Origin: an uncultured Alphaproteobacteria bacterium
GTDB taxonomy: Bacteria > Pseudomonadota > Alphaproteobacteria > Micropepsales > Micropepsaceae
Reading direction: 5' to 3'
NCBI GenBank assembly: GCA_903837555.1
Contig: CAILUV010000022.1
Location: 1-64,000, forward strand
DNA: 64,000 nt
The position numbers were made by a program, and so were the translations under genes. Of the stretch, positions 1 through 64,000 are shown one piece after another; position 1 is the stretch's first letter; each line of letters starts with the position of its first letter. The notes beneath the pieces are model-generated. The model did not search any database. It was not told the origin of the DNA and saw only the letters and a program-made list of their open reading frames with translations.

Positions 1-863
1 AACTTGAAGCTCGCCTCGACCATGGCGAGCGGCGACGGATTATAGGGTTCCTCGATTTCCAGATAGGCGTTGCTCACCGACGCCTTGCGCGCCGCAGCCA
101 GCACCTCGTCCCACTTCACCATGCCGGTGCCAATGGTGGCGCTGTTCATCTTGTTGTTGGTGTTGGGAATGCCTTCACCGGTCAGATCCTTGATGTGCAG
201 CGCGGTGAAGCGCTTGGGATGCCTGTTCAGGTAGGCGACCGGATCGGCGCCTGCCGCCCGCACCCAGCCAACATCCATCTCGAAGCTGACGAGGCTGGGA
301 TCGGTATAGGCCAGCAGCGTGTCGAAGGCGGGAATGCCGTCGATCACCTTGAACTCGCGGCTGTGATTGTGGAAGCCGAAGGTCATGCCCGCCGCTTTGC
401 ACATCGCACCGACCTTGTTGAAGACATCGGCATTGCGCTTCCAGTCGTCCATGGTCGGGCCTTCCGCCATCACCTTGGGATCGGCGGGATAAAGCGGCGA
501 GGAACAGGTGACATTCTTGATGCCGACCGCCTTGGCCTGATCGATGGTGGCCTGGGGCGTGTCGCGCAACGCCGGGCCGCCGGCATGGATGCTTTCCCAG
601 ACGAATCCCATGCTGTCGTAAAGCTTGCGCTGGTCCGCCGCAGGCTTGCCCGCCATGACCAGATTGGCCTGCACCCGGCGCAGGCCAATCCGGTGCAGCG
701 TCTTGAGCGTACCTTCATAGTCCTTCGCCAGGTCGGCGCGCACTGTGTAGAGCTGGATGCCCAGATTGATCTTCTGGTTGGCCCAAGCAGGATTGACGGC
801 AGGCAGGCTGCCCGCCGCGGCGAACGCAGCAGCGCCGGCAAGGAAGTTACGACGTGTCGTCAT
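1..863 (-). CDS. Tat-exported sugar phosphate isomerase/epimerase-like TIM-barrel protein, 3' end beyond window
   Basis: The reading frame runs from ATG at 863 leftward off the window edge, giving 287 codons. It opens with MTTRRNFLAGAAAF and an alanine-rich stretch ending PAWA, a twin-arginine signal. The mature part has the xylose-isomerase-like TIM-barrel pattern: an early Gly-Ile-Gln-Leu-Tyr-Thr-Val-Arg strand, a His-Asn-His metal site (GFHNHS), FEMDVGW, ALHIKD and a C-terminal YLEIEEP. These supply the usual Glu/Asp/His metal ligands. Exported members often sit with Gfo/Idh/MocA oxidoreductases, ThuA proteins and cytochromes in keto-sugar metabolism; all of these occur near 48-54 kb here. 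Substrate is unknown. It is followed upstream on the same strand by a carboxylesterase 21 bp away, so co-transcription is likely. The family is clear; the exact reaction is not. Confidence 0.85.
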   Translation of the reverse strand, partial: MTTRRNFLAGAAAFAAAGSLPAVNPAWANQKINLGIQLYTVRADLAKDYEGTLKTLHRIGLRRVQANLVMAGKPAADQRKLYDSMGFVWESIHAGGPALRDTPQATIDQAKAVGIKNVTCSSPLYPADPKVMAEGPTMDDWKRNADVFNKVGAMCKAAGMTFGFHNHSREFKVIDGIPAFDTLLAYTDPSLVSFEMDVGWVRAAGADPVAYLNRHPKRFTALHIKDLTGEGIPNTNNKMNSATIGTGMVKWDEVLAAARKASVSNAYLEIEEPYNPSPLAMVEASFK

Positions 864-884
864 GGCGGTCTCCCGTATTGTTGT

Positions 885-2492
885 TTAGCGGCGCGGCATG
901 TGGGCTTGCATGAAGTCCACCTGACGCCGGTTCAAGGTTTCAATCACGATCGGATTGGCGAAAATCAGGCGCTGTTCCCGTTTGGGATTGTAGCGCGGGA
1001 TTTTCGCGTCGGCGGTGGAGGGATCGCCGGTCTTGGCGAAGGCCGCCACCACATCCATCATCTGGTTGGCCAATTTGTAATCGGCGGGCGACCATTCGCG
1101 GGTCTTGCGATACAGGTTCAGCGCATCGATGGTGCCGAACCAGAATGGCAGGTCGGAATTGTGATAGGCGCCCGCCGTCTTCACATCCAGATCGGTGATG
1201 ACCACGCCCTCCGGATAGGTGTGCGGATGGTTGAACTGGGTTAGCCACAGCGGCGCCTTGCCGGTGGCGGCATGATCCTTGGCCCAGTCGCGCGCCACGA
1301 TGCCGAAGCCCGAAATTCGCGCCACGTCCTGCGCCTGGCGCGCGGCCTGCGCATCGTTCGAAGCGGGGAACAGTTTGAGGAATTCCGCCGCATCGGCGCC
1401 GAACTGCTTCTGCGCCGCGGCTTTATACTCCTCCAAGCTGCGGGCGGCGGTGACCGGGCTGCTGGCGAAAATGTCGTTACCGGTCGACGAGAACAGGATC
1501 GGCACGTCGGTCTGCTTGCCGGCAGCATGAACTTTCTGCGGATGGTCGGTCAGCAGATAGCCATCGACCGTCGGGCCAGGGAAAATGACCTTGCCTTCGC
1601 GCGCGGCGTTGACAATCTGGTCGGCGGGAACGGTGCGCATATGGGCGATGTCGCGCGCCTTCATCGCCTGTTGCAGGGCCACGCCCCTGCCTTCCGTTTC
1701 CTTCAACGTCTCCAGCGGCGGCGAGGTCGGGCCGTGATAGCCGCCCGACAGCGAGATCACCTTGGCATACAGCCCCTTGGCCAGCGGCGAGGTTTGCAAC
1801 ACGTCGACCGCCATGGCGCCAGCCGACTGGCCCAGCACCGTGACATTGTTCGGGTCACCGCCGAATGCGGCGATGTTGCGCTGGATCCATTTCAGGCCCG
1901 CGATCTGGTCCATCATGCCCCAGTTGCCTGACGCGTTATGGCCGCTTTCCTTCGTCAGCTCTGGATGGGCCATGTTGCCCATGATGCCGACGCGGTAGCT
2001 GATGCCCATATAGATCACGCCCTTCTTGGCGATCTCCTGGCCACCGTAAATATCGAAATTGATCGAACCTTCCTGGAAGCCACCGCCATGAATCCACACC
2101 ACCACCGGCAGCTTTGCATCCGGCCTGGTGTTCGGCGGCACCCAGATATTGGCGTAGAGGCAATCTTCGCTGGAACGCAGTTCGCCGAAATAATGGTTCA
2201 GCGTGGTCGCGCGCAGCGGGATGTAGCAGTTGGTTAGCTTGGTATCTGCATTATAGATGCCGCTCCACGGCTTGACCGGTTCGGGGGCGCGCCAGCGCAG
2301 TTCGCGCACCGGCGGCGCGGCGAACGGCACGCCCAGATAGGCGCGGATGCCGCCATCCAGCAGTGTGCCCGACAACTTGCCGCTTTCGATGGTGATAGGA
2401 TCGGAGGGGATCGGATTCATCACACCGGCATGGGCCACAGTGGCCATCAACGCGAGTGCAGTGCAGCAAACGAATGACTTGAAGCTACGCAT
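885..2492 (-). CDS. Secreted type-B carboxylesterase
   Basis: This is a 535-residue alpha/beta hydrolase of the carboxylesterase type B family, predicted to cleave ester bonds outside the cytoplasm. A Sec signal (MRSFKSFVCC through about residue 22, ending AHA) supports export. The oxyanion motif HGGG lies near residues 135-138 and the nucleophile elbow GQSAGA near 221-226 (Ser223). The catalytic His is likely in AYHNSDLPFWF near the C-terminus. I chose the start at 2492 because GGAGGG lies 5 bp upstream and the signal peptide begins there; an in-frame ATG 84 bp further upstream would add a non-signal extension. It is divergent from a second esterase at 2590 and may share a transcript with the exported TIM-barrel protein downstream. 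Plant esters such as feruloyl or acetyl groups are possible substrates, but that is inference. Confidence 0.9.
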   Translation of the reverse strand: MRSFKSFVCCTALALMATVAHAGVMNPIPSDPITIESGKLSGTLLDGGIRAYLGVPFAAPPVRELRWRAPEPVKPWSGIYNADTKLTNCYIPLRATTLNHYFGELRSSEDCLYANIWVPPNTRPDAKLPVVVWIHGGGFQEGSINFDIYGGQEIAKKGVIYMGISYRVGIMGNMAHPELTKESGHNASGNWGMMDQIAGLKWIQRNIAAFGGDPNNVTVLGQSAGAMAVDVLQTSPLAKGLYAKVISLSGGYHGPTSPPLETLKETEGRGVALQQAMKARDIAHMRTVPADQIVNAAREGKVIFPGPTVDGYLLTDHPQKVHAAGKQTDVPILFSSTGNDIFASSPVTAARSLEEYKAAAQKQFGADAAEFLKLFPASNDAQAARQAQDVARISGFGIVARDWAKDHAATGKAPLWLTQFNHPHTYPEGVVITDLDVKTAGAYHNSDLPFWFGTIDALNLYRKTREWSPADYKLANQMMDVVAAFAKTGDPSTADAKIPRYNPKREQRLIFANPIVIETLNRRQVDFMQAHMPRR

Positions 2493-2589
2493 ATAACCCT
2501 CCGAATTTGGCGAAGGTTGTAGTCCAAAAGCCATGTCCTTGCACGGGGTCTGAAGCGGTCCTAGGTTTCGCGCCATTCACGCGAGGGAC

Positions 2590-4212
2590 ATGCAAATGGG
2601 TTTGCGCGAGACATTGGCGGCGGCCGTGCTGTGCTGCCTGGCCGCCAGCGCGGCGGCCAAGCCGGTGACCACAGCGGACGGCCCCGTCGAAGGCATCACC
2701 CGCGACGGTGTCGAACAATTCTTGGGACTGCCCTTTGCCGCGCCGCCGGTGGGGGCGCGGCGTTGGATGCCGCCGCAGCCCGCAAAGAAATGGATCGTGC
2801 TACGCCCCGCCAAGGCGTTCGGGCCGACCTGCGCCCAGGTCACCACGCTGGGGCCGTTCGCCGGGCCACCCAACAGCAATGAAGATTGTCTGTATCTGAA
2901 CGTCTTCACGCCGGACACGAAGGCAAAGCTGCCGGTGCTGGTATGGATTCATGGCGGTGGCTATTTCGACGGCGCCAGCAATGACTATGACGCCAGCAAA
3001 CTGGCGGCGCAGGGCAAGCTGGTGGTCGTCACCATCAATTACCGCCTGAACCTATTCGGCTTTCTGTCGCATCCGGCGCTGGATGCCCAGGGCAAGCCGT
3101 TCGGCAATTACGGGCTGATGGACATGCAGGCGGCGCTCAAATGGGTGCAGACCAACATCGCGGCCTTCGGCGGCGATGCGAAAAACGTCACGCTGGGCGG
3201 TCAGTCGGCCGGTGCGGGCGCAGCGGCCGCGCATGTGATCTCGCCGGGATCGGCGGGACTGTTTCACCGCGCCATTTTCCAGAGTGGCGGCTATTCGCCG
3301 ATCGCCCCGCTGGCGGCGGCGCGCGAACGCGGCATCAAGTTCGCCGATGCCGCCGGCTGCAAAGGCAGCGATGCGCAGATCGCCTTGTGCCTGCGCGCCC
3401 TGCCCGCCGCGAAAGTCGCCGCCCTGTCCGGCACCGAAAGCGCCACCAGCGCCTTTGTCAGCGGCCCGATGATCGATGGCACCGTCATTCCGCGCCAGGC
3501 GATCGATGCGTTCAGCACCGGCCGCTTCGCCCGCATGCCGATCATGATGGGCACCACCCGTGACGAAGGCAATTTCACCGCCGGCATAGCGCAGTATTTC
3601 AAAAAGGACCGCAGCGCGATTACGCGCAAGGAATTCGGCGATTACGTGCAGCGGACCTATGGCGGCAATGCCGGGCCGGGCGGCACGCCGCCCGCCTATC
3701 CCAAGGATGCGGTCCCGGCGCTGACCAAGCACTATGCCGGGGTCGTGCCGCATCAGAACTGGGCCGCGCTGCATGGCGACATGCTGGCCTGCCGCGGCCT
3801 GCATGTCGCGGGCGCCATCGCCAAACATGCGCCGCTTTATATGTATCGCTTCGATGATCGGACCGCGCCGTCCTATTTCCCCAAGATGGACGGCTTCACG
3901 CCGGGCGCCTATCACACCGGCGACATTCCCTATGTCTTCATCGGCTATCACGGCGGTCCCGATGGTCTGCGGGTGCCACTGACGCAAAAGCAGACCAGCC
4001 TGTCGGACAAAATGATCGCGGCCTGGGCCAATTTCGCAGCGACCGGCAATCCCAATGGCAGGGGCGATGCGCCCTGGCCGCGCTGGCAGGCGGGCGATGC
4101 ACGCCCCGCCTATTTCCTGCAGGACGACGCCTGGAAAAACACCTTGAGCAACGCCCAGTTCGCCGCCGCCCACTATTGCGGCTTCTTCAATTCCATTCTT
4201 CTTCACAAGTAA
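2590..4212 (+). CDS. Secreted type-B carboxylesterase (second copy)
   Basis: This is a 540-residue type-B carboxylesterase, only distantly similar to the neighbour on the other strand. It has a Sec signal (MGLRETLAAAVLCC to SAAA), the oxyanion loop HGGG at about 121-124 and the nucleophile elbow GGQSAGAG (Ser206). An acidic residue sits in GTTRDEGNF and the catalytic His in GAYHTGDIPYVF. Length is normal for the family. Two ATGs compete: 2590 has GAGGG only 2-3 bp away, whereas ATG 2596 has the same GAGGG at about 8 bp. The true start may therefore be 2596, removing two residues. A solute-binding protein gene follows after 9 bp, suggesting that the ester product or its acyl part is bound in the periplasm. 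The exact substrate is unknown. Confidence 0.9.
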   Translation: MQMGLRETLAAAVLCCLAASAAAKPVTTADGPVEGITRDGVEQFLGLPFAAPPVGARRWMPPQPAKKWIVLRPAKAFGPTCAQVTTLGPFAGPPNSNEDCLYLNVFTPDTKAKLPVLVWIHGGGYFDGASNDYDASKLAAQGKLVVVTINYRLNLFGFLSHPALDAQGKPFGNYGLMDMQAALKWVQTNIAAFGGDAKNVTLGGQSAGAGAAAAHVISPGSAGLFHRAIFQSGGYSPIAPLAAARERGIKFADAAGCKGSDAQIALCLRALPAAKVAALSGTESATSAFVSGPMIDGTVIPRQAIDAFSTGRFARMPIMMGTTRDEGNFTAGIAQYFKKDRSAITRKEFGDYVQRTYGGNAGPGGTPPAYPKDAVPALTKHYAGVVPHQNWAALHGDMLACRGLHVAGAIAKHAPLYMYRFDDRTAPSYFPKMDGFTPGAYHTGDIPYVFIGYHGGPDGLRVPLTQKQTSLSDKMIAAWANFAATGNPNGRGDAPWPRWQAGDARPAYFLQDDAWKNTLSNAQFAAAHYCGFFNSILLHK

Positions 4213-4221
4213 GGACTGACC

Positions 4222-4968
4222 ATGCGCTTCGCCGCTATCGCCGCCGCCCTGTTCCTGATGCCCGTCGCCGCGCAAGGGGCGGACTTGCGCATTCTCAGCC
4301 CCGGCATTGTCTACAATGCGGCGCTGTATGACCTGGTCGCCGACTACAACAAGAAGACCGGCAACAACGCCATCATCATTCGCGGCGCGATGAACAAGAT
4401 CGTAGACGAAATCAAGACCACTACCCCGCCCGCCGATGTCATCGGCCTGCCAGTGGACCTGATGAACACGCTGGTGCTGGACGGCGGCATCGTGGCGGGA
4501 AGCTATACCCTGCTGGGCCGGGGGGATCTGGGCCTGGCGGTCAAGAAAGGCGCCGCCAAGCCCGACATCTCAACCGTGGCCAAGCTGGCGGACGTGCTCA
4601 AGGCTTCACCCGCGGTGATGGTCAACGATCCCAAGGCCGGCACCATGCAGGGCGTGATGATCGACGGTATCCTCAAGCGCCCGGAATTTTCCGGCGTGAA
4701 GGCTGTGCCGGTGTCCAAGGGCGAAGGCGCCGCCGCGCTGGCCCGCGGCGAAGGCGACATGGCGATCCAGCTTGTGCAGGAGATCCTCAACAAGCCGGAG
4801 ATCGAACTGGTCGCGCCCCTGCCCGCCGAGCTTGGCGGTCACATGGATGCGGTACTGGCGGTCTCAAGCCGCAGCACCAATCCCAAGCTGGCAATGGATT
4901 TCATCAAGTTCCTCACCAGCACGGAAAGCCGCGCGGCGTGGAAGGCCAAGGGCATGCGTCCGTTCTGA
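4222..4968 (+). CDS. Periplasmic solute-binding protein, ModA/SBP_bac_11-like
   Basis: This is a 248-residue secreted protein with a Sec signal (MRFAAIAAALFLMP to QGA) and a type II periplasmic binding fold. The N-terminal domain begins ADLRILSPGIV. The substrate-carrying part has VIGLPVDLMNTLV and GDLGLAVKKG, then the return domain with LARGEGDMAIQLVQEI. The C-terminal block NPKLAMDFIKFLTS is typical of ModA/extracellular solute-binding proteins of the molybdate-like group. No ABC permease or ATPase follows, so it is either an orphan receptor or serves a transporter elsewhere. It starts 9 bp after the upstream esterase stop, so the two are probably co-transcribed. A metal-oxyanion ligand is not implied; many members of this group bind organic acids. 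Confidence 0.75.
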   Translation: MRFAAIAAALFLMPVAAQGADLRILSPGIVYNAALYDLVADYNKKTGNNAIIIRGAMNKIVDEIKTTTPPADVIGLPVDLMNTLVLDGGIVAGSYTLLGRGDLGLAVKKGAAKPDISTVAKLADVLKASPAVMVNDPKAGTMQGVMIDGILKRPEFSGVKAVPVSKGEGAAALARGEGDMAIQLVQEILNKPEIELVAPLPAELGGHMDAVLAVSSRSTNPKLAMDFIKFLTSTESRAAWKAKGMRPF

Positions 4969-4987
4969 TCGGGACCCTTGCTGAGCG

Positions 4988-5341
4988 CTATTTTCGCGAC
5001 CAGCCGCCATCCAGCGGCTTGATGAACTGGCCGCCCGGCGTGCGGGCGATGAGCTGCGCGCCCGTCGCCTGGCCCGCGGCTTCGCGGGTGGTGCCGGACT
5101 TGGCGGCCGTCTGGGCATAGACATCGGCGCGGCCCGCATTGATCGCATTGACCGCCGCCGTGGTGGCGCCGTCTACCGAGCCGCTGACAAAGCCGAGATA
5201 CCCATCGGCCTGCTCGCCCACCGTGCCGGCGGCCTTGGCGGCATCGACGATGGCCTTTTCGTTCTGCGCGAAAGCGGGAGAGGCGAGCGCCAGCATCAGG
5301 GTGGCGACGAAGACGGAGAAGATTTTCTTGAAGTTGCTCAT
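4988..5341 (-). CDS. ydbL: YdbL family protein (DUF1318)
   Basis: This is a 117-residue exported protein with a Sec signal (MSNFKKIFSVFVATLML to AFA) followed by a small helical domain. The domain contains QADGYLGF, NAGRADVYAQTAAKSGTT and ATGAQLIARTPGGQFI, which is the DUF1318/YdbL signature. In Escherichia coli ydbL is the last gene of ydbH-ynbE-ydbL and is reported to modulate the YdbH-YnbE envelope bridge. Here it is also last in the same order on the minus strand, 18 bp after ynbE. The conserved order makes this assignment strong. Its own biochemical action is unknown. Confidence 0.88.
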   Translation of the reverse strand: MSNFKKIFSVFVATLMLALASPAFAQNEKAIVDAAKAAGTVGEQADGYLGFVSGSVDGATTAAVNAINAGRADVYAQTAAKSGTTREAAGQATGAQLIARTPGGQFIKPLDGGWSRK

Positions 5342-5359
5342 GATCGGGCTTCCTTCAGC

Positions 5360-5533
5360 TTAGAACAGGTCGGGGTTTTGCGCGATGGCGCTCTGGACTT
5401 CCTTGTCCAGGCGTACGCGGACATCGGCGTCGAGCTTGGCGTAGATATTGATCGGCGCCACTTCAACGCGGATTGTCGGTGTGCAGGCGCCCAGCACCGA
5501 AACGGCGCAGACCGCGAACAGCAGATTCTTCAT
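5360..5533 (-). CDS. ynbE: YnbE-family outer-membrane lipoprotein
   Basis: This is a small 57-residue lipoprotein. The sequence begins MKNLLFAVCAVSVLGAC, giving a lipobox V-L-G-A-C with the modified Cys at position 17. The mature part, TPTIRVEVAPINIYAKLD then VRLDKEVQSAIAQNPDLF, matches the YnbE family: a beta-strand that in E. coli is proposed to join YdbH at the outer membrane end. GGAG lies about 8 bp before the ATG at 5533. It sits between ydbH and ydbL, in the same order as in gamma-proteobacteria. Family, length and context all agree. Confidence 0.9.
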   Translation of the reverse strand: MKNLLFAVCAVSVLGACTPTIRVEVAPINIYAKLDADVRVRLDKEVQSAIAQNPDLF

Positions 5534-5589
5534 GGTTTTTTCTCCATGCGACTGGCATCCGGTTGCCCCTCCGGACTGAGAGTCTTTGA

Positions 5590-8232
5590 CTATGCTTCGG
5601 CATAGGACTTCAAGAGTTCGTCAAAATTAAGGGACGTATCCAGGGTCAGATCGATGGGCGTGCCGCTGGGGAGCGGCACCTGCTTTTGCAGGGCGGTACC
5701 GTTGACAATGTCGCTGATGGCGATTTCGGCTATCTGGCGCTTGGGCGGGTCGCTCTTGCCCTTGATCTTGAACAGGATCGACAGACGGCCGTTGGCAACT
5801 GAGTTCAGCTCGGCCGTCATTTCGTCATAGGCTAGATATTCCAGCGCCTGATAGGCGAAATCCTGCACCGCATTGACGGTGGCCGTGCCGCCCTGGGTCC
5901 ATAGCGAGCGGTTGATCGAAAGCCGCCCCGGCCCGTCGGAGGCGATGCGGCCCTTGGTGATGCGAAAGCCTTCCGGCGTCACCTGGAACGGGATGGTGCC
6001 GGAGACCTTGCCTTCCAGCTTCACGCGCTCGCCCAGATTTGAGGCGGTGACCAGCGAACCCAGAGCGATGGAATCCAGCGTCGCCGTGCCGCTGACCTGC
6101 TTGAGGTTGGCGATGTTGATGGTGAAGGCGCCCAGCGAAACCTTGCCTTCCGCCCAGCCGCTGCTCAGCGCGTTCACTTTCACCGTGGTGGGATTGAAGG
6201 CGAAACGCAGATCGACACTATTGAAGGGCAAGGTCCAGTCGATGCGCGAAATCGTGACTTCCTGATTTTCGGCGGTCACGGGCGGCAGCAGCGAAGTGAA
6301 GGCGATGCTGGTCTTGACCGCATGTGCCTGGCCCAGGGGCGTGAGGAAATCCAGTTTCTCTATCGCCAGATTGCCGCTGCTCTTGATTTCGGCGCGCGTC
6401 CAGGTGATGTCGCCGGTGAAGCTCGCACTGCCGTTGGCCTTGCGGAACGCCACCAGCATGGGCGAAATATTCTCTGGCTGCAGCTTGTCGGGTGTGAAGA
6501 TCAGGTTGGGCGCGGCGATGTGGGCGCTGCCCGAACCGGTGGCCATGACATGGCTGAAATCGACATCGCCCAATTTTTCCCTAGCCGCGTCGCTCATGGC
6601 AAAGCGGCCACGCCACACGCCGCCTTTCAGCGCCACCGTGCCGCTGCCCAGCATGGGTTTGAAGCGGATCGGCGTCACGCGGTCGGAAACTTCGCCCGCC
6701 ATCACCCGGACGTTGCCATGGAAATCGCCGCCCACGCCTTCGAAGGCGATCAGGCCGGCGCCCTTGCTCAACTGCGCGTTGCCCAGCGTGAGCTGCGACT
6801 GCACGCCCTGCGCCCGGCCGGTGAATTTCCAGGTCGCGCCCTCGCCTTCCAGATGCGCGGCGCAGATATTGCCGCGCACGTCTTTGGCCATGTCACTGGC
6901 GCCGGGACGGAAAGACGCCAGCGTGGCGCGGCTGCAGACGGATGACTGGAAGTCGTACCGCGCACCCTGTACCGAAAAGATGCCATTGGCGGTGATATTG
7001 GCGCCGCGCAGCATGGCGTAATTGAAGCGCGCCGACAGTTTGGCGTCGCTTTTCAGGCTTTCACCATTCCAGACCATTCTGTCCAAAGACGTGTTGACGG
7101 CGGGAAGACCGCCACCCGAAAGCGAGGCCTGCAGCGCGCCGCTCATGTTGCTGGGTGCGCCTGAGAGTTTGAGAACCGGCACCGTCAAGACGCCACCCCG
7201 CCCGCCGCGCAAGGTCAGCGGCGCGGTCAGCGCGAAGCTGGTCTGCGATTTGTTATGTTCGGCGCGGCCGCTGAAATCGAGCGTCAGGCGCGACAGGTTG
7301 GCGGCCACGGCGCGGGCCAGAACCGGATCCATCGCCAGCAGCGTCTTGTTCACCGGCGAATCCGCTTCGGCGCTGGCGGTCACGGTCAGGCCGGACCGAG
7401 CGCGCATGTCCGCCCCCACCTCCGCCACCAGATCGCGCGCCGTGACATCCAGCGTCACTGCTTTGAACTGCTGGCCGGCGGTCAACGATGCGGCACGGGC
7501 CTGCAACCGCATCGAAGGCGCGGAAACGTTCAGCGTTTCGCCGGAAACCCATTTAAAGCCGGTGGCATCGAGATTGATGACGGCATCTTGCGCCGCCATG
7601 TCGCCGCGCTGGCCTGATCCCGACAGCCGCACGGCCAGCTTGCCGCTATTGTCGAAGTCGAGACTGGCAGCCTTCAACTGCATCACCGCGCCCTGATGGG
7701 TGATGGTGGCGGGACGAGCCCGCAGCGATGCTGACACGGGAAGATTGCGCACCAGCTTGACGTCGCCGCCGATATCCAGCGCGCCGGACGGCGTGGTCAG
7801 CAGCACCCGTAACCCCGTCAGCGCCACCGCCAGATCGTCGCTGACGAAGCGCGACTTGCCTTCCTGCTGGCTCAGCGAGTCGATCCAGTCCTGCAGCGCT
7901 TCCAGCCGCACCTTGCCGCTTTCATCCAGCCGCGCTCGCACGATCGGATTCACCAGCCGCACTTCGACCACGCGGGGAATCCAGCTCAGGGGATCGAAGA
8001 ACAGTTCGATGCTTTCAGCCGAGATTGTGGGGTTGGCGCGCGGGCCCAGCGAAAAGCGGCCCGATCCGCCGGACAGGCCCAGGGTGCCAATCTCGACCTG
8101 GGATTCGATGCCAACGCTGCGGAAATAATTCTGGGCGAAGCGTGCGGCGATCTGGGCGCGCGCCAGCCATAGCAGAGCCAAGGCCGCCAACAGGGCCAAC
8201 AGGATTGCGGCTATCCAGCGCTTCGTGGTCAC
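5590..8232 (-). CDS. ydbH: YdbH-like AsmA-superfamily intermembrane lipid transport protein
   Basis: This 880-residue protein has one N-terminal membrane anchor (residues about 6-26, WIAAILLALLAALALLWLA) followed by a long beta-rich repeat body. The body shows AsmA/TamB-type features such as VRLVNPIVRARLDESGKV near residue 100 and a C-terminal YdbH block (YQALEYLAYDEMTAELNS, then GRLSILFKIKGKSDPPKR). In E. coli YdbH, TamB and YhdP redundantly move phospholipids to the outer membrane. The start is GTG at 8232. The operon ydbH-ynbE-ydbL continues leftward, with ynbE beginning 56 bp later. Length equals the E. coli protein (about 880 residues). An aldo-keto reductase gene ends 40 bp upstream on the same strand. 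Confidence 0.88.
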   Translation of the reverse strand: MTTKRWIAAILLALLAALALLWLARAQIAARFAQNYFRSVGIESQVEIGTLGLSGGSGRFSLGPRANPTISAESIELFFDPLSWIPRVVEVRLVNPIVRARLDESGKVRLEALQDWIDSLSQQEGKSRFVSDDLAVALTGLRVLLTTPSGALDIGGDVKLVRNLPVSASLRARPATITHQGAVMQLKAASLDFDNSGKLAVRLSGSGQRGDMAAQDAVINLDATGFKWVSGETLNVSAPSMRLQARAASLTAGQQFKAVTLDVTARDLVAEVGADMRARSGLTVTASAEADSPVNKTLLAMDPVLARAVAANLSRLTLDFSGRAEHNKSQTSFALTAPLTLRGGRGGVLTVPVLKLSGAPSNMSGALQASLSGGGLPAVNTSLDRMVWNGESLKSDAKLSARFNYAMLRGANITANGIFSVQGARYDFQSSVCSRATLASFRPGASDMAKDVRGNICAAHLEGEGATWKFTGRAQGVQSQLTLGNAQLSKGAGLIAFEGVGGDFHGNVRVMAGEVSDRVTPIRFKPMLGSGTVALKGGVWRGRFAMSDAAREKLGDVDFSHVMATGSGSAHIAAPNLIFTPDKLQPENISPMLVAFRKANGSASFTGDITWTRAEIKSSGNLAIEKLDFLTPLGQAHAVKTSIAFTSLLPPVTAENQEVTISRIDWTLPFNSVDLRFAFNPTTVKVNALSSGWAEGKVSLGAFTINIANLKQVSGTATLDSIALGSLVTASNLGERVKLEGKVSGTIPFQVTPEGFRITKGRIASDGPGRLSINRSLWTQGGTATVNAVQDFAYQALEYLAYDEMTAELNSVANGRLSILFKIKGKSDPPKRQIAEIAISDIVNGTALQKQVPLPSGTPIDLTLDTSLNFDELLKSYAEA

Positions 8233-8272
8233 GCAGCAACCTTAACAGGTTTCATGGGCAGATTTTATGGCG

Positions 8273-9298
8273 TCATTGGGGAAGCGGCGCGTCGGCGCGC
8301 ACCAGACCCGCATCCTGCAGATCACCCCAGAAAGCGGCGGGAATGGGATGACGATATAGAGACAGTGTTTGCTCGACCCGTACCGGTGAATCCAGCCCCG
8401 GAATGATGCTGGCCACCAGGGGGTGCGCCAGGGGGAATTGCAGCGCGGCCGCCGCCAGCGGCACGCCATGGCGGGCGCAAATCCCTTCGATCCGTGCGAC
8501 TTTTGCGATGACGTCTGGCGGCGCGGGCTCATAATTATAATAAAGCGGCGCGCCGCTTTGGGTGCCCACCGCCAGGATGCCGGAATTGTAGGGCCCGCCC
8601 ACCACGATGGATGTTCCCGCCGCCACGCAGGCCGGGAACAGTTCGTCCAGCGATGTCTGTTCCAGCAGCGTGTAGCGCCCTGCAAGCAGGATCACGTCCA
8701 GCCGGGCATGCTTCATCACCTCCAGGCAGGCCGGCACTTCATTGACGCCGATGCCGAAACCGGCGATCGCACCGCTGCCCCGCAGTTCCTCCAGCGCTTC
8801 CAGTCCCCCGCTCTTGGTCAACTGGTGCATCCGGGCGGCATTGCCGTCGCCATGGGTCAGCCGCCCGATATCGTGAACATAAAGAAGATCGATGCGCGCC
8901 AGGCCCATGCGGTGCTGGCTTTCCGCGAAGGAACACATCACCCCGTCATAGGAATAGTCATAGGTCGGTTCAAACGGCATGGGGCTGGCATAGCCGTGGC
9001 GCACCGCGTTCTCGCTCACCGGCCCCGTCACCGAATTCAGCAGTCGTCCCACCTTGGTGGAAACAACAACGTCCTCGCGGCCCCGCAGCGCGTCGCCCAC
9101 CCGCCGTTCCGACAGGCCGAAACCGTAAAAGGGCGCGGTGTCGTAATAGCCAAAGCCCGCATCCTGCGCCGCCGCCAGCGTGGCGCGCGCCGCTTCATCG
9201 CTCAGCGGCCGGAACAGATTGCCCAGCGGCGCGGTACCGAAGCCCAGTTCCGTCACCGAAAGACCAGTGCCGCCCAACTTGCGAAGTGGAAATGTCAC
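8273..9298 (-). CDS. Aldo/keto reductase, L-fucose (D-threo-aldose) 1-dehydrogenase type
   Basis: This is a 341-residue aldo-keto reductase. The catalytic tetrad is visible: Asp53 and Tyr58 in YYDTAPFYGFGLSE, Lys82 in VVVSTKVGRLL and the His in DLLYVHDIG. The overall pattern (FGTAPLGNLF, then GFGIGVNE) fits the D-threo-aldose/L-fucose dehydrogenase group, which oxidises the free sugar to the lactone with NAD(P)+. The start is GTG at 9298, sharing GTGA with the stop of fucP, so translation is probably coupled. Clustering with FucP, a UxaA-type dehydratase and a mutarotase supports L-fucose or a related 6-deoxy/threo-aldose as substrate. Pyridoxal 4-dehydrogenases share this fold and are an alternative that the context makes unlikely. 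Confidence 0.82.
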   Translation of the reverse strand: MTFPLRKLGGTGLSVTELGFGTAPLGNLFRPLSDEAARATLAAAQDAGFGYYDTAPFYGFGLSERRVGDALRGREDVVVSTKVGRLLNSVTGPVSENAVRHGYASPMPFEPTYDYSYDGVMCSFAESQHRMGLARIDLLYVHDIGRLTHGDGNAARMHQLTKSGGLEALEELRGSGAIAGFGIGVNEVPACLEVMKHARLDVILLAGRYTLLEQTSLDELFPACVAAGTSIVVGGPYNSGILAVGTQSGAPLYYNYEPAPPDVIAKVARIEGICARHGVPLAAAALQFPLAHPLVASIIPGLDSPVRVEQTLSLYRHPIPAAFWGDLQDAGLVRADAPLPQ

Positions 9299-10560
9299 GT
9301 CACCGCATGTCCCATTTTCGGGGCGCGCAGGCCAAAGCCCATCACCACCACATAGCAGAGCGCCGGCAGAAACAGCGACCAGTGCAACGCGCCGGTATAG
9401 TCCGCCAGGAACGCCATCGCGGTCGGCACGACGGCGGCGCCCGAAATCGCCATTACGATGAAAGACGATGCGAACTCAGTCTCATGGCCCAGCTTTTCGA
9501 TGCCCAGCGCGAAGATGGTGGGAAACATGATCGACATGAAGAAGGACGTCGCCACCATGGCGATGATCGACGGATAGCCGCCCAGCGTCGCTGCGCCAAT
9601 GCACAGCGCGATGTTGCAACCTGCATAAATCACCAACAGTCGCGCCGGATCGATATGACGCTGCAGCCATGCGCCGAAGAAGCGCCCGATGCAGAAGGCC
9701 ACCATGGTGGCAAACAAAAACACGGTGGCGCCCGTCCGTGCCGGAACATTGGCGGCCTCCTTGCAGAAATCCACCAGCAGGCTCCAGATCCCGACCTGCG
9801 CGCCGCAATAGAAGAATTGCGCGATCACCGCATGGCGCACGCGCGGCTTCCTCAGCACCGCGAAGACCGAGCCGGAGCCTTCCGGTTGCACCGCCTTGGG
9901 AAGCGCCGGATACTTGGTCAGCGCGATGGCGGTGATGATCAGCGCCATCAGCACGCCCAGCACCATGTAGGGCGGGCCGACCGTGGCCGCTTCGGTGGCG
10001 CGCCAGGCATCAACCGTCTGGGGCGACATCGCGGCGATTTGTTCGGGCGTGTACTCCACGCCAGAAAAGATCACATAACCGCCGACCAAGGGGCCCAAAA
10101 CCGTGGCGACGCCGTTAAAGGCCTGCGCGAAGTTCAACCGCACCGAGCTGGTGGACGGATCGCCCAGGATAGCGATGTAGGGATTGGCGCTGGTTTCGAG
10201 GAACGCCGCGCCGAACGCGATGATATAAAGCGCGATCAGGAAGATTTCATAAACCCGCATGCCTGCCGCCGGCACGAACAGGAAGGCACCGATGGCGTAC
10301 ATCGCCAGGCCCATCATCATTGTCTTTTTATAGCCGACACGGCGGATGATCATCGCCGCCGGCAAGGGCGCGCAGAAATAGCCGATATAGAAAGCGAACT
10401 GGGTGAGGCTGGCGCGGGTGCGGCTGATGTCCAGCGCCTGCTGGAAATGGTGCAGCAGCAGGTCATTGAACTGCGAGGCCAGGCCCCAGGCGAAAAACAG
10501 CGTGGATGTCAGCGCGAAGGCGACGACATAGCGTTTTTCGACCACCGGCAATTTCGACAT
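9295..10560 (-). CDS. fucP: FucP-like L-fucose:proton symporter (MFS)
   Basis: This 421-residue polytopic membrane protein has twelve hydrophobic segments and the FucP/Gph-type pattern. It opens with FALTSTLFFAWGLASQFNDLL, carries QAFNGVATVLGPLVGGY after helix four and ends AFLADYTGALHWSLFLPALCY. FucP proteins import L-fucose (sometimes galactose or arabinose) with protons. The start ATG at 10560 has a GGGGGG ribosome-binding stretch. The stop overlaps the start of the dehydrogenase gene by four bases. It lies 46 bp after the UxaA-type dehydratase gene on the same strand, so dehydratase-permease-dehydrogenase form one operon. Confidence 0.85.
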   Translation of the reverse strand: MSKLPVVEKRYVVAFALTSTLFFAWGLASQFNDLLLHHFQQALDISRTRASLTQFAFYIGYFCAPLPAAMIIRRVGYKKTMMMGLAMYAIGAFLFVPAAGMRVYEIFLIALYIIAFGAAFLETSANPYIAILGDPSTSSVRLNFAQAFNGVATVLGPLVGGYVIFSGVEYTPEQIAAMSPQTVDAWRATEAATVGPPYMVLGVLMALIITAIALTKYPALPKAVQPEGSGSVFAVLRKPRVRHAVIAQFFYCGAQVGIWSLLVDFCKEAANVPARTGATVFLFATMVAFCIGRFFGAWLQRHIDPARLLVIYAGCNIALCIGAATLGGYPSIIAMVATSFFMSIMFPTIFALGIEKLGHETEFASSFIVMAISGAAVVPTAMAFLADYTGALHWSLFLPALCYVVVMGFGLRAPKMGHAVT

Positions 10561-10606
10561 GATCCCCCCGCTTTTTCTTCAGTTAAGCGGAATTCGCGGG
10601 ATCAGG

Positions 10607-12109
10607 CTACATGGTGGCGCCGATCTGCCAGGGGACGAATTCGGCATCGCCATAGCCCAGCTTTTCGGACTTGGAGCGTTCGCCGGACGCGATCTTCAGG
10701 ATGTGCTCGAAGATTTCCTTGCCCTTTTCCTGAATCGTCACGCCGTCTAGCACATCGCCGCAATTGATGTCCATGTCGTCGATCATGCGTTCATAGATCG
10801 GCGTGTTGGTCGCCAGCTTGATCGAGGGCGTGGGCTTGCAGCCATAGGCCGAGCCGCGCCCGGTGGTGAAGCACAGTATGTTGGCGCCGCCCGCCACCTG
10901 CCCCGTCGCCGAGACCGGATCGTAGCCGGGCGTGTCCATGAAGATGAAGCCCTTCTCGGTCACGATTTCCGCATATTCCTTCACCGCCTTCAGCCGCGTG
11001 GTGCCGCCCTTGGCGGCCGCGCCCAGCGACTTTTCCAGAATGGTGGTGAGACCGCCCGCCTTGTTACCGGGCGACGGGTTGTTGTTCATGCTGCCGGAAT
11101 TGCGCGTCGTATAATCTTCCCACCAGCGGATGCGTTCGATCAGCTTCTTGCCAACTTCGGCGCTGGCCCGGCGCGTCAGCAGATGTTCGGCGCCGTAAAT
11201 CTCCGGCGTCTCGGACAGGATCGCGGTGCCGCCATGGGCCACCAGCAGATCGACCGCCGCGCCCAGTGAGGGGTTTGCGGTAATGCCGGAATAGCCGTCG
11301 CTGCCGCCGCATTGCAGGGCCAGCATCAGTTCGGAGGCCGGCGCGGTTTCGCGGCGCGCCTTGTTGGCGATGGGCAGAAGATCGCGCACCGCCGCCAGAC
11401 CGGCATCAATGGCTTTCTGGGTGCCGCCGGTGTCCTGGATGGTCAGCGAGCGGAACGTGTCGCTTTCGGCAATGTTGTAAGCCTGCTTCCAGCGCGCGAT
11501 CTGGAAGGTTTCGCAGCCCAGCCCCACCATCAGCACGCCCGCCATGTTGGGGTTTGCGGCATAGCCCCATTGGGTGCGCTTGAGCACTTCATAGCCTTCG
11601 CCCTTACTGTCCATGCCGCAGCCATGGCCGTGCACCAGCGGGATCACGCCATCAATTTCCGGATAATCGTCCAGCATGCCGCTGCGCTCGACCTCGCGGG
11701 CGATGAAGCGCGCCACCGTGGCCGAACAGTTCACCGAGGTGAGGATGCCCAGATAGTTGCGGGTGCCGACCTTGCCGTTGGCGCGGCGGTAGCCCTGGAA
11801 GGTCGCGGGCGGCACGACGGCTGCGGGATCGCGGGCATCGACTTCGAACTGGTAGTCGCGGTCCACGGAATGGAACGCGATGTTGTGCTCATGCACCCAG
11901 TCGCCCGGCGCAATGTCCTGCGTCGCAAAGCCGATGATCTGGCCGAACTTGAGCGCCGGCTGATCCTTGGCAATCGGGCGCACCGCCGCCTTGTGGCCGG
12001 GCGGAATGCGGCGCGTGATCTTCACGTCATCCACGATGTCGCCGGGGGACAGACCGTTCACCGCCACCACGACATTGTCGGTGGGGTGAAGGCGCAGGAA
12101 AGAGGCCAT
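10607..12109 (-). CDS. UxaA-family (altronate dehydratase-like) sugar-acid dehydratase
   Basis: This is a 500-residue UxaA-family protein with the SAF-like N-terminal domain (residues about 1-100, GDIVDDVKITRRIPPGHKAAV) and the large metal-binding C-terminal region. Conserved motifs are VHGHGCGMD, VGLGCETFQ, LQCGGSDGYSGITANPSLG and SPGNKAGGLTTILEKS. The family dehydrates altronate or galactarate. Here the fucose-type context suggests dehydration of L-fuconate, as proposed for the UxaA-like pair of the Campylobacter jejuni fucose locus. The start at 12109 is chosen because the SAF domain begins there and GGGAGCGTTC precedes it; upstream in-frame codons lie inside the divergent mutarotase gene. 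Altronate remains a possible substrate. Confidence 0.8.
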   Translation of the reverse strand: MASFLRLHPTDNVVVAVNGLSPGDIVDDVKITRRIPPGHKAAVRPIAKDQPALKFGQIIGFATQDIAPGDWVHEHNIAFHSVDRDYQFEVDARDPAAVVPPATFQGYRRANGKVGTRNYLGILTSVNCSATVARFIAREVERSGMLDDYPEIDGVIPLVHGHGCGMDSKGEGYEVLKRTQWGYAANPNMAGVLMVGLGCETFQIARWKQAYNIAESDTFRSLTIQDTGGTQKAIDAGLAAVRDLLPIANKARRETAPASELMLALQCGGSDGYSGITANPSLGAAVDLLVAHGGTAILSETPEIYGAEHLLTRRASAEVGKKLIERIRWWEDYTTRNSGSMNNNPSPGNKAGGLTTILEKSLGAAAKGGTTRLKAVKEYAEIVTEKGFIFMDTPGYDPVSATGQVAGGANILCFTTGRGSAYGCKPTPSIKLATNTPIYERMIDDMDINCGDVLDGVTIQEKGKEIFEHILKIASGERSKSEKLGYGDAEFVPWQIGATM

Positions 12110-12138
12110 GAACGCTCCCAAAGTCAGAACGCGGCCCT

Positions 12139-12144
12139 TATAAT
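12139..12144 (+). promoter_or_regulatory. Candidate -10 box of the mutarotase operon
   Basis: A perfect TATAAT lies 26 bp before the mutarotase ATG in the 61-bp divergent interval between the UxaA-type gene and the mutarotase. I do not see a good -35 at 17 bp, so it may need an activator. GGGAG follows about 8 bp before the ATG. Confidence 0.4.
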
Positions 12145-12170
12145 GCAAAGCCCCAACGGGAGATAATGAA

Positions 12171-12518
12171 ATGAGCCGCCGCCTGTGCTTCGCGCTGGAT
12201 CTGGTGAACGACGCGGCGAAGATTGCCGAATATGAACGCTTCCACGCGCCCGGCGGGGTGTGGCCCCAGATCGTGGACGACATCCATGCCCAGGGTATCG
12301 AGGGCATGGAAATCTGGCGCACCGGGGACCGGATGGTGATGATCGCCACCGTGGCTGACGATTACCCCCGCAATCGCGACATCCCGGCGGCTTACGATGC
12401 ATGGGAGGCCCTGATGTGGACCTTCCAGAAAGCCCTGCCCCATGCCGCGCCCGGGCAGAAGTGGGTGCCGATGACCCGTATCTTCGATCTTGGCGAGCAG
12501 CAGGGCAGCGCCGCTTGA
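12171..12518 (+). CDS. L-rhamnose/L-fucose mutarotase family protein
   Basis: This is a 115-residue dimeric ferredoxin-like protein of the RhaM mutarotase family. It shows LCFALDLVNDAAKIAEYERFH near the N-terminus, VWPQIVDDIHAQGIEGMEIW in the middle and a C-terminal VPMTRIFDL. Such enzymes interconvert alpha and beta anomers of 6-deoxyhexoses so that the dehydrogenase receives its preferred anomer. It is divergent from the UxaA-FucP-dehydrogenase operon and 60 bp upstream of an MFS carrier on the same strand, consistent with an L-fucose role. It is clearly distinct from the second, more typical RhaM at 27496 in the rhamnose locus. Sugar specificity is inferred from context. Confidence 0.8.
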   Translation: MSRRLCFALDLVNDAAKIAEYERFHAPGGVWPQIVDDIHAQGIEGMEIWRTGDRMVMIATVADDYPRNRDIPAAYDAWEALMWTFQKALPHAAPGQKWVPMTRIFDLGEQQGSAA

Positions 12519-12578
12519 CGGCCTGTCAGCCCTTCGGGTCTGATGATGCCCAGGTAAAATAACAAAACGGGGTGTCGC

Positions 12579-13853
12579 ATGGTCACCATGCCAAAAATGC
12601 GCTGGACCATGATGTTCATGGGTTGCGCGGCGATGTCGATCAATTACATCGACCGCGCCAATCTCGCCGTCGCCGCCCCCTTCATCACCAAGGACCTGGG
12701 CATCGATCCCACCATGATGGGGGTGATCCTGGGGGCGTTCTTCTGGACCTATGCCAGCTTTCAATTGCCGTTCGGCTGGTTCGCCGACAAGGTCGGCGCC
12801 AAGATTGCGCTGGCCGTCGCCGTCACCTGGTGGTCGATCGCCACCGTCCTGACGGCCGCGGCAAACGGCGTGGCCTCGCTGATCGGCTACCGCTTGCTGC
12901 TGGGCGTCGGTGAGGCCGGCGCCTATCCGTCGGGCACCAAGATCAACATGGCCTGGTTTCCGCGCAGCGAACGGGCCATCGCCGCCAGCATCTTCGACAG
13001 CGGCTCGCGCATCGGGGCGGCCCTGTCGCTGCCCCTGGTAGCCTGGATCATCGGTGCTTTCGGCTGGCGCATGTCGTTCGTCATAACCGGCTTGATGGGC
13101 ATCGTCTGGGTGGCCATCTGGATGGCGTATTATCGCGACCCCGAAAACCATCCGAAGGTGACGCCCGAGCAGCTTGCGGCGCTTCAGACCGAACGCGGCG
13201 CCACGCCGGCCGGCGCCAAAGTGTCCTGGGGGGCGCTGTTCGGGTATCGCACCATCTGGGGCATGATGATCGGCTTCTTCTGCCTGAATTTCGTCATCTA
13301 CTTTTTCATCACTTGGTTTCCGACCTACCTGATCCAGGCGCGCGGCTTCTCGCTGGCGCAGCTTGGCACGCTTGGGCTGCTGCCGGGCCTGATTGCGATC
13401 CCCTGCGGCTGGCTGGGCGGCTATACCTCCGACGCGCTCTACCGCCGCGGCTGGAGCCTGACTGCGGCGCGCAAGACATGCCTGGTCGGCGGCATGCTGA
13501 CCTCGTCGGTGATCACGCTGTCGGTCTTCGCGCCCAACGCCTATGTCGCGCTGGCGTTTTTCGCGATTGCCTATGGCGCCCTGGCCTTCACCGCCGCCAG
13601 CATCTGGTCCCTGCCGGCCGACGTCGCGCCCTCGCCCGCGCATGTCGCCTCCATCGGCGGCATCCAGAATTTCGCGTCCAATCTGGCGGGCGTCGTCACC
13701 ACCACTTTCACCGGCCTGATGTTGACCATCACCGGCGGCTCCTTCGTCATCCCGCTGATCGTGGCGGGTGGCTTCTGCATTCTGGGCGCCGGCATCTACC
13801 TGTTTATGGTAGGAGAGATCGAACCTCTTAAACCACGCGAGCCAGCAGCCTGA
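12579..13853 (+). CDS. MFS transporter, anion:cation symporter (hexuronate/sugar-acid) family
   Basis: This 424-residue carrier has twelve predicted helices. Its N-terminal part, CAAMSINYIDRANLAVAAPF, carries the ACS-family NYxDR signature seen in GudP, ExuT and GarP. The loop after helix two reads GWFADKVGAK and the helix-four motif is RLLLGVGEAGAYPS. These carriers import organic acids such as glucarate, galactonate or hexuronates with protons. The gene is 60 bp downstream of the mutarotase and 4 bp upstream of the FMN oxidase, so all three likely share a transcript. L-fuconate or another sugar acid of the fucose route is a reasonable but unproven substrate. Confidence 0.82.
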   Translation: MVTMPKMRWTMMFMGCAAMSINYIDRANLAVAAPFITKDLGIDPTMMGVILGAFFWTYASFQLPFGWFADKVGAKIALAVAVTWWSIATVLTAAANGVASLIGYRLLLGVGEAGAYPSGTKINMAWFPRSERAIAASIFDSGSRIGAALSLPLVAWIIGAFGWRMSFVITGLMGIVWVAIWMAYYRDPENHPKVTPEQLAALQTERGATPAGAKVSWGALFGYRTIWGMMIGFFCLNFVIYFFITWFPTYLIQARGFSLAQLGTLGLLPGLIAIPCGWLGGYTSDALYRRGWSLTAARKTCLVGGMLTSSVITLSVFAPNAYVALAFFAIAYGALAFTAASIWSLPADVAPSPAHVASIGGIQNFASNLAGVVTTTFTGLMLTITGGSFVIPLIVAGGFCILGAGIYLFMVGEIEPLKPREPAA

Positions 13854-13857
13854 AGTC

Positions 13858-15006
13858 ATGAAGATCGTCAATTATTATGGATTCCGCGAGGCGGCCCAAA
13901 AGCGCCTGCCCCGCTTTATCTTCGAATATATCGATGGCGGCAGCTATGACGAGCACACGCTGCGTCGCAATGTCGATGACTTCAAGGCCGTAACGCTGCG
14001 CCAGAAAGTTCTGCGCGACGTGTCAAACCCGCAGCTTGGCACGCGCCTGTTCGGCCGTGACATGGCGCTGCCGGTCGCGCTGGCACCCATCGGCATTGCC
14101 GGCTTTTACCGCCGCCGGGGCGAGACGCAGGCGGTGCGGGCGGCCGAAGCGGCGGGCATTCCCATGGTTCTGTCCACCATGTCCTGCTGCCCGGTCGAGG
14201 AAGTGCGCGCGGCGAGCGCGAAATCCTTCTGGATGCAGCTCTACATCATCCGCGACCGCGGCTTCATGAAGGACTTTCTGGTCCGCATGGAGAAGGCTGG
14301 GATCGACACGCTGTTCCTGACGGTCGATCTGGCGATCAACGGCATTCGCTATCGCGACCGGATTGGCGGCCTGGCGGGCTCCCAAAGCCTGCTCAAACGG
14401 CCGGACCGCTTGCTCGATATCCTCACGCACCCGGCCTGGGCGTGGGACGTGGGCTTGATGGGAAGGCCGCTGACCATCGGCAATGTCGCGCCCGCCATGC
14501 CCAATGGGGCGGGCCTGAAGCAATTCCAGGCCTGGGTAGCGCGCAATTTCGATCCGTCTGTCACCTACAAGGACATCACCTGGCTGCGCCAGCACTGGAA
14601 AGGCAAGCTCGTCCTGAAAGGCATTACCGATCCCGGCGATGCCGCGCGCGCTGCCGAGGAAGGCATGGACGGGATCGTCGTGTCCAATCACGGCGGACGG
14701 CAGCTCGATGGATCGCTGTCCAGCATCGCCGCGCTGCCGGCGGTGAAGGACGCTGTCGGCGGGCGCATGACGGTTTTGCTGGATGGCGGCGTGCGCTCCG
14801 GCCTGGATGTCCTGCGCGCGCTTGCGCTGGGTGCCGACGGCGTGCTGCTCGGACGGGCGTGGGCCTATGCGCTGGCGGCGCGGGGCGAAGCCGGCGTGTC
14901 GCAGATGCTGGCAATCCTGAAAGAAGAACTGGAAGTGGCCATGGCGCTCAGTGGCCAGAGCGATGTGCGGGCGCTGGACAGCGATCTGGCGCTCACGCGT
15001 CCGTAA
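13858..15006 (+). CDS. FMN-dependent alpha-hydroxy acid dehydrogenase (LldD/glycolate oxidase family)
   Basis: This is a 382-residue TIM-barrel FMN enzyme. Diagnostic features are FEYIDGGSYDE at about 23-33, LAPIG near 75-79, the catalytic base in SNHGGRQLDG (His278) and the FMN phosphate motif DGGVRSG at about 309-315. The family oxidises L-2-hydroxy acids to 2-oxo acids. Placed in a fucose-type locus, it could oxidise L-lactate, the usual end product of L-fucose breakdown after aldol cleavage. That would give pyruvate directly to the respiratory chain. It starts 4 bp after the MFS gene stop. L-lactate dehydrogenase (LldD) is the closest functional guess; mandelate-type substrates cannot be excluded. 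Confidence 0.85.
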   Translation: MKIVNYYGFREAAQKRLPRFIFEYIDGGSYDEHTLRRNVDDFKAVTLRQKVLRDVSNPQLGTRLFGRDMALPVALAPIGIAGFYRRRGETQAVRAAEAAGIPMVLSTMSCCPVEEVRAASAKSFWMQLYIIRDRGFMKDFLVRMEKAGIDTLFLTVDLAINGIRYRDRIGGLAGSQSLLKRPDRLLDILTHPAWAWDVGLMGRPLTIGNVAPAMPNGAGLKQFQAWVARNFDPSVTYKDITWLRQHWKGKLVLKGITDPGDAARAAEEGMDGIVVSNHGGRQLDGSLSSIAALPAVKDAVGGRMTVLLDGGVRSGLDVLRALALGADGVLLGRAWAYALAARGEAGVSQMLAILKEELEVAMALSGQSDVRALDSDLALTRP

Positions 15007-15037
15007 GAAGAACCAGATTGGGCGGAAGCGCCAGAGA

Positions 15038-15050
15038 ATGTCCGCTTTGA
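15038..15050. repeat. Half-copy of the palindromic element
   Basis: AATGTCCGCTTTG, identical to one arm plus loop start of the element at 15917, lies in the convergent gap between the FMN enzyme and the channel. The second arm is missing, so it is either a decayed copy or a chance match. The 72-bp gap holds no gene. Confidence 0.4.
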
Positions 15051-15078
15051 TGAAAAGCCCTTGGGCATCTCCCAATGC

Positions 15079-15849
15079 CTAGTCATTTTCGTCGATGATG
15101 CAGATCAGCGCGCCGCAGGCCTTACAGTGCACGGCGTCGTAATCGTGCCGCACAAGGCCGCAGGCTGGGCACGGATGGCGCACCTTGTTCGGGCGCATGG
15201 CCAGCTGGATCAGGCGGAAGAACAACGAGACACCACCTATCATGATCAGGATCGAGATCAGGCGGCCGGCCACGCCAGGCAGCACAATGTCACCAAAGCC
15301 GGTGGTGGTAAGCGTGGTAACGGTGAAATAGAGCGAGTCGATGTAGGAATCGATGGCCGCAACCCGCGCGGCGAAAATGCTGTGTACCAGCCCGGCCATG
15401 ACAAAGACAAAGACCAGCAGGTTCACCGCCGCCTTGGCCGTGTCGGCGACGGGCGTGTCGCGATAGCGCCCGCCCGCGATCACGCGCCAGAAGGCAGCCT
15501 CCTGGATCAGGGAATAGGCGCGCAGCGCCCGCAGGAAGCCCAAATTGATGCCGTAAAAGGGCACGATCAGCGACAGCAACACCGCAAGGTCGGCCCAAAA
15601 GAGCGGGCGCTTCAGCCAGCGCTTGATATCGCCATAGGACCAGGCGCGCAGCACCATGTCGGCCAGCAGCAGAAGGGCGATCAGGTAATCAAAGGCATAG
15701 AAGACCGCAGTGTGAGGCACAAACGGCGCGATGATGAAGAACGCGATGACCGCCAGGTCGAAGATGATCCACACCGCCTGGAAGCGCAGGGCATAGCTGC
15801 TCTCGCCAAAATACAGTTCACGAACCTGGGCGCGGGTGGGCAGGGACAT
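15079..15849 (-). CDS. Voltage-gated-type potassium channel with C-terminal zinc ribbon
   Basis: This is a 256-residue membrane protein with about six helices: an S1-S4-like set (residues 22-125), then S5, pore and S6. The pore filter reads TLTTTGFGD (about 179-187), the GFGD variant of the potassium filter. The S4 region has only two or three arginines (FLRALRAY), so voltage sensing may be weak. After S6 a short tail holds CPAC (227-230) and CKAC (242-245), a compact zinc-ribbon. I chose the start at 15849 (AAAAGGAAT upstream); codons further upstream run into a palindromic repeat and are not protein. It is convergent with the FMN enzyme gene and seems unrelated to sugar metabolism. Confidence 0.85.
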   Translation of the reverse strand: MSLPTRAQVRELYFGESSYALRFQAVWIIFDLAVIAFFIIAPFVPHTAVFYAFDYLIALLLLADMVLRAWSYGDIKRWLKRPLFWADLAVLLSLIVPFYGINLGFLRALRAYSLIQEAAFWRVIAGGRYRDTPVADTAKAAVNLLVFVFVMAGLVHSIFAARVAAIDSYIDSLYFTVTTLTTTGFGDIVLPGVAGRLISILIMIGGVSLFFRLIQLAMRPNKVRHPCPACGLVRHDYDAVHCKACGALICIIDEND

Positions 15850-15916
15850 GTGATTCCTTTTGGACGATCGTGCCCGTGCGGGGCGGTTCGTGCAAAAGGA
15901 GGCTAGCGCTACAGAT

Positions 15917-15954
15917 GGCAAATGTCCGCTTTGGGTCAGAAGCGGACATTTGCC
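15917..15954. repeat. Perfect palindromic element of the 'MSALGQKRTF' type
   Basis: A perfect 14-bp inverted repeat, GGCAAATGTCCGCT and its complement, flanks a 10-base loop. On translation one strand gives MSALGQKRTF, a sequence I recall as a frequent false protein call in alphaproteobacterial genomes. It lies 9 bp past the stop of the exported enolase gene and could act as a factor-independent processing or termination hairpin, though no T-run follows. A half copy (AATGTCCGCTTTG) lies at 15038-15050. Confidence 0.75.
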
Positions 15955-15963
15955 ACGCACGCG

Positions 15964-17217
15964 TCACAGCATCTTGAATTCCGGTTCCAGGCGTTCCTTC
16001 ACCGCCGCCTCGTTCAGCTCGACGCCGATGCCCGGCGCGTTGGGAACCGCCAGATAGCCGTCGGCTTCCAGCTTCACCGGTTCGACCAGTTCGGTGAACA
16101 GCTTGTTCTCATAATGCGTGAATTCCTGAATCAGGAAGTTCGGGATCACGGCGCAGACATGGTTCATGCCCATGGTGCCCAGCGGCGTGCAGACGCCGTG
16201 CGGCGCCACTGCCACGTTATAGGTCTCGGCCATGGCAGCAATCTTCAGGCCCTCCATCAAGCCGCCGGTCTTGCAGAAGTCGGGTTGGATGATCGACAGC
16301 GCCTGCTTTTCCAAAAAAGGGCGAAAGCCCGCGCGGCCATAGATGTTCTCGCCCGCCGCGATGGGCACACGGCTGTTGTTGCGGATGCGGACCATGGATT
16401 CGACATTGTCGCTGGTGGTGGGTTCTTCCACGAACAGCGGACGGTACTGCTCGACCTGCTGGCAGATCTTAAGGCCGCCTTCCAGATCGTAATGGGCGTG
16501 CAGCTCCAGCCCCAGTTCTGTGTCCATGCCCAGTTCCTTGCGGAAGCCGGCAAAGAAATTGACGGTGTCGTCGACTTGGTTGTTGGTCAGGTGCAGGCCG
16601 AAGCGCTTGCGCTTCTCAAACCCCTTGTCGATCGACCAGTCGTCGTTGGAATAATCCAGGCCGACCTTCAGCGCCCGCAGCTTCAGCCGGTCCACCAGAT
16701 CGCGCCCGATCTTGGGGCTGGCGGCATGCATATAGACCGGCACGCGGTCGCGAATCTTGCCACCCAGCAACTGGTGAATGGGAAGCCCCAGCGCCTTGCC
16801 CGCCAGATCCCACAGCGCCATTTCGATGCCCGATGCCGCCGCCATATAGGGGCCGCCATGGCCCTTGATGAATACCACCGACGGCGGCCCGCCCAGGTTG
16901 ATGCGGCGATAGCCGTTGAAGTCGGCCATGATGCTCTGGATTTCCAGAGGGTCGCGGCCCTTCAGCATCACGTTGAAGTTGTTGTTGATGCTGTATTCGG
17001 CGCCCATCGTGTCGACGAACTCGCCGGTGCCGGTCAGGCCTTCCTCTGTATAGACGCGCACGAAGCGCGGATTGAACCCGCCCTTCAGCCGGATGGCGCG
17101 CACTTCGCGGATGCGAAGCTTGGGCGCGCGGCTGGTGCCCGCAGCCTTGGCGTCGCCCATCAGCGCCGCATAAAAAGCCGCGCCCAGGCTGCCACTGACA
17201 AAAGATCGGCGATCCAT
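15964..17217 (-). CDS. Exported enolase-superfamily sugar-acid dehydratase (mandelate racemase/galactonate dehydratase type)
   Basis: This is a 417-residue enolase-superfamily protein with an N-terminal export signal MDRRSFVSGSLGAAFYAALM ending near DAKA, twin-arginine in form. The capping domain (about 33-150) is followed by the barrel. The barrel holds Lys184 in ALKVG, metal ligands Glu239 (GLELHAHYD), Glu265 (FVEEP) and Glu290 (AAGEN), and His340 (VAPHG) as general acid. This pattern fits the mannonate/galactonate dehydratase branch. Normal members are cytosolic, so a periplasmic location would be unusual. It is divergent from an exported RraA-like protein at 17358, which suggests a dehydratase-aldolase pair. 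The palindromic element follows its stop. Substrate unknown. Confidence 0.82.
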   Translation of the reverse strand: MDRRSFVSGSLGAAFYAALMGDAKAAGTSRAPKLRIREVRAIRLKGGFNPRFVRVYTEEGLTGTGEFVDTMGAEYSINNNFNVMLKGRDPLEIQSIMADFNGYRRINLGGPPSVVFIKGHGGPYMAAASGIEMALWDLAGKALGLPIHQLLGGKIRDRVPVYMHAASPKIGRDLVDRLKLRALKVGLDYSNDDWSIDKGFEKRKRFGLHLTNNQVDDTVNFFAGFRKELGMDTELGLELHAHYDLEGGLKICQQVEQYRPLFVEEPTTSDNVESMVRIRNNSRVPIAAGENIYGRAGFRPFLEKQALSIIQPDFCKTGGLMEGLKIAAMAETYNVAVAPHGVCTPLGTMGMNHVCAVIPNFLIQEFTHYENKLFTELVEPVKLEADGYLAVPNAPGIGVELNEAAVKERLEPEFKML

Positions 17218-17357
17218 TCGTCCCTCCCCGCAGTTTTGCCAAATCCTATCGCGCTTTTTCGCAAAGGAGAAAAACTTCGCACTGATGAAATGTCAGCGCG
17301 CATTCTCGCGCGGACGCCACCATGATAAGTCTTGCTGCAAATCGTGGGGACTCAGGA

Positions 17358-18326
17358 ATGAAAACGCTGTCGCTCGCCTTCGGGCTTTTGCTCGCTTCCA
17401 CCGCCATCGCGTCTGCGCATCAAGGCTTCTACACGGCGGACCAGGTCATCCATAACAGCCCAGAATGGAAGGGCGAGCGCTTCGCCGACGGCCGTCCCAA
17501 GGTGCCGGACAGCATCCTGGACCGGATGAAGAACGTCACGCTGGAGGAAGCCTGGTCCATCCTGCGGGGCGCCGGTTTCGACAACCAGTATGAAGACGGC
17601 TGGGCCACCGACCTGTTCGCCGGCAAGATCATGGTGGGCCGCGCCCTCACCTCAAGCTGGATTCCGGGGCGTCTGGATTTGCAGAAAGTGATCGAAGCCG
17701 ACGGCATCGCCGAAAAGCGCAAGGGCGCCCCCAATGCCTGGCCGGTGGACATGCTGCAGCCGCGCGACGTCTATGTCAGCGATCATTTCGGCCTGAAGAA
17801 GGACGGCCCGTCGATCGGCGACAACGTCGCCAACGCGATCTATGCACGCTCCGGAAACGGCATCGTCTATGACGGCGCAGTGCGCGACATCAACGGCATC
17901 CGCGAACTGCCGAACTTTGTCACCGTCGCGCGTTCCTATGATCCCTCGCACCATTTCGGCCGCATCGAAGAGGTGCGCCCGCTGAATTCCACCATGATCT
18001 CGATCAACGCGCCGACGCGTATCGGCAAGGCCGCGGTGATGCCGGGCGATGTGGTGCTGGTGCGCGATAGTGGCGTGATCTTCATTCCGCCGCAGCTCGC
18101 CGAGCGCGTGGTGCGCCAGTCCGAGCGCATCCGGCTGCGCGACATCTTCGGCCATCAGCGGCTGAAGGAAGGCACCTACACCGCCGGCCAGATCGACCGG
18201 CCCTGGACGCCGGAAATCGAAAACGATTATTACGCTTGGCTGAAAGCCAATATGGGCAAGCTGCCGGTGGCCGGTGCGCAGATTCAGGAAATCCTGAACG
18301 ACCGCGCCAAGGACACCAAGCGTTAG
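17358..18326 (+). CDS. Exported RraA/HMG-aldolase family protein
   Basis: This is a 322-residue protein with a Sec signal (MKTLSLAFGLLLASTAIASA, cleavage near residue 20) followed by an RraA-like fold. The family signature for oxaloacetate decarboxylase/4-hydroxy-4-methyl-2-oxoglutarate aldolase is visible: the loop GNGIVYDGAVRDINGI with the conserved Arg-Asp pair, then GKAAVMPGDVVLVRDSGV. About 80 residues N-terminal of the core and a 50-residue C-terminal helix region are extra compared with the roughly 160-residue RraA. The start at 17358 has GGGGACTCAGGA upstream. It overlaps the convergent beta-lactamase-fold gene by 4 bp. An aldol cleavage in the periplasm is inferred, not shown. Confidence 0.78.
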   Translation: MKTLSLAFGLLLASTAIASAHQGFYTADQVIHNSPEWKGERFADGRPKVPDSILDRMKNVTLEEAWSILRGAGFDNQYEDGWATDLFAGKIMVGRALTSSWIPGRLDLQKVIEADGIAEKRKGAPNAWPVDMLQPRDVYVSDHFGLKKDGPSIGDNVANAIYARSGNGIVYDGAVRDINGIRELPNFVTVARSYDPSHHFGRIEEVRPLNSTMISINAPTRIGKAAVMPGDVVLVRDSGVIFIPPQLAERVVRQSERIRLRDIFGHQRLKEGTYTAGQIDRPWTPEIENDYYAWLKANMGKLPVAGAQIQEILNDRAKDTKR

Positions 18327-19444
18327 GCCTTGGTGACGGCCTCGGCCACGATGTCCGACACCAGCCGGATCGGGTGCGGTCTGACCGACGCTTCATAAAG
18401 CGTCGTCAGCACCACGCAGATGGTGCCGGTGTCAGGATCGGCCCAGGACAGGGTGCCGGTTGAACCATTGTGGCCGAAGGTGCGCGGACCGCAGGCCGGC
18501 GACCCTATTCTGGGTAACAGGCAAAAACCCAACCCCTGCGGCATCAGGCCGGACGGCAAATGATTGGCGATCATCAGCGCCTCGGTTTCCGGCTTGAGGA
18601 TGCGGCCGCGCTTGAAAAGAAACTCGTCATAAAAGCGGGCGATGTCGGATGCCGGGCCCAGCGCCCCGCCCCAGGGTGCGCCCAGTCCGCGCCAGTACTC
18701 GCTGTTCCAGTTCCAGTTGGCCCAGCTCAGTTTGCCGGCTTCGGTCATGGCGGGCGCAGGCTGGCTGGCGACGGTCGAGGCCTTGGCGCGGCCACGCAGG
18801 CCTAGCGTCGTCTTGGTCATGCCCAGCGGCTGGTAGATTTTCTGTTCCATATAGTCCGGGAACGGCGTGCCGCTGATCTGCTCGGCGATATAAGACGCCA
18901 GCAGGATGCCCATGCTGGAATAGGAATAGCTGGAACCGGGCGTGAATTTCAGCGGTGCCTTCAGTGCGCCATCGCGATAGCCGGTCAGCGGGCTGGCGCG
19001 TTCGCGCAACATTTCGTCATCGGCCAGCATGTCGGGAAGGCCGCTACTGTGCGTCAGGCAATGGCGGATGGTGATGTTTTCGCGCCCGTCGCCGGTGAAG
19101 GACGGGAAGAATTTGGTCACTTTATCGTCCAGGCTGAGTTTGCCCGCATCCACCAGCGTCATGACGGCGGCCGCCGTCATCGGCTTGGTGATCGAGGCCA
19201 GCAGGAACACCGGATCGGTGCCGGTGGCGGTGCCGAAGTTGCGCGCGAAGCTGCGGCTGGGGCCCTGCGTCACCAGGATGGACGCGCCCTGCACCCGGCC
19301 GTCACCGATCCAGCCCTGCATCAGCCGGGCGGCCTGTTCGAGCTTGGCGCGGTCCCAGTTTGCAGTCGCAGCATTTGCGACCTGCGGCATCTGGCTGGCG
19401 ATCATGGTGGCCCCCGCAGTTTTCAGCATGTCCCGGCGATTCAT
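18323..19444 (-). CDS. Exported serine beta-lactamase-fold hydrolase (class C/esterase family)
   Basis: This is a 373-residue penicillin-binding-like hydrolase with a twin-arginine signal (MNRRDMLKTAGATMIA). The catalytic S-x-x-K motif is SITK at residues 84-87. A Tyr motif occurs as YSYSSMG near 173-179, and the third motif is HNGST near residue 338 in place of KTG. Such proteins include esterases, D-aminopeptidases and beta-lactamases; HxG usually indicates esterase or peptidase rather than antibiotic resistance. It is convergent with the RraA-like gene (4-bp overlap) and divergent from kdgD. No adjacent AmpR-type regulator is seen. Confidence 0.82.
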   Translation of the reverse strand: MNRRDMLKTAGATMIASQMPQVANAATANWDRAKLEQAARLMQGWIGDGRVQGASILVTQGPSRSFARNFGTATGTDPVFLLASITKPMTAAAVMTLVDAGKLSLDDKVTKFFPSFTGDGRENITIRHCLTHSSGLPDMLADDEMLRERASPLTGYRDGALKAPLKFTPGSSYSYSSMGILLASYIAEQISGTPFPDYMEQKIYQPLGMTKTTLGLRGRAKASTVASQPAPAMTEAGKLSWANWNWNSEYWRGLGAPWGGALGPASDIARFYDEFLFKRGRILKPETEALMIANHLPSGLMPQGLGFCLLPRIGSPACGPRTFGHNGSTGTLSWADPDTGTICVVLTTLYEASVRPHPIRLVSDIVAEAVTKA

Positions 19445-19488
19445 CGCGCTCCCCCGTTTTGCGCTGGTCTAACACGCCCATCCAAAAT

Positions 19489-19507
19489 TCGCATCGGTCG
19501 ATAGCGA
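19489..19507. promoter_or_regulatory. Candidate operator upstream of kdgD (imperfect palindrome)
   Basis: TCGCATCGGTCGATAGCGA is an inverted repeat centred on ATCG-GT-CGAT with one unpaired base. It lies 68 bp before kdgD and 44 bp from the beta-lactamase-fold gene. The core GCATCGGTCGAT recurs in a perfect palindrome upstream of garD (24282-24299), so one regulator, probably the LysR protein encoded between kdgD and the carrier, may control both. Confidence 0.45.
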
Positions 19508-19574
19508 GTTTGGGTTGGACCGGCAGGAGCCTCCCGCCCTAGAAGACATCACCGGACACAGAAGGAGAATAATA

Positions 19575-20498
19575 ATGAGCAATATGTCGCCCGCCGAAAT
19601 GGCCCAGATCCTGGCCAAGGGCCTGCTGTCCTTCCCGGTCACGCATTTCGACAAGAACGGCCAATTCGAGGAAGGCCCCTACCGCAAACATTGCGCCTGG
19701 CTGCTGAGCTTCAAGCGCCTGACCGGCCTGTTCGCCGCCGGCGGCACGGGCGAGTTCTTCGCCCTCACCCCCAATGAAGTCGGCACCGTGGTCGCCGCCG
19801 CCGTCAAGGAAACCAAGGGCCAGACCCCGGTGATCGCCGGCGCCGGTTACGGCACCGCCATCGCGGTGGAAATGGCCAAGTCGGCCGAGACCAATGGCGC
19901 CGACGGCATCCTGCTGCTGCCCAACTATCTGATGACGCCCAACCAGGAAGGCCTGATGGCGCATGTCGAGGCGGTGTGCAAAGCCACCAAGCTGGGCATC
20001 ATCGTCTATAACCGCGACAATGCGGTGCTGACCGCCGACAGCGTCGCCAAGCTGTGCGACCGCAACCCCAACCTGGTCGGCTTCAAGGACGGCGTCGGCG
20101 ACATCGAACTGATGATGCAAGTTTATTCCAAGCTGGGCGACCGCCTGACCTATGTCGGCGGACTTCCCACGGCCGAAACCTTTGCCCTTCCCTATCTGGA
20201 AATGGGCGTCACCACCTATTCCTCGGCGATCTACAACTTCATGCCGGAATGGGCCCTGTCCTTCTATGACGCGGTGCGCGCCAAGGACCATGGCAAGGTG
20301 ATGAAGGGGCTGAAGGAATTCGTGCTGCCCTATATCGCCATCCGCAACGAGAACAAGGGTTACGCCGTTTCCATCGTCAAGGCAGGCATGACCGCCATCA
20401 GCCGCACCGCCGGGCCGGTGCGCACGCCCCTGACCGACCTGAATGCCGACCAGTTCGCGCGCCTGAAAAAGCTGATCGACGCCACCAAGCCGGTTTAA
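19575..20498 (+). CDS. kdgD: 5-dehydro-4-deoxyglucarate dehydratase
   Basis: This is a 307-residue member of the DapA/N-acetylneuraminate lyase family. KdgD converts 5-dehydro-4-deoxyglucarate to 2-oxoglutarate semialdehyde with loss of water and CO2. Visible residues are GGTGEF (56-61), Tyr145 in VYNRDN and the Schiff-base Lys171 in GFKDGVGD. N-terminal [15 protein letters not shown] is typical of KdgD. The ATG at 19575 has AGAAGGAG 7 bp upstream; earlier in-frame codons lack this. It precedes LysR, MFS, gudD and garD genes, and joins the glucarate and galactarate branches. The next enzyme, 2-oxoglutarate semialdehyde dehydrogenase, is not in this window. Confidence 0.93.
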
Positions 20499-20529
20499 GC
20501 CGTCGCCCGTTTGCCGCTAGGATGCGCCC

Positions 20530-21474
20530 ATGACAGGCGCATCCTTCTGGTCCCAGTTCGAACTGCATCAACTGCGCTGCTTCGTGGCGGCAGCCGAGGA
20601 ACTTCACTTCGGCCGCGCTGCGGCGCGCATGAACATGACCCAGCCGCCGCTGTCGCGGCAGATCCAGCTTCTGGAGCATGTGCTGGGCGTCAAGCTGCTG
20701 GACCGCACCAGCCGCGCCGTGAAGCTGACCCCGGCGGGCCGCGTCTTCCTGCTGGAAGCCCGCCGCATCCTGCGCCTGACCGAAAGCGCCGCGCTGGCGA
20801 CCCGCCGCATCGCATCAGGCGAAGCGGGCACCATCAGCCTGGGTTTCACCGCCGCCAGCGGCTACAGCTTCCTGCCGCGTCTTTTGCTGCAACGTGCCAG
20901 CCATGCGCCCAACATCGATGTGGCCCTGAAGGAGATGGTGTCGAGCGAACAGGTGGACAGCCTGCTCACCGGGCGGATCGATGTCGGGCTGCTGCGCCCG
21001 CCGATTTCGCGCAGTGAATTCACCACTCTGCGCGTGGCCAGCGAGCAACTGGTGGCAGCCCTGCCCTTTGGCGATGAACGGCTGGGCGGCGCGTCGCTGG
21101 AGCTGCGCGATTTCGACGGCAAGCCGCTGATCATGTACGCGCGCGAAGGGGCGCGCTATTTCCACGACCTGCTGGCGGGACAGTTCAAGGCAGCAGGCGT
21201 CATGCCCGTCACCGTCCAGTCCCTCAGCCAGATTCATTCCATCCTGGCGCTGGTGCGGGCCGGCATGGGCGCGGCGCTGGTGCCCGAAGCCGCCATGTCA
21301 TTGCATTTCGATGACGTGCATTTCCGCCCGGTGCGGACCCAGCCGGAAAGCCCGGTGGAGCTGTTTGCCGCCTGGCGCACCGACAATGACAATCCCGCGC
21401 TTTCGGCCTTCCTGGACCTGCTCCGCGCCGATGACGCCAGCGCCGGCATGGAAGCGGGTGCAGCATCGGATTGA
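20530..21474 (+). CDS. LysR-type transcriptional regulator of the sugar-diacid block
   Basis: This is a 314-residue LysR regulator. The N-terminal winged helix reads LHQLRCFVAAAEELHFGRAA then MNMTQPPLSRQIQLLEHVLG, followed by the recognition region and an effector domain beginning TISLGFTAASGYSFLP. It lies 31 bp after kdgD on the same strand and before the MFS-gudD-garD genes, so it is probably the local activator responding to glucarate, galactarate or their dehydrated product. The likely operator is the GCATCGGTCGAT palindrome upstream of kdgD and garD. It may be co-transcribed with kdgD. Confidence 0.88.
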   Translation: MTGASFWSQFELHQLRCFVAAAEELHFGRAAARMNMTQPPLSRQIQLLEHVLGVKLLDRTSRAVKLTPAGRVFLLEARRILRLTESAALATRRIASGEAGTISLGFTAASGYSFLPRLLLQRASHAPNIDVALKEMVSSEQVDSLLTGRIDVGLLRPPISRSEFTTLRVASEQLVAALPFGDERLGGASLELRDFDGKPLIMYAREGARYFHDLLAGQFKAAGVMPVTVQSLSQIHSILALVRAGMGAALVPEAAMSLHFDDVHFRPVRTQPESPVELFAAWRTDNDNPALSAFLDLLRADDASAGMEAGAASD

Positions 21475-21590
21475 TGCTATTCCGGCATTGATCGCTTGAA
21501 CCTTTGGCTTGGACCCGCCAAGCTCGCCCGGCCTACGTTTGGCCAATAAGGCGCAACTTCGGGCGCCCGAAAAAAGCAGGGATGCGATCC

Positions 21591-22913
21591 ATGACCGACG
21601 CTGCCGACAGCCGCAATTCCCACGTCCGCTTCTGGATCATCGCCGTCCTGTTCATCGTCTCGTCGGTGAATTATGCCGAGCGCGCCACCCTGTCCTACAC
21701 CGCCACGCAGATATCGGGCGAGTTCGGGATTTCCACCGTGCAGCTTGGCTGGATGTTTTCGGCCTTCGCCTGGTCCTATGCCGCGGCGCAGGTGCCGGGC
21801 GGTGCGCTGCTGGACCGTTTCGGTTCGCGCACCGTGTATCTGTGGGCCATCTTCCTGTGGTCGATCTTCACCTTTCTGCAGGCCTTTGCCGGTGCGCTGG
21901 CCTTCATCCCGGTGTGGATCAGCATCGTGATGCTGCGCGTCATGGTGGGCTTCGCGGAAGCGCCGTCCTTCCCCGCCAATGCCCGCATCGTCGCCAACTG
22001 GTTTCCCACCCCGGAGCGCGGCACCGCCAGCGCCATCTTCAATTCCTCGCAATATTTCTCGCTGGTCGCCTTCGCGCCGCTGATGGGTTACGTCACCGGT
22101 GAATTCGGCTGGCGCTATACCTATCTGGTGATGGGCATCATCGGCCTTCTGAGCTGGGCCCTGTTCTGGCTGGTGGTGCATTCACCCTCGCGCCACAAAT
22201 CCATCAGCAAGCGCGAATATGCGCACATTGAAGAAGGCGGCGCACTGGTCAATCTCGACCGCCCGGCCGCCACGGCCCAGCCGATCCGCTGGAGCGCCGT
22301 CGGCCAGCTTTTGGCCAACCGGATGCTGCTGGGCATTTATCTGGCGCAATACTGCATCACCGCCATGACCTACTTTTTCGCCACCTGGTTCCCGGTCTAT
22401 CTGATCAAGGCACGCGGCCTGTCGATCATGGAAGCCGGTTTCGCCGCCGCCGCGCCGGCGCTGGCCGGCTTCGCCGGCGGCGTGCTGGGCGGCGTGCTGT
22501 CGGACATGCTGCTGCGCAAGGGCCTGCCGCTGTCCACCGCGCGCAAAATCCCCATCCTGGTCGGCCTGGTGATTTCCTGCGCCATCCTGGCGTGCAACTT
22601 CACCGACTCGCAGATGCTTGTACTGACCTTCATGGCCATCGCCTTCTTCGGCAAGGGCGTCGCCTCGCTGGGCTGGGCGGTGATGAGCGATGCCGCGCCG
22701 CGCGAGGCCACCGGCCTGTCGGGCAGCATCTTCAACCTGTTCGGCAACGCCGCCGGCATTTTCACCCCGTTGGGCATCGCCTATATCCTGGCGGCCAGTG
22801 GCAACAACTGGGACCTGGCGCTGATCTTCGTCTTCGCCCATTCGGTCGTCGCGATGGTCAGCTATGCCTTCATCGCCGGCGAGATCAAGCGCGTGGTGCT
22901 GAGACCCGTCTAA
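21591..22913 (+). CDS. MFS glucarate/galactarate:proton symporter-like protein
   Basis: This 440-residue carrier of the anion:cation symporter family has twelve helices. The signature SSVNYAERATLSYTATQIS in helix one to the first loop is typical of GudP/GarP. It also carries GALLDRFGSRTVY after helix two and RVMVGFAEAPSFPANARIVANW around helix four. It is followed 18 bp later by gudD, which fixes its likely substrate as D-glucarate or galactarate. I chose ATG 21591 because AGCAGGG lies about 8 bp upstream; ATG 21582 is too close to that site. Up to 29 further codons are open but show no transmembrane or family sequence. Confidence 0.88.
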   Translation: MTDAADSRNSHVRFWIIAVLFIVSSVNYAERATLSYTATQISGEFGISTVQLGWMFSAFAWSYAAAQVPGGALLDRFGSRTVYLWAIFLWSIFTFLQAFAGALAFIPVWISIVMLRVMVGFAEAPSFPANARIVANWFPTPERGTASAIFNSSQYFSLVAFAPLMGYVTGEFGWRYTYLVMGIIGLLSWALFWLVVHSPSRHKSISKREYAHIEEGGALVNLDRPAATAQPIRWSAVGQLLANRMLLGIYLAQYCITAMTYFFATWFPVYLIKARGLSIMEAGFAAAAPALAGFAGGVLGGVLSDMLLRKGLPLSTARKIPILVGLVISCAILACNFTDSQMLVLTFMAIAFFGKGVASLGWAVMSDAAPREATGLSGSIFNLFGNAAGIFTPLGIAYILAASGNNWDLALIFVFAHSVVAMVSYAFIAGEIKRVVLRPV

Positions 22914-22931
22914 CCTTTCGGACAATTCCCC

Positions 22932-24269
22932 ATGCCTGAGAAAATCAGCGGCGCCCCGCGCGTCACCGACATGAGAGTCATACCCGTCGCCGGACAGGAC
23001 AGCATGTTGCTGAACCTGTCGGGTGCGCATGGCCCGCTGTTCACCCGCAATCTGGTGATCCTGACTGACAATGCCGGCCGCACCGGCGTGGGCGAAGTGC
23101 CGGGCGGCGAGAAGATTCGCGCCACACTGGAAGAATGCCGCGACCTGGTCGTGGGCAAGACGGTGGGCAACTGGAACGCCATTCTGCTGGAAGTGGGTCG
23201 CCGCTTCGGCGACCGCGACGCGGGCGGACGCGGCCTGCAGACCTTCGATCTGCGCATCACGGTGCATTGCCAGGCGGCGCTGGAATGCGCCCTGCTCGAC
23301 CTTCTGGGCCAGCATCTGGAAGTGCCGGTCTGCGCCCTGCTCGGCGAAGGCCAGCAGCGCGGCGCGGTCGAAATGCTGGGCTATCTCTTCTATATCGGCG
23401 ACCGCAAGAAGACGACGCTGAACTATCGCTCGGGACAAAAGGGCGACGACTGGTTCCGCCTGCGCGACGAAGAAGCCTTGACGCCTGCGGCCGTGGTGCG
23501 GCTGGCCGAGGCGGCCTATGAGCGCTACGGCTTCAATGATTTCAAGCTCAAGGGCGGCGTCTTGGCCGGCGAGCAGGAAATGGAAGCCGCCGCCGCACTG
23601 GCGCAGCGCTTCCCCAAGGCCCGTGTCACGCTGGACCCCAACGGCGCCTGGTCGTTGAAGGAAGCCATCGCGCTGTGCAAGGGCAAGCAGAACATCCTGG
23701 CCTATGCCGAAGACCCCTGCGGCGCCGAGGACGGCTATTCGGGCCGCGAGATCATGGCGGAGTTCCGCCGCGCCACCGGGCTGCCCACCGCCACCAACAT
23801 GATCGCCACCGACTGGCGCCAGATGGTGCATGCGCTGGAGCTGGGCTCGGTCGACATTCCGCTGGCCGATCCGCACTTCTGGACCATGCGCGGCAGCGTG
23901 CGCGTGGCGCAGATCTGCGCCGATCGTGGCCTGCGCTGGGGAAGCCATTCCAACAACCATTTTGACGTGTCGCTGGCGATGTTCACCCATGTCGCCGCCG
24001 CCGCGCCGGGCAACATCACGGCCATCGACACCCACTGGATCTGGCAGGACGGCCAGCGCCTGACCAAAGAACCCTTCCCCATCGTGCAGGGCATGGTTCC
24101 GGTTCCCAAGCAGGGCGGCCTGGGCGTCGAGATCGACATGGTGGAAGTCGAAAAAGCGCACGAGATCTACAAGTCGCTCGGCGATGGCGCGCGCGACGAT
24201 TCCGTCGGCATGCAGTTCCTGATCCCCGGCTGGACGTTCGATCCCAAGAAGCCCTGCCTGGTGCGGTAA
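22932..24269 (+). CDS. gudD: D-glucarate dehydratase
   Basis: This is a 445-residue enolase-superfamily enzyme that dehydrates D-glucarate (and L-idarate) to 5-dehydro-4-deoxyglucarate. The active site can be read directly: KLK at 205-207, metal ligands Asp235 (TLDPNGAW), Glu266 ([11 protein letters not shown]) and Asn289 ([10 protein letters not shown]), Asp313 and His339 ([10 protein letters not shown]). These positions coincide with the residues I recall for the E. coli enzyme. It follows the carrier by 18 bp and precedes garD by 73 bp. The product is consumed by KdgD, whose gene starts the block. Confidence 0.95.
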
Positions 24270-24281
24270 ACGCGCCAATTT

Positions 24282-24299
24282 CGGCATCGGTCGATGCCG
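24282..24299. promoter_or_regulatory. Perfect palindromic operator candidate upstream of garD
   Basis: CGGCATCGGTCGATGCCG is an 8-2-8 perfect inverted repeat 43 bp before the garD start. Its core GCATCGGTCGAT matches the site upstream of kdgD. A TATAAA at 24331-24336 ends 6 bp before the ATG with no Shine-Dalgarno between, so a promoter here would give a leaderless or nearly leaderless mRNA. Confidence 0.55.
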
Positions 24300-24342
24300 T
24301 CTTTGAACTGCCGCGGTCAGGCGGGCGTGCTATAAACGCGCC

Positions 24343-25890
24343 ATGAATATTCAGAACAAAGCCCCCCACGAACCGCCGCGCCGCATCCAGGTCGCGCCGG
24401 GCGACAATGTCGCGATCATCGTCAATAGCCTGGGCCTGCCCGCCGGCAGCGCATTTCCCGACGGCCTGACGCTGAACCATTTCGTGCCGCAGGGCCACAA
24501 GGTGGCGCTGGCCGACATCGCCGATGGCGGCAACATCATCCGCTATAACGAAGTGATCGGCACCGCCAAGGGCGACATCCGGCGCGGCGACTGGATCAAC
24601 GAAGACAATGTGGTGATGGGCACCGCCCCGCCGCTGGACGAGCTGGAAATGGCAACACGCCCGCCGGCCAAGCCCGAACCGCTGACCGGCTATACCTTTG
24701 AAGGCTATCGCAACGCCGACGGCACGGTGGGCACAAAGAACATCCTGGCGGTGTCGACCAGCGTGCAATGCGTTGCCGGCACCATGGAATTCGCCCTCAA
24801 GCGCATCAAGGCCGAACTGCTGCCCAAATACCCGAATGTCGACGACGTGGTGGTGCTGACCCATGCCTATGGCTGCGGCGTGGCGATCAACGCGCCGCAG
24901 GCGGTGGTGCCGATCCGCACCCTGCAGAACCTAGCGCAAAATCCCAATTTCGGCGGCGAAGTGCTGGTGGTGGGCCTGGGCTGCGAAAAGCTGGTACCGG
25001 AACGGCTATTGCCGAAGGGCCAGGAAGAAAACAATACGTTGCGGATGCAGGACGAAGCCTTTGTCGGCTTCGGCGCCATGATCGACGGCATCATGTCGAT
25101 GGTGGAAGACCGGCTGAAGATCTTGAACAGGCGCCAGCGCGAGACCGTGCCGGCGGCCGAACTGATCGTCGGCATGCAGTGCGGCGGCAGCGATGCCTTT
25201 TCCGGCCTGACCGCCAATCCGGCGCTGGGCTATTGCGCCGACCTGCTGGTGCGCGCCGGGGCGACCGTGATGTTCTCGGAAGTCACCGAGGTGCGCGACG
25301 CCATTCACCTGCTGACCCCGCGCGCCGCCACCAAAGAAGTCGCCGACGCGCTGGTGCGCGAAATGAAGTGGTACGACTCATATCTGGATCAGGGCGGCGT
25401 TGACCGCGGCGCCAACACCACGCCCGGCAACAAGAAGGGCGGCCTGTCTAATATCATCGAAAAGTCACTGGGCTCAGTCGCCAAGTCGGGCACCAGCGCG
25501 ATCAATGCGGTGTTGGCGCCGGGCGAGAAAGTGCGCGGACGCGGGTTGGTGTTCGCCGCCACCCCCGCCAGCGATTTCGTCTGCGGGACGTTGCAGATGG
25601 CCTCAGGCATGAACCTGCATGTCTTCACCACCGGCCGCGGCACGCCTTATGGCCTTGCGGCGGTGCCGGTGATCAAGGTCGCCACCCGCAGCGATCTGGC
25701 CAAGCGCTGGAACGACCTGATCGATCTGGATGCCGGCCCCATAGCCACCGGCGAAAAGACCATCGAACAGGTGGGCTGGGAGCTGTTCCAGCTGATGCTG
25801 GACGTTGCCAGCGGCCGCAAACAGGTATGGGCCGACAAATGGGGCCTGCACAACGACCTAACGCTGTTTAATCCGGCACCTGTCACTTAG
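24343..25890 (+). CDS. garD: Galactarate dehydratase
   Basis: This is a 515-residue UxaA-family enzyme that dehydrates galactarate (mucate) to 5-dehydro-4-deoxyglucarate. The N-terminal SAF-like domain covers residues about 15-100. The metal/catalytic region shows [46 protein letters not shown] and [17 protein letters not shown]. It is a paralogue of the UxaA-type gene at 10607, but KLVPE and the diacid context favour GarD. No ribosome-binding site is evident before ATG 24343. The stop overlaps the convergent GMC oxidoreductase gene by 8 bp. With gudD and kdgD it completes the diacid pathway to 2-oxoglutarate semialdehyde. Confidence 0.9.
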
Positions 25891-27493
25891 CGTCCTCGAT
25901 CACCATAGCTGCGCCTTTGTCGGCGATCATGATGGTGGGGGTGTTGGTGTTGCCTGAGGTGATGGTCGGCATCACCGAAGCGTCGATCACCCGCAAGTTC
26001 TGCAGGCCGTAAACCCGCAGCCGTTCGTCCACCACCGCCATCGGGTCGGTGCTGAGGCCCATCTTGGCCGTGCCGACAGGATGGAAGATGGTTGTGCCGA
26101 TGTCGCCTGCCGCATGGATCAACTCGGCATCGCCATCCCCCACGGCCGGACCGGGACGAAATTCCTCTGGCTGGTACTGCGCCAGCGCCGGCTGCGCCAT
26201 CAGCTTTCGCGTCAGGCGGAGGCAATCGGCGGCGATGCGGCGATCCTCGTCGGTGGACAGGTAATTGGGCGCGATCTGCGGCGCCGCATCCATTTGCGGC
26301 GAATGGATCCGCACCGTGCCGCGCGAGGATGGGCGCAGATTGCAGGGGCTGACCGTGATGGCCGGAAACTTGTGCAACGGCGTGCCGAAACGGTCCAGCG
26401 ACAGCGGCTGGATGTGCCACTGCACATTGGCGCGTTCCTGCGCCGGATCGGACCGGGTGATCATGCAAAGCTGCGACGCGGCCATGGTCATCGGACCGCG
26501 TCGCAGCAGCGCGTATTGCAACCCCATCAGCGGGCGGCCCAGCAGCGAGTAATAGACCTCGTTCAGCGTCTTGACGCCCGACACGCGGTACATGGCGCGA
26601 AGCTGCAGGTGATCCTGCAGGTTGCGGCCCACGCCTTCCAATGCGTGATGCACATCGATGTCCGCCTCTTTCAGCCAGGCGCCGGGGCCGACACCGGAAC
26701 GCTGCAGGATCTGCACCGAACCGACCGCGCCCGATGACAGAATGACTTCGCCCTTCGCCTTGGCATCGAATACCTGCCCACCCTGGCGGTAGCGCACGCC
26801 GGTGGCACGCCTGCCATCGAACAGCACCCGTTCGACCTGAACGTCTGTCACCAGCCGTAAGTTGGGCCGGTGCAAAACCGGCTTCAGAAAACCGCGTGCC
26901 GCCGACCAGCGCCGGCCGCGCTTCTGGTTCACATGGAAATAATAGCTGCCTTCATTGTCGCCGGTGTTGGGATCGGCGCTTTGCGGAATGCCGATTTCCT
27001 CGCCCGCTTCGATGATGCGGTTGAGAATTTCCCAGCGCACCCGCGGCAGTTCCACCGACAGCTCGCCATCGGCGCGGTGATGCTCGGTGTCGCCCAGGAA
27101 ATGCCGGTCCAGCTTTTTAAATATCGGCTTGACGTCGTCCCAGCCCCAACCCGTCAGGCCGAGCTGCCGCCAGTGATCGTAATCGCCGGCCTGGCCGCGC
27201 ATGGAAAGCATGGCGTTGATCGAGGAGGAGCCGCCGATCGCCTTGCCGCGCGGATAATTCAGCTTGCGGCCGTTCAGCCCCGCATCAGGCAGGGTTTCAA
27301 ACATCCAGTCCGATCGGGGATTGCCGATCAGAAAGAGATAGCCGACCGGAATATGAAACCAGACCCAGTCATCATAGCCGCCGGCTTCCAGCAGCAGGAC
27401 ACGCTTGCTTGGGTCTGCAGACAGCCGGTTGGCCAGCACGCAGCCGGCCGAGCCCGCGCCCACCACGATGTAATCGTAATCACCTTCCAGCAT
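25883..27493 (-). CDS. GMC-family FAD oxidoreductase (choline/alcohol dehydrogenase type)
   Basis: This is a 536-residue glucose-methanol-choline oxidoreductase. It starts with the FAD motif [18 protein letters not shown] (GxGxxG) and LLLEAGG. GMC signature 1 is [15 protein letters not shown] and signature 2 is [17 protein letters not shown]. The C-terminal catalytic His region is [10 protein letters not shown] and the closing block [18 protein letters not shown]. No signal peptide is present, so it acts in the cytosol. The start at 27493 is two bases after the rhaM stop, making it the last gene of the rhmD-rhaT-rhaM operon. Substrate is probably an alcohol or polyol linked to rhamnose use (for example 1,2-propanediol from lactaldehyde), which is inference. 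Confidence 0.88.
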
Positions 27494-27495
27494 GA

Positions 27496-27810
27496 CTATT
27501 CCAGATAGAACACTTCCTGCCACATGGGGAAGCGCTCGCCGGGCTTGCGCTCCGCCATGGGCGCAAAATAGGGCTTCATCGCCTCCTGCCAGCGGGCATT
27601 GACCGGGCTTTTTTCAATCTGCGACCAGGTCTTTTCGAAATCGTCGCAGGTGAAGGTGAGGAACAGTTCGGCATCGCGGCGGAAAATGGAATATTGCGAG
27701 ATGCCGCTTTCTTTCAGCAGCGCCAACATCTCCGGCCACACCGCGCGGTGGGACTCGTCATACTCGGCGATCTTGTCGGGATTGAGCTTTAACGTGAAAC
27801 CAGTCCGCAT
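27496..27810 (-). CDS. rhaM: L-rhamnose mutarotase
   Basis: This is a 104-residue protein with the full RhaM pattern: FTLKLNPDKIAEYDESHRAVWPEM at the N-terminus with the catalytic His, SGISQYSIFRRDAELFLTF in the middle and the terminal PMWQEVFYLE. It converts alpha- to beta-L-rhamnose. It begins one base before the rhaT stop and ends two bases before the GMC gene start, within the minus-strand rhamnose operon. Length equals that of E. coli RhaM (104). Confidence 0.93.
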   Translation of the reverse strand: MRTGFTLKLNPDKIAEYDESHRAVWPEMLALLKESGISQYSIFRRDAELFLTFTCDDFEKTWSQIEKSPVNARWQEAMKPYFAPMAERKPGERFPMWQEVFYLE

Positions 27811-28881
27811 TCAGGCCATCGCATTTCCAAGACCGATAATCACGGTCGAACCCACCAGCAGCGCCAAGCCAACGAAAACCGATGTCAGTGTCCGACGGCT
27901 GGCGCCGCGCCATTCCTTCAGCACAAAGCCCCACAGGCTGGAAAAGATGATGATGCTGGCCATGTGCAGCGTCCAGCTTGAAAAGCCATACGCGCCCATC
28001 TGGCTTTCGCCCATCGTGTAAAAGAAGAACTGGAAGTACCAGGCAATACCCGCCAGGGAGCAGAGCATATAGTTGCGCAGCAAGGGCGGCTTGGCGACCC
28101 CATCAGCCGCAGGCCCGGCACCGCCGAAGAATTCGCGCCCAGTGCCATTCCTGAAAATCAGGATGCCGCACCAGACGAAATTGGTCACGGTGCCGCCCAG
28201 CAGCACGATGCACAGCACCGGCAAGCCCTGCCACAACGGCGCGGTGCCCGCCGCCAAGGTGAGCTGGCGCACCGGCTCGCCCGCGGCCAGGCCATAGGCG
28301 AAGCAGGCCGATGTGACGCCGGAAAAAATCGCGACCAGAATGCCTTTGCGTAAATCATATTCCAGGATCGAGGCACGCTGCGCCTCGGCGGGCAGTTCGC
28401 GCTCGCGGGCGCGGCCCGCCGTGCCGATCACCGCGATGCCGGCCAGGCACACCACCAGCCCCAGAAGAATGATCTGGCCGTTCGCCGTCCAGATCAGCTC
28501 GGACAATAGCTCGCCGGAAAACAGCGGCGGCATCAGCGTGCCGAAGGTGGCGGTGAGGCCCATAATGATCGCCATGCCCAGCGACAGGCCCAGATAGCGC
28601 ATGGTCAGGCCAAAGGTCAGACCGCCCAAGCCCCATAACAGGCCAAAGAAGAAACACCAGAACCACACATCTTTCGGCGTCGCCGACAGCACACCCATCA
28701 GGTCATTGGTCTGAACCGAGGCGAACAGCCATGGCGCCAGAACCCAGCTAAAGAATCCGCCCACCAACCAGAAGATCTCCCACGACCAATGCTGCACTTT
28801 CTTGAACGGGACATAGAAGCTGGCCGAAGCCAGACCGCCCAGCCAGTGCAGCAAAACGCCCGTCAGCGGATTGGGTGTCAT
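27811..28881 (-). CDS. rhaT: L-rhamnose-proton symporter RhaT
   Basis: This is a 356-residue membrane protein of the drug/metabolite superfamily RhaT branch with ten helices. It shows the RhaT motifs [19 protein letters not shown] near the N-terminus, [19 protein letters not shown] in helices three to four and a C-terminal [19 protein letters not shown]. RhaT imports L-rhamnose with protons. The ATG overlaps the stop of the rhamnonate dehydratase gene by four bases. Length and motifs match the family. Confidence 0.92.
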
Positions 28882-30065
28882 CGCGGATAGGGCCGGTGGA
28901 GCTTGACCTCGCGGTTCAGTTCGACACCAAAGCCCGGCTTGTCGAGCGCGGAAGCCTTGATGCGCCCGTTCTGCGGCACCGGTTCGCCCAGCAATTGCGG
29001 ATGGAACATCGGCACCACCTGGTCGGCCTTGGGCGCCATCATCAGGAATTCGGAGAAAGGTGAGTTATGGCGGGTGATAACGAAGTGATAGCTGTAAACC
29101 GATGAACCATGCGGCACCATCAGCTTGCCGCTGGCATCGGCCAGGTTGGCGATCTTGATCAGTTCGGTGACGCCGCCGCACCAGCCAACGTCAGGCTGGA
29201 TGATGTCGCAGCAATCCATTTCCAGCAGCATGCGAAAGCCCCAGCGGGTGGCTTCATGCTCGCCCGTCGTCACCAGCATGCCCGGCGGCACGCTCTTCTT
29301 CAGGTCGCGATAACCCCAGTAATCGTCGGGTGACAGCGCTTCCTCGATCCACTTCAGGCCGCTTTCCTTCCACGCCGCCTGCGCCAGCCGGGTGGCGTAG
29401 TTCAGATCCAGCGACATCCAGCAATCGAGCATCAGCCAGAAAACCGGGCCAGTGGCGGCGCGCATGGCGGCGATCTCGGCCAGGTTCTTCTTCAGGCCCT
29501 CTTCGCCTTCGGCGGGACAATGGTGCAACGGCATCTTGCCGCCGATGAACCCCATCTGCTTGGCCAGGTCGGGCCGCGCCCCGGTGGCATAGAATTGCAG
29601 CTCGTCGCGCACCGGCCCGCCCAGCAACTGGTGCACCGGCTCCTTGCGCAACCGGCCCAGCAAATCCCACAGCGCCAGATCGACGCCGGAGATGGCGTTG
29701 ATCACCAGACCCTTGCGACCGTAATACTGAGTCGAAAAATACATCTGGTCCCAGATCTTCTCGACCTCGCTGGGATCGCGCCCTTCCAGGAACCGCGCCA
29801 GATGCTTTTCCACGATGAAGCAGGCGGGCTCGCCGCCGGTTGTGACCGCGAAACCCACCGTGCCGTCATCGGCTTCGATTTCCACCACCAGCGTACCCAG
29901 CACGTTGATGCCGAAGCTCTGGCGGCTCTGGCGGTATTCGGGATAACGCGCCATGGGGGTGGCGATATGGTCGTCGATCCAATGACCGCCGCCCTGGTCG
30001 TGATAGTCGGCGCCGCCGCCGCGCACCACAAAGGCGCGCACCTGTTTGATCTTCGGAAATGCCAC
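28878..30065 (-). CDS. rhmD: L-rhamnonate dehydratase
   Basis: This is a 395-residue enolase-superfamily enzyme of the rhamnonate dehydratase subgroup, forming 2-keto-3-deoxy-L-rhamnonate. Metal ligands are Asp214 (LMLDCWMS), Glu241 ([11 protein letters not shown]) and Glu269 ([12 protein letters not shown]), and the acid/base is His319 (MVPHGSS). The N-terminal lid [20 protein letters not shown] and the motif [12 protein letters not shown] are specific for RhmD. There is no signal peptide, in contrast to the exported paralogue at 38299. It is the first gene of the minus-strand operon and divergent from the L-rhamnose dehydrogenase gene. The lactonase and the 2-keto-3-deoxyrhamnonate-cleaving enzyme are not seen next to it. 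Confidence 0.93.
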
Positions 30066-30074
30066 GCCCCACGC

Positions 30075-30132
30075 CCCTGTTTTCGCTTGTTCTATTTGGC
30101 TTTAAGGATAGCGTATCGCCATAAAAACAGGG
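30075..30132. promoter_or_regulatory. Divergent rhamnose promoter with inverted 9-mers
   Basis: CCCTGTTTT (30075-30083) and AAAACAGGG (30124-30132) are perfect complements 40 bp apart. Each lies just before the start codon of its own gene (rhmD left, dehydrogenase right), so both leaders read AAAACAGGG(G). The AGGG part serves as Shine-Dalgarno; the extra AAAAC identity suggests a shared regulator or leader signal. No regulator gene is adjacent. Confidence 0.4.
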
Positions 30133-30139
30133 TGGGAAG

Positions 30140-30904
30140 ATGCTTCTGAAGGATAAAGTGCTGCTCATCACCGGCGCCTCGGCTGGCATCGGCCGCGCCG
30201 TGGCGATCGAAGCCGCGCGCCAGGGCGCCGACGTGGCGATCAACTATTTCGACCCCACCGACGACAATGCCACCGAGACGGTCGCGGCGATCGCCGCCAC
30301 GGGACGGCGCGGCCTGGCCGTGAAGGGTGACGTCGCCAAGCCCGAAAGCGCGCCCGCCTTTGTCGAAGCGGCGGTCGTAGCCTTCGGCAGGGTGGATGTG
30401 TTCGTCAGCAATGCCGGCATCTGCCCCTTTCATTCCTTCCTGGACATGCCGCGCGAGATCTTTGAACGGACCATGACCGTCAACCTGCACGGCGCCTATT
30501 TCATGATGCAGGCCGCCGCCAATCAGATGATCAAGCAGGGCGGCGGCGGATCCATCATCGGCGTATCATCCATTTCGGCCTATGTCGGCGGCGAGTATCA
30601 GACCCATTACACCCCCACCAAGGCGGGCGTGCTGTCGATGATGAACTCGCTGGCCATCGCGCTGGGCAAGCACGGTATCCGCTGCAATGCGGTACTGCCG
30701 GGAACCATCCAGACTGACATCAACAAGGACGATCTCAGCGATCCCCAAAAGCGCGCCTACATGGCGGGCCGTGTGCCTCTGGGAAGGCTGGGGGTACCCG
30801 AGGATCTGGCGGGACCGGTGATTTTCCTCGCCTCCGACATGGCGCGCTACGTCAATGGCGCGGCATTGCTGGTCGATGGCGGCATGTATGTAAATTTGCA
30901 ATAG
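30140..30904 (+). CDS. SDR-family L-rhamnose 1-dehydrogenase
   Basis: This is a 254-residue short-chain dehydrogenase/reductase. The cofactor motif is TGASAGIGRA (Gly-rich, near 11-20), followed by NAG, the Ser of VSSISAYVGGEY and the catalytic Tyr-x-x-x-Lys in HYTPTKAG. The stretch NAVLPGTIQTDINKDDL matches what I know of the L-rhamnose dehydrogenases of the non-phosphorylative pathway (Azotobacter, Sphingomonas). It would oxidise L-rhamnose to rhamnono-lactone with NAD(P)+. It is divergent from rhmD, 74 bp apart, with matching leaders. A terminator follows immediately. Confidence 0.85.
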   Translation: MLLKDKVLLITGASAGIGRAVAIEAARQGADVAINYFDPTDDNATETVAAIAATGRRGLAVKGDVAKPESAPAFVEAAVVAFGRVDVFVSNAGICPFHSFLDMPREIFERTMTVNLHGAYFMMQAAANQMIKQGGGGSIIGVSSISAYVGGEYQTHYTPTKAGVLSMMNSLAIALGKHGIRCNAVLPGTIQTDINKDDLSDPQKRAYMAGRVPLGRLGVPEDLAGPVIFLASDMARYVNGAALLVDGGMYVNLQ

Positions 30905-30906
30905 CT

Positions 30907-30936
30907 GCGGGAACGGGTATCCGGTTCCCGCATTTT
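30907..30936 (+). terminator. Rho-independent terminator after the rhamnose dehydrogenase
   Basis: An 8-bp stem, GCGGGAAC with GTTCCCGC, encloses a 9-base loop and is followed by ATTTTCTT. It begins 3 bp after the stop codon. Confidence 0.8.
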
Positions 30937-30978
30937 CTTACATGTGAGACGCTGGTCGAAAGTGATGCAGATCACAAA

Positions 30979-31025
30979 AGAACGGCGGGACCGGCGAAAG
31001 CCAGCTCCCGCCGTTCTCGTTTTTG
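30979..31025. terminator. Bidirectional terminator between convergent genes
   Basis: A 12-bp stem (AGAACGGCGGGA with TCCCGCCGTTCT) has an inner GGC-GAAA-GCC hairpin. TTTTT follows on the plus strand (31020-31024), and TTTTG follows when read on the minus strand. It lies 4 bp past the amidohydrolase stop and mainly ends that minus-strand operon. Confidence 0.85.
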
Positions 31026-31028
31026 GAA

Positions 31029-32345
31029 CTAGCGCGCCGTGACGCCCAGCGTCGGATCCTGCCGCGGGAAAGACGTCCAGCGCGAATCCAGCTTCACGTT
31101 TCCGGGCGGCGCATCCCAAGGCAGCGATTCCAGGCCGTTCAGATCGTACACGATCTTGCCATCCTTGATGGTGAGTTCCGCCACCAGCCGCTGGGTGCCC
31201 GCCACCTTGGTGTTGAGCATGTCGGTGTAACCAAAGCGGCCTTTCTGGATGCTGATCACCGCAACGTCGGCCACCGCCCCGGGCGACAGATTGCCCAGGT
31301 CTTCGCGCTGAATCTGGCGCGCAGGGTTCGACGTCATGCCTGCGATCACCTCGTTCAGCGTCATGCCGATGGTCATGAACTTGCTGGCCACGTTCAGGAT
31401 ATCCTTGGTGGCGCTGTTCATGCTCCCGGTGTGCAGGTCCGTGGAAAGAGAGTCCGGCTTGAAGCCCTGCTTGATCATCGGGATCGCCAGCATGAACTTG
31501 AAGCTGCCGCCGCCGGTGCCGGTGTCGAAATAGACGCCGCGCCCGCGCCCATCCACCAGCCCCTTGCTGGGTCCCTTGCTGGCCGGGTCCTGCTCCTGAC
31601 GCAGGCCAGAATAGACATGGGTATAAATATCGCCCGGGCGCAGCTTGGTGTTCAGCAAGTCATAAATCGGGCGTTCCGGCTTGTCGCTGCCGAAATCGAC
31701 CATCACCGGCAGATTGGCTTTGGTGCCGGCGATCACCGCCTCGTCGATCGGCTTCCATTCGGGGCCGTTGTAATGCGCGGCCTTGATGCCGACCACCACG
31801 CCCGGATAGCGCTGCGCCATCTTGGCGGTCGCTTCGCCGTCCATGTCGGCCTGATCCTGTTCCCACTTGCCGCCGCGCATGCCGTTGCCCACGATATTGA
31901 GCATCGCCAAAACACGGGTGCGGGAACGGTCGATGATCCGGTCCTTGAAATCCTCGAAGTTGCGCCAGCCGGCGCAACCGGCATCGACCACCGTGGTCAC
32001 GCCGCTGCGAAAGGTGAAACCATCCGGCGGCACGCTGAGATCGCCCGCGTAAGAGCCCTTTTCGCCCGTGCCGTTATAAACGTGGACATGCAGATCGATC
32101 AGCCCCGGCGTCACGTACAGCCCACGCGCGTCGATGATCTTGATCGCATCACCGGGCGACAACCCCGGCGCCACGCGCGCGATCTTGCCGTCCTTGATGG
32201 CAACATCCATCACGTGGTTGATGCGGTTCCTGGGGTCGATTACATGCCCGCCGCGCAGCAGTAGGTCATAGGCCGGAAGTGGCTGGGCCGAAGCCGCCAC
32301 GGTCAGCAGCGCCAACGCGGCGCAGGCCATGAGCCTGTTTTTCAT
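31029..32345 (-). CDS. Exported amidohydrolase/deacetylase-family metallohydrolase
   Basis: This is a 438-residue amidohydrolase with a Sec signal (MKNRLMACAALALLTVAASA). The metal site begins with GLIDLHVHVYNG (His-x-His), continues with a likely carbamylated Lys in VVGIKAAHYNG, the His in DIYTHVYSG and the Asp in LSTDLHTG. This pattern resembles the EF_0837/AHA_3915-type deacetylases, which often sit beside SelA-like PLP enzymes, as here. It may remove an acyl group from an amino acid or amino sugar. The ATG overlaps the PLP-enzyme stop by four bases (ATGA), so translation is coupled. Exported members of this branch are unexpected. Confidence 0.82.
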   Translation of the reverse strand: MKNRLMACAALALLTVAASAQPLPAYDLLLRGGHVIDPRNRINHVMDVAIKDGKIARVAPGLSPGDAIKIIDARGLYVTPGLIDLHVHVYNGTGEKGSYAGDLSVPPDGFTFRSGVTTVVDAGCAGWRNFEDFKDRIIDRSRTRVLAMLNIVGNGMRGGKWEQDQADMDGEATAKMAQRYPGVVVGIKAAHYNGPEWKPIDEAVIAGTKANLPVMVDFGSDKPERPIYDLLNTKLRPGDIYTHVYSGLRQEQDPASKGPSKGLVDGRGRGVYFDTGTGGGSFKFMLAIPMIKQGFKPDSLSTDLHTGSMNSATKDILNVASKFMTIGMTLNEVIAGMTSNPARQIQREDLGNLSPGAVADVAVISIQKGRFGYTDMLNTKVAGTQRLVAELTIKDGKIVYDLNGLESLPWDAPPGNVKLDSRWTSFPRQDPTLGVTAR

Positions 32346-33934
32346 ATCCGTACCGCCGTCCAGGGAACAATGCCGTATTCGCCCAGATCCACCGTGCCCG
32401 CCATAGTGTTACCATTAGCGGCACCCTTGAAGCGCCAGTCGATACCGCTCAATCCGCCAGTCGCCCGGCCGCTGCTGCCTGACACTGGCATGCGGCTGCG
32501 CATTTCCACCATGTTGGCGCGCACTGTGCCGGTGACGGTGCCCTGGTAGATTTCGCCATTTTGCGTGCCGGTGAGTTCGTTGCCCGTCTGCTGCAAAGTG
32601 AACTGCTGTTCGCCGACGCCGCGCTCATAGTTGATGGTGAAAGCCCAGCTTCCCGCTAGCGCGGCAGTGGCGCCCCTGGGCACCGGCGGGTTGGCGTAGA
32701 TGCCGGGATTGCTCAACGCCGCATAAAGTGCATCCGCCAGGATTCGCTCCTCGCCTGGGTCCATCATATAGGGCATGATAGTGATATGGCTAGCCATAAG
32801 ATTCGGACGGGTACCGGTGCCACCTTGTACCATAATGCGCGGCGTGCCCGCATCCAGCTTCGCAACCAGTTCGGTACCAGTGATGCCCAGCGCCTCAGCA
32901 TCCCAGTGAATGCGCAAGCGCGTGGACTTGTTGGAAAGATCCTCGGGCTGAAGATATTCAAACTGGGTTGACGCCAGCGGCTTCAGCCGCGCCTCGACAT
33001 GCTCCAGCCAGGTGCGCCACATACGCTGCTCGCCGTCATGATCGCGCTCATACCATTGGCGCACCGCCGCCAGCAGGCCCATAGATTCTTCTTTGGAGCA
33101 TTTCAGCGGCCGGCCGTAATTATGGTGGGGTGAGGCGTTGAAATAGGCTGCCTTGCATAGATCCTTCGGCCCCAGCAGCATACCGGAAGATTGCGGACCC
33201 CGCAGGCACTTGCCGCCGGAATAACCCACCATAGTCGCACCCGCAGCTAGGTGGATGTTGGGCTTGACCGGCTCTTCCGCTGCCGCGTCTACGAAGGTCG
33301 GAATATTTTTCTCTTTGGCAATTTCGCAGATGGCCTTTATTGGCAGCACGCTCTGGGCCTCTTCCGGCGAAGACAAGATATAGATCATCGCGGTGCGTGG
33401 ATTGATAGCGCGGCGAAGATCGTCGGCCGTCTCGACCTCGACCACCTCGGCGCCCACCATGCGCACGCCGATGTCATACTGATTGCGCGAGTGCTTGGGG
33501 ATGATCACCTGGTCCTTGGCTTTGATGTGTGGCAAGGCCTGGGCCTTTTCGACATCAGTACCGACCATGCAGGCCACCGTCGCCTGCACGATCGCCGCCG
33601 CACAGCCGTTGGTGGTGATACCCCAGGACGCCCCGGTCAGCTTGGCCAGTTCGGCGCCGATCCCGTCCATCAGTTCATCGAGATGGACGTAATAATGTGA
33701 AGCCTCGAACATCGCCTGCTTCACTTGCGGCAGCGAGCGTGAACCGGAAATGATGGTGTAGGTGCCCCGCGCGTTCAGGATGGGGCGCACGCCGATGCGG
33801 GTATAGAGGTTGTCGGTCTGGTTGACCGCATGGACCGGCAAGCCCTGCGCCGCTGCCGGTACCGCCACCAACACCACCGGCGCAACGGCGCCAGAGCTTT
33901 TGATAATGTCACGCCGCGACCACTTGCCAAACAT
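32342..33934 (-). CDS. Tat-exported SelA-fold PLP enzyme with extra C-terminal domain
   Basis: This is a 530-residue fold-type I PLP protein of the SelA-like/D-glucosaminate-6-phosphate ammonia-lyase group. Residues 1-30 form a twin-arginine signal (WSRRDIIKSSGA to AAAQG), fitting a cofactor-loaded enzyme exported folded. The PLP region has Asp216 in FVDAAAEE and the Schiff-base Lys242 in GYSGGKCLRGPQSSG. The common domain ends near residue 415 (GIYANPPVP). The last 110 residues, from ALAGSWAFTINYERG to the terminus, are beta-rich and not part of SelA proteins. The likely reaction is elimination of ammonia from an amino acid or amino-sugar acid, giving an enamine that RidA would hydrolyse. 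It lies 13 bp after ridA and overlaps the amidohydrolase gene. Confidence 0.8.
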   Translation of the reverse strand: MFGKWSRRDIIKSSGAVAPVVLVAVPAAAQGLPVHAVNQTDNLYTRIGVRPILNARGTYTIISGSRSLPQVKQAMFEASHYYVHLDELMDGIGAELAKLTGASWGITTNGCAAAIVQATVACMVGTDVEKAQALPHIKAKDQVIIPKHSRNQYDIGVRMVGAEVVEVETADDLRRAINPRTAMIYILSSPEEAQSVLPIKAICEIAKEKNIPTFVDAAAEEPVKPNIHLAAGATMVGYSGGKCLRGPQSSGMLLGPKDLCKAAYFNASPHHNYGRPLKCSKEESMGLLAAVRQWYERDHDGEQRMWRTWLEHVEARLKPLASTQFEYLQPEDLSNKSTRLRIHWDAEALGITGTELVAKLDAGTPRIMVQGGTGTRPNLMASHITIMPYMMDPGEERILADALYAALSNPGIYANPPVPRGATAALAGSWAFTINYERGVGEQQFTLQQTGNELTGTQNGEIYQGTVTGTVRANMVEMRSRMPVSGSSGRATGGLSGIDWRFKGAANGNTMAGTVDLGEYGIVPWTAVRI

Positions 33935-33947
33935 GCTTTAGCTCCTT

Positions 33948-34424
33948 TTAGATGTAGGCGATGACGTCAATTTCGACCAGCGAATTGCCCGGAATGCCGC
34001 CGGCCGGCGCAGTCGTGGTGCGCACCGGCGGTATCGGACCCCAGTCATAGGAACGATAAACTGCGTTCATCGCGTTATAGTCGCCCAGGTCATTGAGGAA
34101 GACGCTGACCTTCAGACACTTCTGCAGGGATGAACCGGCGTCGTTGAGGTTCTTGGACAGTTCGTCCAGCACCGTCTTGGTGTGCTCCTCGATGGTGCCG
34201 AAGTAGTGCGCCCCCACGCCCGACAGGAAGAGCATGTTGCCGTAGGCCACGGCGCGCGAGAACATCGGACGGGTGCCGTTCGGATTGGGCGGATAGGGCG
34301 AGCGCTTTTCCAGCCTAGGCTGCGCCTGGGCTTCACTGCCCTTGCCCAGCATGGCCGCGCCCGTGGCGGCAACGGCGGCGACCGCGCCCTTGGTCAGCAA
34401 TCCGCGCCGTGATTTATCTTCCAT
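33948..34424 (-). CDS. Tat-exported RidA-family enamine/imine deaminase
   Basis: This is a 158-residue RidA (YjgF) protein with an N-terminal twin-arginine signal, MEDKSRRGLLTKGAVAA to EAQAQ (about 36 residues). The RidA core shows FSRAVAYGNMLFLSG, VFLNDLGDYNAMNAVY, the substrate-binding Arg135 in PPVRTTT and Glu151 in LVEIDVIAYI. RidA proteins hydrolyse reactive enamines released by PLP lyases. It is the first gene of a three-gene operon with an exported SelA-like enzyme and an exported amidohydrolase, so enzyme and scavenger appear to be exported together. Confidence 0.88.
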   Translation of the reverse strand: MEDKSRRGLLTKGAVAAVAATGAAMLGKGSEAQAQPRLEKRSPYPPNPNGTRPMFSRAVAYGNMLFLSGVGAHYFGTIEEHTKTVLDELSKNLNDAGSSLQKCLKVSVFLNDLGDYNAMNAVYRSYDWGPIPPVRTTTAPAGGIPGNSLVEIDVIAYI

Positions 34425-34572
34425 GAAACACCCCCGCTTTTGGCCAATGTCCCCCGGCCCGTTCCTGTGAGGCTATCACAAATCGCGGGGCGGCCAAGAC
34501 GGGCTGGCGTCGGGGACGGGCACCCAAGCCCACCCGCGCGGTCGACATGAGCAAGCCCGGCACTGAAACCGG
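34425..34572. other. Gap between ridA and the PepSY gene
   Basis: This 148-bp GC-rich interval should contain the ridA promoter. I see CCCCGC close to the ATG (Shine-Dalgarno GGGGG on the minus strand) but no clear -10/-35, no gene and no convincing terminator with a T-run. Confidence 0.4.
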
Positions 34573-35727
34573 CTAATCGGCGTCAGCGGTCGCGACGTCG
34601 TCGGTCATGGTCGACATGGGAATGCGGCGCTTGCGCTTCTTCAGCCACATGATCGTACCGGTAATCACGAACAGCAGCGGCACCAGGCCCGACAGGAACA
34701 CCAGGAATTCCCAAATCCAGCCCAGATTGCCCTGACCGTCATGCATGGGGCGCTGCAACGCCATGAAGCTGTCACCGCCGCCATTGTTGGCGACATCGCG
34801 TACCGCGATCACCGCGCCGGTGTTGGGATGGACAAAGAACGTGGCCGTGGTGCCAAAGCGCGAATCCACGGCCGCTGACAGCGGCGCGTCGGCTTCGTCC
34901 GGGATGGTGACGCTACGCAGCTTGGCGCCCGGCATGGCCTTCTTGACGATCTGCACCACATGGTCGGGGCCGAGCAGCTTCCCACCGGGAATGCGTTCGA
35001 CCTTGGGCGCGGCAGGCGGCGCGTCGGCGGAGACGATACCGCGCATGGTCTGCGGGAAGCTGATCGCCACGCCCGAAAAACTCACCGCCATGAAGGCGAC
35101 GAACATCCAAATACCGGCAGCCGCGTGCAGTTCGCGGTGGAAGCGCAGGCCCGTCGCGGTCTTGCGCACCAGGAAAGCATATTTCCACTGGCCGTGCTTG
35201 GGCCACCACAGAACGATGCCGGTCAGGCCTAGCAGCACCATGCCCACGCCCAGCCAGCCCACCAGCGGACGGCCGAAGTCGCGCCCCAGCTTCAGGCTGC
35301 CATGGAACTGGTGCAGCCACTGAAATACCGGCAGGCGCCCGTCACGGCGCACGTCCATCGTCACGCCCGACACCGGATCGATATGCAGCAGCAGGTTGAC
35401 GGGCTTCTCCAAAGATTCGGGAACGGCGCGATGCTTGCCGGCCAGGCGCACCATCATCGTGTCGCCGGCTCTGGGCGCGGGCAGGAACTGAATCTGGCCG
35501 CCCTCTTCGGCCTGCACCACCTTGCGGGCATATTCGCCCACAACGGTCCAGGGCGCGGGCGGCCCGGCAGTCACCGCACGCGGCGCGGGCGCGATCCAGT
35601 CGGTGAAATGATCGTCATAGACCAGGATGCTGCCCGACAGGCTGACCGCGACGAACAGCGCGCCTAGCACCAGCCCGACCCACATGTGGACCTGAAACAA
35701 CGCGCTGCGGATGGTGGCGAATTTCAT
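34573..35727 (-). CDS. PepSY-associated TM helix protein (PiuB-like)
   Basis: This is a 384-residue inner-membrane protein with four to five helices and periplasmic PepSY segments. The first helix is VHMWVGLVLGALFVAVSLSG with the typical early His. The central motif is FHRELHAAAGIWMFVAFMAVSFSGV, and the last helix (IWEFLVFLSGLVPLLFVITGT) is followed by a basic tail KKRKRR. Such proteins often accompany TonB-dependent siderophore or haem receptors and may reduce ferric complexes. The start at 35727 is chosen because it begins directly at the membrane helix; upstream codons are charged and overlap the promoter. It is monocistronic here, with no adjacent receptor gene. Confidence 0.82.
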   Translation of the reverse strand: MKFATIRSALFQVHMWVGLVLGALFVAVSLSGSILVYDDHFTDWIAPAPRAVTAGPPAPWTVVGEYARKVVQAEEGGQIQFLPAPRAGDTMMVRLAGKHRAVPESLEKPVNLLLHIDPVSGVTMDVRRDGRLPVFQWLHQFHGSLKLGRDFGRPLVGWLGVGMVLLGLTGIVLWWPKHGQWKYAFLVRKTATGLRFHRELHAAAGIWMFVAFMAVSFSGVAISFPQTMRGIVSADAPPAAPKVERIPGGKLLGPDHVVQIVKKAMPGAKLRSVTIPDEADAPLSAAVDSRFGTTATFFVHPNTGAVIAVRDVANNGGGDSFMALQRPMHDGQGNLGWIWEFLVFLSGLVPLLFVITGTIMWLKKRKRRIPMSTMTDDVATADAD

Positions 35728-35943
35728 GGCGTGATCCCCTTGGGTGTCGGTGCTGGCTCTTGAACGCCGGACCGCCACGAAATTTCAAACACATTTGGTT
35801 TTTTCGTGCAAGTCAGTCGCAAGTAGGCGAAGGGAAATCAGAAACTTAGGTGGGATTGAGCCCCCAGAACCAAGGCGCGTTGGGGCGTTCCCGCTTCATG
35901 GCTGGTTGCCAACTTCTGCGCCGACGCTGGAAAAGCTGCTGGA
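35728..35943. other. Upstream region of the PepSY gene
   Basis: This 216-bp gap has no convincing gene. It is locally AT-richer than its surroundings (AAACACATTTGGTTTTTTCG) and carries a direct repeat GCAAGT at 35808-35813 and 35819-35824. That repeat could be a half-site of an iron-type regulator, but I cannot assign it. Confidence 0.35.
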
Positions 35944-37944
35944 TTAAGGCAGCCGGAAACCGACCAACCGCCCCGGCGGTCCCGACACCGCGATGGCAAT
36001 ATATTGGACGCCACTGTGCATGTAGGTCATGGGCGAACCCGTAACCCGCGCCGGAAGCGGCACGGCGCCGACTTCCTTGCCCGTGGCCTTGTCATAGGCG
36101 CGCAGCCAGCCACCCAGCTTGCCGTCAGGCCCGGTTGTCGCTGTGCCGTCACCCGCGATGATCAGGTTCTTGGTCACCAGCACGCCAACTTTTCCTTGCG
36201 ATCCGGTGCGCGGAATGGTCATGCCCTTGAGCAGCGGGTTGTTGCGCACCGCGTCGGGGGTTTCGCCATGTGGCGTCTGCCACACGATCTCGCCCTTGTT
36301 GAGATCGATGGCGGTGATCTGGCCATAAGGCGGCTTCATCAGCGGCATGCCCTGCACCGTCATGCGCGCGATGCCTGGGCCGGATCCGCCGTTCGGCGTG
36401 GCCGGCGGCGAAGCGGTGCCCAGCATCCAGCCCACATCGGTGACCGCCGGGTTGGCCGGGATATGCCCGGTCGGGCCGTAGGAGATGTTGGAGAAAATGT
36501 AGAATATGTTGGTTTCGGGATCGAACGCCCCGCCCGGCCATTGCGCGGCGCCATCGCCATTGGGATTCATGATGGTGCCCAGCGGCCGCGGCCATTTGCT
36601 GACCGAGGGCGGCGTGAACAACGGCCCGATGCGGTAATTGTCGACCAGCGATTCGGCTTCGGCGCGCAACTGCGGCGTGAAGTCGATCAGATATTCCTTG
36701 AAGAAGCCCTGGCGGTCGAACGGCGGCGGCTTGGTCACATGCGGCTGGGTGGCGGGATAATATTCGCCCGGTATGTCGCCCTTGGGCACCGGCCGGTCGA
36801 CGATCGGCCAGACCGGCTTGCCGGTGGCGCGGTCCAGCACATACAGCCAGGCCTGCTTGGTGGGCTGGGCCAGCGCCTTGATCTTTTTGCCGTTGACCGT
36901 GATGTCGCACAGGATCGGGGCGCAGGGAATGTCACGGTCCTGCACGCCGTGGCGCACGGTCTGGTAATGCCAGCGGCGCTTGCCGGTCTTCACATCCAGC
37001 GCCAGGATGCTTTCGCTGTAGAGATTGTCGCCGGGGCGTGCGCCGCCATACCAGTCGCCGGTCGGCGCTTCGATGCCGATATAGACCAGCCCCAGTTCGG
37101 GATCGGCGCTGTTCTGGCACCAGTTGCCGGTGTTGCCAGTATATTGGTCCGAACCGTTCAGCCAGGTGTCATGGCCGAACTCGCCCTTGCGCGGGATGGT
37201 GTGGAAAATCCACAACCGCTTGCCGGTGCGCGCGTCGAAGCCGCGAACATAGCCCTTGATATGGGTTTTGCGCGGAGACCGGCCCGGCAGGTGCGCCGCG
37301 CCCATCACGATCACATCGCCCACCACGAGCGGCGTGGAATGAAGCCCGATGTCGTGGCCGTCCGTCTTGCCCGACAGGTCAATCTCCTGGTCCATCTCCA
37401 GCTTGAGATCGACGATGCCCTTGTTGCCGAAATCGGGATCGGGAAGACCGGTGGCAGCATCCAGGCACACCATCTGATAACCGATGGTGACGAAGATGAT
37501 GCGTTCCTTGACGCCGTCGGTCCAATAGCTGAGGCCGCGGCCCGAACCGCGGCGCGGCGCGTTCATGCCGCGCTCGCCTTCATCGATATTGTATTTCCAC
37601 TTCAGCTCGCCGTTCGCGGCATCCAGCGCCACCGCGGCGCGGCGCGAGCCCGCCGTGAGATACAGCGTACCCTTCACCATCAGCGGCGTGGCCTGCAGGT
37701 TGGGATCGGGCACCGGCCCCAGATTGTCGGGCAGGAAGGTCCAGCTGTTGCGCAGATTTTTGAAATTGTCGGCGGTGATCTGGTCCAGCGCGCTGTAGCG
37801 CCAGCTACCCAGATTGCCGCCATAGGTGCGCCATTCGCCGCCCGCGGTGTCGTAGGCGGGCGCCGCCGCGAAGGCGGGCATTTGCGAGGCCGCGAGCGCT
37901 GCGATGCCGGTGGCGCACACGCCCCGGCGCGAAATCTTCCTCAC
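35944..37944 (-). CDS. Tat-exported PQQ-dependent dehydrogenase (glucose/quinate dehydrogenase family)
   Basis: This is a 666-residue quinoprotein with a signal MRKISRRGVCATGIAALAAS to AFAAA, twin-arginine in form. The mature protein is an eight-bladed propeller with the family blocks YGGNLGSWRYSALDQI, TPLMVKGTLYL, HDIGLHSTPLVVGD, KGYVRGFDARTGKRLW and the late GQITAIDLNKGEIVWQ and TTGPDGKLGGWLRAYDKATG. It lacks the N-terminal membrane helices of Gcd and any haem motif, so it needs an external acceptor. A haem c protein is encoded divergently at 38011. It would oxidise a sugar or polyol in the periplasm. No PQQ biosynthesis genes are in the window. Confidence 0.9.
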   Translation of the reverse strand: MRKISRRGVCATGIAALAASQMPAFAAAPAYDTAGGEWRTYGGNLGSWRYSALDQITADNFKNLRNSWTFLPDNLGPVPDPNLQATPLMVKGTLYLTAGSRRAAVALDAANGELKWKYNIDEGERGMNAPRRGSGRGLSYWTDGVKERIIFVTIGYQMVCLDAATGLPDPDFGNKGIVDLKLEMDQEIDLSGKTDGHDIGLHSTPLVVGDVIVMGAAHLPGRSPRKTHIKGYVRGFDARTGKRLWIFHTIPRKGEFGHDTWLNGSDQYTGNTGNWCQNSADPELGLVYIGIEAPTGDWYGGARPGDNLYSESILALDVKTGKRRWHYQTVRHGVQDRDIPCAPILCDITVNGKKIKALAQPTKQAWLYVLDRATGKPVWPIVDRPVPKGDIPGEYYPATQPHVTKPPPFDRQGFFKEYLIDFTPQLRAEAESLVDNYRIGPLFTPPSVSKWPRPLGTIMNPNGDGAAQWPGGAFDPETNIFYIFSNISYGPTGHIPANPAVTDVGWMLGTASPPATPNGGSGPGIARMTVQGMPLMKPPYGQITAIDLNKGEIVWQTPHGETPDAVRNNPLLKGMTIPRTGSQGKVGVLVTKNLIIAGDGTATTGPDGKLGGWLRAYDKATGKEVGAVPLPARVTGSPMTYMHSGVQYIAIAVSGPPGRLVGFRLP

Positions 37945-38010
37945 CCTTCCACCCCCGTATTTTTATCTGATAAGACGGTGCCACGCTTTTTGGGCCATGG
38001 GAATTCTTTC

Positions 38011-38298
38011 GTGAAAGCCGCGCGCGCCATTTGCTTCGCAGTTGCAGTGATGATCGTCGGCGGACCTGCGAGCGCCCAGACCCTGGCGCCCGGCAAGATG
38101 CGCGATACGGTGCTGGCCGCCTGCAACAGTTGCCATCCGGTGACCCGCTTCACCGACATGCGCAAAACCCGCGCGGGGTGGGTTCTGACCATGAACAGCA
38201 TGATCGACAAGGGCGCGGTGATCGGCGACAACGAGTTCGACCCGCTGGTGGATTATCTGACCGAGCATTTCGCGCCCGGAAAGAATTCGGGCAAATAA
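38011..38298 (+). CDS. Small exported c-type cytochrome
   Basis: This is a 95-residue protein starting with GTG at 38011. A Sec signal (VKAARAICFAVAVMIVGG to ASAQ) is followed by one haem site CNSCH and a DMRKTRAGWVLTMNSMIDKG region with candidate axial Met residues. It ends LVDYLTEHFAPG, which is typical of haem domains paired with quinoproteins. It is divergent from the PQQ dehydrogenase and most likely its electron acceptor. Its stop codon abuts the stop of the convergent exported enolase gene without a gap. An upstream ATG at 37998 is out of frame. Confidence 0.8.
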   Translation: MKAARAICFAVAVMIVGGPASAQTLAPGKMRDTVLAACNSCHPVTRFTDMRKTRAGWVLTMNSMIDKGAVIGDNEFDPLVDYLTEHFAPGKNSGK

Positions 38299-39552
38299 TC
38301 AGATCGGCGTCGCGTTCACGTCCCAGCCCCAGCCCGGCGTGCGAGTCGGGTGCATGTAGATGCCTTCGGGACCGCGGCTGATCTCATAATGTTGTTCGAA
38401 CATGTCATAGACCTGCTTGGGCCCGCCCGGTGGCGGCATGAACAGTTCGGCCAGCGACGCATTCACATGGCTGATCGACCAGTGCACCCCGCCATTGGTG
38501 CCGCCCGAATGCGGGATCACGTCGATGTCATAGCTTTCCGCCAGCGCGCCGATCTTGCGCAGCTCGGTCATGCCGCCGCACCAATTGACGTCCGGCTGCC
38601 AGATGGAGGCGCCATCGGCATCCAGCAGGCGGCGAAAGCCGTAACGGCCATAGACATGCTCGCCGGTGGCGATATGGGTGGAGGTGATCTTCTTGCGCAG
38701 GCGCCCGAAGCCTTCGAAATCATAAGGCGGCAGCGCTTCTTCCACCCATTTGACGCGATAGGGCTCCAGCAGCTTGCACATCTCGATGGTGTACTGCTCG
38801 TCCCACGACATCCAGCAGTCCAGCATGATGTCACCGTCGCGGCCCAGCGCCTTGCGGGCGCGCTGCACCAGTTCGACATTGGCGCGCTTGCCTTCCTCGC
38901 CGCGCGGCGGGCCCGCCGGCATGGCCAGCTTCAACCCCTTGAAGCCGAACTCGACGTGCTGCTCGATATCGTTGCCGGTGCAATAGGCCGGAATGCGTGG
39001 CTTGACCTGCCCGCCCATCAGCCGCCACACCGGCTCGCCAAGCGCCTTGCCGATAATGTCCCACAGCGCATTGTCGAAGCCGGAGATGGCGTTCATCGTC
39101 ACGCCCGCCTGGCCGTAGGACTCCGTCACGCGCCAGTTGATATCCCAGTTGCGTTCGATATCGAAGGGATCGCGCCCCATCATCAGCGGCGCCAGGTGGC
39201 CCATCACGATGGCGCCACCGCCCGCGCCGCCCTGGCCGTAGCCGACAATGCCCTTGTCGGTGGTGATCTCGACCGTGAAGCCCGGTACATTCTTGGCCGC
39301 GAATAGGCTACGGGTGGGGCGAAATTCCGGATAGATGTTGGGCGGCGCCGACACTTCCACGCCCTGCGTTGACCAGGAATTGGCGGCGGGCTTGAAGGCG
39401 GGCGGCGGGTTCTTAGGGGTCAGCCGCACCAACTTGATGTCGGTGATCTTGAGCTTGGACTTTTCCTGCGCCCAGGCCAGCGGGCAAAGCGCGATGCCAC
39501 TGGCCGCCAGCGCCGCCGCACCGGTCATAAATTGACGCCGTTTGATGCTCAT
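38299..39552 (-). CDS. Tat-exported RhmD-like enolase-superfamily dehydratase
   Basis: This is a 417-residue enolase-superfamily protein with a strong twin-arginine signal MSIKRRQFMTGAAALAASG to AWAQ (about 29 residues). The barrel retains a complete active site: Asp245 (IMLDCWMSWD), Glu271 (WVEEALPPYDF), Glu298 (ATGEHVYGRYGF) and His348 (VIPHSGG). The motif SIWQPDVNWCGGMTEL closely mirrors the cytosolic RhmD at 28878, so this looks like an exported paralogue acting on a rhamnonate-like sugar acid. The neighbouring PQQ dehydrogenase and cytochrome could produce that acid in the same compartment. I chose 39552 since the Tat signal starts there; the preceding 16 codons overlap the terminator side. 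Confidence 0.85.
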   Translation of the reverse strand: MSIKRRQFMTGAAALAASGIALCPLAWAQEKSKLKITDIKLVRLTPKNPPPAFKPAANSWSTQGVEVSAPPNIYPEFRPTRSLFAAKNVPGFTVEITTDKGIVGYGQGGAGGGAIVMGHLAPLMMGRDPFDIERNWDINWRVTESYGQAGVTMNAISGFDNALWDIIGKALGEPVWRLMGGQVKPRIPAYCTGNDIEQHVEFGFKGLKLAMPAGPPRGEEGKRANVELVQRARKALGRDGDIMLDCWMSWDEQYTIEMCKLLEPYRVKWVEEALPPYDFEGFGRLRKKITSTHIATGEHVYGRYGFRRLLDADGASIWQPDVNWCGGMTELRKIGALAESYDIDVIPHSGGTNGGVHWSISHVNASLAELFMPPPGGPKQVYDMFEQHYEISRGPEGIYMHPTRTPGWGWDVNATPI

Positions 39553-39598
39553 CCTGTCCCTCCCTGGAACGCCCGCCTTGTTGACGGGTCGCAAAAAC

Positions 39599-39632
39599 AA
39601 AAGAGCCCCGTCTTTTCAGACGGGGCTCTTTT
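39599..39632 (-). terminator. Strong hairpin terminator after the haem-PQQ dehydrogenase
   Basis: A perfect stem GAGCCCCGTCT with AGACGGGGCTC, extended by AAAA/TTTT, has a four-base loop. On the minus strand it is followed by TTTTGTTTTTG, 7 bp past the stop of the upstream gene. Confidence 0.88.
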
Positions 39633-39638
39633 CGTTGG

Positions 39639-41231
39639 TTACTTCGCCGGCACCAGCCGCGCGATCGATCCACCCACCGGATCGCCGTTGCGGTTCTGCA
39701 GCAGCAGATACAGATAACCGTCCGGTCCGGTGATCACTTCCCTGATACGGCCATGATCGCGGAACACGATTTCCTGCGACACGATCTGGCGGTCCTTGAT
39801 CTCCAGGCGGATCAGGCGCTGGCCCACCATGCCGGCGATGAACATGTTGTTCTTCCAGGCCGGGATGCGATCACCGGTATAGAAGGCAGTGCCGCCCGGA
39901 CCGATCGACGGATTGTAATAGGTCACCGGCGGAACCATGCCGACCGCTTCCTGGCGCAGGATGCCGGGCTCAAGGCCATAGGTCACCACGCCCCAGCCGT
40001 AGTTCTTGCCGGGTTCGACAATATTGATCTCGTCGCCGCCCACCGGGCCGTGCTCGGTTTCCCACAACAGGCCGGTCACAGGATCGAAGTCGATGCCTTC
40101 GGGATTGCGGTGACCGTAGCTCCAGATGCTGCCCAGCGCGCCCGGCGTGTTCACGAAGGGATTGTCCTTCGGGATGCTGCCGTCGAGATGGATGCGGTGA
40201 ATCTTGCCCAGCGGCGAGGCCAGGTTCTGCGAGGCCTGCATGTCGTGGCGCTCGCCCATGGTCCAGAACATGTGGCCCTTGTCATCAAACAGGAAGCGCG
40301 CGCCGTAATGGTCGGCCGGGAAGGTGAACAGGTCGTCCGCCGCCTTGAACAGCATCTGCTGCTCGGTCCATTCATTGTTGGCGTTGACCTTGCCGCGCAC
40401 GATGTAGGTCATGGTCGGCGGCGCCATCAGCGGCGCCTTTTCCGTGCCCGGTTCGTGGGTGAAGTTCGGTGGCACATCGGAATAGGCCAGATAGATCCAG
40501 CCATTCTTGGAGAAGTCCGGGTCCAGCGCGACATCGAGCATGCCGCCATCCTGGCGTTCGAACACCTTGGGCGTGCCCTTCACCGGCGCGCTGACCTTGC
40601 CGCTCTTGTCTAGGAAGCGCACCGCGCCCGAACGTTCGGTAAAGATCATGCGGCCGTCGGGCAGGAATTCCAGGCCCCAGGGCTGGTTGAAGCCCTTGGC
40701 CAGCACTTCCACCTTGAAGTTGGCCTTCTGGCTCTTGAACACCTTGCCGTGGGGATCGGGCGTATCGCCGATCTTGCGGTTCATCACGCCGCCGCGGATG
40801 CGCAGATAGGCGGGAATCTGGTTGATCTCTTCGGGCAGATACAGGGTCTTGAAGCCGTGATTGGCCACGCCCTGCGGACCATTGGCGGTGGTCTGAACGA
40901 TCTGGGCGTCGGTGCGGCTGTTCAGGAAGGGCTCGCTGAACAGGCTCTTGGCCTTGGCGCCCGGCTCGATGGTGTTGCCGTGGCAGGCGACGCAGTTGGT
41001 GGTCCACACTTCATGGGCACGGCTCTGCAGCAGCGCGGGCACCGGCGGCGCCAGCTTGCGCGGCGGCGGCACGGGCGGCGTGAAAGCAGCCTGGGCGGGC
41101 GCGGCGCCCTTCATCTGGTCGGCCGCGGTGTGCGCGGTGGCCGGCGGCGCAGCGGGCGTCACCGCCTGCTGGGCAATGGCGGCGCCGGCGACGCCGGTCA
41201 CCAGAAGAACGGACAGCAGAGACTTTTTCAC
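39639..41231 (-). CDS. Cytochrome c - PQQ sugar dehydrogenase (sGDH/sorbosone-type) fusion
   Basis: This is a 530-residue exported protein. A Sec signal (MKKSLLSVLLVTGVAGAAIAQ) is followed by a Pro/Ala-rich linker to residue about 65. A short cytochrome c domain with CVACH (80-84) extends to about 155. The C-terminal six-bladed propeller of the soluble glucose dehydrogenase type then begins FKVEVLAKGFNQPWGLEFLPDG. The catalytic block TEHGPVGGDEINIVEPGKNYGWG is intact. Fusion of haem and quinoprotein allows internal electron transfer. The start is GTG at 41231 with GGAG upstream. It lies directly after an aminotransferase gene (11 bp), so it may be the last gene of the operon starting at 45697. 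Confidence 0.88.
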   Translation of the reverse strand: MKKSLLSVLLVTGVAGAAIAQQAVTPAAPPATAHTAADQMKGAAPAQAAFTPPVPPPRKLAPPVPALLQSRAHEVWTTNCVACHGNTIEPGAKAKSLFSEPFLNSRTDAQIVQTTANGPQGVANHGFKTLYLPEEINQIPAYLRIRGGVMNRKIGDTPDPHGKVFKSQKANFKVEVLAKGFNQPWGLEFLPDGRMIFTERSGAVRFLDKSGKVSAPVKGTPKVFERQDGGMLDVALDPDFSKNGWIYLAYSDVPPNFTHEPGTEKAPLMAPPTMTYIVRGKVNANNEWTEQQMLFKAADDLFTFPADHYGARFLFDDKGHMFWTMGERHDMQASQNLASPLGKIHRIHLDGSIPKDNPFVNTPGALGSIWSYGHRNPEGIDFDPVTGLLWETEHGPVGGDEINIVEPGKNYGWGVVTYGLEPGILRQEAVGMVPPVTYYNPSIGPGGTAFYTGDRIPAWKNNMFIAGMVGQRLIRLEIKDRQIVSQEIVFRDHGRIREVITGPDGYLYLLLQNRNGDPVGGSIARLVPAK

Positions 41232-41242
41232 GAACGGAACTC

Positions 41243-42568
41243 CTACCAGATGGCGTTAACGGCGCTTTCGAACTGTTCGAGGGTAAATTGCACATCGTCT
41301 TCGCTATGGGCGGCGGAGAGCGAGCATTGCTTGGTGGCGATGGGCACGAAGAACACGCCGCGCTGGATCAGCGCCCGGCGCAGGGCGACGTCGCGGGCGA
41401 AGTCATGGCCTTCGATAATGTCGTGCAGGTCTTTGGGGGGCCTCGCCATCAGATAGAAGGAGAAAGCCGAGCCCTGACGCGCCACGCAGGCCGGGATGCC
41501 GCGGCGAGAGAAGGTATCGGTGATGCCCGTCTCCATCCAGCCGCCCATCGCTTCCATCTTGGGATAGATATTGTCCTTGTTGGCGGCGAGGTATCGCACG
41601 GTTTCGGTCGCCGCTGCCACCGCCACGGGATGCCCGTTATAAGTGCCGGCAACGAAGGGACGGCGCGCCGGATCAGGATCGATGATCGAGTCCATATACT
41701 CGGCCTTGCCGCCGACCAGCGCCAGCGGGAAGCCGTTGGCCACTGCCTTGCCATAGACCACCAGATCGGGCGTGACGCCGCAGACCTGGGCATAGCCGCC
41801 CAGCGCATGACGGAAGCCGGTCTTCACTTCGTCGAACACCAGCACGAAGCCGAATTCGTCGGCCAGGTCGCGCAGGCCTTCCAGGAAGCCGGGCTGCGGC
41901 TTCACCACACCGATATTCTGCAACAGGGGCTCGGTGATCAGCGCCGCGACGGGGAAGCGGCGGCAGATATAGCGCACCGAATCCAGATCGTTGTAATTGA
42001 TGGCGTGAACATAGTGGGTCTGCTCGATGGTGGTTCCTGCCCCCAGCGGGCGCAGCGGATATTCGCCCGGCGACACGCGCGGCCCAATATCGGCCAGCGA
42101 GTTGAAGACGTTGCAGGCCAGCTCGTCGTGATTGCCGTTATAGCCGCCCTGCATCACGATGATGTGGCTGCGCTGGGTTACCGCGCGGGCGATGCGGATC
42201 GACAGCGAGGTCGCCTCGCTACCGGTGTTGAGGAAGGTGACTTTCGCCACCGCCGGAACGTTGCGGCAGATCAGCTCCGCCAGATCGCCTTCCGCCTTGG
42301 AGGGGCCAGCGCCGAACAGGCTGTCGCCATTCTTCAGGGCGATGGCGGCAGCATCGTTGATGGGTGCGAAATTGTGCCCCAGGAAATAGGGTGCGAAACC
42401 GGCGTGATAGTCGATGTAACGCTTGCCCGCCGCGTCCCACAAATAGGCGCCCTCGCCTTTCGTGAAGGTGATGGCGGGATCGATGGCGCGGTTCACCGAC
42501 GAGATGCCGCCGGGAATAAAGCGGCGGTTGCGTTCCAGCACGCTTTCTTGATGCAGAATTTTATCCAT
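41243..42568 (-). CDS. Class III PLP aminotransferase (glutamate-1-semialdehyde aminomutase-like)
   Basis: This is a 441-residue fold-type I aminotransferase. It shows RFIPGGISSVNRAI at the N-terminus, the phosphate-binding NTGSEATSLSIRIAR (114-128), the cofactor Asp in FDEVKTGFRH (245-254) and the Schiff-base Lys274 in VYGKAVANGFPLA. Length and motifs resemble HemL, but it is not in a haem context and likely acts on an amino or keto compound handled by its operon. It overlaps the ceramidase-like gene by 8 bp; the start at 42568 aligns with the family N-terminus. Together with that amidase, it could process the amine released from an amide. The substrate is not known. Confidence 0.85.
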   Translation of the reverse strand: MDKILHQESVLERNRRFIPGGISSVNRAIDPAITFTKGEGAYLWDAAGKRYIDYHAGFAPYFLGHNFAPINDAAAIALKNGDSLFGAGPSKAEGDLAELICRNVPAVAKVTFLNTGSEATSLSIRIARAVTQRSHIIVMQGGYNGNHDELACNVFNSLADIGPRVSPGEYPLRPLGAGTTIEQTHYVHAINYNDLDSVRYICRRFPVAALITEPLLQNIGVVKPQPGFLEGLRDLADEFGFVLVFDEVKTGFRHALGGYAQVCGVTPDLVVYGKAVANGFPLALVGGKAEYMDSIIDPDPARRPFVAGTYNGHPVAVAAATETVRYLAANKDNIYPKMEAMGGWMETGITDTFSRRGIPACVARQGSAFSFYLMARPPKDLHDIIEGHDFARDVALRRALIQRGVFFVPIATKQCSLSAAHSEDDVQFTLEQFESAVNAIW

Positions 42569-43961
42569 GGGCGTTTTCGAGCTTCTTGAGCGTGTTGGTG
42601 GTATCGTCAATCACCTGCTCCATGCAACCGGGCTGGAACAGGGAAATCTTGATCTGGTAGAGACCGGGATTTTTGTAGGTCTCGGCGGGCGCCAGATAGC
42701 CGACATTGCCGTTGACGATGTTGAGCATCACCACGGCATTGTTGGGAAAGCGCTTGCGCAATTCCTTCTGGAAAGCGCTGTAGGGTTCGGCCGGCGCGCC
42801 CACGAAAAAAGCATCGCCCACCTGCCACAGGGTCATGCGCACCTTGCGCGAGGTGCCATTGCCGACATCGCGGCGCACCATCAGCCGCCGCTCCAGCCGC
42901 TCCTTACGCGCGCGGTCGTTGCAGCCATGGATGGACTTGAGAAGCTCGGCCTCGGTCGGCAGATCTACGTAAGGCAGATCGGTGTCCGATACCGCGACCT
43001 GCAGCGTGGTGTTGGCGGGCCTGGGGCGCAGGCTCCAGCGGCCGAGGCGCGCGCCGGAATCCTCTATGCCGGCATAGGCGAATTCCTGTTCCGGCGGCAG
43101 CATGCCGGTCAGGGTGGAGAGCGCTGCATAGCCGAGCTGGCGGCCATTCTGGTCGGCGATGGCGGTGTCCGCTTCATAGGAACGCAGCGGTGTCATGTCG
43201 CCCGACGCGCCGTGCAGGAAGAAACAGGGCGCTCCATCGGTGTCACGCTCGACGATCTCGCGCATCGCCCCGTAATAGTCCGGCGAGATCAGCCGGTTGC
43301 CGCCTCCCAGCGAGACCGGATGGCAGGCATAGTTGACCAGCGTGGCGATGATCTTGCCTTTGGCATCGGTGATGCGCCCCACCAGCACGGTGTCGTCGGT
43401 GGGACCATCGGGATTGATGCCGCACAGGAAGGTTTCGCTGTCCAGCACCAGGTCGCGGTTGCGCGCCATGTCGCAGCGGCCGGTGGCCCAGGACATCACC
43501 GCCGGCTGCACATTCTCTTTAGAGCCCAGAATCGCGGCAACCGCGCCTTCCACGATCTTCTCGCGATAGGGCGGAATCAGATGGCCGCCTTCGCGGTCCA
43601 GGTTTTGCAAGTTGGAGGCCGGACCCGCATGGGTATGGCCCATATGGGTGATCAACTGATCGTTGCGGATGCCGGACTTTTCCAGAATCTGTTTTCGGAT
43701 TTCCATTTCATGGGCTGTGTCGAACCACCAGCCCAGGTCGAAACAGACCAGATAGAGCTCCAGCTTGGGATCGCCGCCGCGCAGGAACAGGCTGCTGACG
43801 ACCAGCGGGCGGTGAATGCCTTCCGCTGCATCGTGCTGGGCGCTGCCCCAGGAGCGGGCATAAATATTGCCGGGCGGCGTGATGTCGGCGCGGGCAACGC
43901 CCATCTCGCCTTTGAACTCGGACTGGCGGATCACCAGGTCGGACAGATTGCGCTTGTTCAT
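42561..43961 (-). CDS. Neutral/alkaline ceramidase-superfamily hydrolase
   Basis: This is a 466-residue protein of the neutral ceramidase superfamily. It opens with MGVARADITPPGNIYARSWG (residues 20-39), the typical N-terminal motif. The zinc region is THMGHTHAGPASN (His106, His109, His111), and later VNYACHPVSLGGGN and FLHGASGDMTPL supply further ligand and catalytic regions. No signal peptide is seen, so it is likely cytosolic, and it lacks the roughly 150-residue C-terminal domain of classical ceramidases. Many such proteins hydrolyse unknown amides. The ATG at 43961 forms TGATG with the symporter stop, so translation is coupled. Confidence 0.8.
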   Translation of the reverse strand: MNKRNLSDLVIRQSEFKGEMGVARADITPPGNIYARSWGSAQHDAAEGIHRPLVVSSLFLRGGDPKLELYLVCFDLGWWFDTAHEMEIRKQILEKSGIRNDQLITHMGHTHAGPASNLQNLDREGGHLIPPYREKIVEGAVAAILGSKENVQPAVMSWATGRCDMARNRDLVLDSETFLCGINPDGPTDDTVLVGRITDAKGKIIATLVNYACHPVSLGGGNRLISPDYYGAMREIVERDTDGAPCFFLHGASGDMTPLRSYEADTAIADQNGRQLGYAALSTLTGMLPPEQEFAYAGIEDSGARLGRWSLRPRPANTTLQVAVSDTDLPYVDLPTEAELLKSIHGCNDRARKERLERRLMVRRDVGNGTSRKVRMTLWQVGDAFFVGAPAEPYSAFQKELRKRFPNNAVVMLNIVNGNVGYLAPAETYKNPGLYQIKISLFQPGCMEQVIDDTTNTLKKLENAHG

Positions 43962-45697
43962 CAGCCACCTCCCGTGGGGAAGAAGATTTGCGAAAATATC
44001 AGCATGCAGGCACAGGTCAGCACAAGCAGCACGCCTGCCCAGAAGACCACGCTGTTGTACCAGCGGTCGCCCAGCCCCTGGGTGAGCGTGTCGCGGGAAT
44101 TCCAGAAGGTGACGGGATCGGTTTCGGTGCCGGGGCTGCGGGCCGGGTGCAGCAGGGTTCCCACCACGCAGAGCAGCAACGACACCGCCAAACAGACCGC
44201 CGCTTGGTTGGCGAAGGCGTAGTACCAGCTCGGCATGTCCACGCTGTAACCCACCAGCTTGATCAGCAGGCCCGTCGCCAGGCCGCCAATCACGGCCGCC
44301 ATGGCGCCCGCCCCATTGGTGCGCTTCCAGATCAGGCCCACCCACAGGATGGCGGCGAAGGGCGGCGCGACAAAGGCGTTCAGCGTCTGCATGTACTGGA
44401 AGATGCCGGCGCTTTGCTGGCTGACATAGATCGCCATGGCGATACCGGCCGCGATGGCGCCGACGCTGGCCCACATGCCAAAACGCACCCGCTGCTTTTC
44501 CGTCGCGTTCGGATTGATCAGCGGCACATAGATATCCAGCGTCAGGATCGCGGCGGTGGCGTTGACCACCGCGCTGACGGTGGCCTGCACCGCGCTGATC
44601 AGCACCGCCAGCAAAAGCCCTCGCAGACCCACCGGCAGGAATTCCTGCACCAAAAGCACAAAGCCGCCATCGGCGCGATGCACGGCGGTCTTCCAGTCGC
44701 CCAACAGGAATTCGGGATAGCGCGCGAACAGGATTAGGCCCGGCAGCACGACGATGAAGGGCAACAGAAGCTTGGCGTAACCGGCCATCAGCAGGCCCAT
44801 GCGAGCATGCCAGATGTCCTTGGCGCCCAGCACGCGCTGAACGATGAACTGGTTCATCACGCCGTACCAAACGCCCACCGCCAGCAAACCAAAGAACGTG
44901 CCGGTCCAGGGCGCCAGCGGATGATCCGGTGGCTGGAACACCGTCATGCGGTTGTATTCGCCATACTGGGTCAGATTGGGGGCGCTGGCTTCGACCGCCT
45001 GTTTCCACACGCCGGTCTCGGCCATGTTCATCTGCATCACATACATGAAGCCGTCGATGATGCCGCCCGATGGCGTCATGGCTTTCAGCGCGAAGATGGT
45101 GAGAAGGCCGACGCCGCCGATCTTCACCACCGCCGTCAAAAGGCCGGTCCAGGCCACGGTGTTGAGGCCGCCATAGACCGCCCAGCCACCGGCAAAGATG
45201 CCGGTGCCGATGATGCACCACAAAAGCGGCCAGCCGAAAAAGCCCGACAGGGCCAACCCGCCGGCATACATCACCGCCGCCATGAAAATGGAGATGTTGG
45301 CGAAGATGGTCAGCAGCGCGAAGACCTGACGCACGCCCTGGCCGAAGCGCTTGGCCAGATATTCCGGCACGGTGGTGATGCGCGCCTTGATTAAGAAGGG
45401 CACGAACAGAAATACGATGACGATTTCGATCAGCGAGGTCTGCCACTGGGCCAGCGCCGGCACCACGCCCTGCAAAAAGCTGATGCCCACCAGCCCCACG
45501 AAATGCTCGGTGGAGACGTTGGCGGCGACATAGGAACCGCCGACCACGTACCAGGGCAATGTGCGCCCCGCCAGGAAATAGTCGTTGGTTGATTTGCGCT
45601 CGCCCCGACCCGACCAGATGCCGACGGCGCACAGCAGGATCAAAAAAACGAAGAACTCGATGTAATCGAGCGGCAGCATTGCCAATGTCGAAGTCAC
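43961..45697 (-). CDS. Sodium:solute symporter (SSS family, SGLT-like)
   Basis: This is a 578-residue transporter with about fourteen helices. Family motifs include GRGERKSTNDYFLAGRTLPWY in the first loop, AANVSTEHFVGLVG in helix two, and GGLNTVAWTGLLTAVVKIGG near helices five to six. The late region QATVSAVVNATAAILTLDIY is typical of sugar- or myo-inositol-type SSS carriers. The start GTG at 45697 has AAGGGGG upstream; ATG 45679 is an alternative without a ribosome-binding site. It is first in an operon with a ceramidase-like amidase, an aminotransferase and possibly a haem-PQQ dehydrogenase. It likely imports the amide-containing substrate. Confidence 0.85.
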   Translation of the reverse strand: MTSTLAMLPLDYIEFFVFLILLCAVGIWSGRGERKSTNDYFLAGRTLPWYVVGGSYVAANVSTEHFVGLVGISFLQGVVPALAQWQTSLIEIVIVFLFVPFLIKARITTVPEYLAKRFGQGVRQVFALLTIFANISIFMAAVMYAGGLALSGFFGWPLLWCIIGTGIFAGGWAVYGGLNTVAWTGLLTAVVKIGGVGLLTIFALKAMTPSGGIIDGFMYVMQMNMAETGVWKQAVEASAPNLTQYGEYNRMTVFQPPDHPLAPWTGTFFGLLAVGVWYGVMNQFIVQRVLGAKDIWHARMGLLMAGYAKLLLPFIVVLPGLILFARYPEFLLGDWKTAVHRADGGFVLLVQEFLPVGLRGLLLAVLISAVQATVSAVVNATAAILTLDIYVPLINPNATEKQRVRFGMWASVGAIAAGIAMAIYVSQQSAGIFQYMQTLNAFVAPPFAAILWVGLIWKRTNGAGAMAAVIGGLATGLLIKLVGYSVDMPSWYYAFANQAAVCLAVSLLLCVVGTLLHPARSPGTETDPVTFWNSRDTLTQGLGDRWYNSVVFWAGVLLVLTCACMLIFSQIFFPTGGG

Positions 45698-45763
45698 GCC
45701 CCAGCCCCCTTACCGACTGCGCCTTGCAGCGTCTTTGTGATCGGCCTTTTGGGCAAGTCTAGA

Positions 45764-45771
45764 TGTATACA
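45764..45771. promoter_or_regulatory. TGTATACA palindrome, GntR/FadR-type operator candidate
   Basis: ATGTATACA occurs in the 158-bp divergent gap between the SSS symporter and the PQQ dehydrogenase, and again at 61655-61663. TGTATACA is a palindrome of the kind bound by FadR-type GntR regulators. No GntR gene is in the window, so this is a weak prediction. The rest of the gap shows no gene. Confidence 0.35.
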
Positions 45772-45855
45772 GCCGGGGCCGTCACCCCTTAAACGCCGGC
45801 TAGGCGCACCGCCCCACGCCCGTTAAGCTGCCGGCCAAAATATCGGGAGACTGGC

Positions 45856-47145
45856 GTGAACCACTGGTTGAAGTCCGGGCTGCTGTCTTTGGCCCTGCTG
45901 CCCGCCCCGCTGGCGGCACAGACCGTGGCCACTGCCCCGCTGCCGCCGGGCGAATCGCGCGAACACCCCGCCCCCGCGACCGCAGATGGCGCCTATTGGG
46001 ACCCACGCCCGCCGGAAACCGCCAAGAACGCGCCCGCCTTCAAGGAACAGACCCGCGCGCCGTTCAAAAGCGTGGCGCCGCACAAGGTCAGCCTTGTGAC
46101 CGATAAATTGGGCCAGGGCTGGAGCGTGGCGTTCCTGCCCTCCGGCAAGATGCTGGTCAGCGAGAAGCTGCCGGGCGCGCTGCGCTTCCTGGATGCGGGC
46201 GGCACGCCGTCGGCGGCGCTGGCGGGTCTGGAAAACCTGGCGGGGGCCGGCCACAAGCTCGGCCTGCTGGAAGTGGTGCTGGCGCCGGACTTCGCCAAAA
46301 GCCGCCGCATCTATTTCAGCTTCTTCGAAGTCGTCGAGAAAGGCTTCTGGAGCAACACCAATCTCGCCTATGCGACGCTGGATGAAGACGGCGCCAAAGT
46401 CAGCGACGTGAAGGTGATCTTCAGGGGCTCGCCGGCCGTGCCGCTGAACAACTCGTCCAGCAAGCAGGGCGGGCGCATCGTGTTCGGCAAGGACGGCTCG
46501 ATCTTCCTGATCATGGGCGACCGCGACGCCAACCGGCATTGGGACTACATGGCCATGCTGGCGCAGAAGCTGGACAACCATCTGGGCAAGGTGGTGCACC
46601 TGATGCCCGAAGGCGCGCCCGCCAAGGACAATCCGTTTTTGAAGACCAAGGGCGCGCTGCCGGAAATCTGGGCCTATGGCCTGCGCAGTCCGCAGGGCCT
46701 GGCGATCGATCCCAAGACCGGGCGGATGTGGGAAGTCGAACATGGCCCGCGCGGTGGTGACGAGCTCAACATCATCAAGCGCGGCGCCAATTATGGCTGG
46801 CCGGTGATCACCCGCGGCATCAATTATCCGGGCGAACCGATCGGCGAAGGCGTTGCCAAGAAGGGCATGGAGCAGCCTGCCTATTACTGGGATCCGGTGA
46901 TCGGCACCTCGGCCATGGCTTTCTATCAGGGCGACCTTTTCCCGGCCTGGAAGAACAGCCTGTTCGTGGCGGGCCTGCGCGGCGTCGGCATCTACCGGCT
47001 GGAAATCAGGAACGACAAGGTGGTGGCCGAAGAACCGATGCTGACCGACCAGAAAGCGCGCATCCGCGATGTGAAGGTCGGCCCCGACGGCGCGGTCTAT
47101 GCCCTGGCCGAGCGCGGCAAGCTGTTCAAGCTCACGCCGCCCTAG
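45856..47145 (+). CDS. Exported PQQ-dependent sugar (sorbosone-type) dehydrogenase
   Basis: This is a 429-residue protein with a Sec signal (MNHWLKSGLLSLALLPAPLAAQ) and a single soluble-glucose-dehydrogenase propeller. Recognisable blocks are LGQGWSVAFLPSGKMLVSEK, GGRIVFGKDGSIFLIMGDRD and the catalytic VEHGPRGGDELNIIKRGANYGW. The closing blade reads DVKVGPDGAVYALAERGKLF. It is related to the haem-fused enzyme at 39639 but lacks the haem domain. It is monocistronic and ends 8 bp before a purU remnant. It would oxidise a periplasmic aldose or aldehyde and pass electrons to a separate acceptor such as the cytochromes at 38011 or 50011. Confidence 0.9.
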   Translation: MNHWLKSGLLSLALLPAPLAAQTVATAPLPPGESREHPAPATADGAYWDPRPPETAKNAPAFKEQTRAPFKSVAPHKVSLVTDKLGQGWSVAFLPSGKMLVSEKLPGALRFLDAGGTPSAALAGLENLAGAGHKLGLLEVVLAPDFAKSRRIYFSFFEVVEKGFWSNTNLAYATLDEDGAKVSDVKVIFRGSPAVPLNNSSSKQGGRIVFGKDGSIFLIMGDRDANRHWDYMAMLAQKLDNHLGKVVHLMPEGAPAKDNPFLKTKGALPEIWAYGLRSPQGLAIDPKTGRMWEVEHGPRGGDELNIIKRGANYGWPVITRGINYPGEPIGEGVAKKGMEQPAYYWDPVIGTSAMAFYQGDLFPAWKNSLFVAGLRGVGIYRLEIRNDKVVAEEPMLTDQKARIRDVKVGPDGAVYALAERGKLFKLTPP

Positions 47146-47153
47146 CTTTTGGC

Positions 47154-47447
47154 TTAGCCGAAAATCACGGTCTTGCGGCCATTGAGCAGCACGCGGTGCT
47201 CGAAATGGTATTTGACCGCGCGCGCCAGTGTGCGGCTTTCGATATCACGACCGACCGACACATAGTCATCGGGCCCCAGCGCGTGGCTGACACGCTCGAC
47301 CGACTGGTCGATGATGGGCCCCTCGTCCAGATCGCCGGTGACGTAATGCGCCGTGGCGCCGATCAGCTTGACGCCGCGTTCATGCGCCTGGGTGTAGGGA
47401 TTGGCACCCTTGAAGCTGGGCAGAAAGCTGTGATGGATTTTGATAAT
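47154..47447 (-). pseudogene. purU: 3' fragment of formyltetrahydrofolate deformylase purU
   Basis: The minus strand encodes 97 residues that are clearly the C-terminal third of Pur[19 protein letters not shown] with the catalytic His, then [19 protein letters not shown] and [12 protein letters not shown] before the stop. The N-terminal two thirds (ACT domain and start of the catalytic domain, about 190 residues) are absent. At about 47448 the sequence passes without a gap into a different gene on the opposite strand. No start codon or ribosome-binding site is available. It is either a true deletion remnant or the edge of a misjoined assembly. Confidence 0.85.
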
Positions 47448-47449
47448 CG

Positions 47450-47833
47450 ATCCGGCACGTCGACCGCCGCGTCACGCCGGAACGGCCTGACCTGGTGGCC
47501 AAGGCGATTTCGCCCGACTATGCCGTGGGCGCGCATACCGGATCGCTGGGCCTGACCTTTTCGACCGGCGCCAAGCTTGGCGAGGGTCTGAGCCATGGCG
47601 CGTTCGTCAGCCAGCATGGTTCCTGGAACAGAAAGCCGCTGAGCGGCTATCGCGTCATCTTCATTCCGTTCAACAATGACACGCCGTCAGGCGCTCCCCG
47701 CGAATTGCTGAGCGGCTTCCTCACCGAAGACGGCAAGGCGCAGGGCCGCCCCGTGGGCATCGCCGTCGACAAGCGCGGCGGTCTGCTGGTGGCCGACGAT
47801 GTGGGCAATGCGGTGTGGCGGGTGGCGCAATAA
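47450..47833 (+). pseudogene. 3' fragment of a sorbosone-type PQQ dehydrogenase
   Basis: The plus strand encodes about 127 residues matching the end of an L-sorbosone dehydrogenase-type propeller: [58 protein letters not shown] and a terminal [16 protein letters not shown]. The first roughly 300 residues, including signal peptide and catalytic blades, are missing. It joins the purU fragment head to head. A single deletion removing the 5' parts of two formerly divergent genes explains the arrangement. An internal ATG at 47495 could still be translated, but the product would lack most of the fold. Confidence 0.82.
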
Positions 47834-47877
47834 GCCGGTTGCGTCCCTTCTCCCGATAGTCTGAAATCCCGCCACAA

Positions 47878-47892
47878 GCCCCGAAACGGGGC
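47878..47892. other. Small hairpin in the leader of the isomerase operon
   Basis: GCCCCGAAACGGGGC forms a 6-bp stem with a three-base loop, 5 bp before the Shine-Dalgarno GGAGG of the gene at 47908. No T-run follows. It could modulate translation or be incidental. Confidence 0.3.
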
Positions 47893-47907
47893 GGTTGGAG
47901 GATTGTC

Positions 47908-48867
47908 ATGAAGGTCGGTGTTTTCACGCCATTGCTGTCGGGCCTGCCGCTCGACGCCGTGCTGAAGAAGCTGAAGTCGCTGGATATCGACACGGTGGAA
48001 TTCGGCACCGGCAACTATCCCGGCGACGCCCATGCCAAGCTGTCGATGCTGGACAATCCGGCGGAACTGGACACCTTCAAGAAGAAGATCGCCGACGCGG
48101 GCTTCACCATTTCGGCGCTGTCGTGCCACGGCAACGCGCTGCATCCCGACAAGTCGATCGCCGACAAACATGCCGACACCGCGAGAAAAACCATCCTGCT
48201 GGCTGAAAAACTGGGCGTGGACACGGTGGTGGATTTTTCCGGCTGCCCCGGTGACAGCCCCAACGCCAAATTTCCCAACTGGGTCACTTGCCCCTGGCCG
48301 CCGGACTTTCTGGAAATCCTGGAATGGCAGTGGAACGAGGTCGTTACGCCGTACTGGAAGGCGCATGGCAAGTTCGCCGCCGATCATGGCGTGAAGATCG
48401 CCATCGAGATGCATCCGGGCTTCGTGGTCTATAATCCTGAGACCATGCTGCGGCTGCGCGACATCGCGGGCAAGTCGGTGGGCGCCAACCTCGACCCCAG
48501 CCATCTGTTCTGGCAGGGCATCGAGCCGATCCAGGCCGTGCGCATCCTGGGCGACGCCATTCATTACGTGCATGCCAAGGACACCCAGCTCTATTCCGCC
48601 AACATGGACATGACCGGCGTGCTGGACACCAAGTCCTACACCAAGGAGCGCGACCGTTCCTGGATGTTCCGCACCGTCGGCTATGGCCACAGCGCCGAAT
48701 GGTGGAGCGAGTTCATTTCCACCTTGCGCATGTATGGCTATGACAATGTCATGTCCATCGAACATGAAGACAGCCTGATGTCGCCCGATGAAGGCCTGAC
48801 CAAGGCGGCGGCGCTGCTCAATCAGTTGGTCATCAAGGAAAAGCCCGCCGCGGCCTGGTGGGTGTAG
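47908..48867 (+). CDS. Cytosolic sugar phosphate isomerase/epimerase-family TIM barrel
   Basis: This is a 319-residue xylose-isomerase-like barrel without signal peptide. Characteristic parts are MKVGVFTPLLSGLPLD, DIDTVEFGTGNYPG, the metal-binding Glu in VKIAIEMHPGFVVYNPE, GANLDPSHLFWQGIEP, HYVHAKDTQLY and the final Glu in NVMSIEHEDS. GGAGG lies 6 bp before the ATG. It is followed one base later by a Gfo/Idh/MocA oxidoreductase, then a dihaem cytochrome and a PdxA-like enzyme. Such isomerase-oxidoreductase pairs are common in inositol and keto-sugar catabolism. Substrate unknown; it is the cytosolic counterpart of the exported protein at 1-863. Confidence 0.87.
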   Translation: MKVGVFTPLLSGLPLDAVLKKLKSLDIDTVEFGTGNYPGDAHAKLSMLDNPAELDTFKKKIADAGFTISALSCHGNALHPDKSIADKHADTARKTILLAEKLGVDTVVDFSGCPGDSPNAKFPNWVTCPWPPDFLEILEWQWNEVVTPYWKAHGKFAADHGVKIAIEMHPGFVVYNPETMLRLRDIAGKSVGANLDPSHLFWQGIEPIQAVRILGDAIHYVHAKDTQLYSANMDMTGVLDTKSYTKERDRSWMFRTVGYGHSAEWWSEFISTLRMYGYDNVMSIEHEDSLMSPDEGLTKAAALLNQLVIKEKPAAAWWV

Positions 48868-48868
48868 C

Positions 48869-50014
48869 GTGAACCGCATCCGAACCGCCGTGATCGGCAC
48901 CGGCTTCATGGGCAGGGTGCATCTGGAGGCGCTGCGCCGCGTCGAGAATGTGGATGTGGTGGAAATTGCCGCAACCTCCGCGGACAAGGCAAAGGCCGCT
49001 GCGGCCGGATACAATGTGCTGAACGCCACCGGTGACTGGCGCGACGTGATGGCCGATCCGTCGATCGACGCCGTGCATGTCACCACACCGAACGTGTCGC
49101 ATTACGAAATTGCCAAGGCCGCGCTGGAAGCGGGCAAGCATGTGCTGTGCGAAAAGCCGCTGGCAATGACGGTGGCGCAAGCGCAGGAACTAACCGAACT
49201 GGTGATGGCCAAAAAACTGCGCGGCGGGCTGTGCCACAACCTGCGCTATTATCCGATGGTGCAGCAGATGCGCCGCATGCGCGAAGCCGGCGATTTCGGC
49301 GACATACTGGTGGTCCAGGGCACCTATTCCCAGGACTGGATGCTATATGAAAGCGACTGGAACTGGCGCGTCGACCCTTTGGTCAGCGGCCACAGCCGGG
49401 TGATGGCTGATATCGGTTCGCACTTTTTCGACATGGCCGAACATGTCACCGGGTTGAAGGTCACGGACGTGTGCAGCGACCTGCAGATTTTCTGGCCAAC
49501 CCGCAAGCAACCCAAAGACGGCGGCGAAAGCTTTTCCGGCAAACTGGGCGGCGCAAGCGAGACGGTAGATACCAAAGTTGTCACCGAGGATTTTGGCGCC
49601 ACCCTGTTCCGCATGGGCCGGGCCAGAGGCACCATGACCGCCAGCCAGGTTTCGGCGGGCCGCAAGAACGGGCTGGTACTGGAAATCTACGGCACCAAAG
49701 GCGGCGCCACCTGGCGGCAGGAATGCCCGGAAGAATTGTGGCTGGGCCACCGCGATGCGCCCAACCAGATCCTGCTGAAAGACCCATCGCTGCTGGATGA
49801 AAAGGCGCGCGCCTTCGCCGATTATCCCGGCGGGCATGCCGAGGGTTATCCCGATACCCACAAGCAGTTGTTCCGGCGCTTCTATGCTTCCATCGCAGAT
49901 AGCGCCCTGACCCCAGATTATCCGGTATTCGCCGATGGCCTGCGTCAGATGAAAATGCTGGATGCTGAACTGACCAGCCACAAGAACCGCGCCTGGGTCA
50001 GCGTTCCGGCATGA
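48869..50014 (+). CDS. Gfo/Idh/MocA-family oxidoreductase
   Basis: This is a 381-residue NAD(P)-dependent sugar oxidoreductase. The N-terminal Rossmann motif is TAVIGTGFMGRVH (GxGxxG) and the cofactor/substrate site CEKPLAMT. The second domain includes the Asp-x-x-x-His of ADIGSHFFDMAEH. The family oxidises a secondary hydroxyl of sugars, inositols or their derivatives. The start is GTG at 48869, one base after the upstream stop. The end overlaps the cytochrome gene as ATGA. The C-terminal extension with HKQLFRRFY is usual for the family. No signal sequence is present. Confidence 0.9.
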   Translation: MNRIRTAVIGTGFMGRVHLEALRRVENVDVVEIAATSADKAKAAAAGYNVLNATGDWRDVMADPSIDAVHVTTPNVSHYEIAKAALEAGKHVLCEKPLAMTVAQAQELTELVMAKKLRGGLCHNLRYYPMVQQMRRMREAGDFGDILVVQGTYSQDWMLYESDWNWRVDPLVSGHSRVMADIGSHFFDMAEHVTGLKVTDVCSDLQIFWPTRKQPKDGGESFSGKLGGASETVDTKVVTEDFGATLFRMGRARGTMTASQVSAGRKNGLVLEIYGTKGGATWRQECPEELWLGHRDAPNQILLKDPSLLDEKARAFADYPGGHAEGYPDTHKQLFRRFYASIADSALTPDYPVFADGLRQMKMLDAELTSHKNRAWVSVPA

Positions 50015-50976
50015 CGCTGCGTCTGGCCCTCGCACTGGCGGCGCTCGCAGGCACCGCCGCCTGGGCGCAAGCGCCCAGCTATCCAGCCAGCTACCCAGAG
50101 TGGGCCTATGCCGTGCCCACGCCGCAGAACGAAGCGACGGCGCCGAAGGATGACGGCACGCTATTCACCCTGCCGGGCGCCACCGGAAAATTCACCCGCA
50201 GCCAGATCAGCGGCGCGGGCAGGAAGCCGCCGGCCGACTGGTATCCCGGCGATCATCCCGCCATGCCTGTGCTGGTGGCGGCGGGCGATCCGGCGGGCCA
50301 GATCACGGCCTGCGCCGCCTGCCATTATCCCAACGGCAAGGGCCGGCCGCAGAACACCAACCTGGCCGGGCTGAATGCCACCTATCTCGTGCGCACCATG
50401 CAGGAGATGAAAAGCGGCCTGCGTGCCAGCTCGGAACCGCGCAAGAAGAACGCGCAGCAGATGGTGGATTTCGCCAAGGCGATGACCGATGCAGAGATGG
50501 CAGAGACCGCCGCCTATTACGCTTCCCTGCCGCCCACCGTGCCGGTCAAGGTGGTGGAAACCGAAACCGTCCCTGAGCTGAAAAGTCAGGACGGCATGTG
50601 GCTTCCGGTCGACGGCCGCCCGCGCCAGCCCATCGGCAACCGTATCGTCGAAATGCCAGAAGACGTGCACCGCGAACAGTTGCGCGACCCGCGCGCCAAT
50701 TTCATCGCGTATGTGCCGGTTGGCGCGGTGGCCAAGGGCAAGGCCGCGTCGAAAAACTGTGCGATGTGCCACGGCCAGAACCTGGAAGGCCGCGACGCGG
50801 TGCCCGGCATTGCCGGGCGCTCGCCCAGCTATCTGGCGCGCCAGCTCCACGACTTCCAGACCGGGGCGCGGCACGGACCGCTGGCGGCGATGATGAAGCC
50901 GTCCGTCGCGAAAATGACTGCAACCGATATCGTCAACATAACCGCCTATCTGGCATCTCTTCCGGTGAAACCATGA
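50011..50976 (+). CDS. Exported dihaem cytochrome c
   Basis: This is a 321-residue protein with a Sec signal (MTLRLALALAALAGTAAWAQ) and two class I cytochrome c domains. The haem sites are CAACH near residue 95 and CAMCH near residue 250. Conserved surroundings include HYPNGKGRPQNTNLAGL with MQEMKSG, and CHGQNLEGRD with GRSPSYLARQL and QTGARHG. It likely accepts electrons from periplasmic quinoproteins and passes them to a terminal oxidase. Its translation is coupled at both ends (ATGA overlaps) to a cytosolic oxidoreductase and a PdxA-like enzyme, an unusual mixture of compartments in one operon. Confidence 0.88.
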   Translation: MTLRLALALAALAGTAAWAQAPSYPASYPEWAYAVPTPQNEATAPKDDGTLFTLPGATGKFTRSQISGAGRKPPADWYPGDHPAMPVLVAAGDPAGQITACAACHYPNGKGRPQNTNLAGLNATYLVRTMQEMKSGLRASSEPRKKNAQQMVDFAKAMTDAEMAETAAYYASLPPTVPVKVVETETVPELKSQDGMWLPVDGRPRQPIGNRIVEMPEDVHREQLRDPRANFIAYVPVGAVAKGKAASKNCAMCHGQNLEGRDAVPGIAGRSPSYLARQLHDFQTGARHGPLAAMMKPSVAKMTATDIVNITAYLASLPVKP

Positions 50977-51971
50977 AAAAACCTGTTGTGGCCGTGACCT
51001 TTGGCGATGCCTGCGGCATCGGCCCCGAACTGATCGCCAAGCTGCTGGCGCGCTCCGACGCCAAGGACGTCGCCACCATGGTGGTGGTGGGCGATGCCTG
51101 GGTATGGGACGAAGGCCAGCGCGTGGCAGGTACAACCACGACCCTCAAGCCTATCTCCGACTGGAAGGAGGCCCGCAATGGTGAAGGCCCTTTCTTCCTG
51201 TCCATCGACAGCGTTGCAAAAAGCGATGTGACCGCGGGCCAGATGACGCCTGCCGCCGGGCGCGGCGCGCGCCAGGCACTGACGACCTGCCTGGAGGCCG
51301 TGCAGCGCGGCGACATCGATGCGATCTGCTTTGCGCCGCTGAACAAGCAGGCGATGAAGAAAGGCGGCATGGACTTTGAAGACGAGCTGCACTTCTTCGC
51401 CGACTATTTTGGCGTGAAGGAATACTTCTGCGAGTTCAACACACTGGGCACGCTGTGGACCTCGCGCATTTCCAGCCACATCCCGCTGGCCGACATTCCC
51501 AAATACGTCACCAAGGACCGCATCAAGGCCGCGGCGCGGCTGACCTACAAGACGCTGAAGGTGGCGGGCTTTGCCGAGCCGCGCGTGGCGGTGGCGGCGC
51601 TCAATCCCCATGGCGGTGACGGCGGCACCTGCGGCCGCGAGGAAATCGACATCATCGAACCGGCAGCACGCGAGCTGAACGCGGAAGGCCTGCCGATCCA
51701 GGGGCCTTATCCCGCCGACACCATCTTTCTGAAGGCGCGCGACAAGCAGCTCGATTCCATCGTCACCATGTATCACGACCAGGGCCAGGTCGCGGTCAAG
51801 CTGATGGGGTTCGAGCGCGGCGTCACGGTGCAGGGCGGCCTGCCCGCGCCCATCACCACCCCGGCGCATGGCACGGCGTTCGATATCGTCGGCCAGGGCA
51901 AGGCCAATGCCGAAGCCATGACCCAGGCCTATCTGCTGGCCGCCAAGATGGGCGCGTCGCGGCTTACCTGA
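50973..51971 (+). CDS. PdxA-family 4-phosphoerythronate/threonate-type dehydrogenase
   Basis: This is a 332-residue PdxA-like enzyme. It begins with VAVTFGDACGIGPELIAK and carries the metal-ligand histidines His169 (SSHIPL), His213 (NPHGGDGGTCGREE) and His268 (MYHDQGQVAVKLMGF). The last third has GGLPAPITTPAHGTAFDI. Family members dehydrogenate and decarboxylate 4-phosphohydroxy acids. The PdxA2 branch acts in four-carbon sugar acid catabolism rather than pyridoxine synthesis, which fits this operon better. No DUF1537 kinase is adjacent. The start at 50973 overlaps the cytochrome stop as ATGA. The end overlaps the convergent propeller gene by 8 bp. Confidence 0.85.
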   Translation: MKKPVVAVTFGDACGIGPELIAKLLARSDAKDVATMVVVGDAWVWDEGQRVAGTTTTLKPISDWKEARNGEGPFFLSIDSVAKSDVTAGQMTPAAGRGARQALTTCLEAVQRGDIDAICFAPLNKQAMKKGGMDFEDELHFFADYFGVKEYFCEFNTLGTLWTSRISSHIPLADIPKYVTKDRIKAAARLTYKTLKVAGFAEPRVAVAALNPHGGDGGTCGREEIDIIEPAARELNAEGLPIQGPYPADTIFLKARDKQLDSIVTMYHDQGQVAVKLMGFERGVTVQGGLPAPITTPAHGTAFDIVGQGKANAEAMTQAYLLAAKMGASRLT

Positions 51972-53052
51972 GGCCGGGAAGCGGGCGATACGCGGCGCGG
52001 TCCATCTGGTAGGAGCCCATCCACAGCGTGTCGCCGATCACCAGCGCGGTGGCGATGCCGCCGAAAGCCGGATTGGGTTCGCCATAGGCGAGGATTTTCC
52101 AGTCCATCGCGACAGGATCGAGCTGCGCCGCCACCCAGCCGCGATGACAGGCCAGGTCGCCCTTGGCATCCAGGATCTGCTTGCGGGTGCCGCCACAGGC
52201 CGGTTCGTCGAACATCATGCCCGCCGCAATAAGCCGGTCGCCACTCCAATGGATATTGTCGAGATTGAACCAGGGTGTACGCACCTGTCGCACGGGCTTT
52301 GATGTGTCGGCGCGATCGTATACCACCACCGTCTGGGTACCCGACACCGCGACATAGAATTCGCGTTCGTCCTTCGACAGTTCGATACCGTTGTTACCGG
52401 GATGCTCGGTGCCGGGCAGCAGGCGCAGCTTCTTGTCGGACGGCTTCCACTCATAGACGCCACCCGTGATCCTGCCGCTGATAAAGTCGGCGCCGGTCAA
52501 TCCGCCTCTAAGCTGGACATTGACCAGAATGGCGCCATCGCTGGTGGCGGTGACGCTGTTGGCGCGAAAATCCGTCGGCAGCTTGACGCAGCCGGTCCAG
52601 GCCAGCACCGGCACATCGCCCCGCGCATCCAGCGCGAAGACCTGGATGCTTTCAAACGGCCCATGCGTGACCGCGTAAAGATGATAGGTGCCGGTAACGG
52701 CACGCGGGCGAAGCACCAGGCCGTGGGTGTCGATCACCGAAACATCGGGCGGCGTGGCGCAATCGGGATAGAGCTTGCGGTCGGGCCGCGACTGGCCGGT
52801 GTAAAGTGGGCGCGCGGTATTTGCTGCCGTATCAATAAGACTGATGCCGCCGCCCTTGCTCATGCCGCTGGCCACCAGCCACTTGCTGGTGCCGATCTGC
52901 AGAATGTCTTCGGGCTGGTTCAGGCCACAGAGGAAATTCAGCCCCATGGAGGGCGCGCAGTCGCCGGTGCCCTTGGCGACGGGGCGTTCCGCTTGCGCGG
53001 CGGCGGGCGCCGCCAGCGCCAGAAAAGCCAGAACGGCAAAGCGAGCCTTCAT
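51964..53052 (-). CDS. Exported beta-propeller (SMP-30/gluconolactonase-like) protein
   Basis: This is a 362-residue protein with a Sec signal (MKARFAVLAFLALAAPAAAQ). The body looks like a six-bladed propeller with NQPEDILQIGTSKWLVASG, GLVLRPRAVTGTYHLYAV, NSVTATSDGAILVN, NNGIELSKDEREFYVAVSG and a final GDTLWMGSYQMDR. The motif NGIELSKDE resembles the calcium-site strand of SMP-30 lactonases. Those enzymes open sugar lactones, which the neighbouring PQQ dehydrogenases would form in the periplasm. Several conserved cysteines (CAPSMGLNFLCG, CATPPD) suggest disulfides. It is last in a minus-strand operon after ThuA and an M28 peptidase. The lactonase function is inferred. Confidence 0.7.
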   Translation of the reverse strand: MKARFAVLAFLALAAPAAAQAERPVAKGTGDCAPSMGLNFLCGLNQPEDILQIGTSKWLVASGMSKGGGISLIDTAANTARPLYTGQSRPDRKLYPDCATPPDVSVIDTHGLVLRPRAVTGTYHLYAVTHGPFESIQVFALDARGDVPVLAWTGCVKLPTDFRANSVTATSDGAILVNVQLRGGLTGADFISGRITGGVYEWKPSDKKLRLLPGTEHPGNNGIELSKDEREFYVAVSGTQTVVVYDRADTSKPVRQVRTPWFNLDNIHWSGDRLIAAGMMFDEPACGGTRKQILDAKGDLACHRGWVAAQLDPVAMDWKILAYGEPNPAFGGIATALVIGDTLWMGSYQMDRAAYRPLPGLR

Positions 53053-53081
53053 GGGTCCCTCCCTTTTGGCGGGAGGCTAGC

Positions 53082-53996
53082 TTACTTGGCAGCCGGGCGC
53101 GACGTGTCCATGGCGGCGAAGTCGGCGCGGTAGCTGGCGCTGTCGGCAGTCGGAAAGTTTTTCGGCACCTTCTGGGTGACACGCCCCGTGGCCGCCCATT
53201 CCGCGCCGCGCTGCAGGACGGTGATGAAGCCGACGCACGAGATCGCGATGGCGTCATGGCCCAGGGTGGTGTGGAAGATGCGCCCCTTGCCGAAACGTAG
53301 CGCCATCAGCATCGGCTCATCGAATCCGGTGCCGCGATTGGACGGATCGGCATACGCGGTGGCCAGCACCGTCATGTTTTTTCCCGGTCCGCGCAGGCGG
53401 GAATAGAGCTCATCGGTATGGTGCATCCAGTTGGCGGGAAGCCCGCGCATGATGGGGTGCTGGAGGCTGCGCGCCGTGACGCGGAACGGCGTGCGCAAAC
53501 CATGCATCCCGGCGGGACCGGCGCTCGAATCGGATTCCAGCTTTCCGCCCCGGTAATACCATTTGGGTCCGGCCGGGGCGTCGCGGCCACGCCAGCCACC
53601 GACCCCGATCATCTCATTGTAAGCGGGCCAATTGGGGAAGGCGTTGTCGGCGCCATGCACCACCACCAGCCCGCCACCATTTTTCATGTAATTTTCAAAT
53701 TCGCTTTTCAGCGCCGCCGGCCAGTCCGCGCCGTCATAGTTCGAGACCACCACCTGGTATTTTGCGAAGTCGGGCCGGAAGTTTGAAAAATCGCCATCGT
53801 CGCGCGGCGCGGTCACCACCGTGACATCGAACACGCCCGCCTCTTCCAACTGTCGCTTCATGATCTGGGTGGTGAGCTTCCAGTCGTGATAGGCACCCCC
53901 GCTCTGGCCATCCAGAATCATCACCTTGATGGGCGCGGCCATCGCCACGCCGCATCCCATCAGCAGTGCCAGCAGCGCCAGGCAGATACGCTTCAT
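53082..53996 (-). CDS. Exported ThuA-domain protein
   Basis: This is a 304-residue protein with a Sec signal (MKRICLALLALLMGCGVAMA) and a ThuA (trehalose utilisation-like, class I amidotransferase fold) domain. It shows KVMILDGQSGGAYHDWKL, YQVVVSNYDGADWP, GGGLVVVHGADNAFPNWP and the late GKGRIFHTTLGHDA. ThuA proteins occur in pathways with keto-sugars, and the exact chemistry is unsettled. The start at 53996 has GGAG 8 bp upstream; upstream codons overlap the peptidase gene. It lies 19 bp after the M28 peptidase and 29 bp before the propeller gene. Confidence 0.85.
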   Translation of the reverse strand: MKRICLALLALLMGCGVAMAAPIKVMILDGQSGGAYHDWKLTTQIMKRQLEEAGVFDVTVVTAPRDDGDFSNFRPDFAKYQVVVSNYDGADWPAALKSEFENYMKNGGGLVVVHGADNAFPNWPAYNEMIGVGGWRGRDAPAGPKWYYRGGKLESDSSAGPAGMHGLRTPFRVTARSLQHPIMRGLPANWMHHTDELYSRLRGPGKNMTVLATAYADPSNRGTGFDEPMLMALRFGKGRIFHTTLGHDAIAISCVGFITVLQRGAEWAATGRVTQKVPKNFPTADSASYRADFAAMDTSRPAAK

Positions 53997-54015
53997 CTCA
54001 GATCTCCGTTCCAGC

Positions 54016-55587
54016 CTAGTCCTTGGCGAAAATGCTGCCCGCCACCCAGCGCGGCCGGGCATCGGCATCGGCGACACGGCGCAAGACAGCCGCCGCCAGC
54101 GCGTTCAGCTTCATCGCCTCGTCTTTCAGGATCGGTTGGCTGAGGTCATCCGACGGGGAATGGTAGCGGGTGGATCGCCATTCGCGCTCCATCTCGAACT
54201 GCGGCGTGCCCTTGGCGAAGCCGAATTTGGGAAACAGCGCGGGCACACCTTCGCGCACAAAGCTGTACTGGTCTGCGCGGGTGAAGGAGTTGCGGTCGGG
54301 CATGGGATCGGCCGTCACCGCGATCCCCATCGGCGCGGCGGCGGCGCGCAGATCATCGCCCAGCGAGCTTTCATCCTGGCCCGGCGAAAACACGCTGGTC
54401 AGCGGCCACAGCGGCAATGCCATGTCGAGATTCAGGTTGGCCACGATACCCGCCTTCGGCACGGTCGGGCGGCGGGCAAAATAGCTGGAGCCCAGCAGGC
54501 CTTTTTCTTCGGCGGTGAAGAACAGGAACAGGATGGAGCGTTTGGGCGGCGGCCCCGCTTTCAGACGACGCGCCATGTCCAGCACCGACGCCACGCCGGT
54601 GGCGTTGTCCATTGCGCCGTTGTAGATCGCGTCGCCATTGATGGGCGCGGCCACGCCCAGATGATCCAGATGCGCCGAGACGGTGACATATTCCGACTTG
54701 CGTTTCGGGTCGCTGCCCTCCAGTACCCCGATCACATTGGGCGAGGAAAGCTGGCTTCGGGTCGCGGCGATGCTGGCCCTCAGGCGCAACGGCAAAGCAA
54801 AACGCGGCACTGGTTTGGACGAATCCGCCAGCGCCGACAATCCGGCGAAGCTATGGCCGCTGCCCTGGAACAACAGCTCAGCCTTGGCAGGATCGAGCGC
54901 AGCGGCAAAGACGGGCGCCTTGACGTCGCGCAAGGCAGCATCGGCCAGATACATGCCGGGCTGGCGCACCAGCAGTTTTTGCCGCTCCCACAATATTTCC
55001 ACCTGCCCCGGGGTGGTCAGCCCTATCACACCCACAACCCCAAGCTTCGACAGCAGCTCCAGGCGTTCAAAACGCGCATTGGATTTGACCGCCCCGGCAA
55101 TGTCGGCTGGCCCGCCGCTGATCATCACCGCGATCTTGCCCTTGAGGTCGAGACCGGCGAAATCGTCATGGCCGTGCTTTGGCAGATGCAGGCCATAGCC
55201 GATAAACACCAGCGGCGCATCAAACTGGGGCGGGCGCGGTCCGCTGCCCGCCGAAATCAGCAAGTCATCACCCACCTTCAGCGGCGTGACGGCGCCCTTG
55301 GCGTCCACCAGTTCGGCGCGGCTGGCGGCATGGTCCACCACCTGCTGCTCGAAGGTCACCGGCTGCAAATAGCCTTCGGTGCCCGCGGGCCTGATACCTT
55401 CGCTTTTCAGGCGGCCGATCACATAATCGGCCGCACGCAGATAATCGGGCGTGCCAGTCAACCGGCCCTTCATGTCGTCATGCGCCAGGGTGCTAACATC
55501 GGCCCACCATTGCGCGGCGGGATCGGCGGCAAGGGCCGGAAGGCCAAGCAGCAGAAATACGAAAAGAAGCAAAGGGCGGCGCAGCAT
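54016..55587 (-). CDS. Exported M28-family zinc metallopeptidase
   Basis: This is a 523-residue protein with a Sec signal (MLRRPLLLFVFLLLGLPALA). A protease-associated insert (about 130-260, with FIGYGLHLPKHGHDDF) sits inside the peptidase domain. The co-catalytic zinc ligands are readable: His in VSAHLDHLGV, Asp in GAMDNATGVASV, the Glu-Glu pair in FFTAEEKGLLGS, Asp in NLNLDMALPL and His in STRYHSPSDDL. These enzymes are aminopeptidases of the periplasm or outside. It is the first gene of the operon leading to ThuA and the propeller protein. The link between peptidase and sugar genes is unclear. Confidence 0.92.
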   Translation of the reverse strand: MLRRPLLLFVFLLLGLPALAADPAAQWWADVSTLAHDDMKGRLTGTPDYLRAADYVIGRLKSEGIRPAGTEGYLQPVTFEQQVVDHAASRAELVDAKGAVTPLKVGDDLLISAGSGPRPPQFDAPLVFIGYGLHLPKHGHDDFAGLDLKGKIAVMISGGPADIAGAVKSNARFERLELLSKLGVVGVIGLTTPGQVEILWERQKLLVRQPGMYLADAALRDVKAPVFAAALDPAKAELLFQGSGHSFAGLSALADSSKPVPRFALPLRLRASIAATRSQLSSPNVIGVLEGSDPKRKSEYVTVSAHLDHLGVAAPINGDAIYNGAMDNATGVASVLDMARRLKAGPPPKRSILFLFFTAEEKGLLGSSYFARRPTVPKAGIVANLNLDMALPLWPLTSVFSPGQDESSLGDDLRAAAAPMGIAVTADPMPDRNSFTRADQYSFVREGVPALFPKFGFAKGTPQFEMEREWRSTRYHSPSDDLSQPILKDEAMKLNALAAAVLRRVADADARPRWVAGSIFAKD

Positions 55588-55722
55588 GAGGCGATCCTGA
55601 CGACATCGTCAGGCGAAATCGTGACACGCCACGCGCGCTCTGGATAGACAGGTGTCGAAGCGCTGCTAGCATGGGGCGGGGGCACATCCCGTGCCGGCCT
55701 TCACCCGATCAAGAGGAAAAAC

Positions 55723-56205
55723 ATGAAGACCTTGTGCAAATCCGCCCTGCTGGGCGCGGCCCTGTGCGCCGCCGCCACCACCGTTTGCGCGCAGGAAATC
55801 CAGCGCCTCAACCGCACCAGCCCTGTGCCGGCCATTGCCGACGCCACCGTCGTGCCGCCGGGCTACACCACCTATTACCTGTCGGGCGCCCTGCCCTCAC
55901 CGATCAAGCCCGCCGCCAATGGCCAGCCAGCCGAATGGGGCGACACCGCGCAGCAGACCCGCTCGACCCTCAACAACCTGAAAGCGGTGATGGACAAGCT
56001 GGGCATCGGCTATGGCGATGTTGTCTCCGCGCATGTCTTCCTGACACCCAATGCCAGCGCGGCGGAAATGAACAAGGTCTGGTCGACCGAATTCGGCACC
56101 GCGGCCCAGCCCAACAAGCCGGCCCGCGCCACCGTGCACATCCATTCGCTGGTGGTGCCGGGCCCGCTGATCGAAATCGAATTCACCGCCGCCAAGAAGC
56201 CTTAA
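55723..56205 (+). CDS. Sec-exported RidA-family protein
   Basis: This is a 160-residue RidA-like protein with a Sec signal (MKTLCKSALLGAALCAAATTVCAQ). The core has YTTYYLSGALPSP, TLNNLKAVMDKLGIGYGDVV, the binding Arg in KPARATVHIHSL and the Glu in LIEIEFTA. It differs from the exported RidA at 33948 in signal type and sequence. It is monocistronic with its own terminator. The Arg-Glu pair suggests imine deaminase activity, but its partner lyase is not next to it. Confidence 0.85.
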   Translation: MKTLCKSALLGAALCAAATTVCAQEIQRLNRTSPVPAIADATVVPPGYTTYYLSGALPSPIKPAANGQPAEWGDTAQQTRSTLNNLKAVMDKLGIGYGDVVSAHVFLTPNASAAEMNKVWSTEFGTAAQPNKPARATVHIHSLVVPGPLIEIEFTAAKKP

Positions 56206-56227
56206 GTTCCAGTTTCACCAAGACGCG

Positions 56228-56258
56228 AAAGGGCGGGTCGCGGTGGCCCGCCTTTTTG
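56228..56258 (+). terminator. Terminator after the second ridA-like gene
   Basis: A stem of GGCGGG with CCCGCC, extended by A/T pairs, has a nine-base loop and is followed by TTTTTGTT. It begins about 22 bp after the stop. Confidence 0.75.
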
Positions 56259-56309
56259 TTGTCCGCATCCCGCGATGGGCTACACTGCGATGGCGGTTCG
56301 GAGATCATC

Positions 56310-56573
56310 ATGGCAGTGCAAGACACCCAAAAGCAGTTGGCCGCGATCTGGGCGCAGGTTCTGGGCGTCAAAACGGTCGGCCCCGATGGCAATTTCTTCG
56401 CACTGGGCGGTCATTCGCTGCTGGGCGTCAAGCTGATCGGCGCCATTCAGGAAAAGATGGAATTGGGCGACGAACTGAAGCTGTCGGACCTGTTTGAATT
56501 TCCCACCCTGGCGGCCTTTGCCGAACATGTAGGCTCGCTGGCGGCGCCATCCAAGGAATTTGGCCAAATCTAG
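56310..56573 (+). CDS. Stand-alone acyl/peptidyl carrier protein
   Basis: This is an 87-residue carrier domain. The phosphopantetheine site is Ser36 in FFALGGHSLLGVKLIG, the NRPS-type (GGHS) rather than the fatty-acid type (DSL). The N-terminal helix TQKQLAAIWAQVLGV and C-terminal LSDLFEFPTLAAFAEHV complete the fold. GGAG lies 7 bp before the ATG. It is convergent with a phosphopantetheinyl transferase gene (4-bp overlap), which presumably loads it. No adenylation domain is nearby, so the acyl or aminoacyl donor is unknown. Confidence 0.9.
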   Translation: MAVQDTQKQLAAIWAQVLGVKTVGPDGNFFALGGHSLLGVKLIGAIQEKMELGDELKLSDLFEFPTLAAFAEHVGSLAAPSKEFGQI

Positions 56574-57211
56574 CGCGCCGGAATACTGGCCGCCGTCAGC
56601 ACCAGGTCATCGCGGACCGCAAAGCGGCCCGTCAGAAGACCCGCCGCCGAAATGGCATCGAAACCGTCGTCGCGCAGCGCGACGTGTATATCCCGGAACG
56701 ATTGGGGCGCCGCGCCCAAGGGGCTCCAGGCCTTGAAACAGGCTTCCTTGGCACTGAACAGGATTGTGGCGACGCGCATCTGAAGGTCTGGCGACAGCGC
56801 CGCCAGCAGCGCGGTTTCGTCGGCATCGAACAGGCGCGGCCACAGCTTTTGCGTCACCCCGCCCACCCGTTCGGCATCCACGCCCAGGCCCAGGAAATCG
56901 GCGCAGCGCGCCACCATGGCGGCGGCATAGCCCGCCGTATGGGTGATGCTGCCGCAAAAGCCGTCGGGCCAGAGCGGCGCGCCGCTTTTGCTTAGGCCGA
57001 TTACCCCGTCATCCCCGCCCAGCTGCGCCAGCGCAGCATGGGCGCACCACCGTCCCAGCGTGAAATCGCGGCGGCGCTTTTCGCCCGCGGCAGAGACCAG
57101 CGCGGCTTCTTCCGTCGCTATGGAGACGGGCTGGCCGACATCATCCATCTCATGGCCTGCCACACCCGGCATCAACAGGCGCGCGAGCAGACTTTGCCCC
57201 TCGCCGGTCAA
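56570..57211 (-). CDS. Sfp/EntD-type 4'-phosphopantetheinyl transferase
   Basis: This is a 213-residue PPTase. Motifs are FCGSITHTAGYAAAMVA, LGLGVDAERVGG with the metal ligands Asp112 and Glu114, and the signature FSAKEACFKAWSPL (Lys155, Glu156). It transfers phosphopantetheine from CoA to the Ser of carrier proteins; the adjacent stand-alone carrier is the obvious target. Its ATG overlaps the stop of the condensation-domain gene, so it belongs to that minus-strand cassette. The coding frame is intact although its operon neighbours are damaged. Confidence 0.9.
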   Translation of the reverse strand: MTGEGQSLLARLLMPGVAGHEMDDVGQPVSIATEEAALVSAAGEKRRRDFTLGRWCAHAALAQLGGDDGVIGLSKSGAPLWPDGFCGSITHTAGYAAAMVARCADFLGLGVDAERVGGVTQKLWPRLFDADETALLAALSPDLQMRVATILFSAKEACFKAWSPLGAAPQSFRDIHVALRDDGFDAISAAGLLTGRFAVRDDLVLTAASIPAR

Positions 57212-58718
57212 GCGCCGACCGTCTCGTCAAAGGACTGGAACAAGCGCGCGACGAACAGTTCCTGATCGGCCGGGCTGACGACATTCTGATAGAAGTGCAG
57301 CGAGGCACTCAGCTCCTCGCCTTTGTCCATCAGGTGCAGGAATATCGGCGAGCTGCGCCGCGGCCAGACCTGATCCAGCTTGACGATTTCCGGCGGCCAG
57401 GCAGATGCCTTGTCCGCGCAGTCTTTGCGTTCTGCCTTTTCGCGCGCCGTGCCCACGGAATAATAATTGAACACCGCCGGTATCTTGTTGGCGAAATTGT
57501 TCGCCTCGATCCCCGGCCGCACGCAATAGGGCGCCCAGAAATGCAGGGCTGGAATGCGCAAGGCCAGCGAAGCGTCATAGGACGCCATGATGCCGCGCAG
57601 GGTGGTTTCGAAATCCTGCGCCGGCGGCGCATGGATTTCCAGCGCGTCGGCGCAGAACATCAGCCCCACGGTGCTGGCCAGATCCAGCGCGGTGCGCTTG
57701 TCGCCCAGCACGCGGACGGGAAAGCGGTCCATCCCCGACCAGCGCGCCATGGCGCGCGAGAATATCTTCAGGCAGACCACAAAAGGCGTCACTTTCAAGG
57801 CTTCGGCGCGCGCGCACCCGGTTCAGCACCGGCGCCGGAATGGTGAAATTGCGCACCGTGCGGATGCCATTGCCCCATTGCAGCAGCGTTTTTTCCGTCG
57901 GCGAAAACATGGTGGGCTGTGCGTCGTACCAGCGGCGCCAGTAATCGATCAGCGCCGCGCCCTGAGGCGCCGTCCAGCAATTCGCGTTCCGCAAGGCTAT
58001 AGGCGTTGAACAGCACCGACGGCCCAGCCAGCGGCGCGCCGCTTTCCAGGATGTCGCGGATTTCGTCGATAATGATGTTGCGCGTTCCGGCGTCGGCGAT
58101 CATGTGGGCAGAGGAGATGACGGCCATCGCCTCGCCCTCTGGCAAGGCAATCACCTTGGCCCGCGTCAGCCAGTTGCCCTCGATGTAGTTGGTCCGGGCG
58201 CAGAATTCCCGTGCGCTGGCCTGGGCGGCCGCCGACGCGGCATCGCCTCCCAGGCTGCGAAAGTCCTCCTGCTCGATCTCGAAAGCTTCGGCGGGATTGA
58301 GCGTAGGGATCAGAACCTCACCCTGCGCCCGGAAAGACACCCGCAGCGCGTCATAGCGCGTGATCACCTGCCGCACGGCGGCGGTCACCATTTCCGGGCT
58401 GGCACGAAACTGGCTCACCATGCCGATGTTGAGCGCTATCGGCTTGCCTTCTTCCGCGCCGCCGGCAAAGCGCCACCACATTTCTTGCCCCACCGAAACC
58501 GTCAGCGGGCCTTGGGCACCCTTGATGCCCTTGATCGCCCGGGCGGCATCGCGCGCCGCCAGCCAGTGAATGATTTGCGCGCGTCGGCTGCGCAGGCCCT
58601 CGCGGTCGGAATCGGTCAGGGCGTTTTTCGGCGAGCGGTAGCGGATTTCGCCATCCACCAGCGACAGGATGATGCCACGGCTTTCCAGATCGGCGATCAG
58701 GGACGGCAAGGACGTCAT
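57208..58718 (-). pseudogene. TubC-type docking domain plus NRPS condensation domain, two frameshifts
   Basis: Three overlapping frames together encode one protein of about 500 residues. Residues 1-50 (LIADLESRGIILSLVDGE then RRAQIIHWL) look like a TubC N-terminal docking domain. From about 75 (VSVGQEMWWRF) a condensation domain follows, with SSAHMIADAGT in place of HHxxxDG: the second His and the Asp are kept, the first His and the Gly are replaced. The frame shifts once near 57970 (CGCCCTGAGGCGCC) and again near 57810 in a CGCGCGCG run. Each needs one base removed or two added to restore reading through YWRRWYDAQPTMFSP and then VTPFVVCLKIFSRAM. It overlaps both neighbours by four bases. It may be inactive, or the shifts may be sequencing errors. 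Confidence 0.75.
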
Positions 58719-59079
58719 GCGGCCTGTCTGTCATCCCTGAGCGAAAACAGCAACATGGCGACGAAAACCCCGAATGTGAGAACCGCGAAGGTCACAAAAG
58801 CCGGGACATAACTCTGCGTCATGTCAAACACCGCGCCAATGAAGCGGCTGGCAATAATGGCGAAGGCCAGAACCATGGCATATGTCCAGCCCATCGCGGC
58901 GCCGAATGACGCCGGCCCAAAGCCGGCAGCGATCAGCCCCGCCGCGGTGGGCAAGGCAAAACCCAAGGAGGCGCCGGCCATGCAGCTCGCGATCAACAAC
59001 CCCTGGTAGCTGGGAAAAAGCCACAGCAACAATTGCGCCCCGATCATCAGCACCGTCGCGGCAACGCATAACCGCGCGG
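58715..59079 (-). pseudogene. C-terminal fragment of an MFS transporter
   Basis: About 120 residues encode the last three to four helices of an MFS carrier: AATVLMIGAQLLLWLFPSYQ, GLIAAGFGPASFGAAMGWTY and VPAFVTFAVLTFGVFVAMLL, ending in a charged tail. The first eight or so helices are missing. A GTG at 59053 could start translation, but no ribosome-binding site is evident. At about 59080 the DNA continues in another frame as the N-terminus of a hydrolase gene, so this is a fusion of two gene remnants. The stop overlaps the condensation-gene ATG as ATGA, showing that the original operon was MFS-condensation-PPTase, presumably an exporter for the product. Confidence 0.75.
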
Positions 59080-59601
59080 CCGGGGCTGGTAGAGATCCAG
59101 CGTCAACGGCCGAAAGCCCCGCAACGTCTGACAGGTCACATCGAACTGGGCGCTGACGCCATCCGCGAAAGCCAGCCTCTGAGGTCCATAGGTCTTGCCG
59201 ACCGGCGCGCGCGTCACAGGCGCGGAAGCCATCGTCGCCGGCGCGGTCGGCGCGGTGAGCACCGGCGGCAGGGGGGCCGGCGCGGGGGCCGCCATCGTGA
59301 CCGGCGCAGGCTGCGCGGGCGGCGCGGCGGTCTCGGTCAGGGGGGCGGATCGCAACGCCGGGGGCGCCGTATCAGCAGGTTTGCCGGCCGGGGCTGCGGA
59401 CCAGCCTGGCGCGGGACCGGCGAGCGGCGCGACTTCGACCGGCACCGGACGCTGCAAGGTCGGCGCCGGAGCGGCAGATGCGGGCGTGGCCGTCTACCAG
59501 CCGTCGGCCGTCATGGGGGCGGCGGTCTGGGCGCAAACCATCCTACCCGCCAGCAGAGGCGGCAGGACGAACGCCCAGAAGGAAAGCCGCAATACGCGCA
59601 A
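59080..59601 (-). pseudogene. N-terminal remnant of an exported hydrolase, with internal stop
   Basis: A TTG at 59601 with GGAG 5 bp upstream starts a Sec-like signal (LRVLRLSFWAFVLPPLLAG to VCAQ). An in-frame TAG at 59494-59496 follows. Beyond it the same frame continues through a Pro/Ala-rich linker to YGPQRLAFADGVSAQFDV and LTLDLYQP near 59085. That last block looks like the beginning of an alpha/beta-hydrolase domain, just before the expected HGGG strand. There the hydrolase sequence ends and the MFS fragment begins. Both the nonsense codon and the missing catalytic domain make it non-functional. Confidence 0.65.
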
Positions 59602-59688
59602 GGAAGCTCCAGGCGCCGCCGTCAGGACGGGTTCGAAGCGGCGCGAACAAAAATACAGTGTTTCGCGCCCGCCGGGAATCAGCCCGGT

Positions 59689-60609
59689 TCAGGGCGCAGG
59701 CAGGCCCAGCGCCAATGCGGGGTTGGTCTTGGTCATCCAGTTGATATCGGCCACCGTCAGGCCCTCGCGGTGCATGGCCCGCATATAGTCCAGAAAACCG
59801 TGCGGCTGGAGCGGCGGATCGGTGCCAGGCGGCACGCCGCCAAGGTCCGTCGCCATGATGACGTGCTGCGGCCCCACCGCGCGGATCATCTCGGCATAGC
59901 GTTTCAGCTTGGCGGGCTGATCCTTGCTCAAAGTGGAGTTGTAGACGAATTCCAGATAGGCGCCTTGCGCCCCGGCTTCGCGCATCTGTTCCACCGACCA
60001 TCCCATGTCGGGCGCATGGGTGACGACGATATGCTTGACGCCACGCGGCTTGGCCTCGCGAATGATGGTGAGGCCCTCCTGCGGCGTGGCATGGCCCGTT
60101 TCCAGCACCAGGCCCGGCTGGGTGCCGATCCAGCTTATGAGCTCCAGCACGCTGGGCAGCAGCTTGCCGTCTTTGGAGATGGGGACAGTTGCGATTTTCC
60201 TGGCGCGCTTGTCCGGCGTGTCGTTGTCGAAAGTGGGAAGCCAGATCACACGGCCATAACCGCCCTTGGTGGCGACCATGCGCTTGACTGCTTCCAGATT
60301 GATGCCGCCCAGCGCGACATTCTGGGTGACGCCGCCGAAAATCTCGAAGTCCGGCACTTGCTTTCGCATCAGATAGGCGAGCGAGGCGGTGGGCTGCCAA
60401 TGGTTCTTCATCACCATGCCGCGCATCCCCAGCGACTTGGCAAGTTTGGCAAGGTCGTCCGCATCGATCTTGCGCATCACGCTGTCAGGGCCCTGATGGA
60501 CATGAAAATCGATCGCGCCCTTGAGATTTAACTCCCCGTACTGCGCGCGGGCAACCGGCGCGGTCAGGGCAAGGGCCAGCAGTGCCATGGCGGCGGTGGC
60601 AAGGCGCAT
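59689..60609 (-). CDS. Exported amidohydrolase-like protein (DUF6282 type)
   Basis: This is a 306-residue protein with a Sec signal (MRLATAAMALLALALTAPVARAQ). It has amidohydrolase-like metal motifs: IDFHVHQGPDS (His-x-His), VMKNHWQPTASL, GLVLETGHATPQEGL, IVVTHAPDMGWS and MATDLGGVPPGTDP. These suggest a TIM-barrel hydrolase of the DUF6282 group with no established substrate. It ends with TKTNPALALGL, a common amidohydrolase C-terminal pattern. It lies 3 bp after the DapA-family gene, so the two form an operon in which a lyase is cytosolic and this hydrolase exported. Confidence 0.78.
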   Translation of the reverse strand: MRLATAAMALLALALTAPVARAQYGELNLKGAIDFHVHQGPDSVMRKIDADDLAKLAKSLGMRGMVMKNHWQPTASLAYLMRKQVPDFEIFGGVTQNVALGGINLEAVKRMVATKGGYGRVIWLPTFDNDTPDKRARKIATVPISKDGKLLPSVLELISWIGTQPGLVLETGHATPQEGLTIIREAKPRGVKHIVVTHAPDMGWSVEQMREAGAQGAYLEFVYNSTLSKDQPAKLKRYAEMIRAVGPQHVIMATDLGGVPPGTDPPLQPHGFLDYMRAMHREGLTVADINWMTKTNPALALGLPAP

Positions 60610-60612
60610 GTT

Positions 60613-61554
60613 CTACCCTTTGCAGATGGCGCGCGGATCGCGCCGTGCCAGACGATCCAGCAGATAGTCCACTTCGGCGCGGCCCAAAGCGGTCAGGGGC
60701 GTGGCGGGCTTGCGCATCGCATCCGACGACAAAATTCCGCGTCGCTTGAGAACATATTTGCGAACCGCCAGCCCCACGCCCGGCTGCTGTTCATAGCGCA
60801 GCAGGGGCAAATGGGCGTCGAACAGGTCCTGCGCGTCATCGCGCTTGCCCTGCTTGGCCAGGCGCACACAGTCCACCAGCATGTCGGGAAAGGCATAGCC
60901 GGTATTGGCGCCATCGACGCCCCGGTTCAGTTCGAAATCCAGGAACAGGCCGTTGTTGCCCACCAGGATGGCGATGCGGCGCATCGAACCATCCGCCTCA
61001 TAGCCCCGCAGCGTGCTGATCTTCTCCAGCCCGGGCCAGTCCTCATGCTTGAGCACCATCAGCGAGGGATTTTCGCGCACGATGCGCGCGATCACGGCGG
61101 GCGCCACTACCACGCCGGTGACTTGCGGAAAATCCTGCAACACCCAGGGCACGTCCGCGCCGACCGCCTCCACCGCGCCGCGGAAGTAGCCGGCGATCTG
61201 GTCGTCGGTTCGCGCCGCCGCGGATGGGGCGATCATCACGCCGGCCGCACCCCGGTCCATGACGGCATGCGCTAGGCTGCGCATGGCGGCAAAGCCGGGC
61301 GCGGACACGCCCACAATCACCGGCTTGCCGTTGGCGCGGGTGATCACCCGCTGCGCCACTGCCAGCGCCTCGTCGGCGTCCAGCTTGCCGGCCTCGCCCA
61401 GCACACCCAAGACGGTCAGCCCGTCGCAGCCGGTCTCGAAATAGAAGTCGACCATGCGGTCGACGGACGGCCAGTCGATGGCGCCGTCTGCGTGAAAGGG
61501 CGTCGGCGCGATGGCGTAGACGCCTGCGGCCTTGTTATCGAGGATTTGTGTCAT
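60613..61554 (-). CDS. DapA/NanA-family lyase or dehydratase
   Basis: This is a 313-residue TIM-barrel protein of the dihydrodipicolinate synthase/N-acetylneuraminate lyase family. It shows IAPTPFHADGAIDWPSVDRM, VLGVLGEAGKLDADE in the place of the GTTGE loop and the Schiff-base Lys169 in MVLKHEDWPGLEKI. The usual catalytic Tyr of YxxP is replaced: the strand reads PWVLQDFPQVTG, with Gln140 at the Tyr position. That suggests an aldolase or dehydratase of a divergent subgroup. It is divergent from a LysR gene, with a palindrome between them. The substrate is probably a 2-keto-3-deoxy sugar acid, as inferred from the window's content. Confidence 0.82.
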   Translation of the reverse strand: MTQILDNKAAGVYAIAPTPFHADGAIDWPSVDRMVDFYFETGCDGLTVLGVLGEAGKLDADEALAVAQRVITRANGKPVIVGVSAPGFAAMRSLAHAVMDRGAAGVMIAPSAAARTDDQIAGYFRGAVEAVGADVPWVLQDFPQVTGVVVAPAVIARIVRENPSLMVLKHEDWPGLEKISTLRGYEADGSMRRIAILVGNNGLFLDFELNRGVDGANTGYAFPDMLVDCVRLAKQGKRDDAQDLFDAHLPLLRYEQQPGVGLAVRKYVLKRRGILSSDAMRKPATPLTALGRAEVDYLLDRLARRDPRAICKG

Positions 61555-61629
61555 GTCGGGATGATGCCGCCCGCGCCGGAACTTGGTCTAACAAAATCGC
61601 GCCCTGCGACGCGGATGCCCAGAGTGCAG

Positions 61630-61646
61630 TGCGAAAAACCTTCGCA
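61630..61646. promoter_or_regulatory. LysR-type operator candidate between the DapA-family and lysR genes
   Basis: TGCGAAAAACCTTCGCA is a perfect 6-5-6 inverted repeat in the 164-bp divergent gap, 73 bp before the lysR start. Similar half-sites (AAAAAC-TTCGCA) occur at 17271-17281 before the exported RraA-like gene. A TGTATACA palindrome lies at 61656-61663. No gene is visible in this gap. Confidence 0.5.
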
Positions 61647-61655
61647 TCTGCGGTA

Positions 61656-61663
61656 TGTATACA
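61656..61663. promoter_or_regulatory. Second TGTATACA palindrome
   Basis: ATGTATACA matches the site at 45763-45771. It is next to the LysR-type inverted repeat and may be a GntR-type operator or part of a promoter. Confidence 0.3.
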
Positions 61664-61718
61664 AAAACTAGCTCCTTAGATGGTAACGCTCCCATTCCAG
61701 ATGATAGAATTTGTGGGA

Positions 61719-62621
61719 ATGGACACACAATTCCTCGAAAGCTTTTTGCTGGTGGTCGAACATGGTTCGGTCGCCGAGGCCGCGCGCCGGCTGAACCTGA
61801 CCCCTGCGGGCGTCACCCAGCGACTCAAGGCGCTGGAGCAGGAATTGGGCATGGCGCTGGTATCCCGCTCGGGCCGTACCGTGCGGCCCACCGAAGCCGG
61901 CTGGTCCATCCTGCCCCAGGTTCAGGCCCTGCTGGCTGGCGTGCGCGACCTTCGCAACGTCGCCAATGAGAAGAGCTTTGCGGGCAAGCTGAACCTGGGC
62001 GCGATCTCCAGTGCGCTGACGGGCCTGCTGCCCCCGATCCTGTCGACCCTGGCGGAGAAATACCCGCTGGTGACGCTGTTCGTGCATCCGGGCACATCCA
62101 ACGATCTTTATGCCAAGGTGATCAGCGGCGAACTGGACGCCGCCGTGATCGTGGAGCCGCAATTCACGCTGCCCAAGACCTGCGACTGGGCGACCTGGCG
62201 CGCCGAGCCGATGATCGTTCTGGCCCATCGCGGCACCACCGAGCGCGATCCCCACGCCATTCTCGAGAGCCACCCCTTCATCCGCTACGACCGCAAACAA
62301 TGGGGCGGACGCCTGGCCGAAGACTATCTGCAGCAGAACGACCTGACTGTGCGCGACCGCTACGAGCTGGACTCGCTGGAAACCATCGCCGTGCTGGTCG
62401 ATCGCCAGCTGGGCGTGTCGCTGGTGCCGGACTGGGCGCCGCCATGGCCGGAAGGTCTGAGCCTGCGCAAGATTGCCTTGCCATTATCGTCTCAGAAGCG
62501 GCGCATCGGCGTTTTGTGGCGCCGCTCCACGCCGCGCATCCGGCTGGTGCAGGCGCTGCTGACAGAAGCCCAGCAACTGGAAATGGCCAGCGACGCCGCG
62601 CCCGTGCGCAAAGCCAGCTAA
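61719..62621 (+). CDS. LysR-type transcriptional regulator
   Basis: This is a 300-residue LysR regulator starting MDTQFLESFLLVVEHGSVAE, with helix-turn-helix ARRLNLTPAGVTQRLKALEQ and an effector domain from KLNLGAISSALTGLLPPIL. I chose 61719 because LysR family N-termini begin at this point; in-frame ATGs at 61701 and 61680 would add a short unstructured lead. It is divergent from the DapA-family lyase, so it likely controls that operon through the TGCGAA/TTCGCA palindrome. It may also control the TonB-dependent receptor gene downstream on the other strand. Confidence 0.86.
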   Translation: MDTQFLESFLLVVEHGSVAEAARRLNLTPAGVTQRLKALEQELGMALVSRSGRTVRPTEAGWSILPQVQALLAGVRDLRNVANEKSFAGKLNLGAISSALTGLLPPILSTLAEKYPLVTLFVHPGTSNDLYAKVISGELDAAVIVEPQFTLPKTCDWATWRAEPMIVLAHRGTTERDPHAILESHPFIRYDRKQWGGRLAEDYLQQNDLTVRDRYELDSLETIAVLVDRQLGVSLVPDWAPPWPEGLSLRKIALPLSSQKRRIGVLWRRSTPRIRLVQALLTEAQQLEMASDAAPVRKAS

Positions 62622-62670
62622 CCTCGCCTCCCAAGCCAATCCCCTTCTTTCATCAGCATCACGGCTGAAA

Positions 62671-62704
62671 AGAAAAGGCCGGCACCGCTTGCGCGATGCC
62701 GGCC
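62671..62704 (-). terminator. Terminator of the TonB-dependent receptor gene
   Basis: An 8-bp stem, GGCCGGCA with TGCCGGCC, has a 12-base loop. Read on the minus strand it is followed by TTTTCTTTTC, 26 bp past the receptor stop. Confidence 0.82.
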
Positions 62705-62729
62705 AAGGGGGAACTGATTTCTTTAAGGC

Positions 62730-64000
62730 TTACAGGTTGCCCCTCAGACCGATGGTGAAGAAGCGGCCCGTATCGTCGTGGTTGCTGTTGGTCGGATAGA
62801 ACAGACCCGGGTTCGAACCGTTGGTCGGGAACAGCGGCGCGCGCGTGTTACCGATATTGTTGACCGTAAAGTACATGTTGGCATCGCCGCCCCACAGGTC
62901 GAACTTCCGGTCGATCGTGACGTCGAGCACGTTGTAGGAGTTGACGCGCGGCACAGCGTAGTTCTGCGACGTCGTCGTAATGATGGCGTTGTTCTTCTTG
63001 AAGCCGCTGAGCCACTGGTTCTGGAAGCTAAAGCCCCAGTCACCAACCGAGTAGTTGAGGAAGGTGGTCTGGCGGGTCTTCGGCGCCACAGCCCAAGTCG
63101 GGGACGCGCCCGGCAACTGGATGGTGGTGTTGACCGGCTGATAGCTCAGCAGGTGGCGGAAGTTCATCGAACCCGGCAGCTCTTCCAGGATGTCGGCCAG
63201 TTCGAAGCTGTAGTTGACTTCGATGTCCACGCCTTCGATCTGCTGCTGCGCGGCATTGAGCGGAGAGTTCTTCAGCACCGTCGGGTAGTTGGCCGGGGTT
63301 CGGTAGTTCGGGTCGCCGACCGGAAGCGGGCGTACATACAAGCCGCAAAGCGGGCTGTCGTAGGTCGGGGCGCTGGCGATACAGAGATTCTGCACCGCGG
63401 TGTTCTGGCCGCTGATGAACGCGATAGCATTCGACATGTGGGTCTGGAAATAATCCACCGAAATAACCAGGCCCGGGATGAATTCCGGGGTCAGGACCAC
63501 ACCACCGGTGTAGGTACGCGCGACCTCCGGGATCAGGGCGGCATTGCCCTGGGTTTGCAGTCGCGTGCTGTTGTTGCCCGTGGTCAGAAGGTCGGTGAAG
63601 CCCGTCGAGGAAATGCCCACCGGCTGATACAGGTCGTTCAGGTTGGGCGCACGAATGTCGACTGAGGTCGTGCCGCGGAAGCGGATCGACTCGTTGACGT
63701 GCCAGTCCAGGCCGATCTTCCAAGTATAGGCCTCGCCCGACGAGGAGTAGTTGGTGTAGCGGCCAGCCACGTTGGTCGACAGATCCGCGATCAGCGGAAT
63801 GTCCTTAAGCAACGGCACGTTCGCTTCGACAGCGAACTCATACACATTGTTGCCTACGGAAACCGGCGCGTTGACGTTCTGGGTCCAGCGGACCGGCGAG
63901 GTGTTACCGTTTTGGAGGCACATGCGCAGGCCTGAGCAGTTGACGAACTCGGTCGGCAGGGCGTCGGTCTGCATGTCATAGGTCGCCCAGCGCATTTCGC
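62730..64000 (-). CDS. TonB-dependent outer-membrane receptor, C-terminal part
   Basis: At least 423 residues are present; the frame runs off the right edge without a start (Glu precedes the first Met). It is the C-terminal beta-barrel of a large TonB-dependent receptor. Alternating strands include LIADLSTNVAGRYTNYSSSG, YTWKIGLDWHVNESIRFRGT followed by TSVDIRAPNLNDLY (the family RAPNL motif), and VISVDYFQTHMSNAIAF. The closing strands are NMYFTVNNIGNTRAPLFP and GRFFTIGLRGNL. It ends in Leu rather than the common Phe. The RAPNLNDLYQP type is common among large sugar/oligosaccharide receptors of alphaproteobacteria. The gene probably supplies carbohydrate to the surrounding catabolic genes. Confidence 0.9.
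   Translation of the reverse strand, partial: EMRWATYDMQTDALPTEFVNCSGLRMCLQNGNTSPVRWTQNVNAPVSVGNNVYEFAVEANVPLLKDIPLIADLSTNVAGRYTNYSSSGEAYTWKIGLDWHVNESIRFRGTTSVDIRAPNLNDLYQPVGISSTGFTDLLTTGNNSTRLQTQGNAALIPEVARTYTGGVVLTPEFIPGLVISVDYFQTHMSNAIAFISGQNTAVQNLCIASAPTYDSPLCGLYVRPLPVGDPNYRTPANYPTVLKNSPLNAAQQQIEGVDIEVNYSFELADILEELPGSMNFRHLLSYQPVNTTIQLPGASPTWAVAPKTRQTTFLNYSVGDWGFSFQNQWLSGFKKNNAIITTTSQNYAVPRVNSYNVLDVTIDRKFDLWGGDANMYFTVNNIGNTRAPLFPTNGSNPGLFYPTNSNHDDTGRFFTIGLRGNL

Follow-up and report, generated by a model that had tools for sequence, protein, structure and literature searches.

Three adjacent genes on the minus strand of the window, the 64,000-nucleotide stretch of alphaproteobacterial DNA analysed here, encode a RidA-family protein, a DgaE/SelA-like PLP enzyme and a PRK09237-type amidohydrolase, each starting with an export signal (Table 1). 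The predicted export is a conserved trait of this trio rather than a start-site artefact, since about 20 loci in two phyla (Acidobacteriota and Alphaproteobacteria) share both the gene order and the three signals, changes in the RidA and PLP signals between near relatives are mostly synonymous, and TatC is encoded in the window genome. It seems on balance probable that the trio forms a periplasmic module for N-deacylation, ammonia elimination and imine hydrolysis acting on an N-acylated 2-amino-3-hydroxy acid. The gene order, the signals and their conservation, the intact catalytic residues, the family placement and the existence of cytosolic counterparts are established. Coordinates, strand, the 13-bp gap and the ATGA overlap were re-derived and agree with the original prediction.

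Table 1. Coordinates of the trio and its features within the window
Feature	Position	Strand	Evidence
RidA/YjgF-family protein, 158 aa, with export signal; proposed imine/enamine hydrolase	33948-34424	-	PF01042 E=4.6e-16; R135 and E151; first gene of conserved trio
Tat-type signal of RidA (SRRGLLTK, hydrophobic stretch, AQA/Q)	34323-34424	-	Translation; kept in every trio-locus RidA homologue
13-bp gap between RidA and PLP genes, holding the Shine-Dalgarno of the PLP gene	33935-33947	-	AAAAGGAGCTAAAGC before ATG
DgaE/SelA-like fold-type-I PLP enzyme, 530 aa, with export signal; proposed 2-amino-3-hydroxy-acid ammonia-lyase	32342-33934	-	TIGR01437 selA_rel E=1.4e-44; solved relatives 7LC0 DgaE, 8T7J Cap15; K242 and D216
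Tat-type signal of PLP enzyme (SRRDIIKS ... AAA/Q)	33848-33934	-	W5, R7, R8, S14 invariant, n=19 sequences
C-terminal eight-stranded beta-barrel domain of PLP enzyme, residues 428-529	32348-32653	-	AlphaFold2 pLDDT 85, domain alone
ATGA overlap (4 bp) of PLP and amidohydrolase genes	32342-32345	-	Sequence
PRK09237-type (cog3964) amidohydrolase/deacetylase, 438 aa, with export signal; proposed N-deacylase	31029-32345	-	NF006689 403.6 bits vs cut-off 371; closest solved 2OGJ; metal-site residues
Sec-type signal of amidohydrolase (MKNR, hydrophobic stretch, ASA/Q)	32286-32345	-	Kept in trio loci

Conservation of the export signals

The translated N-termini read MEDK-SRRGLLTK-GAVAAVAATGAAML...AQA/Q in RidA, MFGKW-SRRDIIKS-...PVVLVAV...AAA/Q in the PLP enzyme and MKNR-LMACAALALLTVAA-SA/Q in the amidohydrolase, with all three cleavage sites assigned by eye. 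RidA and the PLP enzyme thus have what is expected of Tat substrates, i.e., a twin-arginine, a hydrophobic stretch, an A-x-A-like site and the Tat machinery in the genome. Alignments to solved cytosolic relatives start past these extensions: at residue 40 of the PLP enzyme (residue 2 of DgaE, 7LC0), residue 26 of the amidohydrolase (residue 3 of 8je0) and about residue 50 of RidA (residue 15 of 2dyy). Among the examined homologues that have the trio gene order, all RidA and PLP proteins keep the twin-arginine and a hydrophobic stretch, and the trio-locus amidohydrolases keep a hydrophobic N-terminus that mostly ends near A-Q. Compared with loci L004 and L005, the signal codons of RidA and the PLP enzyme carry 36 synonymous-only and 13 nonsynonymous changes; constraint on the short amidohydrolase signal is weaker, with 6 synonymous and 13 nonsynonymous changes. 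That the starts are mis-called, with true starts downstream and the proteins cytosolic, is extremely improbable, given the good Shine-Dalgarno sequence (AAAAGGAGCTAAAGC) ahead of the PLP ATG, and such an artefact is ruled out by SRR motifs and hydrophobic stretches that are conserved across phyla, together with the mostly synonymous RidA and PLP signal substitutions.

The trio is carried by many related soil and freshwater bacteria. In a tree of 94 PLP proteins (64 with and 30 without a signal) just two label changes are needed, and the window enzyme falls among 38 signal-bearing proteins that form one clade (SH-aLRT 99). Tat signals on RidA and the PLP enzyme and a Sec signal on the amidohydrolase, as the original prediction had it, are therefore borne out by N-terminal sequences and conservation, and the search it suggested for the signal-bearing trio elsewhere found order and signals persisting across two phyla. 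The prediction was also staked on homologues not lacking the signals; this holds for close homologues but not for relatives in other alphaproteobacterial families, where none of 16 amidohydrolases sampled had an export signal. Signal-less PLP/amidohydrolase pairs at two loci (L141 and L142) adjoin SBP_bac_5/oligopeptide ABC importers, and these deacylase-PLP pairs are predicted cytosolic counterparts of the exported enzymes. At one locus, L026, the adjacent RidA gene is absent.

Family placement of the three enzymes

The PLP enzyme shares its fold with DgaE (7LC0), and K242 and D216 align with the catalytic lysine K213 and the pyridine-nitrogen aspartate D189. On the other hand it falls far below the cut-offs of TIGR01437 (152.5 vs 385.3 bits) and NF047797 (130.7 vs 600 bits), which rules it out as DgaE proper, and unlike DgaE it has a Tat signal and an additional barrel at its C-terminus; for an enzyme outside the cell, a phosphorylated substrate is also unlikely. 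By its sequence it is a sister subfamily of the DgaE ammonia-lyase. The closest solved relatives, DgaE and Cap15 (8T7J), are equally close in sequence and fold. Cap15 is biosynthetic and is not known to have a signal or RidA or deacylase partners. As the PLP family thus also holds the O2-dependent Cap15, ammonia-lyase activity is graded as probable. PvdN, which acts in pyoverdine maturation, is a PLP enzyme exported to the periplasm by Tat and provides a precedent, although it belongs to a different PLP subfamily and has a biosynthetic role. The C-terminal barrel matches the avidin-like fold and the alpha-subunit barrel of quinohemoprotein amine dehydrogenase (QHNDH), and beyond these the fold search gave no clear functional relative. 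The barrel also occurs in signal-less PLP relatives.

The amidohydrolase scores above the NF006689 cut-off and has the metal site (HxH, Lys, His, His, Asp) in place as H86, H88, K188, H191, H243 and D303, the same residues as in cog3964/PRK09237 amidohydrolases (2OGJ, EF_0837), and D-aminoacylases align just over about residues 23-91. A SelA-like PLP neighbour is shared with the cytosolic L141 and L142 pairs, whereas the Sec signal sets the window protein apart from the sampled relatives of other alphaproteobacterial families.

The RidA-family protein matches PF01042 (59.4 bits vs a cut-off of 27.3) and has R135 and E151 aligned at RidA catalytic positions. It misses the TIGR00004 Rid cut-off (57.5 vs 106.25 bits) and is therefore, by its sequence, a divergent Rid protein. 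Export signals are found on 5 of the 7 RidA proteins in the window genome, so that an exported RidA is less exceptional than the original prediction had assumed.

Proposed reactions, substrate and alternatives

Export itself, the reactions, their order and the substrate class are the predicted parts of the main reading. The Sec-exported amidohydrolase would strip a small R/D-configured 2-acylamino acid of its N-acyl group, probably acetyl. From the 2-amino-3-hydroxy acid so released, which is most likely a 2-amino-2-deoxy-aldonate (e.g., D-glucosaminate), the Tat-exported, cofactor-loaded SelA-fold PLP enzyme would then eliminate ammonia. The enamine/imine formed would become a 2-keto-3-deoxy acid; the Tat-exported RidA would speed hydrolysis of the imine and would therefore also release ammonia. 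The keto acid may then be imported (a KDG-kinase-like protein, scoring below its model cut-off, is encoded in the window genome) or, in Acidobacteriaceae, be cleaved outside the inner membrane by a signal-bearing RraA-like aldolase.

The closest worked-out pathway is the Ong pathway of Pseudoalteromonas, in which OngB, OngC and OngD (deacetylase, PLP deaminase and RidA) are all needed for growth on N-acetylglucosaminate (PMC9537276) and the products are KDG and ammonia (PMC9537276; PMC12017989). The window likewise clusters genes for a deacetylase, a PLP deaminase-type enzyme and RidA. As the same three activities form this cytosolic N-acetylglucosaminate route (PMC9537276), the chemistry of deacylation, ammonia elimination and RidA action put forward in the original prediction is sound, and the catalytic residues are intact. 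Direct homology is, however, ruled out by the closest structures and folds: OngB belongs to the subtype V amidohydrolases of the D-aminoacylase type and OngC is a PLP enzyme of fold type III, as opposed to the PRK09237/cog3964 type and the SelA-like fold-type I in the window. OngB and OngC are predicted to be cytoplasmic, whereas all three window proteins carry export signals, a difference seen at the level of the signals.

The gene context favours sugar acids as the putative substrate class. The alphaproteobacterial trio genes are linked to L-rhamnonate, galactarate and glucarate dehydratase genes, and rhamnonate dehydratase is found in 6/8 genus members with the PLP gene vs 2/29 without. None of the eight members with the PLP gene, the window genome included, has a GH20 hexosaminidase, compared with 15/29 others that do (Fisher p=0.012, uncorrected for kinship), and chitin is therefore weakened as the substrate source. 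It is conceivable, if rather unlikely, that the same exported module acts on an N-acyl D-amino acid (e.g., N-acetyl-D-serine or D-threonine) or a peptide-like compound. OngC deaminates D-serine and D-threonine too (PMC9537276), and both the lack of GH20 and the oligopeptide importers beside the signal-less counterparts agree with this; the adjoining sugar-acid dehydratase genes, the co-occurrence with rhamnonate dehydratase and the presence of a glucosaminate-6-phosphate ammonia-lyase among the PLP enzyme's two closest solved relatives do not.

Two further alternatives are each quite improbable. First, the PLP enzyme may be an O2-dependent oxidase/oxygenase, with RidA as a periplasmic safeguard against its by-products (imine or peroxide); Cap15 is as close as DgaE and works on a beta-hydroxy-alpha-amino acid (PMC7497351), but the deacylase and RidA partners fit the deamination route of Ong, and the family model bears the name of the DgaE ammonia-lyase. 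Second, the enzymes, with real signals, may serve detoxification or cell-envelope remodelling, such as turnover of peptidoglycan-derived acylated amino compounds, instead of the putative nitrogen or carbon scavenging. The several exported RidA homologues suggest a general periplasmic need, but the trio clusters with catabolic genes, and its Acidobacteriaceae neighbours include an outer-membrane beta-barrel protein and two-component regulators.

Returning to the amino-sugar-acid module, some observations speak against it as well: the cytosolic counterparts adjoin peptide-type and not sugar importers, GH20 is absent, the PLP enzyme is below the DgaE cut-offs and as close to Cap15, and L026 has no adjacent RidA gene.

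A possible extracytoplasmic route

The original prediction called the module complete; the trio is indeed present, but the term understates the Acidobacteria version. The Acidobacteriaceae operon encodes an outer-membrane protein of the CarboxypepD_reg/beta-barrel type, a signal-bearing RraA-like aldolase and a second Tat PLP enzyme along with RidA, the PLP enzyme and the deacylase. It is tempting to speculate, tentatively and with the odds somewhat against it, that the whole degradation route for an amino acid or amino-sugar acid is extracytoplasmic: a compound taken up across the outer membrane would be deacylated, lose ammonia and have its imine hydrolysed in the periplasm, where an RraA-like enzyme would also carry out aldol cleavage in Acidobacteriaceae. 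Just ammonia, acetate and small keto acids would then cross the inner membrane, and the cytosolic deacylase-PLP gene pairs with ABC importers would have their exported equivalent in this route.

Relatives of all three enzymes usually work inside the cell, and the cytosol is regarded as the proper place for central catabolism that involves PLP and reactive imines. If the proposal is true, certain bacteria of soil and freshwater remove ammonia from acylated amines beyond the inner membrane, and genome-based reading of their nitrogen uptake would change, because automated annotation would assign such enzymes to pathways of the cytosol. No description of an exported RidA/PLP/amidohydrolase operon was found in the open-access literature searched; a description elsewhere may exist. 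Relevant cultured strains exist (Granulicella, Edaphobacter, Bryocella), making this a cheap, testable case.

In some Alphaproteobacteria, iron-uptake-like genes (TonB receptor, PKHD hydroxylase, PepSY-TM) adjoin the trio. They were considered as pathway partners and rejected; as none is present in the Acidobacteria operon, they are probably mere neighbours.

Gene order, protein families and export signals

On the minus strand, from 34424 to 31029, the genes for a RidA-family protein, a PLP enzyme and an amidohydrolase follow one another; 13 bp separate the first two, and the last two overlap by 4 bp (ATGA). The RidA protein matches PF01042 (Pfam, 59 bits), the amidohydrolase/deacetylase exceeds the cut-off of NF006689/PRK09237 (NCBIfam, 404 vs. 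371 bits), and the fold-type-I PLP enzyme, related to SelA and DgaE, falls below that of TIGR01437 (NCBIfam, 152 vs. 385 bits). Active-site residues are intact in all three when aligned with relatives. By sequence and fold the PLP enzyme is equidistant from the ammonia-lyase DgaE (7LC0) and from Cap15 (8T7J), an O2-dependent PLP enzyme (PMC7497351). Its C-terminus (residues 428–529) is an eight-stranded barrel of avidin-like fold, nearest to the quinohemoprotein amine dehydrogenase alpha subunit; as signal-less PLP relatives also have it, the barrel is not linked to export. Two loci (L037, L039) encode small free-standing proteins, roughly 100 aa long, that resemble this barrel.

We infer from sequence that the trio is exported, as well as its reactions and physiological role, the signals being read from motif, hydrophobicity and conservation. 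The N-termini are MEDKSRRGLLTKGAVAAVAATGAAML...AQAQ (RidA), MFGKWSRRDIIKSSGAVAPVVLVAVPAAAQ (PLP enzyme) and MKNRLMACAALALLTVAASAQ (amidohydrolase), and homology to solved cytosolic relatives starts downstream of these extensions in alignments. TatC is encoded in the genome (2.46 Mb, 101 contigs, 98% complete). Compared with near relatives (L004, L005), the window's RidA and PLP signal codons show 36 synonymous vs. 13 nonsynonymous changes, and the short amidohydrolase signal 6 vs. 13. Signals are carried by five of the genome's seven RidA-family proteins and lacking in two; exported RidA is therefore a wider lineage trait, not peculiar to the trio. The four further proteins (L147, L149, L151, L153) have Sec-type N-termini.

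Spread of the trio and its cytosolic relatives

The original prediction, that the three genes form one module built for export, finds partial support across 84,980 scanned species genomes: among 24 loci, 20 (L004–L023) keep the RidA–PLP–amidohydrolase order and the three signals recur. Their sources are MAGs of Alphaproteobacteria and members of the Acidobacteriaceae (Edaphobacter, Granulicella, Bryocella). Two others (L024, L025) are contigs of a single MAG, each with part of the trio, L026 has no RidA gene adjacent to the other two, and L027 is a weak partial match. Additional Acidobacteriota loci encode a predicted exported PLP enzyme with predicted exported RidA or amidohydrolase as neighbours. 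The Acidobacteriaceae operons also contain a response regulator, a CarboxypepD_reg/beta-barrel outer-membrane protein, a signal-bearing RraA-like protein and a second SelA-like enzyme with a Tat signal. Putative exported RraA homologues are encoded away from the trio in two trio-bearing Alphaproteobacteria genomes, and the window genome has distant ones only. Signal-bearing RraA-like aldolase-family proteins occur in both phyla (L060, L061 and one at L009); export of RraA is unusual. The window genome's own second SelA-like enzyme (L002) has a twin-Arg signal (SRRGFFFWTRNALAAAG), and is without the C-terminal barrel; in a tree built from 94 PLP proteins it clusters with the second such enzyme encoded in the Acidobacteria operon.

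In that tree (64 proteins with signal and 30 without, labels assigned by a simple rule and corrected by hand in three cases) two label changes are enough, and the window enzyme lies within a signal-bearing clade of 38 (SH-aLRT 99). In a sample of 16 amidohydrolase relatives taken from other families of Alphaproteobacteria, none has the signal, and their N-termini begin at the catalytic core. Two signal-less amidohydrolase–PLP pairs (L141, L142) adjoin SBP_bac_5/oligopeptide ABC importers, and a SelA-like gene (L143) adjoins one of this type. In our reading the cytosolic type imports and then degrades inside, and the exported type degrades outside.

Neighbourhood and candidate substrates

The trio is flanked by catabolic genes (Lra1 L-rhamnose dehydrogenase, L-rhamnonate dehydratase, RhaT, RhaM, glucarate and galactarate dehydratases), with PQQ- and GSDH-type dehydrogenases upstream. 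Of three candidate exported aldose-oxidising proteins close to the trio, the PQQ-propeller and GSDH/cytochrome-like ones are kept upstream of it in L004 and L005. Twin-Arg signals on two enolase-superfamily proteins suggest that more sugar-acid chemistry may take place outside the cytosol.

Features in the window and further signal-bearing proteins (C, contig; C22, window contig)
Feature	Location
Candidate exported aldose-oxidising protein, PQQ propeller	35944-37944
Candidate exported aldose-oxidising protein, GSDH with cytochrome-like domain	39639-41231
Candidate exported aldose-oxidising protein, GSDH	45856-47145
MR_MLE dehydratase-like protein, N-terminal twin-Arg signal	38299-39600
MR_MLE dehydratase-like protein, N-terminal twin-Arg signal	15964-17217
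Sodium:solute symporter (SSF)	43961-45697
RidA-family, Sec-type	C79:13553-13906
RidA-family, Sec-type	C22:55870-56193 (window)
RidA-family, Sec-type	C32:24546-24890
RidA-family, Sec-type	C32:25541-25831
Second SelA-like enzyme (L002)	G000:C43:41930-43069
RraA-like protein	L009:5241-6059

A sugar acid is favoured by the rhamnonate/galactarate/glucarate dehydratase genes to which the trio is often linked in Alphaproteobacteria, by rhamnonate dehydratase in 6/8 genus members with the PLP gene vs. 2/29 without (raw counts, kinship ignored), and by a KDG-kinase-like protein in the window genome that scores below the model cut-off. The closest solved amidohydrolase, 2OGJ (Atu3266), presumably prefers R-configured substrates and would therefore suit D-glucosaminate. 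An N-acyl-D-amino acid is also a candidate, because the cytosolic counterparts adjoin peptide-type importers. Against chitin, GH20 was found in 0/8 genus members with the PLP gene vs. 15/29 others (raw counts, kinship ignored).

The trio resembles the Ong pathway, where a deacetylase acts together with a PLP deaminase and a protein of the RidA type to convert N-acetylglucosaminate to KDG, acetate and ammonia, the RidA gene is essential for growth on this substrate, and OngB and OngC are predicted to be cytoplasmic (PMC9537276). The deacylase and PLP families of the trio differ from those of Ong, and the resemblance is therefore one of function and not of membership. The N-acetylglucosaminate importer of the Ong system is an SSF-family transporter (PMC9537276), the family to which the symporter encoded in the window also belongs.
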